A stretch of DNA of 64,000 nucleotides, taken from NCBI GenBank assembly GCA_016287875.1, contig JAEEXQ010000004.1, forward strand, positions 18,187-82,186, in the 5' to 3' direction. This DNA comes from Bacteroidales bacterium. Its GTDB lineage: Bacteria; Bacteroidota; Bacteroidia; Bacteroidales; UBA932. The notes beneath the pieces were generated by a model that had not been told where the DNA came from, made no database searches, and saw only the letters and a list, made by a program, of their open reading frames with translations. The number at the start of each line of letters is the position of its first letter. The first letter of the stretch is position 1. This document shows positions 1 through 64,000 of this stretch, one piece after another. Both the position numbers and the translations under genes were made by a program.

Positions 1-731
1 ACTCCCTTCAAGCTTTCGTACAGATCCAGGCCCTCCGCCTCGGAACTGCTGCGCTTCCCGTCGCCGGTGGCGGAATGGACGGACACTATCACTACATCCG
101 GCTTAAACTTAGCAGTATAGCGGTCAACATCCTCCTGCACCAGGGGGATGAGGTCGAGAAAATGCATACCTTCGTATATCTTGGCGTCCACCCAGGTATC
201 GTTCCGGGGATTGGTATATCCCAGCACCAGCACCTTGAGCCCGGCCCTGCGGAATGTCTTGCAGACCTGGAAATAAGGCTTCCCATCCTTGTCGCGCATC
301 GCATTTCCTGCGAGGAAAGGTATGCCGTGGGAACGCAATTCCTTCCGCACCCTGTCATATACCGGATGACCGGTCTCTATATCGTGGTTGCCGACAGTGA
401 TGGCATCGTATCCCATATAGGAAACTATGCGGGAGAAAAGATGCTCGCTCTTGGTATCGACATAGTTGTAATAGTAGGAGGCGTTGTCCCCCTGGAGACA
501 GTCGCCGGCATCGACAAGCAGCACGTTTTCCTTGCCGTCGGCAGTGCGTATGCTGTCCACGTAGCTGTTGACAGCCATGAGGCTGAGTTTGGTCCTGCCA
601 CCTACATAGGTAGAGTCGAACCAGCATCCGTGGACGTCGTTGGTAGTCAGAAGATGAAGGGTATGGATGCCGTCCTTAGGGCCGCAGGCTGCAAGGAGAA
701 GCATCAAAGGGAAGAAAAAGAGCTTTCTCAT
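1..731 (-). CDS. 5'-nucleotidase / metallophosphatase lipoprotein (UshA-like), 3' part outside window
   Basis: Reverse-strand reading from 731: MRKLFFFPLMLLLAACGPKDGIHTLHLLTTNDVHGCWFDS...VLLVDAGDCLQGDN; lipobox LAAC, TNDVHG and DAGDxxQG metallophosphatase motifs. Not in ORF track because it runs off the edge. Confidence 0.85.
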   Translation of the reverse strand, partial: MRKLFFFPLMLLLAACGPKDGIHTLHLLTTNDVHGCWFDSTYVGGRTKLSLMAVNSYVDSIRTADGKENVLLVDAGDCLQGDNASYYYNYVDTKSEHLFSRIVSYMGYDAITVGNHDIETGHPVYDRVRKELRSHGIPFLAGNAMRDKDGKPYFQVCKTFRRAGLKVLVLGYTNPRNDTWVDAKIYEGMHFLDLIPLVQEDVDRYTAKFKPDVVIVSVHSATGDGKRSSSEAEGLDLYESLKG

Positions 732-782
732 ATCAGTGTGATTGCAGGACAAATATAAAAAAAGAGTGTTACTTTTGCAATT

Positions 783-1559
783 ATGACAAAGACGGCGACA
801 AAGATAGAGATCATCAAGTTCCCGATCAAGATTTCACGCTCCGACAAAGTGATGATACTGGGGAGCTGTTTTGCCAAGGAGATCGGCGCCCATATGGCAG
901 AGGATGGCTATGACGTGGTTACCAATCCCTTCGGGACCCTGTATAATCCCATATCCATAGCCAATTCCATAGCCAGGATGGACCATTGCGTCCTGTTCAG
1001 GCCGGAGGAATGCGTGGAGATGGGCGCGGGAGCCGGAAAGATCTGTTCCTGGTGGCATCATACCTCCTTTGCAAGGACAGACGCAGCCGACTTCCTTTCC
1101 AACGCAAACAGGGCCCTGGAAGAAGCATCGGCCTTCTGGAAGGGATGCAACAAAGTCATCATCACCCTTGGCACCGCAATGGTATGGAAACTCGTATCCA
1201 GCGGTGAAGTGGTTTCCAACTGCCTGAAACGGCCTTCCAGAGAGTTTTCGCACGAAATGCTTTCGGTAGGGCAGGTCAGTTCCGTACTCCGCAGGATAGT
1301 GGATTCCCATCCCGAAAAAGAATTCATCTTCACCATTTCCCCCATACGGCATATGGGAGAAGGCGCGCATCTCAATACCCTCAGCAAGGCCACCCTCCAT
1401 CTTGGCCTGCCTTCCGGAGAGCGGGCAGCGTACTTTCCTGCTTACGAAATACTGCTGGACGAACTCCGGGATTACCGATGGTTCGCCGCCGACCTGGTCC
1501 ATCCTTCGGAGGAAGCGGTCGGACAGATATGGGAGAGATTCAAAAGCGCCATTTCCTGA
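783..1559 (+). CDS. GSCFA domain-containing protein
   Basis: Motif ILGSCFAKEIGAHM...NPFGTLYNPISIA, the signature of the GSCFA family. Confidence 0.9.
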   Translation: MTKTATKIEIIKFPIKISRSDKVMILGSCFAKEIGAHMAEDGYDVVTNPFGTLYNPISIANSIARMDHCVLFRPEECVEMGAGAGKICSWWHHTSFARTDAADFLSNANRALEEASAFWKGCNKVIITLGTAMVWKLVSSGEVVSNCLKRPSREFSHEMLSVGQVSSVLRRIVDSHPEKEFIFTISPIRHMGEGAHLNTLSKATLHLGLPSGERAAYFPAYEILLDELRDYRWFAADLVHPSEEAVGQIWERFKSAIS

Positions 1560-1566
1560 AAAGACA

Positions 1567-1590
1567 GAACCCGACCTCACGGCCGGGTTC
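1567..1590. terminator. Hairpin GAACCCG-N10-CGGGTTC between convergent genes
   Basis: 7-bp perfect inverted repeat between the stop codons of GSCFA (+) and GntR (-). Confidence 0.6.
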
Positions 1591-1635
1591 CTTCCTTGGT
1601 ATAGTGTAGTTCTGAATAGTTTTATTGTTTTGGCG

Positions 1636-1983
1636 TTAGAATAATGCCTTTATTATCTCTTCTTTCGTTATATCCAAAAGCCGTGCCTTTTCTGCAAATT
1701 TCGGCAATTCTTCTTTCAAAAATTTTTCTTTTGCCTCTTTACGTATGTTGGCAGCGGCATTTTCCGCAACAAAAAAACCTATTCCACGCTTGTTGTAGAT
1801 AACTCCGTCATCGGTGAGAGTATCGTACGTACGCGCTACGGTATTGGGATTAACACCTATCTGGGCACCGTACTCCCGCACTGAAGGGATTCTGTCCTCC
1901 GCCTTCAGTTCACCTTGAAGAATGCGGTTGCATATTGCATCTGCAATCTGAAGGTATATAGGTTTGTTACTGTCGAAATCCAT
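1636..1983 (-). CDS. GntR family transcriptional regulator (YtrA-like, short)
   Basis: KPIYLQIADAICNRILQGELKAEDRIPSVREYGAQIGVNPNTVARTYDTLTDDGVIYNKRGIGFFVA: GntR winged HTH. Confidence 0.9.
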   Translation of the reverse strand: MDFDSNKPIYLQIADAICNRILQGELKAEDRIPSVREYGAQIGVNPNTVARTYDTLTDDGVIYNKRGIGFFVAENAAANIRKEAKEKFLKEELPKFAEKARLLDITKEEIIKALF

Positions 1984-1986
1984 AAT

Positions 1987-2778
1987 TTAGTGCTTTATGG
2001 TCTTTATCCTATAGTACAATCCGCCGAAGAATGCCAGGAATTCGACGAAATACATCACTATGGAACTGGTATTCAAAGTCCTTATCACGCTATCATCGGT
2101 GATAGTCTCGCTAGTCAAGGAAGGGTTTCCGCCTATGATCCCTATGGCAATCGAGAATATGAATCCTATCGCCATGAGGGAAAGGAAAGTGTAAACCACC
2201 TTGTTCTTGCGGAAGATCACGGCACCCAGGGCAAAGCATAGCGCATTGGCGCTCCAGTTCAGATAGGAAACCACAGGAGAGTTGAACACGAAATCCACGT
2301 TTTCGGTGTTCAGATGCGAAAGGATGCTGTCCAGGCCATTGAACAAAGTCGTCAGCCCCATTCCGTGATAATTTGGAATCAGACTCATTACTGCATCACA
2401 AGCAACAATGGAACCGAACCAAAGAGCAGGAGCAGCTATGCAGAGCACGACAAGCATGGAAAGGAACTTCTCGAAGGCCGAAGCCGGGATAAGAACCCAA
2501 TCGCTACCTGCTTTCTTGCTTGTCAGGAACCCATATACCCTCACAGGGAAGGCGATGGTGACTATAACGAAGGACACGATGTAGGCCGCAACGATTCCAA
2601 AAACGCTGAATTGACCAAGATGCCCCCTGAATACAAGGCAGATTATCTGGTAGATAAGGTAGAACCACAAGGGTAGAAGAGCGGTGATTATGACGCTCAA
2701 GCCAGCCTTGCGCCAGGATGTCAGCAGATCATATGAAAGATACTTGCCGAAGCGGTTTAAATCGAAAGTCTTATTCAT
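1987..2778 (-). CDS. ABC transporter permease-like membrane protein
   Basis: Multiple hydrophobic helices; located between ABC ATPase and GntR gene, same strand. Confidence 0.65.
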   Translation of the reverse strand: MNKTFDLNRFGKYLSYDLLTSWRKAGLSVIITALLPLWFYLIYQIICLVFRGHLGQFSVFGIVAAYIVSFVIVTIAFPVRVYGFLTSKKAGSDWVLIPASAFEKFLSMLVVLCIAAPALWFGSIVACDAVMSLIPNYHGMGLTTLFNGLDSILSHLNTENVDFVFNSPVVSYLNWSANALCFALGAVIFRKNKVVYTFLSLMAIGFIFSIAIGIIGGNPSLTSETITDDSVIRTLNTSSIVMYFVEFLAFFGGLYYRIKTIKH

Positions 2779-3601
2779 GGCTGAAAATTCCTTTAATTAA
2801 ATCTTTGTGTTTGTGCACGGTATTGAAGAGAGCTTCTACATTGATCTTGCTCTCCACGCCGGTGGTGTTGGGATAAACCTGGATGAATCCGCCAGGTACC
2901 TGCTCGGAATAGAGGCTTTCGGGATTCAGCACGGTACCGTAATCGAAGAAGAGTTTGGAAGTAATCTCCTCGACCGAGGCATTCAAGAGCACATCCCTGT
3001 TGTCAAGGATTATGATAGGATCGATGAGGTTCTCGAGATCCTTTACCTGATGAGTGGAAATGACGATGGTCGAGTCCTCGCGGGTGAAGCTCATTATGGC
3101 CTTGCGGAACTGTGCCTTGGAGGGAATGTCAAGACCGTTGGTGGGTTCGTCGAGATACAGATATTTGGTCCTGCAGGCCAGTGCGAAGGAAATCCAAGTC
3201 TTCTTAAGCTGGCCAGCGGACATCTGATTCATCTTCTGTTCGGTGTCCATCTCGAAAATCTTCATCACTTCCTTGAAGATATCGATGGAGAACTCAGGCC
3301 AGAACACTCCTCTGTCGTGTGCGAAGGTCCCTGCCTTAGCCTCGATGGCTGCCACCTCGTCGGGAAGATAGAATTGAGATGAAAGAAAAGCGGGTTCGCG
3401 GTCGAAAGGATCGTGACCATCGACGTCGATGGCTCCGGACTGAACCTGCTTAAGGCCACAGAGCAGAGTAAGCAGAGTGGTCTTGCCCACGCCGTTCTCA
3501 CCCAGCAGCCCGTAGATTTTTCCCTCTTCCAAATTAAGGGAAATATGCTCCAGACAGGGTTTGACCCCATAACTGTAATTGATGTTACCTATTCTTATCA
3601 T
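2771..3601 (-). CDS. ABC transporter ATP-binding protein
   Basis: Walker A GENGVGKTTLL, signature region MSAGQLKK, Walker B YLYLDEPTNGLD. Confidence 0.92.
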   Translation of the reverse strand: MIRIGNINYSYGVKPCLEHISLNLEEGKIYGLLGENGVGKTTLLTLLCGLKQVQSGAIDVDGHDPFDREPAFLSSQFYLPDEVAAIEAKAGTFAHDRGVFWPEFSIDIFKEVMKIFEMDTEQKMNQMSAGQLKKTWISFALACRTKYLYLDEPTNGLDIPSKAQFRKAIMSFTREDSTIVISTHQVKDLENLIDPIIILDNRDVLLNASVEEITSKLFFDYGTVLNPESLYSEQVPGGFIQVYPNTTGVESKINVEALFNTVHKHKDLIKGIFSHE

Positions 3602-3657
3602 AGTGTATTAGTTTAATAGTACACTGCAAAGATAGATATAAAAATCATACTTGCAAA
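3602..3657 (-). promoter_or_regulatory. Bacteroidetes-type promoter (TTTG-N19-TATCTTTG) plus palindromic operator AGTGTA-N12-TACACT
   Basis: Minus strand TTTG (3657-3654), 19 nt, TATCTTTG (3634-3627); inverted repeat at 3602-3625 directly upstream of ATG at 3601. Confidence 0.7.
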
Positions 3658-3710
3658 TTTTTTTTGAAAATTTTTGTTTAATTTGTAGAAGAAAGCTAAA
3701 ACTACTGACA

Positions 3711-4868
3711 ATGAGAAGGATTCATCTCGGACTACTCCCCCGCGTGCTTATCGCTATCGTACTTGGCGTGGTGCTTGGTTTATTCGTTCCGGACTGGTTC
3801 ACGCGCATTTTTCTGAGCTTCAACGGCATCTTCTCCCAGCTGCTGGGATTTATGATACCGCTGATTATAGTGGGGCTTGTGACTGCTGCCATAGGCGACC
3901 TGGGCAATGGTGCCGGGAAGATGCTGCTGGTGACCGTGCTTATAGCATATCTCGACACCGTGATAGTGGCCCTGGGCGGATTCGGAGTCAGCAATGCATT
4001 CTTCCCTACCATAGTATCAAAGGTCGGCAGCGCCGCGGACCTTGCGGAAACAGCAAGCCTTAGCCCCTACTTCAGCATATCCATCCCTCCGATGTTTGAC
4101 GTTATGACTGCCCTGGTCTTTGCCTTCATTATGGGGCTGTGCATAGCTAATTCGGAGATGCCGCTGCTCAAATCCTTCTTCGGCGAATTCAAGTCTTTCA
4201 TCGCCCGGGTAATAGAGAAACTCATAATTCCGCTTCTTCCTATATATATATTCGGCATATTCCTGGAGATGACGGCAACCGGGAAAGTCTTCAGCGTGCT
4301 GAAGGTCTTCACCCTCATAATCGTAGTCATCTTCGCCCTCCATATAATAGTACTGCTCTACGAATTCGCGGTAGCCGGTCTCTTCACAGGGCGTAACCCT
4401 TTCAAACTGCTCGGGAAAATGCTGCCGGCCTATTTCACGGCCCTTGGCACCTCTAGCTCTGCCGCCACCATCCCCGTGACGCTCAGACAATGCGTGGAGA
4501 ATGGCGTGAAGGAGGATGTGGCAGGCTTCACCGTGCCGCTGTGCGCCACAATCCATATGCCCGGCAGCGCGATGAAGATCACCTGCTGCGCCGTAGCCGT
4601 GTGCCTGATGTCCGGAATGCCTTTGGAATTCGGCACCTTCCTGGAATTCGTACTGATGCTTGGCATAATGATGGTCGCCGCCCCCGGAGTGCCCGGAGGT
4701 GCCATTATGGCCGCCCTGGCGCCACTCAGCTCCATTCTGGGTTTCGATGCCGAGCAGCAGGCACTTATGATCGCATTGTACATCGCCATGGACAGCTTCG
4801 GCACCGCCTGCAACGTCACCGGCGACGGCGCCATCGCCCTGATCATCCAACGCCTCTTCAAAAAATAA
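3711..4868 (+). CDS. Dicarboxylate/amino acid:cation symporter (DAACS family)
   Basis: MRRIHLGLLPRVLIAIVLGVVLGLFVPDWF...LGTSSSAATIPVTLRQC...MDSFGTACNVTGDGAIA; ORF track start 3651, start at 3711 preferred. Confidence 0.88.
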   Translation: MRRIHLGLLPRVLIAIVLGVVLGLFVPDWFTRIFLSFNGIFSQLLGFMIPLIIVGLVTAAIGDLGNGAGKMLLVTVLIAYLDTVIVALGGFGVSNAFFPTIVSKVGSAADLAETASLSPYFSISIPPMFDVMTALVFAFIMGLCIANSEMPLLKSFFGEFKSFIARVIEKLIIPLLPIYIFGIFLEMTATGKVFSVLKVFTLIIVVIFALHIIVLLYEFAVAGLFTGRNPFKLLGKMLPAYFTALGTSSSAATIPVTLRQCVENGVKEDVAGFTVPLCATIHMPGSAMKITCCAVAVCLMSGMPLEFGTFLEFVLMLGIMMVAAPGVPGGAIMAALAPLSSILGFDAEQQALMIALYIAMDSFGTACNVTGDGAIALIIQRLFKK

Positions 4869-4973
4869 CGCACGCCCTTTGCGCCGTGCGATGCTGGAGT
4901 GCGCCGTGGCATGGAACGGTATGGACGATGCTGTGGTACGCCGCGGCGTGCGAGAGCCCAGCGGACGGGGAAT

Positions 4974-5012
4974 GCAGGTACCGGGCCCCTTTTTCTTGGG
5001 GCCCGGACCTGC
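4974..5012. other. Strong GC-rich hairpin GCAGGTaCCGGGCCCC / GGGGCCCGGACCTGC with T-rich loop
   Basis: 15 of 16 arm positions paired, single bulge, 8-nt loop TTTTTCTT. Confidence 0.7.
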
Positions 5013-5024
5013 CCTTTCCCCGGC

Positions 5025-5073
5025 GCGGATAGAAAGCCGCGGCGAAAACGAAGCGGATAGAAAGCCGCGGCGA
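5025..5073. repeat. Direct repeat of GCGGATAGAAAGCCGCGGCGA (two copies, period 28)
   Basis: Identical 21-mers at 5025-5045 and 5053-5073. Confidence 0.85.
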
Positions 5074-5077
5074 GGAC

Positions 5078-5105
5078 AAAAAAAGCCGGCCCGGAAGGGT
5101 CGGCT
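5078..5105 (-). terminator. Intrinsic terminator of yebC operon
   Basis: AGCCGGCCC/GGGTCGGCT stem at 5084-5105 followed on minus strand by a T7 run (5084-5078). Confidence 0.75.
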
Positions 5106-5128
5106 AGGAATCAAAGGCGGGCCGGGAT

Positions 5129-5881
5129 CTACTCCTCGGCAGGCTTCATAGTAGTATAGACGTTGGTAACGTCCTCATCATCCTCCAGCAAGCCAATAAG
5201 CTTCTCGAGAGTAGAACGCTGCTCGGCAGTAACCTCCTTGAGCTCCACGTTAGGGATCTGCTCGAAACCACCGGAAATCAGCTCATAGCCATTCTCCTCG
5301 ATGTACTTCTGGATAGCACCATAAGAAGCATAATCACCGTAGATGACGACCTCCTTGCTTTCGTTGTCGTCCTTGTCGACCACGGTCTCCTCGAAAACCT
5401 CCTCGGCACCGTAGTCGATGAGCTCGAGCTCGAGTTCCTCGATATCCAGGCCTTCGCTTTCCTTGATGCGGAAGACGCACTTATGGTCGAACATAAAGGC
5501 AACGCTGCCGCTGGTACCGAGCGAACCTCCGCACTTGTTGAAATAGCTGCGGACGTTTGCGACAGTACGGGTATTGTTGTCGGTTGCGGTTTCAACAAGG
5601 TATGCAATGCCATAAGGGCCGTAGCCTTCGTAGATAACCTCCTTGAAGTCACCCTGCTTGCTCTCGGTAGCCTTCTTGATGGCACGCTCGATATTCTCCT
5701 TAGGCATCTGCTCGCTGCGGGCCTCCGCCATAAGGGCGCGGAGACGAGGGTTGCCGGTCACATCGGGGCCGCCCTGCTTTACGGCGATGGTAATTTCCTT
5801 TCCAAGTTTGGTGAAGGTGCGGGCCATATGACCCCATCTCTTCATCTTCCTTTCCTTACGGAATTCGAATGCGCGTCCCAT
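5129..5881 (-). CDS. YebC/PmpR family DNA-binding regulatory protein
   Basis: MGRAFEFRKERKMKRWGHMARTFTKLGKEITIAVKQGGPDVTGNPRLR...MPKENIERAIKKA. Confidence 0.95.
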   Translation of the reverse strand: MGRAFEFRKERKMKRWGHMARTFTKLGKEITIAVKQGGPDVTGNPRLRALMAEARSEQMPKENIERAIKKATESKQGDFKEVIYEGYGPYGIAYLVETATDNNTRTVANVRSYFNKCGGSLGTSGSVAFMFDHKCVFRIKESEGLDIEELELELIDYGAEEVFEETVVDKDDNESKEVVIYGDYASYGAIQKYIEENGYELISGGFEQIPNVELKEVTAEQRSTLEKLIGLLEDDEDVTNVYTTMKPAEE

Positions 5882-5884
5882 CGT

Positions 5885-6595
5885 CTACTCCTCCACTGCT
5901 GCAATGTAACGATCGATATCGAAAGCCTCGATGCTCTGAGGATATTTGTCCTTGATAGTCTTATAGCACTCGAGGGCGGCAGCCTTGTCGCCGAGCTGCT
6001 CGAGGGCGAGACCTTCCTTCACGAGATAGGAAGCAGCAAAAGCATTGTCAGCCTTGGCAACAGCCTTCTTGAAAGCAGAAACAGCGTTCTTGTAATCCTC
6101 GAGACCCACATAGGCGTCACCTTCGCAAGCGAGGGCACGGGCTGCGAGGATGGGCTCTTTGCCGTTGTATTTCTTGAGATAGCTGATGGCGCTCTCGAAG
6201 TTGCCGAGCTGGAGCTCGCAGATACCGGCGTACATATAGACAGCCTTGCCGGCCTTGGAGCCATAGGTGTCGATGATCTCGGCGAAACCGAGGACGTTGC
6301 CGTCGCCGTTGAGAGCAATCTCGTATTCACCCTTCTGGAAGTTAGCTTCGGCGGGGAATGCCTGCTCCTGTGCTTCTGCGCACTTGGGCTGGTAGATAAA
6401 CCTCTGATAGCCGAGGATGGCGAGCCATACTACGACGACCGCTGTGAGTGCTCCCCAGATTGTCTTCTTGTAATTCTCGTAAAACTGTTCGAACTTGGAG
6501 ACGCTGTTTTCTACCTGCTCCTGACGAACTTCTTCTTTGCTTTTGCTCTTAGTAGCCATATTGATTTTCGTTTGTATATTCTGAATAGCCTGCAA
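5885..6595 (-). CDS. Tetratricopeptide repeat protein with N-terminal TM helix
   Basis: TIWGALTAVVVVWLAILGYQRF helix then TPR-like repeats; start may be 6559. Confidence 0.75.
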   Translation of the reverse strand: MQAIQNIQTKINMATKSKSKEEVRQEQVENSVSKFEQFYENYKKTIWGALTAVVVVWLAILGYQRFIYQPKCAEAQEQAFPAEANFQKGEYEIALNGDGNVLGFAEIIDTYGSKAGKAVYMYAGICELQLGNFESAISYLKKYNGKEPILAARALACEGDAYVGLEDYKNAVSAFKKAVAKADNAFAASYLVKEGLALEQLGDKAAALECYKTIKDKYPQSIEAFDIDRYIAAVEE

Positions 6596-6629
6596 AATTA
6601 CAAAAATTAGTATTTATTTCCAACAGCAT

Positions 6630-6732
6630 TTGCTACAGGGATAGTCCCGATTCCGAACGACCTGCCACCCCCGGCTAGGGGGCGGGGCCCTTTAGGGAGG
6701 GGGTCGGAGGAACGGAACTATCCCTGTAGCAA
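6630..6732. repeat. Intergenic palindromic element with 16-bp perfect terminal inverted repeats
   Basis: TTGCTACAGGGATAGT (6630-6645) and ACTATCCCTGTAGCAA (6717-6732) are exact reverse complements around a GC-rich self-complementary core. Confidence 0.85.
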
Positions 6733-6742
6733 GGTGTGGGGA

Positions 6743-8239
6743 TTAATTCTGATGTGCAGGCCGCAGGAGATCCAGGACGGTTTTCACGGGATTGAAAGTC
6801 TGCAGCGGCACCTCGACGAAAAGAGTATTCCAATCACTCATGGAGCCATTCCACAGCCCGGGCAGTTCCAGCGCACGCAACTCCCTGCCCTGGAAGCTCT
6901 TGGAGGAGATGAATCCGGCATCCTGGTCCACATACTCCAGCAGGTCGAACTTCTCCCCGCAGTAGTTCCGCAGGCAGCATACAAGGTCCACCGGATTGAA
7001 GTGGGTGGCAGAATTGAGGGCAGCGACCGCTGACGCATCTTCCTTATTTATCTGGACGCTTTCCAGAATCTGTAGGGAGGTGCTTCCGTCCTTTCCGCGG
7101 ATTATGAAAGGGCCGCCTCCCGGTTCACCCTGATTCCTGACCATACCGCAGACGCGCACAGGCCTGTCCAGCTTGGCGCGCAGGGCTAGAGCGCGCTCCT
7201 TGCAGCTGCGGGCCTGGGGAATCTCTATGCACAATTCCTCCCTAAGGAAATCCTCTATCTCATTGCATAGCTGCTGGGCCTCATCATTGGCATAGGGGTC
7301 AATCGACAAGGAATTGTATCCGGGAAGATATGGATAAGCATCCGTCGGCTGAGCGGCGGCGAACTGATCGAGAGCGAAAAGATAGCCGAAGATGCGGTCG
7401 CGGAGCTGCAGGGCGCATCCCATGAGCACCTTTTTGTAGCGCGCGGTGGTATCCAGCAAACGCTCCACCGCAACATTATCTATGTTCTTGATGGACACCA
7501 GTTCCTCCTCCACTTCATTCAGATTGTAGATGAGGGCCCCGTGGCCGGCAGGACGGCGCAGGACGGAACCGTCGTCACAGAGGAAGGGCTCGTTGTCCGG
7601 AGTGACCGCTATGGTGTCGGTATCAGGAGACTGGAAGGTGAAACGGATATCATACTTCACCCCATAGCGTTTTTCATAGACGGGCCTGACTTCGGAAAGG
7701 GCCTCCTCGAAGATCTTCCTGTGTTCGGGAGAGATGGTAACTACGAGATTGACGCTCCCGTCGGCATTGCGCATATACTTCTGACCTTCGACCAGATGCT
7801 CTGCAAGGGCGGTGCGCACTTCGTCGGCATAACGGTGGAACTTCAGCACGCCCTTAGGCTTGCTTCCGTATCCCAGCCCGGGCTCCTTCAGCAACTTGGC
7901 GGCCACCGACTTGCAATCCTCGTCGGAATCCGCCGAAGGCTTGCCGAAAAGGGCCTCGTCATAGAAAGCGAAACGGGATATTTCCGCGGTGAGTTTCCTG
8001 GTGGCATCATTGGGAGAATCAAGGCCGGCAAAAATGTCCTTGAACATACGCGAGGCCGCGCCCGAAGCAGGCACGAACTTGACCTTGCCCGCTACATCCG
8101 CTTCGTCGGCATAGCGTATTGCCTCGTCCTGTTGCTCGTCGTCCAGCACCTTAATCCCCTTTTCCGGGGTGGCGGGAGCGACTATCTTCATCCAGGGGAA
8201 ACCCTCCCGGAAGTATTTCATCTGCTGATCTATGGTCAT
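6743..8239 (-). CDS. DUF4301 family protein
   Basis: KFVPASGAASRMFKDIFAG...PKGVLKFHRY...RPAGHGALIYNLNE...CGMVRNQGEPGGGPFI. Confidence 0.85.
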   Translation of the reverse strand: MTIDQQMKYFREGFPWMKIVAPATPEKGIKVLDDEQQDEAIRYADEADVAGKVKFVPASGAASRMFKDIFAGLDSPNDATRKLTAEISRFAFYDEALFGKPSADSDEDCKSVAAKLLKEPGLGYGSKPKGVLKFHRYADEVRTALAEHLVEGQKYMRNADGSVNLVVTISPEHRKIFEEALSEVRPVYEKRYGVKYDIRFTFQSPDTDTIAVTPDNEPFLCDDGSVLRRPAGHGALIYNLNEVEEELVSIKNIDNVAVERLLDTTARYKKVLMGCALQLRDRIFGYLFALDQFAAAQPTDAYPYLPGYNSLSIDPYANDEAQQLCNEIEDFLREELCIEIPQARSCKERALALRAKLDRPVRVCGMVRNQGEPGGGPFIIRGKDGSTSLQILESVQINKEDASAVAALNSATHFNPVDLVCCLRNYCGEKFDLLEYVDQDAGFISSKSFQGRELRALELPGLWNGSMSDWNTLFVEVPLQTFNPVKTVLDLLRPAHQN

Positions 8240-8252
8240 ATAGTACGGTTAT

Positions 8253-9284
8253 TTATATGTAGAATTCTCTGCGGTAGCGATAGTTGGCCCGGAGCTCCTC
8301 GAACCTGTCAGGATTCACGCGGAACATGAAATCGTCGGTGAATACAGGATAATTGTACTGGAAGACCGAGGCGATCTGCCCCTGCTCCAGACCGGTCAGA
8401 TGCAGTTTCACTGCCTCCAGTTCGGCTATTTCGGTAACAGGGAAGAACTCGTACAAGGGCTCTATCATAAAATAGCGGGCAACGGCCCTCACGGCGGCGG
8501 CGGTTGCGCGCTGCTTGCCTTGATGGGAATAACCCGCAATATGGGGGGTGGCGATCGTAGCCGCGGCAATCAGCGCGGGATTCACGTTCGGCTCGTTATT
8601 CCAGGTATCTATGATGACAGGGCCGAGCCTGGGCACAGCGCGCAAGAGGGCGTCATCATCCATAATCTCCCCACGGGCCGTATTGATGAAGAAGGCGCCG
8701 TATTTCATCTTGGAGAAGAACTCGTCGTTGGCCATGCGCTGGGTTTCGTTGGTAAGAGGCACGCTCATCGAAACTATGTCGGAATTGGCAAGCAGATAAT
8801 CCAGGCTGACGAACTGAGCGTCTCCCTCCTCCAGGGCCCTAGGAGGATCGCAGAGCAGCACCTTCAGCCCGAGATGGCGGGCCATTCCCTCGATACGGGA
8901 GCCCACGTGCCCGGCGCCCACGATTCCCATAGTAGCACGGCCGAGAGGGATGCGCTCGCGGCTGGCTGCACCGTAGAGGGCGGAGAAGACATAGTTCATT
9001 ACCCCGCCGGAATTGCACCCGGGGGCATTCTGGAAATAGATTCCGTTCTTGATGCAGAAGGGGATGTCGATATGGTCGGTACCTATGGCTGCGGTAGATA
9101 TCAGCTTGACCGGGGTTCCGCCCAGCAGGGCCTCGTTGCAACGGGTACGGGTACGGATGACCAGGGCGTCGGCATCGAGGAGATCCTCCCTGCTGATGGC
9201 TGTTCCGTCCATATAGACGGTCTCTGCATAAGGCTCGAACACTCCCCTGATGAAGGGTATGGCTTGATCTATGACGAATTTCAT
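8253..9284 (-). CDS. pdxB: 4-phosphoerythronate dehydrogenase
   Basis: VIRTRTRCNEALLGGTPVKLISTAAIGTDHIDIPFC...GIVGAGHVGSRIEGMARHLGLKVLLCDPPR; D-2-hydroxyacid dehydrogenase with PdxB-type C-terminus. Confidence 0.88.
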   Translation of the reverse strand: MKFVIDQAIPFIRGVFEPYAETVYMDGTAISREDLLDADALVIRTRTRCNEALLGGTPVKLISTAAIGTDHIDIPFCIKNGIYFQNAPGCNSGGVMNYVFSALYGAASRERIPLGRATMGIVGAGHVGSRIEGMARHLGLKVLLCDPPRALEEGDAQFVSLDYLLANSDIVSMSVPLTNETQRMANDEFFSKMKYGAFFINTARGEIMDDDALLRAVPRLGPVIIDTWNNEPNVNPALIAAATIATPHIAGYSHQGKQRATAAAVRAVARYFMIEPLYEFFPVTEIAELEAVKLHLTGLEQGQIASVFQYNYPVFTDDFMFRVNPDRFEELRANYRYRREFYI

Positions 9285-9607
9285 TTCAGTATGAGTTCTT
9301 TGACAGGACCGTCCGGGGCCTCGCCGATGTACAGTTCGTCGGATTGGATACGGGCATTGATCTTATCCCTGAGCACATCCTTCTGCATACGCAGCTGCAT
9401 ACAGATTACGGAAGATGAAAGGGTGATATAGAGTTTACCGTCCCGGAAGAAGCGTTTGATGGTATAGGGGCCGGCGGCCGAAACCTCGTCCCAGGCGGAG
9501 AATATGCGATGGGAATTGAAAGTGGCCCGGGCGCCGCCCTCGACTATCATCTGCTTGAAAACCTCTACCAGAGGCAGTGCGGTTTTGCGGGAGATACGGT
9601 TAGTCAT
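9281..9607 (-). CDS. DUF721 (DciA-like) domain protein
   Basis: Short protein directly downstream of recF; FNSHRIFSAWDEVSAAGPYTIKRFFRDGKLYITLSSSVICMQLRMQKDVLRDKIN. Confidence 0.75.
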   Translation of the reverse strand: MTNRISRKTALPLVEVFKQMIVEGGARATFNSHRIFSAWDEVSAAGPYTIKRFFRDGKLYITLSSSVICMQLRMQKDVLRDKINARIQSDELYIGEAPDGPVKELILK

Positions 9608-10694
9608 TGCGGGTGAAAGCGCCTCCCTTCGCCTCGTAATAGGTCCTTTCAGCGGTTATGGAATCCACGATCCCGCTCAGGCGCACCTTGTTGCTGTCAG
9701 AGAGGAAAATCTGCCCGAAATCATTGCCGGCCACCATCTTGAGGAGGTTCTGCACCCGGCCCATGTCGAGCTTGTCGAAAAGATCGTCCAGCAAGAGCAT
9801 GGGGGCGAATCCGCTGCGGGACTTCATCAGGCTGTACTGGGCGAACTTCAGTGCGACCAGGAAAGATTTCTGCTGCCCTTGGGAACCGCAGCGCCTGATG
9901 GGCCAACCGTTCAGTTCGAATAGAAAATCATCCCTCTGCACACCTGCACCGGTATATTTGAGTATCGAATCCCTTTCCCTGCGGGAACGAAGCATATCTG
10001 CCAGAGGGCCCTTGTCGAGATCCGAACGATAGCTGATGGACACCTGCTCCTTGCCGCCGGAAATCTCGGAGTAGAACTCCTGAACCAGCGGAGAAAGGTC
10101 GGAAGAAAGCGCAGAGCGCATCTCGTACACAGGCCGGGCGTGGAGTTCCATCTGGGATTCGATCACATCCAGAAGCTGGGGGTCCGGGTTGCCGTTCTTC
10201 AGCATTGCATTGCGCTGGGAAAGAAGCCGGGTATAATTCTGCACGGAATTAAGGTACTCCGCGCTCATCTGCGAAAGCACGGCATTGCAGAACTTGCGGC
10301 GCTCTTCCCCGGTTTCGCTTACCATCGCAACGTCGGCAGGAGATACCATCACCACCGGAAGCAGGCCAATATGGTCCGCCAGGCGGCCGTAGGGCTTGTC
10401 GTCCCTGCGCAGCTTCTTCCCCGAGCCGTCAACCCTTATGCTGATTCGGGTGTCGGGGGCGGAAGGAAGGCCGTAAAGCCCTGAGAGTGCGAATGATGAG
10501 CAACCGTGGCGGAAGTTGAAACGGTCTGAAGGGGAAAACGCGCTCTTGGTCATCGAAAGGTACCAGATGGCATCCAGCAGATTGGTCTTTCCCTCGCCGT
10601 TACCGCCTGAGATACAATTGATATTGGGGCAGAAGTCCAGCTCCTGCAACTCTATGTTGCGGAAATCCTGTACCACTATCTTCTTGATATCCAT
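9600..10694 (-). CDS. recF: DNA replication and repair protein RecF
   Basis: GGNGEGKTNLLDAIWYLSMTKSAF, GSQGQQKSFLVALKFAQ, MLLLDDLFDKLD. Confidence 0.93.
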   Translation of the reverse strand: MDIKKIVVQDFRNIELQELDFCPNINCISGGNGEGKTNLLDAIWYLSMTKSAFSPSDRFNFRHGCSSFALSGLYGLPSAPDTRISIRVDGSGKKLRRDDKPYGRLADHIGLLPVVMVSPADVAMVSETGEERRKFCNAVLSQMSAEYLNSVQNYTRLLSQRNAMLKNGNPDPQLLDVIESQMELHARPVYEMRSALSSDLSPLVQEFYSEISGGKEQVSISYRSDLDKGPLADMLRSRRERDSILKYTGAGVQRDDFLFELNGWPIRRCGSQGQQKSFLVALKFAQYSLMKSRSGFAPMLLLDDLFDKLDMGRVQNLLKMVAGNDFGQIFLSDSNKVRLSGIVDSITAERTYYEAKGGAFTRND

Positions 10695-10745
10695 ACCACA
10701 AATATATGAAAATTATGGCTATATTTGCAAGCTAAATAATGAACT

Positions 10746-12308
10746 ATGAGTATACAACAAGATAAAATCAAGGCCCTTGTCGAGCGCCGTGCGAAAGCCC
10801 GGCTCGGAGGAGGCCAGAAAAGGATCGATGCTCAGCACGAGAAGGGCAAACTCACCGCGCGTGAACGTCTCGCCCTGCTGCTTGACGAAGGAAGTTTCGA
10901 GGAATTCGATATGTTCGTCCAGCATCGCTGCACGAATTTCGGGATGGAAGCATCACATCCGGATGGCGACGGAGTGGTTACCGGTCAAGGCACCATCGCT
11001 GGCCGTCCGGTTTTCGTATATGCCCAGGACTTCACCGTCAGCGGAGGTTCGCTCAGCAAGACTATGAGCGAGAAAATCTGCAAGGTAATGGATATGGCAA
11101 TGCGCGCCGGCGCGCCTGTGATCGGCCTTAACGACTCCGGCGGAGCACGTATCCAGGAAGGCATCGACGCCCTCGCAGGATACGGAGAGATCTTCGAGCG
11201 CAACATCCTCGCCAGCGGCGTGATCCCCCAGATTTCCGGGATCTTCGGCCCCTGCGCAGGCGGCGCGGTCTACTCCCCCGCCCTTACCGACTTCACCCTC
11301 ATGGTCAAGAACACATCCTATATGTTCCTTACCGGCCCTGCAGTCGTGAAGAGCGTCACCGGCGAAGATGTCGACCAGGAATCCCTCGGCGGAGCCAGCG
11401 TGCACGCCAGCAAGAGCGGCGTAGCCGACTTCGCAGCCGAGGATGAGCAGGATGGAATCGACACCATCAAGCGCCTGCTTAGTTTCCTACCTCAGAACAA
11501 CATGGAGACGGCTCCCTTCCGCCCCAGTGCCGACCCTCTGAACAGGATGTCGGACATGCTCAACGAGATTATCCCCGACAATCCCAACAAGGCCTACGAT
11601 ATGTACGAAGTAATCAACGCCGTCGTGGACGATGCGGATTTCTTCGAGGTGCATAAGAATTTCGCCAAGAACATCATAGTGGGATTCGCCCATATGGGCG
11701 GACGCAGCGTCGGAATCGTAGCCAACCAGCCCAAGGTGCTGGCCGGCGTGCTGGACATCAACGCCTCCCGCAAGGCTGCCCGTTTCGTACGCTTCTGCGA
11801 CGCCTTCAACATCCCCCTTGTCACCCTGGTGGACGTGCCCGGCTTCCTTCCCGGTACCCAGCAGGAATACGGTGCCGTCATCGCTAACGGAGCCAAGCTC
11901 CTCTATGCCTACGGTGAGGCCACCGTTCCCAAGGTCACCGTCACCCTGCGCAAAGCCTACGGCGGCGCATACATAGTGATGAGCAGCAAGCACCTGCGCG
12001 GTGACATCAACTACGCCTGGCCTACCGCCCAGATCGCGGTGATGGGAGCAGACGGAGCAGTGAACATACTCTACGGCAAAGAGATCAAGGCCGAGACCGA
12101 CCCTGCCAAGCAGGCTGAGGTTCGCGCCGAGAAGAAGGCCGAATACGAAGAGCTCTTCAACAATCCTTACCAGGCTGCCCAGAAGGGTTACATCGAGGAC
12201 GTCATAGAGCCTCGCAACACCCGCTTCCGCATTATCCGCGCATTGGAAAGCCTGAACGGCAAGCGTCAGGAAATCCCTGCGAAGAAACACGATAACCTTC
12301 CTCTGTAA
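10746..12308 (+). CDS. mmdA: Acyl-CoA carboxylase/decarboxylase carboxyltransferase (methylmalonyl-CoA decarboxylase alpha)
   Basis: [83 protein letters not shown]. Confidence 0.92.
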
Positions 12309-12709
12309 TGGCCACACTTTTGAACTTGACAGCAGGTGCCCAGCGTATGGCGGAGACCGACCCTCACGGGTTCACTCTGGCAATTATCGCCGTTTGCACC
12401 GTGTTCACGGCCCTGGTCATCCTGTACTTCGTGTATTCGTTCATAGGCAAGCTTTCCCAACCTTCGGCCCCCAAGGCCAAAAAAAGCAAGAAGGTGAAGG
12501 GCGCTCCCGACGAAGAGACGGCCGCAGCGATTGCGATGGCCCTCGAAGCCGAGATTGGCGGAGAGGTCAACGCGGCCATAGCCCTTGCCCTGCATCTTCA
12601 CCTGAACGACACCGTGCACGATATCGAGCCCGGCATCATCACGATAATTCCCCACGAAAGTGCCTGGGGCAATCCTTTGAACAACTTCAGAAAAAATCCT
12701 AAGAAATGA
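12308..12709 (+). CDS. OadG/MmdD family decarboxylase small membrane subunit
   Basis: Single TM helix then charged linker; sits between carboxyltransferase and biotin carrier with overlapping stop/start. Confidence 0.78.
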   Translation: MATLLNLTAGAQRMAETDPHGFTLAIIAVCTVFTALVILYFVYSFIGKLSQPSAPKAKKSKKVKGAPDEETAAAIAMALEAEIGGEVNAAIALALHLHLNDTVHDIEPGIITIIPHESAWGNPLNNFRKNPKK

Positions 12710-13197
12710 GTCAGTATAAATTCACCATCAACGGTAAGGAATTCGATGTTACCGTTAATTCTGTAGAAGGCAAGAATGCGGCCGTCACCGTGAACGGCGT
12801 CGATTATAACGTAGTACTCGAATCCGGTCTGGACGGGAGTCATTCCTCTTCAGCCGTCTCGCTCCGCGAGACCCCTCCCAGCGTTGCTGGGTCCCTCCCT
12901 CTTAGCATGCCGAGGGCGGCAGCGGCTTCAGAGGAAAGCGCCCGTCCAGCCCAGAGCGCAGCACCTGCCGTCGCTCCCGGTGCAGGGAAGAAGATCGTTT
13001 CGCCGCTTCCGGGCGTGATCATCGAGGTCTGCGTCAAGGAAGGCGAGGCAGTGAAGCGCGGCCAGAAGATCGCCGTCATCGAGGCAATGAAGATGGAGAA
13101 TGACATCCTCGCCGAATGCGATGGCACCATCTCCGCCATCTATGTCAAAAAGAGCGACTCCGTACTTGAGGGAGCCGATATCGCCAGCATAGCATAA
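12706..13197 (+). CDS. Biotin carrier (gamma) subunit of Na+-translocating decarboxylase
   Basis: VIEAMKMENDI biotinylation motif; Ala/Ser/Pro-rich linker. Confidence 0.93.
   Translation: MSQYKFTINGKEFDVTVNSVEGKNAAVTVNGVDYNVVLESGLDGSHSSSAVSLRETPPSVAGSLPLSMPRAAAASEESARPAQSAAPAVAPGAGKKIVSPLPGVIIEVCVKEGEAVKRGQKIAVIEAMKMENDILAECDGTISAIYVKKSDSVLEGADIASIA
12829..12949. repeat. Nested palindromic element inside the biotin carrier CDS
   Basis: Outer CTGGACGGG/CCCGTCCAG, TTCCTCT/AGAGGAA, AGCCG/CGGCT arms; inner hairpins GTCTCGC-tcc-GCGAGAC, CCCAGC-gtt-GCTGGG, CCCTC-N10-GAGGG. Confidence 0.75.
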
Positions 13198-13199
13198 GG

Positions 13200-14363
13200 A
13201 TGGGTAACACTATCATAGACAGCCTCCAGCAATTCTGGAGCTTCACCGGATTCGCCAATGCGACCTGGGGCCATCTCACTATGATCGTGATAGGCCTGAT
13301 ATTCATCACCTTGGGTATCAGGAAGCATTGGGAACCCCTTTTGCTGGTCCCTATCGGATTCGGTATAATCATTGGTAACATCCCCCTCTTCTTCGACCCC
13401 GCTACAGGCGAAGGTCTGCGCATAGGCGTATATGAAGAAGGATCGGTACTGAACATACTCTATCAGGGTGTGCGCCAGGGTTGGTATCCCCCGCTGATAT
13501 TCCTGGGAATCGGAGCAATGACCGATTTCAGCGCCCTAATCTCCCAGCCCAGGCTGGTACTTATCGGCGCCGCCGCACAGATGGGCATCTTCGGAGCATA
13601 TCTGCTTGCACTGCTTCTCGGATTTACTCCTAACGAAGCCGGTGCAATCGGCATAATCGGCGGAGCTGACGGTCCCACCGCCATCTTCCTAAGCGGAAAG
13701 CTGGCTCCGGAACTTATGGGCGCCATCGCGGTTTCCGCCTATTCGTATATGGCCCTTGTCCCGGTTATCCAGAAGCCTATAATGCTGCTGCTGACCTCCA
13801 AGAAGGAGCGCTGCATCCATATGGCCAAGCCTCGCGTGGTAAGCCAGAGGGAAAAGATAATCTTCCCTATCGTGGGATTCATCTGCACCGCATTCATAGT
13901 CCCCTCGGGCCTTCCGCTGCTTGGAATGCTCTTCTTCGGCAACCTGCTCAAGGAATCCGGCGTGACCCGCCGTCTTGCAGAGACCGCACGCGGACCGCTG
14001 ATCGACGTCGTAACTACGCTGATAGGCCTCACCGTGGGTGCATCTACCCAGGCAGATGTGTTCCTGAACTCCCGTTCGGTAATGATCTTCGGGCTCGGTC
14101 TGCTGTCGTTTATTATCGCAACCATCTGCGGAGTATGCTTCGTGAAGATAATGAATCTCTTCTGCCGCGAAGGCCATAAGATCAATCCCCTCATCGGCAA
14201 TGCCGGAGTAAGCGCGGTGCCCGACAGCGCCCGCGTATCAGAATCCGTAGGCCTCGAATGCGATCCGTCCAACCACCTGCTGATGCATGCTATGGCGCCC
14301 AATGTTGCCGGCGTGATCGGCTCTGCGGTCGCAGCCGGTATCCTGCTCGGATTCCTCGGGTAG
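13200..14363 (+). CDS. Na+-translocating decarboxylase beta subunit
   Basis: LIFLGIGAMTDFSALISQPRLVLIGAAAQMGIF, GIIGGADGPTAIF, NAGVSAVPDSARVSE: OadB/GcdB family. Confidence 0.93.
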   Translation: MGNTIIDSLQQFWSFTGFANATWGHLTMIVIGLIFITLGIRKHWEPLLLVPIGFGIIIGNIPLFFDPATGEGLRIGVYEEGSVLNILYQGVRQGWYPPLIFLGIGAMTDFSALISQPRLVLIGAAAQMGIFGAYLLALLLGFTPNEAGAIGIIGGADGPTAIFLSGKLAPELMGAIAVSAYSYMALVPVIQKPIMLLLTSKKERCIHMAKPRVVSQREKIIFPIVGFICTAFIVPSGLPLLGMLFFGNLLKESGVTRRLAETARGPLIDVVTTLIGLTVGASTQADVFLNSRSVMIFGLGLLSFIIATICGVCFVKIMNLFCREGHKINPLIGNAGVSAVPDSARVSESVGLECDPSNHLLMHAMAPNVAGVIGSAVAAGILLGFLG

Positions 14364-14404
14364 CTCCGTGGCGGCTAATTAGTTGAAACACAACAGTTAA
14401 ACAC

Positions 14405-14438
14405 AAAGTCTCCCCCTTGAAAACGAGGGGGAGACTTT
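14405..14438. terminator. Hairpin AAAGTCTCCCCCT-N8-AGGGGGAGACTTT between convergent genes
   Basis: 13-bp perfect stem between beta subunit (+) and kbl (-). Confidence 0.8.
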
Positions 14439-14476
14439 ATGTTATCTACCTGTCATACAGGCATTTAAGTGCCACG

Positions 14477-15667
14477 CTATTTCAACACCCCAAGTTCCTT
14501 ACCGACCTTGATGAAGGCGGCGATGGCCTTGTCGAGGTGCTGCTTTTCGTGGGCAGCGGAAATCTGAACGCGGATGCGGGCCTGGCCCTTGGGAACCACA
14601 GGATAGTAGAATCCAGTGACGAAGATTCCCTCTTCCGCCATACGGGCGGCGAACTTTTGGCTGAGGGGCGCATCGTAGAGCATTACGGCCAGGATTGCGC
14701 TCTGTGTAGGCTTGCAGTCGAAGCCGGCGGCGAGCATCTTCTCGCGGAAATACTTCACGTTCTCCTGCTGCTTGGTGTGCAGTTCGTCAGACTCCTCGAG
14801 CATCTTGAAGAGTTCGATTCCGGCGCCGCAGATCATAGGAGGCAACGAATTGGAGAAGAGATAAGGCCTTGACCGCTGACGCAGCATATCAATGATTTCC
14901 TGGCGACCGGTGGTAAATCCGCCCACTGCGCCGCCGAAGCTCTTTCCGAGGGTGCCGGTATGGATATCGATACGGCCGTAAAGATTGAATTCTTCGGCCA
15001 CTCCATGGCCAGTCTTGCCGACCACGCCCGCGGAGTGGCTCTCGTCCACCATCACGAGGGCATCATATTTCTCGGCAAGCTCGCAAATCTTGTCCATAGG
15101 GGCGACATTGCCGTCCATGCTGAAAACGCCGTCGGTGACAATGATGCGGAACCTCTGCGCCTGGGCTTCCTTGAGACAGCGCTCCAGATCGGCCATATCT
15201 GCATTAGCATAGCGGTAGCGCACGGCCTTGCAAAGTCGTACGCCGTCGATGATGGATGCGTGGTTGAGAGCATCGGAGATTATGGCGTCTTCTGCCGTTA
15301 GCAGAGGCTCGAATACTCCGCCGTTGGCATCGAAGCAGGCAGCGTAGAGGATGGTATCGTCGGTATGGAAATACTTGGCGATGGCTTTTTCCAGCTGACG
15401 GTGGATGTCCTGGGCTCCGCAGATGAAACGAACGGAAGACATTCCGTAGCCGCGCTCGTCCATAGCCTTTTTGGCGGCTGCTATCAGGCGGGGATTGTCC
15501 GAAAGGCCGAGGTAGTTGTTGGCGCAGAAATTCAGTGCCTTGCTACCGTCTTCCAGAGTGATTTCAGCCCCCTGCGGGGAGCAGATATTACGTTCGCGTT
15601 TGTAGAGCCCGGCCTCTTCGATGGCCTTGAGCTCATCCTTCAGATATTGCTGAAATTTGCCGTACAT
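14477..15667 (-). CDS. kbl: Glycine C-acetyltransferase (2-amino-3-ketobutyrate CoA ligase)
   Basis: ALNFCANNYLGLSDNPRL, VMVDESHSAGVVGKTGHGVAEEFNLYGRIDIHTGTLGKSFGGAVGGF; adjacent divergent tdh. Confidence 0.93.
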   Translation of the reverse strand: MYGKFQQYLKDELKAIEEAGLYKRERNICSPQGAEITLEDGSKALNFCANNYLGLSDNPRLIAAAKKAMDERGYGMSSVRFICGAQDIHRQLEKAIAKYFHTDDTILYAACFDANGGVFEPLLTAEDAIISDALNHASIIDGVRLCKAVRYRYANADMADLERCLKEAQAQRFRIIVTDGVFSMDGNVAPMDKICELAEKYDALVMVDESHSAGVVGKTGHGVAEEFNLYGRIDIHTGTLGKSFGGAVGGFTTGRQEIIDMLRQRSRPYLFSNSLPPMICGAGIELFKMLEESDELHTKQQENVKYFREKMLAAGFDCKPTQSAILAVMLYDAPLSQKFAARMAEEGIFVTGFYYPVVPKGQARIRVQISAAHEKQHLDKAIAAFIKVGKELGVLK

Positions 15668-15740
15668 AATTATGATTATTAATTTAGGTTCATTATTACG
15701 ACAAAAATAGTAAATTTGTCATTGATTTAGTGACACTGAA

Positions 15741-16697
15741 ATGAAAAATGTACTTGTAATCGGTTCAACTGGTCAGATCGGCTCCGAGCTGACAATGAAA
15801 CTCAGGAAGCAATATCATCAGGGAACCATCGTAGCCGGCTACATCCCCGGCGCGGAACCTAAGGGAGAACTACTCGAAAGCGGGCCGTCCGAAATCGTGA
15901 ACGTGTGCATGGCCCATCAGATTGCCGAAGCCGTCGACAAGTACGACATCGACACCATCTACAATCTAGCCGCACTGCTTTCAGCGACCGCCGAGCGTCT
16001 TCCGCTCAAGGCCTGGGACATACAGATGAACGGCCTGCTTAACATACTGGAAGTCGCCCGCGAAAAGCACTGCGCAGTGTTCACCCCCAGTTCCATCGGT
16101 TCTTTCGGCCCCGACACGCCCCGCGACAATACCCCGCAGGATACCATCCAGAGGCCTACATCGATGTACGGTGTCACCAAGGTCGCCACTGAATTGCTTA
16201 GCGATTATTATTTCCATAAATTCGGAGTGGATACCCGCTCGGTACGTTTCCCCGGCCTGATCTCCTATACGACCCTGCCCGGAGGCGGGACCACCGACTA
16301 TGCAGTAGAGATCTACTATGCTGCCGTCAAGGGCGAAGAGTTCGTCTGCCCCATTGCGGCCGGCACATATATGGACATGATGTATATGCCGGATGCCCTG
16401 AACGCCGCAGTGAATATAATGGAAGCCGATCCTAGGTATCTCATCCACCGCAATTCCTTCAACATAGCCTCGATGAGTTTCGATCCTGAAGAGGTTTACA
16501 GAGCTATCAAGAAGCATTATCCCAACTTCAAGATGCGCTATGAAGTCGATCCCATACGCCAGGCCATAGCCGATAGCTGGCCCAACAAGATGGACGACAT
16601 CTGCGCCCGCAAGGAATGGGGATGGACGCCGCGCTACAATCTTGAGAAGATGACTGCGGATATGATCCACAATCTTAAAATAAAACTCGGGGCTTAA
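15741..16697 (+). CDS. L-threonine 3-dehydrogenase, NAD-dependent epimerase/SDR type
   Basis: [64 protein letters not shown]; next to kbl. Confidence 0.9.
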
Positions 16698-16709
16698 GCT
16701 CCGAGTTTT
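16682..16709. terminator. Bidirectional terminator overlapping both stop codons of tdh and clpX
   Basis: AAAACTCGGGGCTTAAGCTCCGAGTTTT palindrome with TTAA centre; T-rich on both sides. Confidence 0.8.
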
Positions 16710-17749
16710 TCTTTTGCATAGGCGGCGGTAAGGTTGAAGACCTTCTTTCGGGAAGATGGCGCCTCGAACATCGCGTCGTTCATAATCCTTTCGCAGATGG
16801 AGCGTAGCCCGCGGGCTCCCAGCTTGTTCTTTATGGCGGTATCCACGATGATATCCAGCACTTTGGGCTCGATTTCCAACTTGATACCATCGATCTCGAA
16901 CAGCTTCTCATACTGCTTGAGAATGGCATTCTTAGGCTCGGTAAGAATCCTCTTCAAAGCCTTGCGGTCCAGATTATCCAGGCTCATAATTACGGGCAGA
17001 CGGCCGATAATCTCGGGGATGAGGCCGTACTTACGCATATCCTGGGCTTCTACATACTGCAGCAGGTTATCCTTGTCCACGGCCTGCTTCTCCTCCGAAC
17101 CAAAACCTATGACGCGGGTATTCAGGCGCTGGGCGATGATGCGGTCGATTCCCTCGAAAGCACCACCGCAGATGAAGAGCACATTCTGGGTGTTGAAGTG
17201 GATGAACTCCTGTTCGGGATGCTTGCGCCCGCCGGCAGGAGGGACATTCACCACGCTCCCCTCCAGCAATTTGAGCAGCCCCTGCTGCACACCCTCGCCG
17301 GAAACATCGCGCGTGATGGAAGGATTGTCGCTTTTACGAGAGATCTTATCTATCTCGTCGATGAAGACGATACCCATCTCGGCCTGGCTCTGGTCATAGT
17401 CTGCATCCTGCAGAAGACGCACCAGCAGGCTCTCCACGTCCTCGCCCACATAGCCGGCCTCGGTCAGCACCGTGGCATCAACGATTGCGAACGGCACCAT
17501 CAGCATCTTGGCGATGGTGCGCGCCAGCAAAGTCTTGCCGGTGCCGGTAGGGCCTACCAGAAGGATATTGGACTTCTCTATCTCCACACCGTCATCGGAG
17601 GAAGATGAGAAATTATGGAGTATCCTCTTATAATGATTGTAAACCGCCACGGAAAGAAGCTTCTTGGCCCTGTCCTGACCGATCACATACTGGTCGAGGA
17701 AGGCCTTGATCTCTTTCGGTTTAGGGATTCTGGTCTCTTTCTCTGACAT
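16694..17749 (-). CDS. clpX: ATP-dependent Clp protease ATP-binding subunit ClpX
   Basis: [49 protein letters not shown]; lacks the N-terminal zinc finger. Confidence 0.94.
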
Positions 17750-18420
17750 TATTTCTTCTTTTTGCGGAGAATCTTGTCCACCATTCCGTATGCGAGGGCT
17801 TCCTCTGCATTCATCCAGTAGTCGCGGTCGGCATCGGCGAACACCTTGGCGAAAGGCTGTCCGGAATGCTCGGCAATGATGCGGCAGAGCTCATCGCGCG
17901 TCTTTTCGATTTCCTTGGCGGCGATGAGTATGTCGGATGCCTGCCCGCGGGCACCTCCGAGAGGCTGATGGATAAGCACCCGGCTATGAGGCAAGGCAGA
18001 GCGCTTGCCCTTGGTGCCGGCGCAGAGAAGCACGCTGCCCATCGAAGCGGCCATACCGGTGCAGACGGTTGCGATGTCCGGCTCCACGATCTGCATCGTA
18101 TCATAGATTCCCAGACCGGCCGACACGCTACCGCCAGGAGTGTTCAGGTAGAGGGTGATATCGGCATTGTTGTCGGAAGAAGATGCCAGGAAAAGCAGCT
18201 GGGCCTGGATGATGTTGGCCACGTCGTCGTCGATGGGGACACCGAGGAAGATGATGCGGTCCATCATCAGGCGGCTGAACACATCCATCGAGGCCACGTT
18301 CATCTTGCGCTCCTCGATGATGGTGGGATTGATGTACGAATCGTTTGCCGAAGAATAACGGTGCAGGGTCATCGACCCTACACCGAATTCGGACTTCGCA
18401 AATTTCTCGAAATCAGACAT
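17749..18420 (-). CDS. clpP: ATP-dependent Clp protease proteolytic subunit
   Basis: [77 protein letters not shown]. Confidence 0.95.
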
Positions 18421-18425
18421 ATTGA

Positions 18426-19415
18426 TTAAAGTTCGCGGAATTTCTCAGAAGTGATCTTCTTGGCCTTTACGGTCACCTCCTCCTTGAGCTTGCCGAGGAC
18501 TTTGCCATCCTCTACCTGCTCTACGAGACGGTCGATCTGGGAACGGTCCTGCATCATATTCTGGACGGCCTCCTTGACCACCTCTTCGGGAACGTTGGGC
18601 ATACCGTACATTGCGTACTGATAGTGGACATAAGCCACTGCTGCATCCTGGATATCCTTCTGCTCCACCTTGAAATCATACTTGCGCATAAAGGCGGAAC
18701 GGACGAGCTGCCAGCGGAAGTCGGCTACGAAGCCGTCGAAATCCTTCTCTACATCCTCCTTGCTGACCTTGCCAGCATTGGCCTCGAAGAGCCACCTCTT
18801 CATGAATGCCTCGGGAAGGTCGAACTTGGTCTTGGCTACGAAGTAGTCGCGGACATCCTTGCTGAACCTCCACTCTGCCTGCTGGGCATACTCGCTTTCG
18901 AGACGCTCGGAGAGCTCCTTCTCTATATCCTCGTCGGACTTCTCTTCCTTCTTGTCCTCATAGTATTTCTTGAGGTTCTTGGTCATCTCTGCCTTATCCT
19001 TTGCGGAGGCGCTGATGGTGTACTTGTTGATGACGTCGTCCTTGCCGGCGGAAACCTCGAATTCAGGATAGGTAGCGATGTCGAAGATGAAGGTGAAATC
19101 GTTGCCATCCTTCCACTCCACCTCGGGCTGCTTCTCGCTGCCGAGAGGCTCTCCGAGGACACGGAGCTTGTTTTCGTCGATAAAATCCTGGAGTCCCTTC
19201 GAGATCACCTCGTTTACGGACTCGGCAAGAATCTGGTCGCCATAGACGCGGCGCACGAGGCTCTCGGGCACCATCCCTTTACGGAAGCCTTTGAAGTCGG
19301 CAGTGCGGCGGCGCTGGGCAAGTTTCTTACGTACAGATTCTGCATAGTCACCCTTTTCGATGTTAAGGGTAAGTTCGATGTTAAGGGCATCGAGCTGTTT
19401 CTTTTCTAATTTCAT
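18426..19415 (-). CDS. tig: Trigger factor-like chaperone
   Basis: ADFKGFRKGMVPESLVRRVYG; divergent Bacteroidetes-type C-terminus; upstream of clpP/clpX. Confidence 0.85.
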   Translation of the reverse strand: MKLEKKQLDALNIELTLNIEKGDYAESVRKKLAQRRRTADFKGFRKGMVPESLVRRVYGDQILAESVNEVISKGLQDFIDENKLRVLGEPLGSEKQPEVEWKDGNDFTFIFDIATYPEFEVSAGKDDVINKYTISASAKDKAEMTKNLKKYYEDKKEEKSDEDIEKELSERLESEYAQQAEWRFSKDVRDYFVAKTKFDLPEAFMKRWLFEANAGKVSKEDVEKDFDGFVADFRWQLVRSAFMRKYDFKVEQKDIQDAAVAYVHYQYAMYGMPNVPEEVVKEAVQNMMQDRSQIDRLVEQVEDGKVLGKLKEEVTVKAKKITSEKFREL

Positions 19416-21379
19416 TTCAATAAACCTATTAATTTGTTCTTACGTTTCGGATAAGCGATACGCCCGTGATACATCTGGGCGAGATAATTCTTGAGCGTGG
19501 ATTTCACGATTCCGAGGTCCTTCACGCTGATCTCGGCATCGGAGAACTGCCCCTGTTCCATCTTGCCTTCGACTATCCTCTCCACGAAGGAGTCGAAGGA
19601 CTCAGGACTATAGTCCTTGAGCGAGCGGGACGCAGCCTCTATGCTGTCGCAGAGCATAAGTATGGTCTGCTCGCGGGTGACGGGCTTGACGCCCGGATAA
19701 GTGAACTCCCCTATCTCGGCAGGGGAACCGCCGGCCTTGAGGAAGCGGTCGTAGAAGTACTCGACGACGGTGGTTCCGTGGTGCGAAAGAATGAAGGCAC
19801 GGATGACGGAAGGGAGGCGATGCTTCTGCGCAAGCTCGTCCCCGTCGGTAATATGCTTGATGATGTCCCGGGCACTCTGCTGGGGAGAAAGGTCCTCGTG
19901 ATAGCGCAAGGTCCCGTCGGTGGAAAGCATAGATTCGTTCTCCACGAAGCACATAGGGTTCAGCATCTTTCCTATGTCGTGATAGAGGGCTCCGGCCCTG
20001 ACAAGCTGCACGTTGGCACCTATGGCACCGGCCACGGCATCGGCCATGTTCATCACCTGCAGTGAGTGCTGGAAGGTGCCGGGGGCCTTCTGCTCAAGCT
20101 CGCGCAGAATAGGGCTGGAAGTATCGCAGAGCTCGTTCAGGCGGTAAACCGATACAAGGTTGAATATCTTCTCGAATAGATAGGAGAGAGGATATCCGGC
20201 CACGCAGAGGAAGGCGGAGAAAAGCAGCATCCAGGCAGTCCGCAGCAGGTTCCCTCCGGAAAGGTCGGTAAACTTGAAACCGAGGAACACGGCGAACAGC
20301 ACCGAGAAGGTGATGATGGCATTCAGGAACTGGCGCCATCCCTTGTTGAAGTGTTTGAAGGTAATCATCGAGATTACCCCGCCGGAAAGGAAGATGGTGA
20401 ACACTCCCCTGCCTCCCTCGGCATAGAAAAGCAGAGGCAGCAGGGAGATGGCATAGGTCATCACCACCAGACGGTCGTCGAAGAAGGCCTCAAGCAGCAG
20501 TGCGCAGAGCACGAAGGGAATCACGAACAGGTAGTCCGGATGGAGCCTGGGGAAGACTATCGACAGCACCGTGAAGACGGTGAAGATGAGCGTAAGGTAG
20601 AGATACTTGCCATTGTCGCTGAAGACCGTAGGATTCACCAGCCTGATAGCGAAGAAGAGGAAAACCACAAGCAGCAGCGCAATGATTCCGTTCCCCAACC
20701 AGAAGAGGAAGGGAGAGGAGGTAGCGCCCATGCTGGAGTTGTACTCCTTCAGGTAGGAGGTGATGATCTGGTCGATCTCGGCAGTAACTATCTCATCCTG
20801 CTTGACTATGTACTGGCCGGCGCTGACATAACCTGATGTCGGGGATACCGACTCTGCGGCGTTGGTATTCAGCTGCTCGGTAAGCTGCTTGTCATAACGG
20901 AGGTTGGGCACGACCAGGTCGGCCACATTCTCCCCGGGGCAGACTTCCAAAGCCGCTTCGGCAAAGGCCGCACGGGCTTCGGACAGGGGCAGGACCTCAC
21001 CGGCAGGCTGGGCGAAAGCCCTCTTTCCCTTCAGTATGTAGATAACCTCCGAGGGCCCGGAAATGCCATCGTCTCCTACTACGCCCTTCTCATATATACT
21101 CTTCAGCACGGATGCAAGCCCGAGGGGTTCTGCAGCGCGTATGTTACGGTCGGCCACGTCGTCCAGATACTTGTAGTAAGGTACCAGGACCTCGGATGCC
21201 TGCCTGCGGTCCTCCAGAAGCTGGTCTTCTGTCTTGAGGATGGGGAAATCGAAGGGCGCTATCAGCGTCTCGTACTTCCAAGGGGCACCCTTGCGGTAAT
21301 CGTAACTCAGCTTGGCACTTCTGGGAAGCACCAGCAATATTATGAAGAATACGAATATGAGGGGGACGAACTTTTTCAT
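19412..21379 (-). CDS. 7TM-HD/HDIG domain phosphohydrolase (PgpH-like)
   Basis: Multi-TM then LEQKAPGTFQHSLQVMNMADAVAGAIGANVQLVRAGALYHDIGKM. Confidence 0.9.
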   Translation of the reverse strand: MKKFVPLIFVFFIILLVLPRSAKLSYDYRKGAPWKYETLIAPFDFPILKTEDQLLEDRRQASEVLVPYYKYLDDVADRNIRAAEPLGLASVLKSIYEKGVVGDDGISGPSEVIYILKGKRAFAQPAGEVLPLSEARAAFAEAALEVCPGENVADLVVPNLRYDKQLTEQLNTNAAESVSPTSGYVSAGQYIVKQDEIVTAEIDQIITSYLKEYNSSMGATSSPFLFWLGNGIIALLLVVFLFFAIRLVNPTVFSDNGKYLYLTLIFTVFTVLSIVFPRLHPDYLFVIPFVLCALLLEAFFDDRLVVMTYAISLLPLLFYAEGGRGVFTIFLSGGVISMITFKHFNKGWRQFLNAIITFSVLFAVFLGFKFTDLSGGNLLRTAWMLLFSAFLCVAGYPLSYLFEKIFNLVSVYRLNELCDTSSPILRELEQKAPGTFQHSLQVMNMADAVAGAIGANVQLVRAGALYHDIGKMLNPMCFVENESMLSTDGTLRYHEDLSPQQSARDIIKHITDGDELAQKHRLPSVIRAFILSHHGTTVVEYFYDRFLKAGGSPAEIGEFTYPGVKPVTREQTILMLCDSIEAASRSLKDYSPESFDSFVERIVEGKMEQGQFSDAEISVKDLGIVKSTLKNYLAQMYHGRIAYPKRKNKLIGLLK

Positions 21380-22197
21380 TTGAACGGGCTGTTGGCTTCT
21401 CGCGCAATGAATTTGTAAGTGAGCCTGTCAGTCAGCCGAGGAAAAAGACGATGGGCGAGCACCGTTGCTTTTCCCAGGCCGGTGAGTATGCATTCGGACT
21501 TACGCTTGCGCAGGGCCTTGGCAAGATGGGCGGCGCACTCTTCGGCGCTCATCAGCTTGCCTTCGTCCAGAGGAGTCTCCCCCTGGGCGGAACCGTCGGC
21601 GGTTAGGGCGGCATTACGTACGTTCGAAGATGTGTAACCCGGAGCGAACACCAGGACATTCAGTCCATCCTTGAGGTGTTCGATGCGGATGGTGTCAAGG
21701 AATCCGCGTATGGCGTATTTCGAGGAGGAATAACCCGTACGCGCGGGGAGCGCCGAATAACCGGCGATGCTTATCACGCCTGCTACCTGTCCCTTCCTTT
21801 CCAGAAGATAAGGCAGGGCATACTTGGTGCAATTGACAGTGCCCCAGAAATTGACGTCCATCAAGGAATGTATCACCTTGAGGTCCAGGTCCTTGAACAT
21901 GGCGCGCATGGAGAGGCCTGCATTGTTGACGAGGATGTCTATACCCCCGAAACGGGCCACGGCAGCATCCACGAGGGCCTTGCAGTCCGCCTCGGAACTT
22001 ACGTCGCATTTCACGCAGAGCACCCTGTCCGCAGGGGCGACGGAAGCGGAGAGCTCCTCCAGCTTGTCAAGCCTGCGGGCGGCCATCACGACCTTGGCAC
22101 CGAGCCGGCCGAAGAGCCTGGCCGAAGCCAGCCCTATGCCGGAGCTCGCGCCCGTCACGATGATTACTTTGCCATCGAAATATACGGAATCCTTCAC
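21376..22197 (-). CDS. Short-chain dehydrogenase/reductase (candidate 3-ketosphinganine reductase)
   Basis: VTGASSGIGLASARLFG, NNAGLSM, YSSSKYAIRGF; adjacent to serine palmitoyltransferase. Confidence 0.8.
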   Translation of the reverse strand: MKDSVYFDGKVIIVTGASSGIGLASARLFGRLGAKVVMAARRLDKLEELSASVAPADRVLCVKCDVSSEADCKALVDAAVARFGGIDILVNNAGLSMRAMFKDLDLKVIHSLMDVNFWGTVNCTKYALPYLLERKGQVAGVISIAGYSALPARTGYSSSKYAIRGFLDTIRIEHLKDGLNVLVFAPGYTSSNVRNAALTADGSAQGETPLDEGKLMSAEECAAHLAKALRKRKSECILTGLGKATVLAHRLFPRLTDRLTYKFIAREANSPFK

Positions 22198-22210
22198 TTC
22201 GGAATAATTG

Positions 22211-23473
22211 TTATTTAACGGTCATTGCAGCGATGTCGTCGCCATCGTAGGCACCGGCATCAAGCTTGGCCTTGATCTCCTTGAAAGCCTTCAGGGTGTA
22301 TTCCACATCCTCCATAGTATGTGCAGCGGTGCAGACGATACGGAAGATGATCATACCCTTGGGGATAACGGGATAGATGACCATGGAGCAGAAGATCTTG
22401 TAGTTTTCCCTCAGGTCCTTGGCCATCTTGGTAGCCTGGGCGATACCGCCCTTGATGTGCACGGGAGTGACGCAGGCTTCAGCCTCGCCGATATCGAATC
22501 CTTCCTTCTTGAAGCCATCCTGGATGGCGTGGGTGATGGCCCAGCACTTCTTGCGGAGCTCGTCTCCCTCGGGAGAATCGATAATCTCCATACGCTTGAG
22601 GTTGCCGATCACAAGAGGCATAGGAAGGCTCTTTGCATACATCTGGCTGCGCATATTGGCGCGCAGATAGTTGATGATGCTGTGAGGACCGGCGACGAAA
22701 CCTCCGATGGAAGCCATGCTCTTTGCGAATGCGCCTATGTAGAGATCTATGTCGTCCATCACTCCGAAATGCTCGGAAGTGCCGCGGCCGTGCTCGCCGA
22801 GAAGGCCGAAGCCGTGGGCATCGTCGATGAGGATGCGGAACTTGTGCTTCTTCTTGAGGGCGACGATCTCGTCGAGCTTTCCGAGGGCACCGGTCATACC
22901 GTAAACGCCTTCTGTAATCAGCAGCACGCCACCGCCGTTCTCTTCGGCCTCAGCGCAGGCACGGGTGAGCACCTTGTCGCAGTCGGCCATATTGTTGTGG
23001 CGGTATTTATACTTGCTGCCTATGTGCAGGCGTATACCGTCCAGCAGGCAGGCGTGGCACTCGGCGTCATACACAACAACGTCGTGGCGGGCAAGGAGGG
23101 CGTCGATCGTGGAAACGATTCCCTGATAGCCGAAGTTGAAGAGGAAAGCGTCTTCCTTCTTCTCGAAATCGGCGAAGACCTTCTCGAGTTTCTCGTGATA
23201 GCGGGTGTGCCCCGACATCATACGGGCTCCCATAGGATAGGCAAGGCCCCAGTCCGCAGCACCCTGGGCATCCGCCTTGCGGACCTCGGGATGATTTGCG
23301 AGACCAAGATAGTTGTTAAGGCTCCAGTTCAGAACCGGAATACCGTTGAAGGTCATATGGGGCCCGAGCTCGCCTTCGAGGCGGGGATACATATAGTAAC
23401 CGAATCCTTGTTCGAAATACTGGCCGATAGGGCCGCCGGAATCGCGTTCGATGCGATCGAAAATGTCTAGCAT
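22211..23473 (-). CDS. Serine palmitoyltransferase-like alpha-oxoamine synthase
   Basis: PVLNWSLNNYLGLANHPEVRKADAQGAADWGLAYPMGARMMSGHTRYHEKLE; IDDAHGFGLLGEHGRGTSEHF; FAKSMASIGGFV. Confidence 0.88.
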   Translation of the reverse strand: MLDIFDRIERDSGGPIGQYFEQGFGYYMYPRLEGELGPHMTFNGIPVLNWSLNNYLGLANHPEVRKADAQGAADWGLAYPMGARMMSGHTRYHEKLEKVFADFEKKEDAFLFNFGYQGIVSTIDALLARHDVVVYDAECHACLLDGIRLHIGSKYKYRHNNMADCDKVLTRACAEAEENGGGVLLITEGVYGMTGALGKLDEIVALKKKHKFRILIDDAHGFGLLGEHGRGTSEHFGVMDDIDLYIGAFAKSMASIGGFVAGPHSIINYLRANMRSQMYAKSLPMPLVIGNLKRMEIIDSPEGDELRKKCWAITHAIQDGFKKEGFDIGEAEACVTPVHIKGGIAQATKMAKDLRENYKIFCSMVIYPVIPKGMIIFRIVCTAAHTMEDVEYTLKAFKEIKAKLDAGAYDGDDIAAMTVK

Positions 23474-23485
23474 AAGTGTATAGGT

Positions 23486-25510
<2,025 letters not shown>

Positions 25511-25552
25511 TTATTTATCTTATTTTCAAAAAAGGATGCGAATTTACTCAAA

Positions 25553-27136
25553 TTATCTCAAATTCAGAGTGATGCCGCCCTGGAAATAAATGCCTTTTTC
25601 CATATGCAGCGGCGAAAGGCTTATATCGTTGTTCAGCAGGTTGCCCGCGTTGGCCCAGAAGCCGAAACTGCCGTTGACTTTGTAGCTTGCGTGCAGGCCC
25701 AGGTCGACGAAACCGGGCACGGAATAAGTCTTGCCCGCACGGGTGGTAACGGCCTTGACGCGGATACCGGCGAAGATGCGGGAATTCCAGTTGTATGTAA
25801 TGTCCAGATCTCCACAGAAAGCGGGAAGGTCCAGGTAGGCGTCGTTCAGGTTCACGTTGGTCTTGCGGTAGCTGCCGGCAAGGTCGACGGCAAGAGAGGA
25901 ACTCTTCCAATGTATGTCTTCTTCCACATACCAGCAGCTGTAGTCCCTGAATACCACTCCGTAATCCATAAGGGCAGGATCCGAGGCGCTGACTTTCCAG
26001 AAGTTCATAGGGGCGTCGGAATAAGAGGCCCAGCCACCGTGGATGTCGTACTGCAGATGCTTGAAAGCGCTGCCCCTGAAGCCCAGGGATGCATCCAGCC
26101 TTTCAAGGGTGGGACGCAGGCTTGCGGTATATGCAGGATTGAACCAGTGCTCGGCAAGTTTGAAACCGGTATAGCTGGTGGCACGCTGGCCGCCCTTTAC
26201 CCTGGCATAGAGCTGCAGGCTCCTGTCGAAAAGGTCGGCGGTGATATCGACATCAGGATAGAACCACTGCAGGTCGCTCGCAGGGCTGAAATTCACGCCC
26301 GCGGCCAGTTTGAAGGGATTCCAGTCGAAAAGGGCCTTGGCAGCCACCTGGCCGACTATCATATTGTCGTAGGGGCCTTTACCATAGAAGTCGGACTCGA
26401 AATCGACATCCATCCTGAGGGTGAAAGGAAGCATCCAGTTGGGGAAGAATCCGCCTTTCACGCGTACGCCGGTCTGGGAAACCTGGGCATCATAGGCCTG
26501 GTTGAGTTCGAGGGCGAAATCATAGACGATCTTGGAATCGGTGTCCGAACGGATGTCGCCGCGGAGGGTAAAGTCGTTGAACTGGTAATCTCCGGCGAAA
26601 TCCCTGTTGAACAGGCCCTGATAATCCACGCCATAAGCCAGTATGAAATCGCGGGCAACCCAGCGGCCTTCCAAACCCACTTTCTCGCTCAGGTCGAAGC
26701 CGGAATAAGGGTCACGGCCGTCCAGGGCGGAGTACCTGCCCGCATAACCGTGGAAATCGTTGAATACCGTAACTGTATTGCCGTTATGGACAGGAGTCCA
26801 GGCAGCCTTAAGCATGGGGCGCAGGCCGTAGCCGGCACCTGCCTTGAGGGAGAAAACGCTATAGTCGGATGCAGGCTTCTGAGGAGTAACGCTGATCTCG
26901 TAGGGGACGAATTCATAGGAGCCCTTGTAGGGCGTTGCGAAAACGTTGTAGCTGACCGAAGTGCGGAAGCTGTTCAGAGAATCCGGGATTTCCAGCGGGA
27001 CAGACTGCTTGGCGGCCTTCCCGAACTCGGCCTTGTAATCATTGGTCACCTGCACCTGAGGGTTCAGGTCCTGCGAGAATGACGGCACTGCCGAAACGAG
27101 GGCGGCCACTATCAATGCTGATATCTTGTTTTTCAT
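25553..27136 (-). CDS. Outer membrane beta-barrel protein (TonB-dependent receptor-like barrel without plug)
   Basis: Signal peptide, alternating beta-strand/aromatic pattern, C-terminal strand ending GGITLNLR. Confidence 0.75.
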   Translation of the reverse strand: MKNKISALIVAALVSAVPSFSQDLNPQVQVTNDYKAEFGKAAKQSVPLEIPDSLNSFRTSVSYNVFATPYKGSYEFVPYEISVTPQKPASDYSVFSLKAGAGYGLRPMLKAAWTPVHNGNTVTVFNDFHGYAGRYSALDGRDPYSGFDLSEKVGLEGRWVARDFILAYGVDYQGLFNRDFAGDYQFNDFTLRGDIRSDTDSKIVYDFALELNQAYDAQVSQTGVRVKGGFFPNWMLPFTLRMDVDFESDFYGKGPYDNMIVGQVAAKALFDWNPFKLAAGVNFSPASDLQWFYPDVDITADLFDRSLQLYARVKGGQRATSYTGFKLAEHWFNPAYTASLRPTLERLDASLGFRGSAFKHLQYDIHGGWASYSDAPMNFWKVSASDPALMDYGVVFRDYSCWYVEEDIHWKSSSLAVDLAGSYRKTNVNLNDAYLDLPAFCGDLDITYNWNSRIFAGIRVKAVTTRAGKTYSVPGFVDLGLHASYKVNGSFGFWANAGNLLNNDISLSPLHMEKGIYFQGGITLNLR

Positions 27137-30108
27137 AAGGATGCGATTCTCTGGTTAACGGATTCAAGTATGTCGTCGCCTTCGGAAGATGGAGTATATC
27201 CGTCACGGATGCTCTCCCAAGTGGCACGGGCCTGGCTGAGCTTGCCCTGGTCGCGGAAGGAATCCCCCAGCACCACGTAGCACTTGGCGAGCCAGTAGGT
27301 CTGGTCCCCGCACTTCGCGGCGAAATCATAGACCTTGCCTTCCAGCTGGGCGTATTCTCCGGAATCATAGAGGTCGCGGACCAGCATATAGTAGGACTCG
27401 GCGCCTTCGGGAGTCGAAGGGGCTTCGGAGAGCTTGCGGAAGAAGATGAAGGCTTCGTCGCGGTGGCTGGTGGCCAGCAGCGACTTGGCTTCCACGAACC
27501 AGCCCTCGCGCTCTTCTGCAGCCGAAGGGCTGTTGGCAAGAAGGTCGCGGGAAGCGGCTATCGCATCTTCGAAGTTATGCGCCTGGAATGCAGAGCGCAT
27601 CTTCCCAAGACGCGCAGCAGCCTTGTTCTCATCCATCTTGGCTATATCCTGCAGCAGGCAGAAACCTTCGTAAGCATCGTTGAAATGCTGAAGCTCATAG
27701 GAGAGCTTGGCATAGTTGTAGGCCGAAGTCTCGGCGAAGGATCCCTCCTTGAGCTCGGTGGCAGCCTGCTTGAATGCGCCGCAGGCCTTCTCCTTGTCGG
27801 AGATGGCACGGTAGGAATCGGCGAGATAGAACCACGCATCCCCGCGCTTGGCTCCGTCGGGATAATCCTGCAGATACTTCAGGAAAGCGGTGACCGCCCT
27901 GTCATATCCGCCGGAAAGATAGATCTGCTCGGCGGTGTTGAAGTAGATATTCTCGCGCTCGGCAGGAGTCTTGCCCACAGAGAGATTGCGGGACTGCATA
28001 TATTCCAGGAACTTCTCGGGCTCGTTGGTGGTCTGGTAGATGGAGTTGATGGCCATAAGGGCCTCCTCGGCATATTCGCTGTCCGGGAGCATCTCCACCA
28101 CCTGCTTGTAGTCCGCGAGGGACTTGTCGTAGCTCTTCATATTCCTGTAGGCCATTCCCCGGCCGATGAGGGCCTTGGCGGCGTAGGTATTGTCGGAAGT
28201 GCCGGACTGCAAGGTCCCGAAAGTCTTGACGGCGGACTGGTTGTCATCAACCTCCATATAGGCACGGCCGAGCTCGTACATAGCCTCGGAGTACATAGGG
28301 GCGTCGGAAGATGCCTTCAGCACCTGGGAAAGCACGCCCACCTTCTCTTTCTTCTTGCCGGAAAGGCCGTAGGAAAGGGCCTGCTGGTAGTAAGGATAGA
28401 TGTCGTTGACGTCGGCGTAGGAATCCAGCACCCTCTGGTAGGATGAGACTGCGGCCTTGTAGTTATGACGGGCGAAGTCGCAGTCGGCACGGCGGATGAG
28501 GGCATCTTTCCTGCAATCGGGCTCGGCGGAATTGATATACTGGTCCAGCCAGCGGGCGGCCGACTCGTACTTGCCCTGGTTGAAATTGGAATAGCCGATG
28601 TTGTAGCTCAGCATCTTTCCCTCGGCACGGTCGTAGAGGGCGGAGATGTTGTAGAGGTCTTCGTAGATTTCGCCGGCCTCGGAATAATTGCCGCTGTTGA
28701 AGAGGGACTCGGCCAGCCAGAACCTGGCGAGCTGGGCATAGCGGTCGTTCTTCGGAAGGTTGAAAGCCGCGGAACGGAAGTAGGGAGCGGCATCGGTCCA
28801 GGCACCGCCGGCGGCGAGCTGGCTGGCGCGCAGATAGTTGGCCTTGAGATAATTGCCCAGCTGCTCCTCGTCCAATTCCTCGATATTGGAATAGGCCTCG
28901 ATGGCGGCCGCATAGTCCTTGGAATTCAGGGCGGCGATTGCGAGATAGTTATAGATCTGCTCCTTGCGGGTGGTATTGGGATACTGCTCCAGATACCCCC
29001 CGAAGATGGTCATATCGGAATTGAGGTCGAAGGCCAGCTTGGCGTAGTTGAACCAGGCATCTTCCTGTATCTTGGCATCGAAACCGGCCTGGGAGGCATC
29101 GCGGAAGGCATCCGAAGCGGCCACCTTGTTGCCGGTCTTGATATAGGCATAACCGAGCTGGTAGTTGGCGATCTGCCCGAGGGAGTCGATGCGGCTCTCC
29201 ATACGGGAGAACTTCTCGATTGCGCCTTTGTAGTCCTGCACCGCATACATCACGGAACCGGCGTGGAAAAGGTCGGAACGGGACTGCTGCCCCTGTTCGC
29301 CTTCGAGCATATAATATGCGAGGGCCTTGTTCTTGTCCCCCTTCACGAGGAAGGACTCGGAGATGATGCGGGCGAGGCGCATCTTGCGCTCGTCGGGAGC
29401 CTGCTCCATCATTGCGGGACCGTTATCGACTATGTAGTCGTAGTCCTTGAGCATAAAGCGGCATTCGAGTATGTAGTACTGAGCGAGAGAGTTGAAACGC
29501 TCGTCCGGAACTATCAGGCGGAACCATTTCTCGGCAACCCCGAACTGTCCGCCGTTGTAGGCGATATAGCCGAGTTGGTAACGGGCAGGAGCGGTAAGGC
29601 TGCTCTTGGGAGCGGCCTCCACTTTGAGAAGATAGCCTACGGCCTCGTCATAGCGGCCGGCAACGAAAGCGCAATAGCCGCGGCGGAAGTTGTAGTTCAG
29701 CTGGTCGGCGGCAGGAAGCCTGGTCTCGGAAACCTGCTGCAGCATGGCTGCGGCCCCCTGATAATCCTCTTTCACGAAGAGGCTGGAGGCATATTCATAA
29801 CGGATACGGTTGCTCAGCACCGATTCGGGATATTGCTCGTTGTATTCCAGGAAAAGCCTTGTATGGTCATCGTCGTCGGCCTTGATGGCGCAGAGCACTG
29901 CATAGGCACGGGACATAGGGTCCCCGAGCGACTCGAATATGCTTCGGGCCTTACCATAAGAGCCGTTCTGATAGAGATTCACGGCATCCTGATACGCGTC
30001 CGCAGGCTCCTGCGCGCCCGCGCGCACAGAAGAAAAAAAGAGACACCAGGCCGCCGCAAAAATCAGCAAAGTATTGTGTTTCATATCAGATATATTTCTA
30101 ATCTTCAA
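27133..30108 (-). CDS. Large tetratricopeptide repeat protein, secreted/periplasmic
   Basis: Signal peptide then many TPR units (e.g. YSEAMYELGRAYMEVDDNQSAVKTFGTL). Confidence 0.88.
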   Translation of the reverse strand: MKIRNISDMKHNTLLIFAAAWCLFFSSVRAGAQEPADAYQDAVNLYQNGSYGKARSIFESLGDPMSRAYAVLCAIKADDDDHTRLFLEYNEQYPESVLSNRIRYEYASSLFVKEDYQGAAAMLQQVSETRLPAADQLNYNFRRGYCAFVAGRYDEAVGYLLKVEAAPKSSLTAPARYQLGYIAYNGGQFGVAEKWFRLIVPDERFNSLAQYYILECRFMLKDYDYIVDNGPAMMEQAPDERKMRLARIISESFLVKGDKNKALAYYMLEGEQGQQSRSDLFHAGSVMYAVQDYKGAIEKFSRMESRIDSLGQIANYQLGYAYIKTGNKVAASDAFRDASQAGFDAKIQEDAWFNYAKLAFDLNSDMTIFGGYLEQYPNTTRKEQIYNYLAIAALNSKDYAAAIEAYSNIEELDEEQLGNYLKANYLRASQLAAGGAWTDAAPYFRSAAFNLPKNDRYAQLARFWLAESLFNSGNYSEAGEIYEDLYNISALYDRAEGKMLSYNIGYSNFNQGKYESAARWLDQYINSAEPDCRKDALIRRADCDFARHNYKAAVSSYQRVLDSYADVNDIYPYYQQALSYGLSGKKKEKVGVLSQVLKASSDAPMYSEAMYELGRAYMEVDDNQSAVKTFGTLQSGTSDNTYAAKALIGRGMAYRNMKSYDKSLADYKQVVEMLPDSEYAEEALMAINSIYQTTNEPEKFLEYMQSRNLSVGKTPAERENIYFNTAEQIYLSGGYDRAVTAFLKYLQDYPDGAKRGDAWFYLADSYRAISDKEKACGAFKQAATELKEGSFAETSAYNYAKLSYELQHFNDAYEGFCLLQDIAKMDENKAAARLGKMRSAFQAHNFEDAIAASRDLLANSPSAAEEREGWFVEAKSLLATSHRDEAFIFFRKLSEAPSTPEGAESYYMLVRDLYDSGEYAQLEGKVYDFAAKCGDQTYWLAKCYVVLGDSFRDQGKLSQARATWESIRDGYTPSSEGDDILESVNQRIASL

Positions 30109-30153
30109 ATATAATCATTTTTTCCGGTTTTTTACTCAAAATAAAATGTATAT

Positions 30154-30846
30154 TTGCAGCTGAGCGAAGCTATTTTTATGAACCCTCTTATCTCCTTCCG
30201 AAATGCAGACATTATGGCCGGCGACAATGTCGTGGTGCACGGCCTGGATATGGAAATCAACGCCGGTGACCTGGTGTATATACTTGGCAAAGTCGGCAGC
30301 GGCAAAACGTCCATAATACGCAGCATCACGGCCGAGCACGCCATAGGCAGCGGGGAGGCCGAGGCCTGCGGATTCGACCTGAAGCGCATACGCCAGAGGG
30401 ACATTCCCAAGCTCCGCAGGCGCCTGGGCGTGATCTTCCAGGATTTCCGCCTGCTTATGGACCGCAGCGTCCAGGACAATCTCGACTTCATACTCAAGGC
30501 CACCGGCTGGAAAGACCGCCGCAAAGCCGACGAGCGCATAGACGAAGTGCTCGAAGCGGTAGGAATGACCACCAAGGCGCACAAGATGCCTCACCAGCTT
30601 TCCGGAGGCGAGCAGCAGCGCATTGCCATAGCCCGCGCCCTGCTGAACGACCCTGAAGTGATACTGGCCGACGAGCCCACGGGCAACCTCGACGACGAGA
30701 CTGCCGAAGAGATACTCCGTCTGATTAACAAGCTCAACAAGGAGAACGGGACCACCCTGATAATGGTCACCCACGACAAATCCATAGTCGAGCGCTATCC
30801 CGGCAGGGTATTCGTCTGTTCCGACGAAAGCTGCAGCGAACGATGA
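30154..30846 (+). CDS. ftsE: Cell division ATP-binding protein FtsE-like
   Basis: [54 protein letters not shown]; start could be 30178. Confidence 0.82.
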
Positions 30847-31484
30847 CTCCCTCGCGAAGATATGCAGCCATCCTAGACTATTTCCGGGAGAACGTGCCCG
30901 TGGCTGATTCCGAGCTGCATTTCAGCAACGACTATCAGCTGCTGGTGTCCGTCATACTCTCCGCCCAATGCACCGACAAGAGGGTGAACCTGGTGACTCC
31001 TGCGCTCTTTGCCGCCTATCCCGACGTAGAAGCGCTTTCCAAGGCCACGGCAGAGGACATCTACCCCTATGTCAAGTCCGTATCCTACCCTAACAACAAG
31101 GCCCGCAACCTCTCCGCAATGGCCCGTACGGTAATGCAGGATTTCGGGGGGAAGATTCCATCCGACGTCGATAATCTGATGAAACTGCCCGGAGCAGGGC
31201 GCAAGACCGCAAACGTCGTTGCTTCAATACTTTACAACGAGCCTGTCGTGGCTGTGGACACCCACGTGTTCAGGGTGTCGAGGCGCCTGGGACTCAGTTC
31301 CGGCAGCACTCCCCGCGCGGTGGAACTGGACCTCGAAAAACACATCCCCCTGGACATACGTCCCATAGCGCACCACTGGCTGTTACTTCACGGGCGCTAT
31401 ACCTGTACGGCACAGCGCCCGAAATGCGATATCTGCCCACTCAAGGAGTGGTGCAAGGATTTTATTTCGCAAACTGGGAAGTAA
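30843..31484 (+). CDS. nth: Endonuclease III
   Basis: LVSVILSAQCTDKRVNLVTPALF, LPGAGRKTANVV, VDTHVFRVSRRLGL, C-terminal Cys cluster CTAQRPKCDICPLKEWC. Confidence 0.95.
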   Translation: MTPSRRYAAILDYFRENVPVADSELHFSNDYQLLVSVILSAQCTDKRVNLVTPALFAAYPDVEALSKATAEDIYPYVKSVSYPNNKARNLSAMARTVMQDFGGKIPSDVDNLMKLPGAGRKTANVVASILYNEPVVAVDTHVFRVSRRLGLSSGSTPRAVELDLEKHIPLDIRPIAHHWLLLHGRYTCTAQRPKCDICPLKEWCKDFISQTGK

Positions 31485-33129
31485 GAGCCTCGATCTTGGC
31501 ATCGGCGTCTGCGCCTTTTGCCCCGAAATAGAACTTGATCTTAGGCTCGGTACCGGAAGGGCGCACCGACACCACATCTCCCGCCTCATCGAAGAACTGC
31601 AGCACGTTGCTCTTGGGCTGACCCGTCTTCTCGGGCTCGAGGTAGTCGATTATCTTGTTCACGGGTGACCCGCAGAGTTCCTTGGGAGGGTCGTTACGGA
31701 AGGCGGTCATCATATCGGCTATCTCCTTGGCACCGCTGACGCCCTTACGGACTATGTACACCATATGCTCCTTGCGGTATCCTATCTCGGAATAGACCTT
31801 CTGAAGCATCTGATACATGGTAAGTCCCTGGTCGGCGGCCCAGGCGGCGCATTCGGCCACCATAATGCAGGCCATCTGCGCATCCTTGTCGCGGACGAAC
31901 TGCCCCACGTTGAAGCCATAGCTCTCCTCGCCTCCGCACACGAACTCCCCGTCGGACTCGTGCTTCTTCACGACCTCGGCAATGTACTTGAAGCCGGTGA
32001 GCACGTCGTAGCAAGGGATGCCGAACTTGTCGGCCAGTTCGCGGAGGGATTCAGTGGTAACTATGGTCTTTACCAGATACTGCCCTTTGCCCAGGGTTCC
32101 AAGTTCCTTGCGGCGGCTGAGAATGTAGTAGGTCAGCAGCATAGCGGTCATATTGCCGTTGAACTGGACCATCTTACCATCGTTGTCGCGGACTGCGATG
32201 CCCAGGCGGTCGGCGTCCGGGTCGGTGGCCATCACGATGTCGGCACCCTCGCGGTCGGCGGCCTCCAGGGCCATCTTCATGGCCGCGGGTTCCTCGGGAT
32301 TAGGAGACACCACCGTCGGGAAATTGCCGTCGCTTACGTCCTGGTCGGGAACGTGGATAACGTTCTTGAATCCTAAGCGGTGCAGACATTCGGGCACAAG
32401 ACGCACTCCACAGCCGTGCAGAGGAGTATAGACGAACTTGATGTCGGAATGGCGGGCGCAAGACTCAGGCGACAGGGCCAGAGACATTATATCCCTCAGG
32501 TAGCAGGCGTCCACGTCCGCCCCCATCAGGTCGATGCTGCCGCAGCGCTCCCCTGCCTGGAACTTGACCATAGAAGGCTCGGTAATCTTGTTTACCTCGT
32601 CCACTATCTCCTTGTCGACGGGGGATGTAATCTGCCCTCCATCGCTCCAGAATACCTTGTATCCGTTATATTCCTTGGGATTGTGGGAGGCCGTTATCAT
32701 AACGCCGGCGACCGCCTGCTTGAGACGTATTGCATAGCTGAGTTCGGGAGTAGGACGTATGTTGTCGAATATGAAAACGTGTATGCCGTTGGCCGACATC
32801 ACATCCGCGGTGATACGTGCGAACTCCTTGCTGTTGTTGCGGCTGTCGTAGGAGATGCAGAAGCGCAGGTCATCCCCCTTGCAATGGCTCAGTATATAGT
32901 TCGCGAGGCCCTGGGTGGCCATTCCGACCGTGTATTTGTTCATACGGTTGGTACCCACGCCCATTATGCCGCGCAGGCCTCCGGTGCCGAACTCCAGATT
33001 CTTGTAGAAAGCATCCTCGAACGCGGCAGGATCGGAATTGCGCAATTCTATGATTTTACCTTTGGTTTCGGGATCGAAATCGCCGGTGAGCCAGGCATTG
33101 GCCCTTGAAATATAATCGGACATATTCAA
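31462..33129 (-). CDS. Phospho-sugar mutase (phosphoglucomutase/phosphomannomutase)
   Basis: GTGGLRGIMGVGTNRMN, ITASHNPKEYNGYKVFW, DPDADRLGIAVRD, RPSGTEPKIKFYF. Confidence 0.94.
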   Translation of the reverse strand: MNMSDYISRANAWLTGDFDPETKGKIIELRNSDPAAFEDAFYKNLEFGTGGLRGIMGVGTNRMNKYTVGMATQGLANYILSHCKGDDLRFCISYDSRNNSKEFARITADVMSANGIHVFIFDNIRPTPELSYAIRLKQAVAGVMITASHNPKEYNGYKVFWSDGGQITSPVDKEIVDEVNKITEPSMVKFQAGERCGSIDLMGADVDACYLRDIMSLALSPESCARHSDIKFVYTPLHGCGVRLVPECLHRLGFKNVIHVPDQDVSDGNFPTVVSPNPEEPAAMKMALEAADREGADIVMATDPDADRLGIAVRDNDGKMVQFNGNMTAMLLTYYILSRRKELGTLGKGQYLVKTIVTTESLRELADKFGIPCYDVLTGFKYIAEVVKKHESDGEFVCGGEESYGFNVGQFVRDKDAQMACIMVAECAAWAADQGLTMYQMLQKVYSEIGYRKEHMVYIVRKGVSGAKEIADMMTAFRNDPPKELCGSPVNKIIDYLEPEKTGQPKSNVLQFFDEAGDVVSVRPSGTEPKIKFYFGAKGADADAKIEALTSQFAK

Positions 33130-33161
33130 ATAGTTTTCGTCAGTTTCAAATATAATTAAGA

Positions 33162-34925
33162 TTATTGGTTTTTCAGATATTTCAGCCAGAATTCCCTGTC
33201 GGCCTCGGCGGAATGCTCTCCCTGCTTGCCACGATATCCGTGCATACCGTCAGGATAAATCATAAGCTCGAACTGCTTACCGGCTTTCTGGAGGGCATCC
33301 ACCAGCTGCAGGGTATTCTGGAAGTGGACGTTGTCGTCGCCTGTGCCGTGGGTAAGTTTGAGGTGCACCTTGTCGGAAAGCTGGTCCGCATAGGACAGCA
33401 CCCTGGAGCGCACGAAGCCCTCCTTGTTGTAGGCAGGAGTCATCATGAAGCGCTCGGTATAATGCGAATCATAGAGCGTCCAGTCATATACTCCCCCGCC
33501 TGCGATTCCGCAGCAGAAAAGCTCAGGGTGCTGCAGGAGCAGCATAGCGGTCATAGTGCCGCCGAAAGAGAAGCCCTCCACGCCGATATGGTCCCCGTCC
33601 ACATAGGGAAGGGATCTGGCCCATTCCGCCCAAGTCACGAAGTCCTGCACTGGAACAGTGGTGAGGTCCTTGAACACGAGATCGGTCCCGTTGCGGCCGT
33701 TATGGCCGGCGGCGCGGCAATCGGCAACAATGCGGATGATGCCGTTCTGGCTGAACCACTGGTCGCGCGGGCGCCAGAGGTCTTTTACATACTGGGTACC
33801 GGGCCCGCCGTAAATCTCGAAACAGACAGGATACTTCCTGGAAGGGTCGAAGCCGAGCGGCAGGGTGACCTGTGCAAACATATCCTGGCCGTCGGCAGCC
33901 TTGATGCATACGGTCCTCGGAAGGGCCATGCGGGTGGAATCTTCCTCGGCGGCAATGCTGCCGGGAGCCCTGGTGGACCATTCGAAGGTCCTGGTGCGGG
34001 CGTTGGACAACTTGGCATAGTAGCTCTTCATATCCCTGGAGAACCAGGCCCTCTCCACGTGGTAACCCAGCGGAGTTATACGGGTAATCTTGCCTTTCTT
34101 GCTAAGCTTGTAGAAGCCGGACTGCACCCTGGAATCCCTCTGGGCCAGGAAATAAACATCTCCACGTGACTCGTCGTACTTGCGGAGGACTATGTTCCAG
34201 TTGCATCCGTCGGTAAGTCTCTTGAGCACCTTGCCGTCGTAGGAAAGGTAATAGATCTGCTCCCATCCGCCCTCGAAAGAACGGGCCATGAACAGGCCGT
34301 CCTTGGCGAAGAGCATCCCTTCTATCCACTCCAGCCAGGTGGTGGAATTCTCGTCGTAAACCAGCTTCTTGCTGCCATCCTCGGCGCTCACGCGGAAGAG
34401 CTGCAGATAATTCTGTATCCTGGGTTCCCGCTGAACGAAAAGTTCCTTGCTGTCGGCTCCCCAGAAAGGAGTGCCGAAATACTGGTCGGGGCTGTCTTCG
34501 AAATCCGCCCAGACTATCCCGGAAGTCTTTTCGAAATCGATGATTCCTATGCGGACGGAGGGATTCGCCTCCCCTACTTTGGGGTATCTCGTCAGATTGA
34601 GGCTGCCGTCCTGCCCGACTGGGCTGTAGATGGGGAATACGGGGACTTCGCTCTGGTCGAAGCGGTAAAAGGCCAGCTTCTTGGAATCAGGGCTCCACCA
34701 GAAGGCCCTGTAGCGGCTGGGACGGCCGAAAATCTCTTCGTAATAAACCCAGGATGCACGCCCGTTAAGGATGACGTCGGAACCGTCGAAGGTAAGCTGG
34801 GTATCGGTGCCGGCAGCGACCTCGTGCACGAAGAGATTGCCGTCGGCGGTATATGCGTAACGTGTCGAATCCGGCGAATAAGTCAGATTCAGCATTGTCA
34901 GCAAGACGCAGAATAAATAGTTCAT
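33162..34925 (-). CDS. S9 family peptidase (dipeptidyl peptidase IV type)
   Basis: GVEGFSFGGTMTAMLLLQHPELF catalytic serine region, THGTGDDNVHFQNT, YPDGMHGYRG. Confidence 0.9.
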   Translation of the reverse strand: MNYLFCVLLTMLNLTYSPDSTRYAYTADGNLFVHEVAAGTDTQLTFDGSDVILNGRASWVYYEEIFGRPSRYRAFWWSPDSKKLAFYRFDQSEVPVFPIYSPVGQDGSLNLTRYPKVGEANPSVRIGIIDFEKTSGIVWADFEDSPDQYFGTPFWGADSKELFVQREPRIQNYLQLFRVSAEDGSKKLVYDENSTTWLEWIEGMLFAKDGLFMARSFEGGWEQIYYLSYDGKVLKRLTDGCNWNIVLRKYDESRGDVYFLAQRDSRVQSGFYKLSKKGKITRITPLGYHVERAWFSRDMKSYYAKLSNARTRTFEWSTRAPGSIAAEEDSTRMALPRTVCIKAADGQDMFAQVTLPLGFDPSRKYPVCFEIYGGPGTQYVKDLWRPRDQWFSQNGIIRIVADCRAAGHNGRNGTDLVFKDLTTVPVQDFVTWAEWARSLPYVDGDHIGVEGFSFGGTMTAMLLLQHPELFCCGIAGGGVYDWTLYDSHYTERFMMTPAYNKEGFVRSRVLSYADQLSDKVHLKLTHGTGDDNVHFQNTLQLVDALQKAGKQFELMIYPDGMHGYRGKQGEHSAEADREFWLKYLKNQ

Positions 34926-36349
34926 TTGAAAAAACGATCGTTAAAATTTATCAAATATACTTTTTCGACAGCGCGGGTAAGCGCCGTATAAAGCCATTTA
35001 AGGTCGTCCAGGGTCTGCTCTTCCTGCCAGAAAGGGCAGTCTATGAACACGCAGGCCCACTGTCCGCCCTGGGACTTGTGACAGGTCACCGCCTCGGCGT
35101 ATTTGAGCTGCAGCGCATTGTAGTAAGGGTCTTCCCTCACGGCATCGTAGCGGGCCTTCTTGGTCTTGAACCCGGCGTAGTCGGCAGACACCCCCTGGTA
35201 TAGCATATTCTGCTGCTCATAGGTCAGGGAGGCCGATTCGCTCTCAAGGGTGTCGAGACATACCTTGGCCTTTATCTCCACGTTCCCATAGTCCGGGAAG
35301 CACAGCACGGCATCGGCAAAATGCAGGCCATAACGGTCTTCGAAATTGCGTATGCGTACCAGCGTAGCCATATCGCCATTCGCTATGTAGTCCATTCCCT
35401 CCACATCATCGACGAACTGGTAGCAGTTCTTGACTATCATAAGCTTATCCCCGCGCACCAGACGTTCTTCCTTGTACTGCACCTGCGAGCGTATCCCCAG
35501 ATTGTAACGTATGGCCCTCTTGTTGGACCGGCATAGGATTATGGTTTCTTCCTCCCCGTAATCCAAGTAGGCCGAGGAAATGGCATCTATCAGCCCTTCG
35601 CCCGTCACCCTTTCTATGTCCGGGCAGCCACGCAGGTCGAGTTTCAGGGGGCCGGATCCGTCATAGACATTGCGTATCATCTCCCTAAGGATGGTTGCGT
35701 TGCGCAGTATCCCGGATTCACGGGCCTGGCGTACCACGGAGGTAAGTTCCGCATAGACCACTCCCCCGAATCCATCCATATAGTCCTTGCTGAGGGCGGG
35801 GCTCTCGTCGAGGCCTACCGGAGGCAGCTGGGCGGCATCCCCTATCATTATCAGGCGGCAGTCCACCCCGGAACGGACGAAGGAGATAAGGTCTTCCAGC
35901 AGGTTCCCGGTGCCGAAGGCGGACGAAGACTGCCGGGCACCCTCCTCTATTCCGATCAGAGATACTTCGTCAACCACGAAAAGGGTGTTGCGGGCCTTGT
36001 TGGGGGAAAGGCTGAACTGCCCGAAGCCGTCGTCTCCAACGGATTTCTGGCGGTAGATATGCTTGTGGATGGTGAAAGCCGGCCTCTTGCACATTACGGA
36101 AAGGACCTTGGCAGCGCGGCCGGTCGGGGCCAGCAGCACGGTATGGAGCTTGAGGTCCTCCAGCGCATCCACTACGGCCGAAAGCGCGGTGGTCTTACCC
36201 GTACCCGCATATCCGTTCACCACCATTATATCGGCGTCGTCCCCGGTAAGGAAGGACGCAATGCCGTGCAGGAGCGAATCCTGGCAGGGGGTGAGCTCGT
36301 AGGAGAAACGGCCCAGGAATTCTTTATAGAGAAAATCGCTGCGGTCCAT
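34922..36349 (-). CDS. ATP-dependent RecD-like DNA helicase (AAA_30/UvrD_C_2)
   Basis: NGYAGTGKTTALSAVVDAL, VVDEVSLIG, VTCHKSQGGQW, WLYTALTRAVEKVYLI. Confidence 0.9.
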   Translation of the reverse strand: MDRSDFLYKEFLGRFSYELTPCQDSLLHGIASFLTGDDADIMVVNGYAGTGKTTALSAVVDALEDLKLHTVLLAPTGRAAKVLSVMCKRPAFTIHKHIYRQKSVGDDGFGQFSLSPNKARNTLFVVDEVSLIGIEEGARQSSSAFGTGNLLEDLISFVRSGVDCRLIMIGDAAQLPPVGLDESPALSKDYMDGFGGVVYAELTSVVRQARESGILRNATILREMIRNVYDGSGPLKLDLRGCPDIERVTGEGLIDAISSAYLDYGEEETIILCRSNKRAIRYNLGIRSQVQYKEERLVRGDKLMIVKNCYQFVDDVEGMDYIANGDMATLVRIRNFEDRYGLHFADAVLCFPDYGNVEIKAKVCLDTLESESASLTYEQQNMLYQGVSADYAGFKTKKARYDAVREDPYYNALQLKYAEAVTCHKSQGGQWACVFIDCPFWQEEQTLDDLKWLYTALTRAVEKVYLINFNDRFFK

Positions 36350-37804
36350 CTATCTTTTCTTACGGGAGAAGAGCAGAGACGCAACGGCAAGGACGGGATA
36401 GATTTCCACGCGCCCCATGAACATATCGATGGAATATAGGAACTTCGCGGCGGAAGGTTCGGCGTTGTAGTTGCCCAGGGAGCCGATGGAGCCGGCAGCA
36501 GGGCCGACGTTGTCGAGGCAGGAGATGGTTCCCATTATGGCATTGCTGCTGTCGGAACCGACCGCTAGGCAAAGCAGAGCGGATATCAGGAAGATGATGA
36601 AGAAGGCAGCGACGTACATAACGTGCGGCTCGACTTCCTTATCCTGCAGCGGCTTTCCGTTCATCCTGACCTCAAGAATGGTGGAAGGATAGACGGTACG
36701 CTTGATATGTATGGCCAGCGACTTCATTACCAGCAGCACGCGGTCGGATTTAAGGCCGCCGGTGGTGGATCCGGCCATACCGCACTGGATTCCCATTATT
36801 ATCGTAAGCACTGCAGGGAAAAGGGGCCAGACGCTATTGTCGCAGATGGCAAGCCCCGAAGTGGAGGTGTAGCTGAACACCTGGAAACTGCCCCAGAGAA
36901 GGGCCTGGCCGAAGGAATCTGCCACGTGATTGGTCCAGAGCGACAGCGTGACCAGCAGCGAAGCCACCACCAGAGAGATGGTGTAGTACTTGAACACCAC
37001 ATTGTTGAAAGGCTTCAGCGAGCGGGTCATTATTGCCACGAAAAGCATTCCGAAATGCAGGGTGGAGGCATACATGAAGAACATCGTCACCAATGAGATA
37101 GGCAGCGAGTTGAAGGCTGCTATCGACATTGTGCGGGTGCTGAATCCGCCCGTGGCGCAGACGCTGAAGGTATGGCAGATGGCATCGAAGGCCGGCATAC
37201 CGGCGAGCATATAGGATATGAAGGCCGCTATGTTCATCCCCAGATAGACGGAACTGAAGATGATAACCGTCTGGTTGGCCCTTACATTATAGGAATCCTT
37301 CGACAGGGACGACAGCTCCATATTGGTGAGCCTGAGGCGCATAGGGCTGGACGAAGGGATTATGAGCAGCAGGAAGACAACGACTCCCAAACCGCCGATG
37401 AAATGCGTGGAACTCCTCCAGAAAAGCAGCGACTTGGGCAGAGCTTCCACCTCCTCCAGAATGCTGGCGCCCGTGGTAGTGAATCCCGAAACGCTTTCGA
37501 ACCAGGCATTCACTACGGAGAAAGGCCCGCCCCACATAACATAGGGCAGCATTCCGAAAATAAAGGATAGAATCCAGGACAGCACGATGATGACATATCC
37601 CTCCCGCATGGTTATGGCGGAAGTTTTGCGTACGAAGATGAAGGGGAATATGCCGAAGATGAAAGTGAGCAGGAAACTGATGGAAAGAGGCGCGATCGCA
37701 GTGTCCTCATTGCCGGAGATGGCGATGACGAGCGCTACGAACATGAAGAGCGCACTCACGAGGAGTGCGATACCCACGTTACGGCTTATTGTCTTCCAGT
37801 TCAT
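36350..37804 (-). CDS. TrkH family potassium uptake protein
   Basis: SVSGFTTTGASI, STHFIGGLGVVVFL, SVCATGGFSTR, GMAGSTTGGLKSDRVLL: selectivity-filter repeats. Confidence 0.92.
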   Translation of the reverse strand: MNWKTISRNVGIALLVSALFMFVALVIAISGNEDTAIAPLSISFLLTFIFGIFPFIFVRKTSAITMREGYVIIVLSWILSFIFGMLPYVMWGGPFSVVNAWFESVSGFTTTGASILEEVEALPKSLLFWRSSTHFIGGLGVVVFLLLIIPSSSPMRLRLTNMELSSLSKDSYNVRANQTVIIFSSVYLGMNIAAFISYMLAGMPAFDAICHTFSVCATGGFSTRTMSIAAFNSLPISLVTMFFMYASTLHFGMLFVAIMTRSLKPFNNVVFKYYTISLVVASLLVTLSLWTNHVADSFGQALLWGSFQVFSYTSTSGLAICDNSVWPLFPAVLTIIMGIQCGMAGSTTGGLKSDRVLLVMKSLAIHIKRTVYPSTILEVRMNGKPLQDKEVEPHVMYVAAFFIIFLISALLCLAVGSDSSNAIMGTISCLDNVGPAAGSIGSLGNYNAEPSAAKFLYSIDMFMGRVEIYPVLAVASLLFSRKKR

Positions 37805-38610
37805 TTGTCTGCGGCGGATTTCTTCATTGCGGAAATGCGCTTCTTGAGCAGCTTGTTCTCTTCCGCAAGCTCCTTGATTTCAGTGTTCAGGTCGTGCAGC
37901 TGGTCCTCGCCGTTGAAGTCATAGAGATAATCCCGCTGATAGTTGCGGTAATTCTTCAGCGACGACAGCATACGGTATATGGGTTTGGAGTAATTGGATT
38001 CCAGGAAGAACAGCAACATAAGCACAAGCAGCAGGCCCACGCCGACCGCTATGATACCGGGGATGATACTGCGGTAGAAAGCCCCCTGGAAGGTCTCGGA
38101 ATTATCGGCAAGCTCGTCATAAATAGCGTTGGAAAGGGCGTCGATGTCGTGGCGCAGACGGTTGTACCTGGGCTGCAGACGCTCGAAATACCAGGACCTG
38201 GTATCGATGAAATCCGACGCTATAACATCTTCAAGCTCGAAGGAAGTCAGCATATAGGCAGCATAGGAATACTGCACGGAATCGGCCATATGCGCGACCT
38301 GGCTGTTGGGAGCGGACGAGCGGAGAGAGTCGCAGCGCGACTTGAAGGCCTGCTCGTCGAAACCGGGGCGCTTGTTGGACGTCTCGTCACCAACTACGGC
38401 AAGGATGGCAAGATTATATGAGTTGGCATCGTCGTAGAGCTTCTGCGCCGCGTTGATGCTCTCGATATTGTCCGCAATCATATCGGAGATGTAGGAACTC
38501 ATCCTTCCATATTCCATCACGGATATGATGCTGGATATCAAAAGCACCAACGCGATGGAAATCAAACTGAGGAACAGTTTAGCCCTCAAGGACAGCTTCA
38601 TCTCTATCAT
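37801..38610 (-). CDS. Membrane-anchored four-helix-bundle sensor-like protein with no recognised output domain
   Basis: N-terminal TM, ~170 aa helical ectodomain, second TM, C-terminal coiled coil; overlaps trkH start. Confidence 0.6.
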   Translation of the reverse strand: MIEMKLSLRAKLFLSLISIALVLLISSIISVMEYGRMSSYISDMIADNIESINAAQKLYDDANSYNLAILAVVGDETSNKRPGFDEQAFKSRCDSLRSSAPNSQVAHMADSVQYSYAAYMLTSFELEDVIASDFIDTRSWYFERLQPRYNRLRHDIDALSNAIYDELADNSETFQGAFYRSIIPGIIAVGVGLLLVLMLLFFLESNYSKPIYRMLSSLKNYRNYQRDYLYDFNGEDQLHDLNTEIKELAEENKLLKKRISAMKKSAADK

Positions 38611-38661
38611 TTTTTAAATAATTTTAAAAAACTTCACAAAAATACTAATATTTTACTAATT

Positions 38662-39852
38662 TTGCCACAACGAATGCTAAGACTTATGACTGTACCACAG
38701 AAAGGAATCATCGATCTTTGCATAAAAAATGGCGATTGCAGTATTGCAGACCTTAGCCGCGAATTGTCCGTCAGCGTTCCCACAGCCACGAAACTGGTTT
38801 CGGAACTGATATCTGAAGGGTACCTCATCGAAAAGGGGAAGGTGGGTACCAGCGGCGGACGGAGGCCCAACACTTTCGGTCTGAACCCCGATGCAGGCTA
38901 TTTTGTAGGTGTGGATGTTGCAAGGCAGCATTTCCACATCGCTATTGCGGACTTTACCGGCACCCTTAAGTTCTTCATCCAGGACATTTCCTTCGTGTTG
39001 GAGGCCAATGCCGAATCGTTCCGCACTATGTGCAAGAAAATCAAGGAAGTGGTCGCCAGTTCCGACGTCCCCTGGGACAAGGTGCTGGGGATCGGCATCA
39101 GCCTTTCCGGAAGGGTGAACCCCGAAATGGGCTTCAGTCTCTCGTATTTCGTAAGTGACGACATCCCCCTCAAGGATATCTTCCAGCGTGAACTCGGTGC
39201 TCCCGTAAGCATCGAGAACGACTCGCGCGCTATGACCTACGGAGAATTCGTCACCGGCGGCAGGGATGCCGACTCGGATATGCTCTTCATCAACCTCAGC
39301 TGGGGTCTGGGAATGGGTATGATACTGGACGGGCATCTCTACTACGGCAAATCCGGCTTCTCCGGAGAATTCGGGCACTTCCCTCTGCTGGACAACAACA
39401 TTATCTGCCGCTGCGGCAAGATAGGTTGCCTCGAGACCGGTGCATCCGGCTCGGCCCTCACCAAATGGATAGTCAGCCGCCTGAAAGAAGGTCGCAGGTC
39501 TTCCCTATTCAATATTTATAATGAAAAAGGAGATATTACCCTGCAGAACGTGCTGGATGCCATCGAGGACGAGGACGTGCTGGCCATCGAAGGTATCGGT
39601 GCCATTGGAGAGACCCTCGGCCGCGGCATCGCAGGCCTCATCAACATCTTCAACCCCGGCCTCGTGGTAATCGGCGGTCGCCTGATAGTGGGAAAGGATT
39701 ATCTGATGCTCCCCATCCGTACTGCCGTCAACAAATTCTCGCTCAGCAAGGTCAGCGCCGACACGAAGATACGCTTCTCGAAACTGGGCCGCAGCGCCGG
39801 TGCCATAGGCGACTGCCTGCTCTCCCGAAGTAAATACCTTAACCAATTATAG
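38662..39852 (+). CDS. ROK family protein with N-terminal HTH (NagC/XylR-like)
   Basis: HTH NGDCSIADLSRELSVSVPTATKLVSELISEGYL; ROK motifs GEFGHFPLLDNNIICRCGKIGCLE. Confidence 0.9.
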   Translation: MPQRMLRLMTVPQKGIIDLCIKNGDCSIADLSRELSVSVPTATKLVSELISEGYLIEKGKVGTSGGRRPNTFGLNPDAGYFVGVDVARQHFHIAIADFTGTLKFFIQDISFVLEANAESFRTMCKKIKEVVASSDVPWDKVLGIGISLSGRVNPEMGFSLSYFVSDDIPLKDIFQRELGAPVSIENDSRAMTYGEFVTGGRDADSDMLFINLSWGLGMGMILDGHLYYGKSGFSGEFGHFPLLDNNIICRCGKIGCLETGASGSALTKWIVSRLKEGRRSSLFNIYNEKGDITLQNVLDAIEDEDVLAIEGIGAIGETLGRGIAGLINIFNPGLVVIGGRLIVGKDYLMLPIRTAVNKFSLSKVSADTKIRFSKLGRSAGAIGDCLLSRSKYLNQL

Positions 39853-39869
39853 CCGACAATCTGGTCTCA

Positions 39870-42140
39870 ATGAAAAAACTATCCATCCTACTTGCCTGTC
39901 TAACCGCGACATTGGCAAGCGCTCCAGCGCAAACCGGCTTCAGCGCCAAAGATATCCCCGCAATAGTTAAAAAGATGACGGTCGAGGAAAAGGCCGCCTT
40001 CGTAGTAGGAATCAAATTCGAACTGCCCCAATATGAGGGCAAGTACCTAAGGGGCACGGGAGGTGTCACCTATCCTATGGAGCGCTTCGGCGTTCCATCC
40101 ATCGTAATGATGGACGGGCCGGTGGGCCTGAGGCTTTATGACTACGAGACCACCTGCTTCCCCTCGGGAATACTGACGGCCGCCAGCTGGGACAGGGACG
40201 TGGCCTACACAATAGGAACCGCCCTGGGAGAAGAATCGCTTGATATGGGCAATGACGTGCTTCTGGGCCCCGGGATGAACATACACCGCAATCCTCTCAA
40301 CGGAAGGAATTTCGAGTATTTCTCCGAGGATCCGGTACTCAGCGGACTTCTCGCGGCGGCTTACATCAATGGTGTTCAGAGCAAGGGCGTGGGAACATCA
40401 GCCAAGCACTTCGCTGCCAACAACCAGGAAACCAACCGCCTCGACAACGATTCCCGCCTGGATACCAGGGCCCTCAGGGAGATCTATACCAAAGCGTTCG
40501 AACTCTGTCTGCGCGAGTCCGAGCCTTGGACTGTGATGGCATCATACAATTACCTTAACGGCACCTATACCCAGGAAAGCCGGGATCTTCTCAGCAAGAT
40601 ACTGCGCAAAGATTTCGGATTCAAAGGCCTGGTGGTTACCGACTGGACCGGCAAACGCAACACTCCCAAACAGCTTAACGCCGGTTCCGACCTGCTGATG
40701 GGAGGCAGCCCCGACCAGACCGAGCACATACTCCAAAGCCTGAAGGACGGCTCGCTCAAGATGTCCGACCTCGACAGGGCGGTGACCAAGATGCTGGAGC
40801 TGGTGGTAAAATGCCCCTCCAACAATGGCAACGTCCGCACGCTGAAACCGGACCTGGAGAAGCACGCCAAGCTCTGCCGCGAAAGGGCGTCCGAGGGAAT
40901 GGTGCTGCTGAAGAACGACGGAGTCTTCCCCGCCAAACCTGCCAGGGCAGCCCTCTACGGCGTTTATTCCTATGCAATGATACAGGGCGGCAACGGTGCA
41001 GGATGGGTGAATTCCCCCTATGTAGTCAGCCTCGCCGAAGGCCTCGAGAATGCAGGTATAAAGGTGGATTCCAAACTGCGCAGCCTCTACGAAGCCTATG
41101 CGGATTTCAAAATGAAGGACCTCAAGACCAACCACGTCGTCAACGTTCACGTGGGAGACCCTCAGATACCGGAATTGGACCTGAGCGAGAGCCTCATAGA
41201 AGCTTCCGAGCCTGACAGCGACATCGCCATAATCACCATCGGCCGCATTTCGGGAGAAGGCCGCGACCGTATCCATAATTCGGAATTCCTTATCCAGAAG
41301 GAAGAAATCAAGCTTATCAAGGATGTCTGCGAGGCGTATCATTCCGCCGGAAAGAAGGTGGCGGTCGTGCTGAACATCTGCGGCCCCGTGGAAACCGCAT
41401 CCTGGAAGAAGTATCCCGACGCCATCCTCTGCGCCTGGCTGCCCGGCGAAGAAGCGGGCAATTCGGTGGCGGATGTGATTACCGGCAAGGTAAACCCCTC
41501 AGGCCGCCTGCCCATGACCTTCCCTATGAATTATATAGATGCCAAGGGAGCGGAGAACTTCCCCTATAATTTCGTTAGCGACAGGGCCAACGAAAGCGTG
41601 GTACATCCCGAGCGCAGGGGCCTCCCCCTCAAGGACCTGGCCTACACCGATTACATCGAAGGCATATATGTGGGATACAGGTATTTCTGCACCGAAGGAA
41701 AAGCCGTTTCCTATCCTTTCGGATACGGCCTCAGCTATACCAGTTTCGAGTATTCCGAGCCTGTAGTAAGCATAGTCGGAGACAAGCTCACCGCCAGCGT
41801 GAAGGTGACCAATACCGGCTCCTTGGCAGGCAAGGAAGCAGTGGGGCTCTACATAAAGGCTCCACTGGGTTCGTTCAAGGACAAGCCCTCACGCGAACTC
41901 AAGGAATTCGGCAAGACAGGCCTTCTGCAGCCCGGCGAAAGCCAGACCATAAGCTTCACCGTTCCTGTACGCCAGCTCGCCTCTTTCAATTCGGAGAAAT
42001 CCCGCTGGGAAACAGCCAAAGGCGGCTACACCGCCTACTTCGGCGCAAACTGCGAAAAAGCAGAAGCGGAGGCCAGCTTCACCCTGACCTCCGCCCGAAA
42101 CTATCCCGTCTCCCGGGCCTGCGAGCCGGCTGTACGCTAG
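39870..42140 (+). CDS. Glycoside hydrolase family 3 beta-glucosidase
   Basis: LLGPGMNIHRNPLNGRNFEYFSEDP, SAKHFAANNQE, GFKGLVVTDWTGK, fibronectin III-like C-terminus. Confidence 0.93.
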   Translation: MKKLSILLACLTATLASAPAQTGFSAKDIPAIVKKMTVEEKAAFVVGIKFELPQYEGKYLRGTGGVTYPMERFGVPSIVMMDGPVGLRLYDYETTCFPSGILTAASWDRDVAYTIGTALGEESLDMGNDVLLGPGMNIHRNPLNGRNFEYFSEDPVLSGLLAAAYINGVQSKGVGTSAKHFAANNQETNRLDNDSRLDTRALREIYTKAFELCLRESEPWTVMASYNYLNGTYTQESRDLLSKILRKDFGFKGLVVTDWTGKRNTPKQLNAGSDLLMGGSPDQTEHILQSLKDGSLKMSDLDRAVTKMLELVVKCPSNNGNVRTLKPDLEKHAKLCRERASEGMVLLKNDGVFPAKPARAALYGVYSYAMIQGGNGAGWVNSPYVVSLAEGLENAGIKVDSKLRSLYEAYADFKMKDLKTNHVVNVHVGDPQIPELDLSESLIEASEPDSDIAIITIGRISGEGRDRIHNSEFLIQKEEIKLIKDVCEAYHSAGKKVAVVLNICGPVETASWKKYPDAILCAWLPGEEAGNSVADVITGKVNPSGRLPMTFPMNYIDAKGAENFPYNFVSDRANESVVHPERRGLPLKDLAYTDYIEGIYVGYRYFCTEGKAVSYPFGYGLSYTSFEYSEPVVSIVGDKLTASVKVTNTGSLAGKEAVGLYIKAPLGSFKDKPSRELKEFGKTGLLQPGESQTISFTVPVRQLASFNSEKSRWETAKGGYTAYFGANCEKAEAEASFTLTSARNYPVSRACEPAVR

Positions 42141-44314
42141 CTGATAAACAGCAGCTCGCGGTACTTGGGAAGGGGCCAGGTGGCGTTGTCGACGATTTCC
42201 TCGAGGGCGTCGATGGGCTTGCGTATGAGCGGGATCATATCGGCGATGTCGCTGTAGGCAAGGGCCCTCTTGTACATATCTTCCAGCTTGTTGGCCTTTT
42301 TGCGGGCTTCGGTAATGTCCCTGACCTTCTGACGTATCTCGGCCACGAGCTTTGAAATCTCCCGGGCGATAAATACCTCTTCCGAAGCGGACTCCTCTCC
42401 GAGGATTTCCTTCTGCAGGGAGATGTTCTGCAGCAGTTTCGTCTGGAATTCGAGGGCTGCGGGGATGATATGGTTCGTAGCCATCCTGCCCATCACGCGG
42501 GCTTCTATCTGTATCTTCTTTACATAGGTCTCGAGCTTCACTTCGTTACGGGCGTGCAGTTCCTTCTCGGAGAAAACTCCGCAACGCTTGAAGAGTTCGA
42601 CAGACTCTTTCTTCTCGTACTCCTGGAGCATCTTGGGCACCACGCTCTCGGTATCCAGCCCGCGGCGGGCAGCTTCCTTCTTCCACTCGTCGGTGTAGCC
42701 GTTACCCTCGAAGCAGACGGTATCGAGTATGCTGGCGATAAGAGGCTTGAGGGTGTCCATAACCGCGACATCCAGGGCCTTGCCTTCCGCCAGGGACTTG
42801 TCCAGTTCCGCCTTGAAATCCATCAGCTGCTCCGCGACGGCGGAGTTCAGGGTAATCATAGCTCCGGCGCAGTTGGCGCTCGAACCAACCGCACGGAACT
42901 CGAAACGGTTTCCGGTAAACGCGAAAGGCGAAGTACGGTTGCGGTCGGTGTTGTCGATGAAGATTTCGGGGATGCCGATGGCACCCACCGATGCGCCCTT
43001 CTTGCCTGCGATCTCGATGGGGGTGCCGGAAGGAAGTTCCAGAAGCTTGTGCAGTACTTCGTTCATAGTGCGGCCCACGAAGGCGGAAACTATGGCCGGA
43101 GGTGCCTCGTTGGCCCCAAGACGGTGGGCGTTGGTGGCAGAAGCGATGGAAGCCTTCAGCAGGCCGTTATGCCTCTGCACCGCATAGAGGGTATTCACGA
43201 AGAAGGTGACGAACTGAAGGTTCCCGTTGGCATCCTTGCCGGGGGCGTACAGATTGGTGCCGGTGTCGGTGCCCAGGCTCCAGTTATTATGCTTGCCGCT
43301 GCCGTTCACGCCGGCGAAGGGCTTTTCGTGCAGCAGAACCACGAAGCCATGCTTGCGGGCGACCTTGTGCATTACGTTCAGTATCTGCTGGTTCTGGTCG
43401 TTGGCGAGGTTCATTTCCCCATAGATAGGAGCGAACTCGAACTGGTTGGGGGCGACCTCCTTATGCCTGGTCTTGAGGGGAATCCCAAGCTTGAATCCTT
43501 CGAACTCCAGGTCCTTCATGAAGGCGGCCACGCGCGAAGGGATCGCTCCGAAATAATGGTCATCCAGCTGCTGGTTCTTGCTGGACTCGTGCCCCATAAG
43601 CGTACGGCCGGTGATCATAAGGTCGGGCCTGGCGGCGTAGATATCTTCATCTACCAGAAAATATTCCTGCTCCCATCCGAGATAGGCATTCACCCTCTTG
43701 ACTTCGGGATCGAAGAGGCGGCAGATAGGAACTGCGGCATCGGAAACTGCCTTGAGCGAACGTTTGAGCGGGGTCTTGAAATCGAGTGCCTCTCCGGTAT
43801 AAGCCACGAAGACCGTGGGGATGCAGAGGGTATCGTCCTGGATGAATACGGGAGATGCCGGGTCCCAGGCGGTATAGCCCCTGGCCTCGAAGGTCGCACG
43901 TATTCCTCCGCTGGGGAAACTCGAAGCGTCAGGCTCCTGCTGCACGAGGGCCTTTCCGGTGAAAGACTCTATCACTCCCCCCTTGCCGTCGTAATCGAGC
44001 AAGGTGTCGTGCTTCTCGGCAGTGCCGTCGGTAAGAGGCTGGAACCAGTGGGTGATGTGCGTTACACCATGCTCCAGGGCCCATTTCTTCATACCCGCCG
44101 CAACTTTGTCGGCTATGGCAAGATCGAGCTGCACTCCTTCGTCGATGCACTGGATAAGGGCATCGTAGGTTGCCGGATCAAGGTATCGGCGCATCTTGTC
44201 GCGGTTGAAGACAAGTTCACCGAACCAGTTGGAAACGGCGCTATCGGGTGCAGGTACTTCGACGGCCTGCTTCTTGAAAGCTTCAAGGACGATTTTCGAT
44301 CTAAGATTTCCCAT
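42137..44314 (-). CDS. Glutamine synthetase type III
   Basis: AYLGWEQEYFLVDEDIYAARPDLMITGRTLMGHESSKNQQLDDHYFG; GVNGSGKHNNWSLGTDTG; NRTSPFAFTGNRFEFRAVGSSAN. Confidence 0.95.
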   Translation of the reverse strand: MGNLRSKIVLEAFKKQAVEVPAPDSAVSNWFGELVFNRDKMRRYLDPATYDALIQCIDEGVQLDLAIADKVAAGMKKWALEHGVTHITHWFQPLTDGTAEKHDTLLDYDGKGGVIESFTGKALVQQEPDASSFPSGGIRATFEARGYTAWDPASPVFIQDDTLCIPTVFVAYTGEALDFKTPLKRSLKAVSDAAVPICRLFDPEVKRVNAYLGWEQEYFLVDEDIYAARPDLMITGRTLMGHESSKNQQLDDHYFGAIPSRVAAFMKDLEFEGFKLGIPLKTRHKEVAPNQFEFAPIYGEMNLANDQNQQILNVMHKVARKHGFVVLLHEKPFAGVNGSGKHNNWSLGTDTGTNLYAPGKDANGNLQFVTFFVNTLYAVQRHNGLLKASIASATNAHRLGANEAPPAIVSAFVGRTMNEVLHKLLELPSGTPIEIAGKKGASVGAIGIPEIFIDNTDRNRTSPFAFTGNRFEFRAVGSSANCAGAMITLNSAVAEQLMDFKAELDKSLAEGKALDVAVMDTLKPLIASILDTVCFEGNGYTDEWKKEAARRGLDTESVVPKMLQEYEKKESVELFKRCGVFSEKELHARNEVKLETYVKKIQIEARVMGRMATNHIIPAALEFQTKLLQNISLQKEILGEESASEEVFIAREISKLVAEIRQKVRDITEARKKANKLEDMYKRALAYSDIADMIPLIRKPIDALEEIVDNATWPLPKYRELLFIS

Positions 44315-44321
44315 CTGACTA

Positions 44322-45224
44322 TTATAGTATGTTCATTGACTGTTCGCGGATCTTCTCCAGCTCATCCTTCATGCGCACGACAAGTTTCTGGATGGAGGCG
44401 TTGTTGGCCTTGGAACCGGTGGTATTGATCTCCCGGCCCATTTCCTGGATGATGAATCCGAGCTTCTTTCCGGGGCAGGGTTCGCCATCGATAGTGTCTT
44501 TGAAATAGGCACAGTGCTGACGCAGGCGTACTTTCTCCTCGTTGATGTCGAACTTCTCGAGCCAGAATATCATCTCCTGCTCGAAGCGTTCCTTGTCGAG
44601 CTTGACGCTGAGTTCTTCGGCAGCGGCGAGAATCCTTTCGCGCACCGCTTCCACCCTTTCTGCTTCGTGGGATTCGACCTCGTCTTCGAAGGCCAGGATG
44701 TTAGCGACACGGCCGGTGACATCTTTGTAGAGAGCTTCACCCTCCTTGGCACGATATGCATCGACGGCCTTCAGGGCCTCGTCGAAAGCTGCCTCGACCA
44801 CGGGCCAGTTCTCTTCGTTGATTATGTCTTCCTTCCTGGCAGCTACTACGTCGGGGAAACGCAGGGCGGCCGCAAGAAGCTCGTTGTTCATACGGTCCGA
44901 GGATTCCGTGGAGCCCATTGCGAAACCGGGGAGGCTGCTACGTATGGCGAGCAGCTGGTTGTAGTAGCTGCGCACCACGTCGGCATCAACCACCTTTGCA
45001 GCATCGGCCACGTTTGCCTCGAAATTGATATATACGTCGATAGTTCCGCGAACCAGCATATCAGCTATCTTCTGGCGCACCAGAAGGTCCTTGTCCTTGG
45101 GGAGTATTGAAGATTTGATGCTGATGTCGGCGCTTTTGGAATTCAGGGTACGGATCTCTATGGTCAGTTTACCGGAGGCGAGAACCGCCTCGGCCTTACC
45201 GTATCCTGTCATGGATTTAATCAT
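44322..45224 (-). CDS. YicC family endoribonuclease-like protein
   Basis: MIKSMTGYGKAE N-terminus; C-terminal GKKLGFIIQEMGREINTTGSKANNASIQKLVVRMKDELEKIREQ. Confidence 0.94.
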   Translation of the reverse strand: MIKSMTGYGKAEAVLASGKLTIEIRTLNSKSADISIKSSILPKDKDLLVRQKIADMLVRGTIDVYINFEANVADAAKVVDADVVRSYYNQLLAIRSSLPGFAMGSTESSDRMNNELLAAALRFPDVVAARKEDIINEENWPVVEAAFDEALKAVDAYRAKEGEALYKDVTGRVANILAFEDEVESHEAERVEAVRERILAAAEELSVKLDKERFEQEMIFWLEKFDINEEKVRLRQHCAYFKDTIDGEPCPGKKLGFIIQEMGREINTTGSKANNASIQKLVVRMKDELEKIREQSMNIL

Positions 45225-45372
45225 ACTAACTAGCTTTAAACTTGCGAATTTACAAAAAAACTTTCGTTTTTACCCCCGGTCGAAGCAGCTTTTCTTCACT
45301 CCGCCCCACAATAGCCACGGCGCGGAGCGGCTGACGGGCACGGCGCGTTTCAGACTGCAGCTACGAGTGTAG

Positions 45373-45460
45373 TGCTTGCTAAGTCCCAAAAACAGGGACA
45401 CAGCAAGCAATTTAGGCCTTTTTTGACGGCTACGTCCCAAAAACAGGGACACGGCAAGCA
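45373..45460. repeat. REP-like double-hairpin block, copy 1 (downstream of RAYT)
   Basis: TGCTTGCTaaGTCCCaaaaacaGGGACacAGCAAGCA...GTCCCaaaaacaGGGACacGGCAAGCA; hairpin cores 51 bp apart. Confidence 0.9.
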
Positions 45461-45541
45461 CCAGGCAAAAACACGGACGGCAACAGTCAAAAACACAGCC
45501 GACACTAGGCGCAGAACAGGCGGAAAACACTACAGGCAGCA

Positions 45542-46423
45542 CTAAAGACAGATGTCATCAAGCATCTTGGCAACTGCCTCGTACGGGAGACCGACCACCC
45601 TGGCGACCTGATTGACATCTGCGCAAAACCTTGCTCTCAACTGCTTAAGGAACATTATTAACTGACGGCTATCAAGCTCCGCGGCCGATTGTTTCCTGAA
45701 CATTGAATAGCACAGATCCGGAATGGCAGCGACGATAATCTGGTCGCGGAATTTCGGTGTGATACTTTCATTATTGGCAAGCGCCTTTCTTGCTTTTGAA
45801 GAATTAGCCAAGAAATAATTCATCCTCTTTGGCGTCCGGAAGATCTTTTCCACCGACTCACAGTCGACATATGAAGCTGGGTCTATATACTTCCCATCTC
45901 TCAAGGTCCATTCAGGTGGCAATTTGGTCCCACTGTGGAGAATCCTGATCATTTCACGGCCAGATAATCTCTCAAGCGTAATTCCCTTGGCTCTGTTGAA
46001 ATTAAAAAAGCAATCACCGGTACCCCAAGGATAGCCAGAGGGAGAAAGGCAAATATTCGCAGACACACTATTGACGTTGATGTAAGCGATGACACGCTCG
46101 ACCGCCTCATCCTCCGCCGTAATCTCCTGGATATCGACACCGTTCCCACGGAGGAACTCCTTTACTCCGTACTTGATGCGATAATACCGCGAATACCTAC
46201 GTTTGAATTCATTGATGAATGCCTCCGCTTCCACCCTATTGCGGCAGACAATCAGAAAATGCACGTGGTTGGACATCAGGATGAATGCAATCACTTTGAT
46301 GCCAAAGACATACGACAATACGGCAACGTAATTCATTCCCGTTCTGAAGTCCTCTTCGTCTTTGAACCACAAGCCATCGATAAGATGTTCGGTAGTTATG
46401 AAAAAATAGGTCAAGACACACAT
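45542..46423 (-). CDS. REP-associated tyrosine transposase (Y1/IS200-like HUH) with C-terminal extension
   Basis: HUH motif MSNHVHFLI, candidate catalytic Tyr in FKRRYSRYYRIKYGV, WFKDEEDFRTGMNYVAV. Confidence 0.85.
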   Translation of the reverse strand: MCVLTYFFITTEHLIDGLWFKDEEDFRTGMNYVAVLSYVFGIKVIAFILMSNHVHFLIVCRNRVEAEAFINEFKRRYSRYYRIKYGVKEFLRGNGVDIQEITAEDEAVERVIAYINVNSVSANICLSPSGYPWGTGDCFFNFNRAKGITLERLSGREMIRILHSGTKLPPEWTLRDGKYIDPASYVDCESVEKIFRTPKRMNYFLANSSKARKALANNESITPKFRDQIIVAAIPDLCYSMFRKQSAAELDSRQLIMFLKQLRARFCADVNQVARVVGLPYEAVAKMLDDICL

Positions 46424-46547
46424 ATCTATCTCCTCCTTTAAAAGTTAAAACAAAGTTACCTGACGTTTCACGGGACAGGTCTCTACAAATATAGAAAATA
46501 ATTTTCCAGAAATCAGATATTTTATTGCAGCACAAAAAGATACGAAT

Positions 46548-46635
46548 TGCTTGCTACGTCCCGAAAACTGGGACACGGCAAGCATTTCAGGCCCTTTTTG
46601 ACGGCTACGTCCCAGAAACAGGGACACAGCAAGCA
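46548..46635. repeat. REP-like double-hairpin block, copy 2 (upstream of RAYT)
   Basis: TGCTTGCTacGTCCCgaaaactGGGACacGGCAAGCA...GTCCCagaaacaGGGACacAGCAAGCA; same 51-bp spacing. Confidence 0.9.
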
Positions 46636-46763
46636 CCAGAAAAATAAACAGCCCGGCACCAGCAAAAGACCAGCGCGACACCAGTAACAAGACAGCCAAC
46701 TACCGACGGGAAGCCACGGATCAAAGCGCGGTGAACGCCAAGGCCGTAGCAGCGGCAACCTTA

Positions 46764-46794
46764 TTGCAGGTTTACAAAATAGTTCCTATTTTTG
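46764..46794 (+). promoter_or_regulatory. Bacteroidetes-type promoter for glnS (TTG-N20-TATTTTTG)
   Basis: TTG 46764-46766, 20-nt spacer, TATTTTTG 46787-46794, 25 nt before the ATG. Confidence 0.6.
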
Positions 46795-46818
46795 TAAGTT
46801 AAATACAATAGACCGAAA

Positions 46819-48471
46819 ATGGAAGAAGAACGAAAACTGAATTTCCTGGAAGAAATCATCGAGAATGACCTGAAGTCCGGCAAAGTGGACAGCATACTTA
46901 CACGCTTCCCTCCGGAGCCGAACGGCTATCTGCATCTGGGGCACGCCAAAAGCCTCTGCATAAACTTCGGGCTCGCACAGAAATATGGCGGCAAGACCAA
47001 CCTCCGCTACGACGATACCAACCCCACCAAAGAAGATACCGAATACGTCGATGCCATCAAGGAAGACATCAAGTGGCTCGGCTTCCAGTGGGAGAAAGAG
47101 CTTTATGCCTCCGACTATTTCGACCAGCTCTACGAATGGGCGGAGCAGCTGATCCAGCGCGGTCTGGCCTATGTGGACGACCAGACCCAGGAAGAGATCA
47201 GCGCGGGACGCGGCACCGTGGAGACTCCCGGCAAGGAGAGCCCCTGGCGCAACCGCACCCCCGAAGAGAACCTCAGGATCTTCCGCGAGATGCGTGACGG
47301 CAAATATCCCGACGGAGCCAAGGTTCTCCGCGCCAAGATAGATATGGCACATCCCAACATGATGTTCCGCGACCCTATCCTCTACCGCATCAAACACGCG
47401 CATCATCATCGCACCGGAGACAAATGGTGCATCTACCCGATGTACGACTACACCCACGGCCAGTGCGACTCCATCGAGCATATCACCCACTCCATATGCA
47501 CCCTCGAATTCGACGTGCACCGTCCGCTCTACGACTGGTTCATCGAGACTCTGGGCATCTTCCCCAGCCATCAGTATGAGTTCGCCCGCCTGAACCTCAC
47601 CTACACCCTTATGAGCAAGCGCAAGCTTCTCGAACTGGTGCAGAAGGGTCTGGTTGCAGGATGGGACGACCCCCGCATGCCTACGCTCTGCGGAGTGCGC
47701 CGCCGCGGCTACACCGCCGAGGCCCTCAAGATGTTCTGCGACAAGATAGGCGTCAGCAAGCGCGACCAGCTGATGGACATCCAGCTCCTCGAATGGTGCG
47801 TAAGACAGGATCTCAACGCCCGCTCCAACCGCTATATGGTGGTTCAGGATCCCGTCAAGCTCACCATAACCAACTATCCTGACGGGCAGGTGGAATGGTT
47901 CGACTGCCCCCTCAACCCGGCAGAACCCGAAGGAGCCACCCGCAAGGTTCCTTTCACCAAGGAACTCTATATCGAACGCGCAGACTTCATGGAGGATGCT
48001 CCCAAGAAGTTCTTCCGACTCAAACCCGACGGAGAAGTCCGCCTGAAATACACCTACATCATCAAGTGCGACGAGGTCATCAAGGACGCCGAAGGCAATA
48101 TCGTAGAGCTGAAGTGCAGCTACGACCCTTCGACCAGGCCCGGAAACGGAGAATGGCGCAGCGTCAAGGGTACCATCCATTGGGTGAGCACCCAGTTCGC
48201 GAAGGAGATCACCCTGCGCAACTACGACCGCCTCTTCACCCTCGCAGATATGAGCCAGGTGCCCGAGGACAAGGACTACAAGGACTTCCTCAATCCCGAA
48301 TCCCTCGTAGTAACCAAGGCATTCGCCGAGCCCGCCCTGCTGGAAGACAAATCCGGAATCGCGGTCCAGTTCGAGCGCACCGGCTATTATGTGCAGGATA
48401 AGGACAGCACCCCCGAAGAGCCCGTCTTCAACAAGACTACTTCGCTGAAGGATTCGTACAAGCCGGAGTAA
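46819..48471 (+). CDS. glnS: Glutaminyl-tRNA synthetase
   Basis: RFPPEPNGYLHLGHAKSLCINFGLA, YDDTNPTKEDTEYVDAI, TYTLMSKRKLLELV. Confidence 0.95.
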   Translation: MEEERKLNFLEEIIENDLKSGKVDSILTRFPPEPNGYLHLGHAKSLCINFGLAQKYGGKTNLRYDDTNPTKEDTEYVDAIKEDIKWLGFQWEKELYASDYFDQLYEWAEQLIQRGLAYVDDQTQEEISAGRGTVETPGKESPWRNRTPEENLRIFREMRDGKYPDGAKVLRAKIDMAHPNMMFRDPILYRIKHAHHHRTGDKWCIYPMYDYTHGQCDSIEHITHSICTLEFDVHRPLYDWFIETLGIFPSHQYEFARLNLTYTLMSKRKLLELVQKGLVAGWDDPRMPTLCGVRRRGYTAEALKMFCDKIGVSKRDQLMDIQLLEWCVRQDLNARSNRYMVVQDPVKLTITNYPDGQVEWFDCPLNPAEPEGATRKVPFTKELYIERADFMEDAPKKFFRLKPDGEVRLKYTYIIKCDEVIKDAEGNIVELKCSYDPSTRPGNGEWRSVKGTIHWVSTQFAKEITLRNYDRLFTLADMSQVPEDKDYKDFLNPESLVVTKAFAEPALLEDKSGIAVQFERTGYYVQDKDSTPEEPVFNKTTSLKDSYKPE

Positions 48472-49997
48472 TGGCCGAAAACAACATATCGGAGAATAGC
48501 AGAAGGATCGCACGGAATACGGTCCTTCTGTATTTCCGTATGTTCCTGCTGATGGCCGTAGGGCTGTTTGCATCCCGCGTGATACTGCGTGCCCTAGGCG
48601 AGAACGAACTCGGCATATACAGCACGGTGGCCGGAGTGGTGACGATGTTCAGCATACTCACCGGTTCGATGTCCTCCGCAATCAGCCGCTTCATCACCTT
48701 CGAACTCGGCAAGAAAGAGAAGGACCTCCCGAAAGTATTCTCCACTGCAGTTGCAATTCAGTTCATTCTGGCCGCGATTATCGTGGTACTGGCCGAGCCC
48801 GCCGGGCTCTGGTACATCTCCCACAAGATGGTGCTGCCTCCGGACAGGATTGCCGCCGCGCAATGGGTGCTGCAGTTTACTATACTGAGCTTCATCATCC
48901 AGCTGGTAAGCGTGCCTTACAACGCGGACATCATCGCCCACGAGCGTATGGACGCATTCGCCTGGATCAGCATCTTCGAAGCCCTTGGCAAACTTGCCGT
49001 AGCGTTCGCGATAATGATATCCCCTATCGACAAGCTTATTTTCTACGCCGCAATGCTTGCCATAGTGAGCCTGCTTACCAGGATGGCCTACGCCATATTC
49101 TGCAAGAGGCACTTCGAAGAGAGCAGGGCCGGGGTACATCTGGACCGCACGACCTTCCGCAGCATGTTCTCCTTCGCAGGATGGAACTTCATAGGCGCCG
49201 GTTCCGGAGTCCTCCGCGACCAGGGCGGCAACCTACTGCTGAATGCTTTCTTCGGCCCCATAGCCAATGCCGCCTGGTTCTTCGCCAACCAGGTCAACGG
49301 AGCTGTGCAGAAGTTCGTCACCAGCTTCACCACGGCATTGAATCCCCAGATCACCAAATCATATGCATCCGGCGACCGCGAGTATATGATGCGACTCATC
49401 TTCCGCGGCTCCCGGCTGTCAATATGGCTGCTGCTTCTGGTAGTGTATCCTATCATCTTCAATGCCGGATTCCTGGTGGATCTGTGGCTGGGAGCTTCGC
49501 AGGCCCCCGAGAATACCGTGGTATTCATCAGGCTCGTACTCATATACATAATGATAGAGGCCGTGTCCTACACCATGGTCACGGCTATGCTCTCGACCGG
49601 CAACATACGCAACTACCAGCTGCTGGTCGGAGGCCTGCAACTGCTCAACCTGCCGGTGGATTACATACTTCTGAGGATGGGAGCTCCTGCCGAGGTCATC
49701 TACTACGTAGCCGGGGCCGTCGCAATCCTCTGCCTGTCGGCAAGGCTGTTCATGCTAAGGAAGATGATAGCGCTGCCCGTAGGCCGTTTCCTCCGCGAGG
49801 TTCTATCCCGCGAACTGGTCGTCGCCGGCCTGGCCCTGATAGTCCCCTTGCTTCTTTCCCGCAGCACGCTTGAAGGATGGGGAGGATTCCTGCTTTCCGT
49901 CTTAGCGACGGAAATATCCTCCTGCGCCATCATCTGGTTCATAGGCTGCGACCACGACGAAAAAGATATCATCCTCCATAAGCTGCTTCGCCGATGA
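48471..49997 (+). CDS. Oligosaccharide flippase / polysaccharide export membrane protein (MATE/Wzx-like)
   Basis: Multi-TM; VGLFASRVILRALGENELGIYSTVAGVVTMFSILTGSMSSAISRF. Confidence 0.85.
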   Translation: MAENNISENSRRIARNTVLLYFRMFLLMAVGLFASRVILRALGENELGIYSTVAGVVTMFSILTGSMSSAISRFITFELGKKEKDLPKVFSTAVAIQFILAAIIVVLAEPAGLWYISHKMVLPPDRIAAAQWVLQFTILSFIIQLVSVPYNADIIAHERMDAFAWISIFEALGKLAVAFAIMISPIDKLIFYAAMLAIVSLLTRMAYAIFCKRHFEESRAGVHLDRTTFRSMFSFAGWNFIGAGSGVLRDQGGNLLLNAFFGPIANAAWFFANQVNGAVQKFVTSFTTALNPQITKSYASGDREYMMRLIFRGSRLSIWLLLLVVYPIIFNAGFLVDLWLGASQAPENTVVFIRLVLIYIMIEAVSYTMVTAMLSTGNIRNYQLLVGGLQLLNLPVDYILLRMGAPAEVIYYVAGAVAILCLSARLFMLRKMIALPVGRFLREVLSRELVVAGLALIVPLLLSRSTLEGWGGFLLSVLATEISSCAIIWFIGCDHDEKDIILHKLLRR

Positions 49998-51115
49998 TAG
50001 CTCTGACGGACCGAAGACAGTGCTGCGGATGCAGCGCGTGCGCCTCGGCCTGTCCGCACGGGGCTATAGAGATGGTAGCCGACGGAATGGGATTCCTCTA
50101 TCCCAAGATAAACCCTGCGCTCTGCACCGACTGCGGCCTTTGCGAAAAAGTCTGCGCATTCAAGGCGCCCGAGCCCAAGGACAACCCCCTTGCCCAGGCA
50201 ATACGCTTCCCCGCCCTGATGCGCGAAAGCCAGAGCGGAGGCCTTGCCTATGCCCTGATGCGCAAGACAATACTCGGAGGCGGTGTTGTCTATGGCGCCG
50301 CTATCGACAGCGATTTCAGCGTCAGCCACAGGAGGGTGGAAGATGAAGCCGGCCTGCAGCCGCTGAGGCTCAGCAAATACGTTCAGAGCAATATGGACGG
50401 CATCCCGGGCAAGGTCCTCGAAGACCTGAAAGCCGGCAGGAAAGTTCTCTTCACCGGCACCCCCTGCCAGTGCGCAGGCATCGCATCCATAGCCGGGAAA
50501 TACAGGAAGGACCTGCTGCTCGCGGACATAATCTGCCACGGAGTCCCCTCTCCCGCGGTCTGGAAGGGATATCTCGAATCTATGGAACGGAGGAAGGGAA
50601 AGCCGCTAAGCGCCGTTCTCTTCCGGGATCCCTCTCTCGGATGGCACGAGCATAGAGAAGCACTGTTCTTCGGGGACGAGAAACTCGTAAGCGGGGAATA
50701 TACCTTCTTCTTCTACCGTCATCTTATGCTGCGGCCTTCCTGCACGGCCTGCCCCTTCGCATCGCTCAACCGCCCTTCGGACATCACCATGGCGGACTGC
50801 TGGGGCGTGGAAAAGGCGCTGCCCGGGTTCGCCGATGATAATCTGGGATGTTCCCTGCTACTTGCAAATACCCCCGAAGGCCAGGCGGCGGCCGAGGATT
50901 TCCCGGACCCTTGCGAAAGGAAAGACATTGATATCAAGGAAGTAATGCAGCCCAACCTTTCGTCAGCTTCCTTGGCCCACAAGCGAACAAAATCGTTCGA
51001 AAATACTTATATTCGCAAAGGATATGACGCTGTACTGGCGCGTTTCGGGCGGGAATCGCGCTCCTACAAACTTGAACAGTTCATTCAGAAAGTGAAACGC
51101 CACATAAAGATATGA
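49994..51115 (+). CDS. Coenzyme F420 hydrogenase/dehydrogenase beta-subunit family 4Fe-4S protein
   Basis: CCGCSACASACPHGAIEM and CTDCGLCEKVCAF ferredoxin motifs; GTPCQCAGI; DIICHGVPSP. Confidence 0.88.
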   Translation: MIALTDRRQCCGCSACASACPHGAIEMVADGMGFLYPKINPALCTDCGLCEKVCAFKAPEPKDNPLAQAIRFPALMRESQSGGLAYALMRKTILGGGVVYGAAIDSDFSVSHRRVEDEAGLQPLRLSKYVQSNMDGIPGKVLEDLKAGRKVLFTGTPCQCAGIASIAGKYRKDLLLADIICHGVPSPAVWKGYLESMERRKGKPLSAVLFRDPSLGWHEHREALFFGDEKLVSGEYTFFFYRHLMLRPSCTACPFASLNRPSDITMADCWGVEKALPGFADDNLGCSLLLANTPEGQAAAEDFPDPCERKDIDIKEVMQPNLSSASLAHKRTKSFENTYIRKGYDAVLARFGRESRSYKLEQFIQKVKRHIKI

Positions 51116-52119
51116 AGATCGGGATACTGACATTCCATGCAGCCAGGAACTACGGCGCTGTGCTGCAATGCCGCTGCCTTTACGAGGTCCTGAAGGGCCT
51201 CGGGCACGATGTCAGCGTCATAGACTACAGGCCCGATTATCTCACGGCACCATACAAGCTCTGGAAGAAATCCTATTTCAGGCATCCCGGATCCATGCTC
51301 AAGGCCGGCATCCATATGGCAGCTGCGCTGCGCAGGGATGCAGGATTCTCCAGCTTCGAAAAAGAAATGCGGCTCTCCCCTATGGAAGGAGAGCGCTTCG
51401 ATGCAATATTCTACGGCAGCGACCAGATTTGGAACAGGAATATCACCCAAGAGCCGGACCCGGTGTTCTTCGCGGCATCTCCGCTGGCCGAGGGTGCAAG
51501 GAACATATCTTACGCAGCCAGCGACGGCGGAATATCCCCCTCCGAAGAAGAGCAGAAGACCGTACGCGGATATCTCCATAACTTCTACCGCATAGGCGTC
51601 AGGGAGTATCCAATGCAGGAAAGGATGGATTCCGTAGGGATACCTGCGGCCGTGAACCTGGACCCTGTCCTTCTGGCCGGCAGGGGCGTTACGGACAAGA
51701 TATGTTCCGCATCTCCCGAGCAAGGTCGGTACATACTCACATATGAAGCGGTGGACCAGCCCGAGGTGCTAAGCCACGCACGAAGGATTGCATCTGAAAA
51801 GGGGCTGCGCGTGGTTTCCATAGCCCGCACTCCCTACAGCGCAGGGATCAAGCGCTTCAACCCCAAGGAATTCGTAGCCCTGTTCAAGGGCGCAGAAAGC
51901 ATAGTGACTACATCCTTCCACGGAGTCGCGCTTTCCATATTATATCATAAGGATTTCCGTTTCGTCCCGTCCGGAGGGAGTTCCGACGAAAGGATACTGT
52001 CTCTTCTGGATGCCCTTGGCATCGAAGCGGGGGCGGCGCCGGATTACGACAAGGTGGACGGAAAACTGGAAGGACTCCGCAAGGAATCAATGAACTATAT
52101 AGAGGAGGCCCTTAAATGA
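51112..52119 (+). CDS. Polysaccharide pyruvyl transferase family protein
   Basis: IGILTFHAARNYGAVLQCRCLYEVLKGLGHDVSVIDYRP; YGSDQIWNRNIT; TTSFHGVALSILY. Confidence 0.9.
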   Translation: MKIGILTFHAARNYGAVLQCRCLYEVLKGLGHDVSVIDYRPDYLTAPYKLWKKSYFRHPGSMLKAGIHMAAALRRDAGFSSFEKEMRLSPMEGERFDAIFYGSDQIWNRNITQEPDPVFFAASPLAEGARNISYAASDGGISPSEEEQKTVRGYLHNFYRIGVREYPMQERMDSVGIPAAVNLDPVLLAGRGVTDKICSASPEQGRYILTYEAVDQPEVLSHARRIASEKGLRVVSIARTPYSAGIKRFNPKEFVALFKGAESIVTTSFHGVALSILYHKDFRFVPSGGSSDERILSLLDALGIEAGAAPDYDKVDGKLEGLRKESMNYIEEALK

Positions 52120-52919
52120 GCAAAGTATCCATAATCGTTCCCTGCTACAAACTTGGAAAGTATCTTCCCGAGGCCCTGGACAGCGTGCTTGCCCAGGATT
52201 ATGCCGACTGGGAATGCATCATCGTGAACGACGGATCGCCCGACTCCACGGCAGAGGTAGCCGAGAGCTACTGCACCAAAGACTCCCGCTTCAAGTCCCT
52301 GGACCTGGAGAACGGAGGGGTGATACGCGCCAGGAACAAGGGCGTAGAGGCCTCCACCGGGGATTATCTCCTGTTCCTCGATGCCGACGACATACTCTTC
52401 CCGGACTACATAGGGAAGGCCGTAAGGGCGATGGAAGAGAATCCCGCGCTGCTGGTAGTGTCCGGGCCCGTGGAGCAGTTCGGGGTTGCCTCGGGAATGA
52501 TAGAGATACCTCCATTCTCGAAAGACACCATGCTCGCAAGGAACAGCCTCCACGTGAGTTCGATGATACGCCGGGCCGATTTCGACCGTGCAGGAGGCTT
52601 CAATCCCGAAATGGCTGCCGGCCTGGAGGACTGGGACCTCTTCCTTGGCATACTGGAAAAAGACGGAGACGTGCTGATGCTCGACGCCCCCGTAATAAAA
52701 TACCGCATACGGAAAAGTTCCCGCAACAAAGGGATAAGCCCCAAGGCAATGGCAGACATACGCCGCAAGCTCTGGGAACACCACAAAGAACTATACGCCA
52801 AGTACTTCCTGAACCCAGCCGATACGGTCGAGTACCGAAAGCTCTCCTACCGCATCGGCAAGCTCGAGAAACTTCCCGGAGTACGGGTGCTTGAAGCCTT
52901 TAAGAAACTATTCAGATAG
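52116..52919 (+). CDS. Glycosyltransferase family 2
   Basis: SIIVPCYKLGKYLPEALDSVLAQDYADWECIIVNDGSPDST...LLFLDADDILFPDY. Confidence 0.93.
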   Translation: MSKVSIIVPCYKLGKYLPEALDSVLAQDYADWECIIVNDGSPDSTAEVAESYCTKDSRFKSLDLENGGVIRARNKGVEASTGDYLLFLDADDILFPDYIGKAVRAMEENPALLVVSGPVEQFGVASGMIEIPPFSKDTMLARNSLHVSSMIRRADFDRAGGFNPEMAAGLEDWDLFLGILEKDGDVLMLDAPVIKYRIRKSSRNKGISPKAMADIRRKLWEHHKELYAKYFLNPADTVEYRKLSYRIGKLEKLPGVRVLEAFKKLFR

Positions 52920-52920
52920 C

Positions 52921-55098
52921 ATGCATTTGAAAAGACTAGTTTTCAGCTTGTCGCTAACCGCAATGCTGACAGCCTGCAGCGTTTCCGTCCCGGAAAGCGT
53001 GCAGGAGGCCAATGCCCTTGCCAGGCGCCTGATCCCTGGCCAGGCACGCCACATAGAATTCCGCGAAGCGCCCACCGACGGCGCAGACCGCTTCACTCTG
53101 AAATCCGACGGAAGAAAAATAATCATCGAGGCCAACAATGCCGGCACTATGGCGGTGGGCCTAAACTATTACCTGAATAATTACTGCCTTACTACCGTTT
53201 CGGAATATGCAGCCCACCCCGTGGAAATGCCCGACGTGCTACCGGAGGTGCCTGAGCCCGTTACGGTAAGTGCGAAGCTTCCCTACAGGTTCTATCTCAA
53301 CTACTGCACCTTCGGCTACACTATGCCCTGGTGGGGATGGAAGGAGTGGGAGCGCTTCATAGACTGGATGGCCCTGAACGGAGTGAATATGCCTCTGGCC
53401 ATCACGGGCGAAGAAGCAGTGTGGCAGCGCGTATGGAGGCGTTTCGGCCTAAGCGACGATCAGATTCGCGCTCATTTCACAGGCCCTGCGCATCTCCCCT
53501 GGCACCGGATGGTGAATATGAACTCGTTCCAAGGGCCTCTTCCCCAGGAATGGATAGACGCCCAGGCAGAACTTCAGAAGAAGATACTCCGCCGCGAGCG
53601 CGCATTGGGAATGAAACCCGTGCTGCATTCTTTCAGCGGAAGCGTTCCGGCCGTGTTCAAGGACGCTCACCCCGAAGCCGACATCACCAAGGTTAGCAAC
53701 TGGGGGCGCTTCGGAGACCCGTATCGCTGCTGGTTCCTATCCCCCACCGACACTCTTTACGCTGATATTCAGAAGGCCTACATAGAAGAGCAGACCGTCC
53801 TGTTCGGCACGGACCATCTCTACGGGCTTGACCCCTTCAACGAGGTGGATGCCCCGAGCTGGGACCCGGCCACGCTCGCAGCTATGGGAACGGCCTTCCA
53901 CAATTCCCTGCAGGCCGCTGACCCCGAGGCAGTATGGGTGCAGATGGGATGGTTCCTCATCAACGACCGCAAGCACTGGACCCCGGAGAATATGGAAGCC
54001 TTCCTGGGAAGCGTCCCGCGGGGGAAGATGATAATGCTGGACTACCACGACGACTGGATCCTAGGTTGGAAACTCACCGACAGATTCTATGGGCACGACT
54101 ACATCGCCTGCGCCCTGCTGAATTTCGGAGGCAACACCCTGCTCAACGGCAACTTCCCCACCCTCATTCCTTTCTACGGAGAAACCCTCCGCGAGGGAGG
54201 AGCCAACCTCAAGGGCGTGGGATCCACCCTGGAAGGATTCGGAACCAATCCCTACTACTATGAATTCGTGCTCAGCCTGGCCTGGGATTATCCCCTCAGC
54301 CCCGAGCAGTGGATAGACAAGCTTGCCGACCGCCATATTGGCCGGGAAGATGCCGCCGCCCGCGAGCTCTGGCACGACATAATAATGAACATCGCCCCTA
54401 AATACACGGGCTCGGGAGTATCGATGAACGCCCACCCCAAATTCGGGGAGCGCTGGAACTGGACGGTGAAATACCCCGACATCAAGGGCCGCACTCCGGT
54501 AATGGATTATGCCTGGCGCAAGATGCTGGAGATAGGCTCCGACCGCTATGAATACAAGTACGACCTGGTAAATCTCGGCCGCCAGGCCCTGGGAGATTAC
54601 TTCGACATACTGAAAGACAGCCTGGAAATCGCCTGGAACAATCGCGACCTAGCCCTTGCAAAGGCCCTGAAGGAAGAGATGTCCCAGGTGATGGACGACT
54701 GCGACGCCCTGCTTGCCTGCGCCCCCGAACTCAACCTGCAGCCCTGGAACGAAGCGGCCCGCAGCTGGGGGAAGAGCAAGGAAGAAAAAGACTACTACGA
54801 AACCAGCGCCCGCACCATACTCAGCACCTGGGGCAACGCAACCAACCTTACCGACTATGCCAACCGGCAGTGGGCAGGCCTTGTGAAAAGCTACTACAAG
54901 CCCCGCTGGATGATGTTCTGCGACGACATAATCGCCAGCATAGAGGACGGCACCCAAATGAACACCGGCCGGTTCGACGAGCGCATCCGCTACCACGAAG
55001 TCCGATGGGCGGAGGCTTCGGTCACTCCCATAGAGTATAACGCCCCGGCGGATCCCGTACAACTTTCGAAAGATATAATCACAAAATACAAGTTTTAA
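52921..55098 (+). CDS. Alpha-N-acetylglucosaminidase (GH89)
   Basis: Lipobox LTAC; YRFYLNYCTFGYTMPWWGWKEWERFIDWMALNGVNMPLAITGEEAVW; start at 52921 preferred over 52891. Confidence 0.9.
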   Translation: MHLKRLVFSLSLTAMLTACSVSVPESVQEANALARRLIPGQARHIEFREAPTDGADRFTLKSDGRKIIIEANNAGTMAVGLNYYLNNYCLTTVSEYAAHPVEMPDVLPEVPEPVTVSAKLPYRFYLNYCTFGYTMPWWGWKEWERFIDWMALNGVNMPLAITGEEAVWQRVWRRFGLSDDQIRAHFTGPAHLPWHRMVNMNSFQGPLPQEWIDAQAELQKKILRRERALGMKPVLHSFSGSVPAVFKDAHPEADITKVSNWGRFGDPYRCWFLSPTDTLYADIQKAYIEEQTVLFGTDHLYGLDPFNEVDAPSWDPATLAAMGTAFHNSLQAADPEAVWVQMGWFLINDRKHWTPENMEAFLGSVPRGKMIMLDYHDDWILGWKLTDRFYGHDYIACALLNFGGNTLLNGNFPTLIPFYGETLREGGANLKGVGSTLEGFGTNPYYYEFVLSLAWDYPLSPEQWIDKLADRHIGREDAAARELWHDIIMNIAPKYTGSGVSMNAHPKFGERWNWTVKYPDIKGRTPVMDYAWRKMLEIGSDRYEYKYDLVNLGRQALGDYFDILKDSLEIAWNNRDLALAKALKEEMSQVMDDCDALLACAPELNLQPWNEAARSWGKSKEEKDYYETSARTILSTWGNATNLTDYANRQWAGLVKSYYKPRWMMFCDDIIASIEDGTQMNTGRFDERIRYHEVRWAEASVTPIEYNAPADPVQLSKDIITKYKF

Positions 55099-55099
55099 T

Positions 55100-56266
55100 A
55101 TGGAAGCATTGACAACCGCAATCCTGATTGTCGCCTATTGCGTCATTCCTGCCGGCGTTCTCTGGCTATGCAGGAAGGTAAAGTGGATAGGAAAGATCGG
55201 CCCCATCCTGATGCTCTACTTCCTCGGAGCCATCATCGCCAACGTAGGGATACTCCCCTCCGGCCCGGAAACATTGAAGGTACAGAACCTGCTTTCCAAC
55301 GCTATGATTCCTCTTGCCATCCCGCTGATGCTGTTCAGCTTCACCTTCCGCAAGAGCGAAACCCGCGACCAGCTGATAGCGATGATAACCGGGCTTGCCG
55401 CCGTGGTGATAGCGGTTGCGGCAGGATATCCCATATTCGCTCCGCACATCCCCGGAGCGCCCCAGGTTGCCGGTATGTACACCGCCTGCCTTACGGGAGG
55501 AACCGTGAATATGGCCGCAGTAAGCAAGATGCTCGGAGTGGACGGGCATCAGTACGCCCTTCTCAACACCTACGATATGATGGTATCCTTCACCTACCTG
55601 GTGTTCATCATGGCCATAGGCATCAAGCTGGCCCGCAGATGGCTGCCGGTCAAGACCCTGGACAACTATGACGAGAAGGCCGTACGCGAAGCCGGGGAAG
55701 ACAAGAACCCCTATAAGGGCCTCTTCAGCAAGAAAGGCATATTCCATAACGCCCTTCCGCTTCTAGGCGTAACCATAGTGGTGGTCGGCCTCAGCGCCGG
55801 AATCGCCGTAGGCCTTTCCAAGCTTCTTCCTGGCACCTTCATGATGTTCTTCATCCTTGCCATCACCACCATAAGCATAGCCGTTTCCTTCTGGAAGCCC
55901 GTACATAAATACGAATACGGCTACGACATGGGGATGTATTTCATATACATCTTCTCGCTGGTGGTGGCTTCTATGGCCGACGTACGCGCCCTGGACTTCA
56001 CCGGAGCACTCTGGATAGTGGGATTCCTCTTCTTCATGGAAATCATCTCCCTCTCCCTGCAGCTGCTCAGCGCCAAGTTTTTCAAGGTGGATGCAGACAC
56101 CGCCGTCATCGCATCCGTCACCTATATCAACTCCCCGCCCTTCGTGCCCATGATCGCCGCATCCATGCGCAACAGCCGTGTGCTTATGCCCGGGCTCAGC
56201 ATAGGCATCATAGGATATGCCGTAGGCAACTATCTAGGAGTACTCATCTGCAGCCTTCTCGGATAA
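55100..56266 (+). CDS. DUF819 family membrane protein
   Basis: Multi-TM; ACLTGGTVNMAAVSKMLG; ASVTYINSPPFVPMIAASM. Confidence 0.8.
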   Translation: MEALTTAILIVAYCVIPAGVLWLCRKVKWIGKIGPILMLYFLGAIIANVGILPSGPETLKVQNLLSNAMIPLAIPLMLFSFTFRKSETRDQLIAMITGLAAVVIAVAAGYPIFAPHIPGAPQVAGMYTACLTGGTVNMAAVSKMLGVDGHQYALLNTYDMMVSFTYLVFIMAIGIKLARRWLPVKTLDNYDEKAVREAGEDKNPYKGLFSKKGIFHNALPLLGVTIVVVGLSAGIAVGLSKLLPGTFMMFFILAITTISIAVSFWKPVHKYEYGYDMGMYFIYIFSLVVASMADVRALDFTGALWIVGFLFFMEIISLSLQLLSAKFFKVDADTAVIASVTYINSPPFVPMIAASMRNSRVLMPGLSIGIIGYAVGNYLGVLICSLLG

Positions 56267-56267
56267 T

Positions 56268-57260
56268 ATGCGCCCGGTTTACGAAAAAGATTTCCTGTAC
56301 GACATTCTGGTTCCCTATGTGAACTGGAGCTTCAGGCGCGTATTCAGGAGCCTTGAATTCAAGGGGGTGGAGAATATCCCCGAGGACGGGGCCGTGATCT
56401 TCTCGCCCAACCACGTGAACACCTTGCTGGATGCCCTGGCAGTACTTGCCATGAGGGAGAACCGCCCGGTGGTGTTCGCCGCACGTGCGGACATCTTCCG
56501 CAAGCCGCTGGTCGCCAAGATACTGAACTTCCTGCGCATAGTGCCCATCAACCGCATCAGGGACGGCGTGGACGCCCTTGCCGGCAACGAGCAGACCTTC
56601 CACACGGCCATCCACACCCTGCAGGCCGGCATTCCCTTCTGCATATTCCCGGAAGGCCGTCACAGCCAGGACCCCGGCTTGCTGCCGCTGCGCAAAGGCA
56701 TAGCCAGGATTGCGCTCCAGGCGGTAGATGAAATCGAAGGCCCGGTGTACATAGTTCCCATCGGCTTGGTATATGACGATTACGTGAACTTCCGCACCGA
56801 CCTTACCATCAACGTCGGAGAAGCCGTGCTGGTGGCAAGAGGAAGGAGCAAGAAGACCCAGACCGAGCCTGAAAGGCAGCGCAAGGCCAGGAAGCTTCTG
56901 GTGAAGCTCACTACCAAGATGAAGGCCCTGATAGATACCCGCAGGGATAAACCGGTAAGGGACTCGCTGCTGCTGCGCACGCTGCGAATCCCTTTGGTTC
57001 CATTTGCCGCATTGCTGCTTTTGCCAGCATTCGGCATCGTGAAGTATCTGGCGAAGAACATGAAGGACAAAGCCTTCCTGAATTCTGTCCGCTACGGTAT
57101 CTGCTACCTGATAAATCCTGTGATTATCTTCCTGCTGTCCGTGATCCTCGTGGTTGCTGGACTCATCCCTTGGTGGCTGATACTGCTGTTACCCATTCTC
57201 TCGGCCTTCGCCCCGGAGATATGGTACGGGGCGATGACCAAGAGAGTGGCTTCTAATTGA
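56268..57260 (+). CDS. 1-acyl-sn-glycerol-3-phosphate acyltransferase family (PlsC-like)
   Basis: FSPNHVNTLLDALAV (HX4D-type), IFPEGRHSQDPGLLPLRKGIARIAL. Confidence 0.88.
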   Translation: MRPVYEKDFLYDILVPYVNWSFRRVFRSLEFKGVENIPEDGAVIFSPNHVNTLLDALAVLAMRENRPVVFAARADIFRKPLVAKILNFLRIVPINRIRDGVDALAGNEQTFHTAIHTLQAGIPFCIFPEGRHSQDPGLLPLRKGIARIALQAVDEIEGPVYIVPIGLVYDDYVNFRTDLTINVGEAVLVARGRSKKTQTEPERQRKARKLLVKLTTKMKALIDTRRDKPVRDSLLLRTLRIPLVPFAALLLLPAFGIVKYLAKNMKDKAFLNSVRYGICYLINPVIIFLLSVILVVAGLIPWWLILLLPILSAFAPEIWYGAMTKRVASN

Positions 57261-60200
57261 TATTTCCTACCGTAGGAAGAGTTCCATTTTCGACCAGCGT
57301 GCAGTTATCCGGCACGCAGCGTCCGATAGTGACATCACTGTTGGAATTGAAGGTCGTGGCAGATGAAGCCTGCCTTACGGTACCGGTTTCGATCATACAA
57401 TTCACGAAGTTGAAGCTACGTTCGGCATTGTCGCTTCCGTGGGCGAACAACCTGGCTATGAATGCGCCGCTGTTGGGGCCGTGGAGGGTTCCGCCTACCT
57501 TGCAATTCGTGAAGGTGTAAGTACCTGTCAGCGATGCCTGTCCCACGATACCGCCGACCCTGGCAAGAGGTGAACTGCCGTTGGTATTGATGGTCCCTCT
57601 GAACAGAAGGTTGCTGAAATTGCGCTTGGTGTTGCTGAACCCGACAATTCCTCCGACATAGCTCTGTCCTTCGGTACCGGCTTCCTGCCCGGGCTCGGTG
57701 AAAGCCGCCTTGTAGCGTTTGAAGATGATGTCCGCCCTGGAACTGCTGTTCACAGGAGGGGTTTTCGCCGCACCGGCAATTCCGCCTATGGCTACCCTGA
57801 TGGGCGACCATATGGTGATGTCTCCGTAGTTGTTGCAATTGGAGTACTTCTTTCCCTCCTGATCGGCCGGGCCGCTGCCGCTTATGCCTCCGAAATAAGA
57901 TGTCGGGCAGGCGTAAACCTTGGGAAGAAGGTCGCTTACCGAAGAATTGCCGTTGTGCAGAGTCTTGATTTCCCCATGGTTCTCACAATAGGAAATTGTG
58001 CGTTCTTCCGTGTCGTTCCATCCGCCGACTATGCCGCCGCAGTAAATCTGGCTGAGGGTGAGGCCGTCGAAGGTGATATCCCCATAATTGGAAGAGTGGT
58101 CAAGGTCGGATGAAACACCGTGGGCGAGGATTCCTCCAACATACACTACGTTATAAGGGCCGCCGGCAAGGGCGATATCACCTGAATTGGAAGCATATGC
58201 AAAAGATGCGACATCCGCCGCATAGCCGCAGATTCCACCGAGGTAGAGGTTGGTACATTTCAGCCTCTCTATCCTCAACGCACCGGTATTGCTGGCGTCG
58301 ACCTGGGAATAAGCCCGTCCGGCGATACCGCCTACATAGAAATACTTGTTAGTCTGCGAACTGGTATTGATTACTACGTCCCCCCTGTTGGTGGCGCTGA
58401 TGCTCTTACCGGCCGCGTTCGATCCGACTATTCCCCCGATGAAAGGATTCTGGGCGGAGTTCTTGCCGGAGAAGGTGACGGTGCCGTCGTTGCTGCACGA
58501 GACTATGTCCCCTTGTGAATTGCCGGCGACGCCACCCAGGAAAGTATAACCATTGGAAGATATCTTCTGGGCCCAGGTAACATCGCCAAGGTTGGCACAG
58601 TCGCTTATCTGGGCATCTTTTTCCGCCTGATAACCGACGATGCCGCCGGTAGCATAGTAAAAGCTGCCCGAAGAGCTGAAAGTGCCGCTCAGCGAGATGT
58701 CCATGGCATTGGTACAGGACTTTACGGCTGCCTTGGCATGGCCGGCAATACCTCCGGCATACAGGGGGCCGTCGGCATTGGTGCCGGCGAAGCTGATGCT
58801 GCCGCCGGAAGTCTTGCAAGACTTTATCTCTCCGAGAGAACGGCCGGCTATGCCTCCGATGTATGTATTGCCTCCTGAGAAGGGAACTGTGATGGATCCG
58901 GTATTGCTGCAGTCGCTTATGCGCGCACTGAGGCGCCAGGTGTAATCCCTGTTGCCAAATCCGCATATGCCGCCCACATGGAAACTGCCCGTATTGGTGC
59001 CGAGGTCGTTGTCCACGAGGGTTATGGATGCCTTGTTGGTACAATTGACTGCTTCGCCTCCTACCAACTCGCCTACTATGCCGCCGAAGCAGCAGTCGCC
59101 GGTGGTAGCGGTAGACGGAGCAAATCGGAGACTACCCTTGGCAGTGCAATTGTAGAGACCTGCGACTTCGTCGCGGTGCGTGTCAAGTACCACCCGCCTG
59201 GCAAAGAGGCCGATATTGGACTGGGATGTACTTGTCTCGTTGATGTTGGAGTTAAGGGTCAGGTTCTTAACCACGCCCTTGAGGGTGCCGAAAAGAGGCT
59301 TGGTAAGGCCGGAAATGGTTTTTCCCTGGCCGTCGAAGGTACCTACGTAGTTTTCTACAGGAACGAAGGAAGATGCTATCGACGAAAGGTTAAGCGTCGA
59401 TGCGTTCTGGGTAAGCAAGGCGTTAAGGCCCGTTTCCCCATTGGCCACGCGGCTCACGAAGGTCTGGAAAGTTTCCACGTTCCATATCTTGATGAGGTTG
59501 CTCACGGACGTTGGAGAATAAGCCACGTTCGAGAACTCACGCACCGTGCCTGCAGCTATGGTATTGTTGCTGCCTGTCATTACCCTGATCGTCATGCTTC
59601 CGGACGCATTGTCCACTATGGTCAGCGATATACCACCTGCGTAGGTGCCGGCAGGAACGGCCACGTAGAATACGAAAGGATCGGAAGACAACTGGATATG
59701 ATGGCCGAAATGATATAGCAGTTCCGCACCTCTGGTAGAAGGAGTCAGGGTGCCATTGAGCAGAGCACCCGTCTTCCCTATAGTGAAGGTGCCGGAAAGG
59801 GCCTGGTTGCCATCCTCGGCCTTGAGGGTAACGGAATCTATCTTCTTGCTGCCCGTGAGCGAGAAGCGCAGCAATGCGCCCACGTGATGCATGGGAACGA
59901 CGGAGCCGACGCTGTTAAGCGAAGCATACATAGGCATTGCCTCAGGGTCGAAACCATCCTCCACATAATCCTGGGTAGAAGGGAATACAATCTGGTCCGA
60001 GCGGCCTTCCACTCCCCTGTAGAGGAAGTTGTAGGGGGCAACGGGGTCCACCTCGAAACTGGCGCTGGCGCTCGTATTACCGGACCCGGGCACGAAACTG
60101 CTGGCCGGAACTCCGTTAAGGGTAACTATGTCGGATGAGCTCCAGAACACTGGGTAAGTGTTTCCGGTCTTGGAGCCGAGGGATGTCTTGGTATCGGGAG

Positions 60201-60315
60201 ATGCCGGGACGGCCAGTTCCACGGAGAAGGAGCGGCCTACGGTCATTTCTTTGGCGCAGCCCGCCACCATGGCGACAAGCGCCATTATGCTGAATATTGA
60301 ATATATCTTTTTCAT
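57253..60315 (-). CDS. Lipoprotein with N-terminal fimbrillin-like domain and GLUG-type GGIxG repeats
   Basis: Lipobox VAGC; many GGIVG/GGIAG-containing ~45-aa repeats; N-terminal domain similar to the neighbouring protein. Confidence 0.8.
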   Translation of the reverse strand: MKKIYSIFSIMALVAMVAGCAKEMTVGRSFSVELAVPASPDTKTSLGSKTGNTYPVFWSSSDIVTLNGVPASSFVPGSGNTSASASFEVDPVAPYNFLYRGVEGRSDQIVFPSTQDYVEDGFDPEAMPMYASLNSVGSVVPMHHVGALLRFSLTGSKKIDSVTLKAEDGNQALSGTFTIGKTGALLNGTLTPSTRGAELLYHFGHHIQLSSDPFVFYVAVPAGTYAGGISLTIVDNASGSMTIRVMTGSNNTIAAGTVREFSNVAYSPTSVSNLIKIWNVETFQTFVSRVANGETGLNALLTQNASTLNLSSIASSFVPVENYVGTFDGQGKTISGLTKPLFGTLKGVVKNLTLNSNINETSTSQSNIGLFARRVVLDTHRDEVAGLYNCTAKGSLRFAPSTATTGDCCFGGIVGELVGGEAVNCTNKASITLVDNDLGTNTGSFHVGGICGFGNRDYTWRLSARISDCSNTGSITVPFSGGNTYIGGIAGRSLGEIKSCKTSGGSISFAGTNADGPLYAGGIAGHAKAAVKSCTNAMDISLSGTFSSSGSFYYATGGIVGYQAEKDAQISDCANLGDVTWAQKISSNGYTFLGGVAGNSQGDIVSCSNDGTVTFSGKNSAQNPFIGGIVGSNAAGKSISATNRGDVVINTSSQTNKYFYVGGIAGRAYSQVDASNTGALRIERLKCTNLYLGGICGYAADVASFAYASNSGDIALAGGPYNVVYVGGILAHGVSSDLDHSSNYGDITFDGLTLSQIYCGGIVGGWNDTEERTISYCENHGEIKTLHNGNSSVSDLLPKVYACPTSYFGGISGSGPADQEGKKYSNCNNYGDITIWSPIRVAIGGIAGAAKTPPVNSSSRADIIFKRYKAAFTEPGQEAGTEGQSYVGGIVGFSNTKRNFSNLLFRGTINTNGSSPLARVGGIVGQASLTGTYTFTNCKVGGTLHGPNSGAFIARLFAHGSDNAERSFNFVNCMIETGTVRQASSATTFNSNSDVTIGRCVPDNCTLVENGTLPTVGNIN

Positions 60316-60327
60316 ATGGCGTTGCGT

Positions 60328-62157
60328 TTATTCGAAGATTATATGAGATACTACAGGCACATGGTCAGAAGGCATTATTGTCTCGCCATTGTATACATAG
60401 GTATTCCTTACCGTCCTGTACGACTTTGCCCTTAGGTTCTGGGTAGTACCGTTATGTATGAAGATATGGTCGATACGACTCCACTTGGACTTCATATAAT
60501 CGATGCTTTCCTCGTACGAATGCGTCCTTCCTGTCTGGGTTCCGGGGAATTGGCGGTAGAACTCGGCAAGATTGCCATCATCCTTAAGCTGGTCATACAC
60601 ATCCGTCCAATAATTGGTAAGTTGGGTATAGACTGAATTGCCAGAGGCCACATTCATGTCGCCGACACAGATTTGAGGCTGCCCGGCGAACTCACTGGTA
60701 ACAAAGTTGACAAGGCTTGTAGCTGCTTCGGACTGATGCTCCTGCCCTTTAGTAGGCAGATGAGTCACGAAGAACATAAACACCTTCCCCGACTGATTGT
60801 GACGGAAACGAGCATACACGCAGGTCCTGGCAGGGCTGTTGGTGTTATTGTATGCATCCTTCGCATGTATATAGTAATCTCCACTAGTATCGTCAAACCA
60901 CACATAATCATAATTCAAAAGAGTCAAAGTAGAGCTATTATAGGCGAAACCATTTGCATATACGAAGGACAGCGAATAACTATAACCATCCCAAAGACTC
61001 CAACTCCTTTTGATCTTTTCAGGGTTATCTAGTTCCCACGAGTAACTGTTGCTCAATCCGGCAGACTGGGCCATAGTTCTCAGGCCATAGGTTCCATTGG
61101 AACTAAAATCTTCATCAATTTCATTAAAACCTATGATGTCCGCCCTTGTCTCCACGATAGCTTCACCAAGAGCGCTGCGAACCGCGGGGATGTCGAGAAA
61201 CATATGGGGAGCATAACACTCATTACTTTCACGGGAACCCTGGTTGAAAACATTGTAAGTAGCCACGGTAATCCCCACCGGAGATCCGGAGGGCGTGCCG
61301 CCGTTTATCGCAGAAAGGTCCCCGGGGGTGAGTATGTCCTCGGATGTGCCTGCGGCAAAAGAACGCACCGGCATAGTGATGATCTGGCCTGCATCCAGTT
61401 TCATCCCGGTTTCCCAGAACTTTAGGCGCATGGGAGCGCCATCCTCGGCATACAAGAGAGCTTCCAACCCGGACTTGTAGTCCTGGGCAGGGATTGCTAT
61501 ATAGAAATACTTGTCGGTATCGGAAAGAAGCTGCCCTTTGCAATCATAGACCAGCGTACCCTCCTTTCCACCGGAGAACTTGCCGGTAAAGGCGGGGCCA
61601 TCTTCCTCGAGCATGAAATCCCCGAACAGTTTTTCGTCCCCGAGGCTGTTGAGTTCTATCCTGTCCAAGCTGGCGTTTCCGTTGACGGCAAAGCGGATGA
61701 ATCCGCAGAAATGCTTCATGGACACGCCAAGACTGCTGCCGGACTCTACCGCCGTGCCATAAGCGGCGGCAGCGGCGCTGTCATAGGAATCCTCCGCATA
61801 AACTTGCCGGGAAGGCAGGGAAATCACATCTGCTTTATCGCTCGCGGGATAAAGCACTTTGTAAGGACGGGGAATGTACCCCTCGAGAGTGAAGGAGGCC
61901 TGAGTCTTCCCGTCGGCGACGGACGACAGGGCATTGGAGCGGATTCCGTTGATGGAAATCTTATCACCGGAATGCCATACGACATCGAGTTCCGCCGAAC
62001 CACTGTAAGGGCCGTAAACGGGCTTGACTTCAGTAGCCGACAATGAAACATCGAGAGTGAGAGATTGGTCGCTGCGTTGTTCGACCGAACAGGAGCACAA
62101 CAGCCCGGCCACGATAGCAAGGGCCGGACCACATTTTTTAAAAATGTAATTAATCAT
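60328..62157 (-). CDS. Lipoprotein with N-terminal fimbrillin-like domain and C-terminal endonuclease/exonuclease/phosphatase domain
   Basis: VATYNVFNQGS, IIGFNEIDEDF, ICVGDMNVASG, SRIDHIFIHNG, PSDHVPVVSHI; ORF track start 62178, 62157 preferred for signal peptide. Confidence 0.85.
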   Translation of the reverse strand: MINYIFKKCGPALAIVAGLLCSCSVEQRSDQSLTLDVSLSATEVKPVYGPYSGSAELDVVWHSGDKISINGIRSNALSSVADGKTQASFTLEGYIPRPYKVLYPASDKADVISLPSRQVYAEDSYDSAAAAAYGTAVESGSSLGVSMKHFCGFIRFAVNGNASLDRIELNSLGDEKLFGDFMLEEDGPAFTGKFSGGKEGTLVYDCKGQLLSDTDKYFYIAIPAQDYKSGLEALLYAEDGAPMRLKFWETGMKLDAGQIITMPVRSFAAGTSEDILTPGDLSAINGGTPSGSPVGITVATYNVFNQGSRESNECYAPHMFLDIPAVRSALGEAIVETRADIIGFNEIDEDFSSNGTYGLRTMAQSAGLSNSYSWELDNPEKIKRSWSLWDGYSYSLSFVYANGFAYNSSTLTLLNYDYVWFDDTSGDYYIHAKDAYNNTNSPARTCVYARFRHNQSGKVFMFFVTHLPTKGQEHQSEAATSLVNFVTSEFAGQPQICVGDMNVASGNSVYTQLTNYWTDVYDQLKDDGNLAEFYRQFPGTQTGRTHSYEESIDYMKSKWSRIDHIFIHNGTTQNLRAKSYRTVRNTYVYNGETIMPSDHVPVVSHIIFE

Positions 62158-62251
62158 AGTGTTATCGTTTCCCTCCATCGGAGGTGGTATAGCTGGTTAA
62201 AACTGCCTACCAAATATAAGGAAAAAATGAGGAGATCACTATGGGAAAAAG

Positions 62252-62277
62252 AAAAAAGCCGGCAGTCTGCCGGCTTT
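62252..62277 (-). terminator. Intrinsic terminator downstream of tRNA-Pro
   Basis: AAAGCCGGCAGTCTGCCGGCTTT palindrome followed on minus strand by T run. Confidence 0.8.
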
Positions 62278-62278
62278 G

Positions 62279-62351
62279 TCTGGATGAAAGGACTTGAACC
62301 TTCGACCTCCTGGTCCCTAACCAGGTGCGCTACCAACTGCGCCACATCCAG
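62279..62351 (-). tRNA. tRNA-Pro (anticodon AGG)
   Basis: CTGGATG/CATCCAG acceptor, D stem GCGC/GCGC, anticodon arm CCTGG-TTAGGGA-CCAGG, T arm GAAGG-TTCAAGT-CCTTT; A73 and G72 as in bacterial tRNA-Pro. Confidence 0.9.
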
Positions 62352-62363
62352 AATTTGGGATTG

Positions 62364-62393
62364 CAAAGTTAGTAAAATTTTTGATACTCCAAA
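62364..62393 (-). promoter_or_regulatory. Promoter of tRNA-Pro (TTTG-N18-TAACTTTG)
   Basis: Minus strand TTTG (62393-62390), 18-nt spacer, TAACTTTG (62371-62364), just upstream of the tRNA. Confidence 0.65.
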
Positions 62394-62453
62394 CATAAAT
62401 GGCAAGAATTTTGAGTCAGGGAACAAAGCGTACTAAAATTTCATTTATCCTTT

Positions 62454-64000
62454 ATGAGAAAAGTTGGTTTACTCGCGTGCTTGCTCACGCTGACCCTCTT
62501 CTCGGCATACGCCGGGGAGGGCTTCCTGAAAGGAGCAATCCTTAAGATTGATATGAAGGATGTGGTTGCCGAACGTGGAGGCAGCAACTATAACCTTACT
62601 CTTTCAGGAATCAAATCATCCTCCTATGTTTCTCTCCTCTCTCTTGAAAGGGCCATAAAGAAAGCAGCCGAAGACAAGGACATCGCGATGATCTACATCA
62701 ACACGGACAAGTTTTCCGCAGGCCTGGCTCCTATGGAAGAAGTCCGCAGCTACCTCAAGGGCTTCAGCAAGGCGGGCAAACCGGTAATCGCGTACGGCAC
62801 CTCCTTCGGTAACGGCTCGTATTATATCGCGTCCGTAGCCGACCGCGTGTTCCTCTACCCTACCGGAGGAGCTGCCATCAATGGCCTCAGTTCCACCCAA
62901 TACTTTCTGAAGGATGCTCTCGACACCTTGGGAATCGGAGTACAGCTAATACGCCACGGCAAATACAAATCCGCCGGCGAAATGTACATACGCAACGACA
63001 TCTCCCCCGAGAACCGTGAACAATACGAGGTTATGTTGGACTCCATCTGGGGCAGCATACTCGACGAAATCGCCGAATCCAGAGGCATCTCCGTGGACGA
63101 TCTGAGGAACTGGATAGAGAATCTGGAGATCGGTAAGGGACAGACCCTCGTGGACAAGGGCCTCGTGGACGGACTCAAATACCGCGACGAGATGGAACAG
63201 TATCTCTGCCATCTATTCGGCACTACGGAGCCGTCCGAAGTAAAGACCGTTGACATAAAGAATTATATGAAGAAACTGAAAGATGGTCCTTCATCCAAGA
63301 AGATTGCCGTCGTCTACGCCAACGGCGAAATAGGCGAGGGCCGTTCAGTCGGAGAAAAGGTCGCCAACGAAATAGCCAAGGTCCGTCGTGATTCCACTGT
63401 CAAGGCCGTGGTATTCCGCGTCAACTCCCCCGGCGGAGAGGTTACGGCTTCGGACATCATTCGTCGCGAAATCGAGTTGCTCAAGAAGTACAAGCCCGTC
63501 ATCGCCAGTTACGGCTCGTATGCAGCATCGGGAGGATACCTGATTTCCGCGGGCTGCGACAAGATCTTCGTGGACAAGACCACCCTTACCGGCTCGATCG
63601 GCGTATTCGGAATGTTCTACAATGTGGGCGGAGCGATCAAGCAGAACCTCAAGGTCAACCCCGTACAGATAGGGACCGGCAAGCATAGCACAATGATGAC
63701 CGGGATGTACCCTCTCTCCGAAGAAGAGCAGGCTTGGTGCCAGGATAAAATCGAAAAAGTATATGACGATTTCGTGACCGTGGTTTCTGAAGGCCGAAAC
63801 ATCTCGAAGGAATATGTAGATTCCATCGCCCAGGGAAGGGTCTGGACCGGTAAGGATGCCATAGACATCAAGCTGGCCGACGAGACCGGAACCATACTCG
63901 AAGCTGTGGAGTATGCTGCCAAGATCAGCAATCTGAAGAAATACAGCATAGTCTCCTACCCCAGGAAAAAGAGTTTCAAGGAGCAGCTCCTTGACAAGGA
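62454..64000 (+). CDS. sppA: Signal peptide peptidase SppA (67K type), 3' end outside window
   Basis: Translation from 62454: MRKVGLLACLLTLTLFSAYAGEGFLKGAI...AVVFRVNSPGGEVTASDIIRREIELLKKYKPVIASYGSYAASGGYLISAGCDKIF; not in ORF track because it runs off the edge. Confidence 0.93.
   Translation, partial: MRKVGLLACLLTLTLFSAYAGEGFLKGAILKIDMKDVVAERGGSNYNLTLSGIKSSSYVSLLSLERAIKKAAEDKDIAMIYINTDKFSAGLAPMEEVRSYLKGFSKAGKPVIAYGTSFGNGSYYIASVADRVFLYPTGGAAINGLSSTQYFLKDALDTLGIGVQLIRHGKYKSAGEMYIRNDISPENREQYEVMLDSIWGSILDEIAESRGISVDDLRNWIENLEIGKGQTLVDKGLVDGLKYRDEMEQYLCHLFGTTEPSEVKTVDIKNYMKKLKDGPSSKKIAVVYANGEIGEGRSVGEKVANEIAKVRRDSTVKAVVFRVNSPGGEVTASDIIRREIELLKKYKPVIASYGSYAASGGYLISAGCDKIFVDKTTLTGSIGVFGMFYNVGGAIKQNLKVNPVQIGTGKHSTMMTGMYPLSEEEQAWCQDKIEKVYDDFVTVVSEGRNISKEYVDSIAQGRVWTGKDAIDIKLADETGTILEAVEYAAKISNLKKYSIVSYPRKKSFKEQLLDK

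Follow-up and report, generated by a model that had tools for sequence, protein, structure and literature searches.

The Locus

The DNA analyzed here, referred to as the window, is a 64,000-nucleotide stretch of a Bacteroidales genome (assembly of 2.18 Mb in 106 contigs, 97% complete). The host genus is represented by more than 120 species genomes, and its named relatives are uncultured Bacteroidales known mostly from metagenomes of the rumen or other ruminant stomachs. Between yicC-type and glnS genes, the window carries an intact transposase gene bracketed by two 88-nt double-hairpin units, and the features of the locus are as follows.

44322-45224, minus strand: yicC-type gene, left neighbor of the insertion site (open reading frame; found near divergent glnS without a transposase in 13 relatives)
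45373-45460, minus strand: 88-nt double-hairpin unit, downstream copy, 3' of the gene (sequence; 75.0 bits, E = 2e-16 with covariance model R1; its 37-14-37 build is kept in relatives). Read on the plus strand: hairpin 45373-45409; linker 45410-45423, ATTTAGGCCTTTTT; hairpin 45424-45460, with a decayed outer arm
45542-46423, minus strand: intact gene for a RAYT-like Y1 HUH transposase of 293 aa (open reading frame; PF01797, E = 1.6e-7; AlphaFold pLDDT 91, top solved match 4er8)
46082-46084, minus strand: codon for Y114, which is presumably the nucleophile, in the motif YINVNS (clade consensus Y[VI]QMN[CS]; Y114 and N118 invariant in 53/53 homologs)
46259-46267, minus strand: codons for the HUH motif H53-V-H55 (both histidines invariant in 53/53 homologs)
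46548-46635, minus strand: 88-nt double-hairpin unit, upstream copy, 5' of the gene (sequence; 75.2 bits with R1; 79/88 identical to the downstream copy). Hairpin 46548-46584; linker 46585-46598; hairpin 46599-46635; the start codon is 124 bp away
46819-48471, plus strand: glutaminyl-tRNA synthetase gene glnS, right neighbor of the insertion site (open reading frame; synteny test)

The original prediction, made from the window alone, was of two 88-nt blocks in the same orientation, each with two GTCCC-7 nt-GGGAC cores 51 bp apart, on either side of a Y1 HUH gene. All of this was borne out: the blocks differ at nine positions, their cores start at 45383 and 45434 and at 46558 and 46609, with no further such core in the 64-kb window, and the protein matches Pfam Y1_Tnp above its cut-off. 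The blocks formed the top direct repeat in a repeat search of the window, the first block retrieved the second from the whole genome at E = 2.9e-28, and both were recovered at about E = 2e-16 by R1, a covariance model of the architecture. Weaker similarity extends past the blocks (81% over 127 nt), and in each block the outer arm of one hairpin has decayed (TGACGGC, as against TGCTTGC in its partner). Chance or assembly duplication as the source of the paired blocks was ruled out, as the same build recurs in dozens of independent assemblies. Degenerate, low-complexity, repeat-like tracts adjoin the units in the window (45461-45541 and 46636-46780) and on host contigs C26, C27, C62, and C71, lengthening intergenic regions past what the units alone account for.

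The Transposase

A sequence search of solved structures returned weak IS200 matches only, and the relationship of the protein emerged by fold search. For the AlphaFold model, the best solved match was 4er8, a complex of the E. coli RAYT with a REP hairpin, followed by the TnpA proteins of ISDra2 and IS608. The model also predicts a helical C-terminal region of about 150 residues that exceeds the 4er8-type core, in a protein of about 290 aa. Fifty-three distinct homologs, 43-55% identical to the window protein, were aligned (A2) and constitute the clade referred to below as clade A; H53, H55, Y114, N118, and W133 are invariant in all of them. The HUH motif, the one tyrosine, and the IS200-type fold place the protein in the Y1 HUH superfamily.

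N118 is followed by C or S in 47/53 homologs and by P in 6/53, and W133 by G in 49/53; the class-2 signature Y---NP plus WQ or WE (PMC6006769) is not a property of this clade. Against the NCBIfam RAYT model NF047646 the window protein scores 33.4 bits, below the required 80. The gene had been proposed to be a Bacteroidales RAYT, and it is indeed RAYT-like and accompanied by its own REP-like family; the sub-cut-off score and missing class-2 residues nevertheless mark it as a divergent sister of the RAYTs and not as a plain member, in a clade of its own. In the E. coli RAYT, the GTAG foot is contacted by a set of residues that includes Q95, beside W94 (PMC6006769); clade A has neither a Q beside the conserved W nor a conserved GTAG foot on its repeats.

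Architecture of the Unit

In relatives, the unit consists of a hairpin with 15-bp arms and a 7-nt loop, a 14-nt linker, A/T-rich with GGCC at its center, and a second such hairpin, amounting to 88 nt. Stem sequences differ widely between relatives, beside homologs at 43-56% protein identity, and the build is constant. Twenty-two units align without gaps, with G2, G24, C36, G53, C65, G75, and C87 invariant. In alignment A1, 90% of arm cells are paired and 26 of 30 pairs have changed on both sides, compared with 34-39% paired in slid or shifted-partner controls, counts that are inflated in that the rows were picked partly for pairing. For this reason, the independent test is the search with R1, which was built from A1 and recovered families on which it had not been trained, among them the TGTTCC family of the host and the dispersed copies of one relative, G081 (E = 1e-9 to 1e-17). 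R1 also recovered units with one-base length changes that were missed by a fixed-length scan, and a strict 17-nt hairpin-core pattern recovers window-type copies only and so undercounts the family. In Rfam, the units gave chance-level matches below threshold only, with no family above its threshold.

Consensus units begin with TG and end with CA, preceded by AAG and followed by CTT, and the aligned units have no conserved GTAG foot; the GTAG of the window sits within the stem and is not common to other units. A relation to 'CGTC-tagged' REPs (PMC3733652), suggested by CCGTCA in the window arms, was dropped since CCGTCA is absent from other units. As single-stranded DNA, the units of the window are much more stably folded than shuffled sequences (z -3.4 to -4.9), with similar energies for separate hairpins and for one long nested hairpin, an alternative that has been discussed for REPINs (PMC3116915).

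The halves of the unit had been read as a head-to-tail tandem, in distinction from the inverted pairing of REPINs. Within units this reading is weak: of 69 units, 28 have arms that match better in direct orientation and 9 have arms that match better inverted, whereas the near-perfect palindromy of the arms leaves 32 tied; a long hairpin is possible as well. The window halves match at 30-32/37 positions directly versus 22-24/37 inverted. What stands is the arrangement of whole units, which bracket the gene as direct repeats, and this is the firmer departure from the textbook.

Linkage of Units to the Transposase

At E <= 0.01, R1 detects units no more than 1.6 kb from 37/53 clade genes, on both sides in 23; the remaining 16 have no such unit within that distance, some loci being cut by contig ends. 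Median distances to the gene are 129 bp for upstream and 25 bp for downstream units. Flanking units are direct in the window and at most loci with a detected pair, and clearly inverted at three (L043, L057, and L063). At a further locus (L114), overlapping unit matches follow one another at steps of 52 to 104 nt on both sides of a clade-A gene (3464-3931 and 5876-6068), and the double hairpin seems to have been amplified in tandem.

It could be asked of the original prediction whether the repeats go with the transposase or occur irrespective of it; they follow the clade. Units were found in 57 of 121 genus genomes, comprising 45/53 with a clade-A gene (called at E < 1e-60) and 12/68 without (odds ratio 26, p = 7e-14, kinship among the 121 genomes being ignored). 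The 12 genomes with units in which no clade-A gene was found include some that are nearly complete (G045 and G073), and eight genomes with the gene had no units at the threshold used; these are metagenome-assembled genomes and incomplete. Outside the genus, no unit was found among the candidates scored in about 79 relatives (in a search of 200) or in any of 395 phylum genomes, about 470 other Bacteroidota in total. Per-genome counts in these large searches are lower bounds.

Stem sequence and protein have diverged together. Mean best stem identity is 0.92 for proteins more than 70% identical and 0.62-0.64 for those at 45-60%, and the two divergences are correlated (Mantel rho 0.21, p = 0.002). 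Judged from such comparisons, co-divergence would fit a stem that serves as an address for the enzyme; it would fit simple descent too.

Dispersed Units

Further copies had been expected in the host and its relatives, and they were found in both. The host carries at least about 20 strong units, all with E <= 2.6e-8, the next candidate having E = 0.011. The window gene accounts for a flanking pair, as does a second clade-A gene, which lies on contig C103, encodes a protein 55% identical to that of the window, and has units with a different stem; two more lie on C27 and C34, and at least 14 belong to the TGTTCC family. The units on C27 and C34 resemble the window stem (65/88 identity versus 42-48 for other families) and are, beyond the flanking pair, its only dispersed relatives among the host units found. 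The prediction that the window gene has its own REP family in this genome thus holds in that more copies exist; the window stem itself has just these two diverged ones, and the 14-copy family has another stem.

That family, with stem TGTTCC[C/T]GGTCTGC, includes three copies identical over 88 nt in differing contexts; one of them, behind two tRNA genes on C68, has an unrelated left flank that sets in directly at the unit's first base. No transposase for the family was found in the host assembly, and since many copies lie near contig ends, the enzyme may be lost or unassembled. Three other genomes contain at most one weak match each, indicating that the family expanded in the host species.

G081 has one clade-A gene, two flanking units, and 10 dispersed units with the same stem and unrelated flanks. 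Mean pairwise identity is 0.76 inside the 88 nt and 0.26, the background level, outside, a drop at the borders which suggests spread of the unit in the manner of a REPIN-like miniature element. Arms are 0.86-0.92 identical between these copies and loops about 0.5. AAG before and CTT after units are above chance (A at -2 in 43/58, p = 2e-16). In G081, 10 of the 12 units fall between genes, often 20-60 bp beyond the end of one; the tally is restricted to this genome because elsewhere long spurious frames cross the GC-rich palindromes.

Other Y1 transposases and repeats coexist with the units in the host. A second REP family, GGGCAAGGTCTRATTTC, gave at least 29 matches (none for the reversed control) on C76, C26, C62, C91, C44, and other contigs, often in inverted orientation as pairs spaced by 81 nt, and resembles a classical inverted REPIN; its copies are often interleaved with 88-nt units in BIME-like mosaics. 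On C76 (L033), repeats at 975 and 1056 adjoin a further RAYT-like gene at 1063-1968. Four more Y1 transposase genes (L028, L029, L030, and L032; two on C77 and one each on C44 and C25) bring the number to seven in this 2.2-Mb genome; three are bracketed by their own single long hairpins, direct on C77 and C25 and inverted on C44, and L029 has a single long perfect hairpin upstream only.

Movement of the Gene and Alternative Explanations

In 13 relatives, glnS and yicC are divergent neighbors 65-341 bp apart with no transposase between them; in the window they are separated by 1594 bp that contain the element, and in two other relatives a different gene lies between them. Among 1378 pairs of clade-A loci, five share flanking genes on both sides, and this rarity of synteny indicates that the gene changes place over species time. 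One of the five pairs (L055 and L061) encodes 98% identical proteins at the same locus in two species and would be useful for timing unit turnover.

These observations would suit an autonomous IS200/IS605-like insertion sequence in which the gene and both blocks move together, the blocks being its ends and solitary units being end-derived miniature elements. The left and right ends of such an element are read on the same strand, which would account for the direct orientation, and the stereotyped spacing on both sides of the gene is also in keeping with it. We nonetheless consider it unlikely. IS200 elements are multicopy and near-identical (PMC6006769), whereas no genome examined holds near-identical multiple copies of the gene, which speaks against an ordinary insertion sequence; the two clade-A genes of the host, as noted, are 55% identical, and paralogs within other genomes have likewise diverged. 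There is one gene per stem in each closely examined genome, the two host genes having different stems and G081 having one gene and 12 units. The inverted unit pairs at three loci also count against it, and neither tnpB nor other cargo accompanies the element.

Alternatively, the units could be selected terminators, RNA-stabilizing elements, or nucleoid elements that a domesticated transposase maintains or edits, with no important mobility today. The intergenic positions of G081 units shortly after gene ends, the strict conservation of the catalytic residues, and the persistence of units in genomes from which the gene was not recovered are all compatible with this explanation, which is rendered very unlikely by stems that differ between species, by families that expand in single species (as with the 14 TGTTCC copies), by the unrelated flanks of copies within one genome, and by the lack of an Rfam match above threshold. 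A third explanation, in which the upstream unit acts as a hairpin for autoregulation of the transposase gene and the downstream one as its terminator, with dispersion incidental, draws on the fixed positions of both (upstream of most genes at 56-170 bp and downstream at 4-85 bp) but is highly improbable, as it explains neither same-stem copies far from the gene nor the near-identity of the two flanking copies.

Relationship to Known Systems

The domesticated transposases known from bacteria are the RAYT-REP pairs. To our knowledge, work on them has dealt almost exclusively with gamma-proteobacteria whose REPs are GTAG-footed. The literature searched, which leaves out most subscription papers, contained general surveys only for RAYTs and REPs of Bacteroidetes or Bacteroidales and no description of this system; one survey mentions Bacteroidetes genes with 'atypical secondary structures' (PMC6006769).

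Clade A shares with RAYT/TnpA_REP proteins (E. coli YafM/RAYT, 4er8) the Y1 HUH core, to which it gave its best structural match, a single gene per repeat family, linkage to specific palindromic flanking repeats, and repeats that are mostly intergenic, as judged here in G081. A specific palindromic repeat that flanks the gene and is dispersed in the genome is likewise present (at 37/53 genes, with 10 dispersed copies in G081 and two diverged ones for the window). The differences are Y-x-x-x-N-[C/S] in place of Y---NP in 47/53 and W-G in place of W-Q/E, a length of about 290 aa with a predicted helical C-terminal extension, hairpins without a conserved GTAG foot, and units that bracket the gene mostly as direct repeats, whereas the REPs beside RAYTs have been described as inverted in every case (PMC2817692). 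The system works like RAYT/REPIN; strict RAYT membership as published fails on the signature, the GTAG/GTGG foot, and the flank orientation, and the curated cut-off is not reached.

REPINs of Pseudomonas fluorescens SBW25 likewise combine two palindromes in one mobile unit of about 100 nt that can form two hairpins or one long one, and are dispersed in intergenic regions (PMC3116915); they are mobilized in trans by a RAYT, as is probable here. Paired palindromes whose homology stops at the unit borders are found both in G081 and among host copies in different contexts. Unlike REPINs, each half of the present unit forms a full, near-perfect palindrome of 37 nt and not a single inverted imperfect REP, the 37-14-37 length is exact, copy number is low (at least about 10-20 per genome), and the halves are direct or indistinguishable, not clearly inverted.

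TnpA_Y1 subclass 2.6, which corresponds to RAYT group 5, has in common with clade A its occurrence in Bacteroidetes, an NH[LIV]H motif, the lack of a GTAG consensus, and atypical flanking secondary structures that recur at other genomic positions (PMC6006769). Compared by published description, that subclass has WQ, YIH[QN]NP, and a median length of 179 aa, as against WG, Y[VI]QMN[CS], and about 290 aa here. TIRYTs and TIRtrons also place a RAYT-type gene between long non-GTAG repeats, some of them double palindromic (PMC3733652), but theirs are terminal inverted repeats and those of clade A are mostly direct.

A Proposed Mechanism and Its Significance

The locus is probably a RAYT/REPIN-type system that moves 88-nt units, its clade being new and confined to the genus. 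A single-copy Y1 HUH transposase, with H53 and H55 as metal site and Y114 as nucleophile, would recognize the rigid 88-nt unit, probably in single-stranded form on the lagging strand. The seven or eight middle base pairs of the stem may serve as the address that ties an enzyme to its own units, set in a constant frame of TG...CA ends, inner GTCC/GGAC pairs, 7-nt loop, and linker. Cleavage would take place at the ends of the unit; given that the RAYTs of E. coli and Stenotrophomonas cleave at CT beside the REP (PMC8266576), the CT after the unit, where the boundary dinucleotides are AG and CT, is the likely site. The 88 nt would then be moved or copied to other intergenic sites, by a replicative or cut-and-paste route, with the two units bracketing the gene as source copies.

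A bolder extension, which we regard as possible though somewhat doubtful, is that clade A belongs to a separate class of Y1 transposase-repeat systems outside the published RAYT subclasses. Such a class would combine a constant 88-nt chassis with an exchangeable stem address that co-diverges with the enzyme, so that each lineage founds its own orthogonal REPIN family, and its direct-repeat bracket might allow gene and units also to move together as one single-stranded unit.

The occurrence of the same rigid unit with different stems in more than 50 species of one genus offers a natural experiment on the co-evolution of enzyme and target. The joint loss of the residues linked to GTAG recognition and of the GTAG foot itself provides a testable prediction on how the target is read. 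Rules of recognition, the co-evolution of stem and enzyme, and the birth of REPIN families should thus be readable from natural variants.
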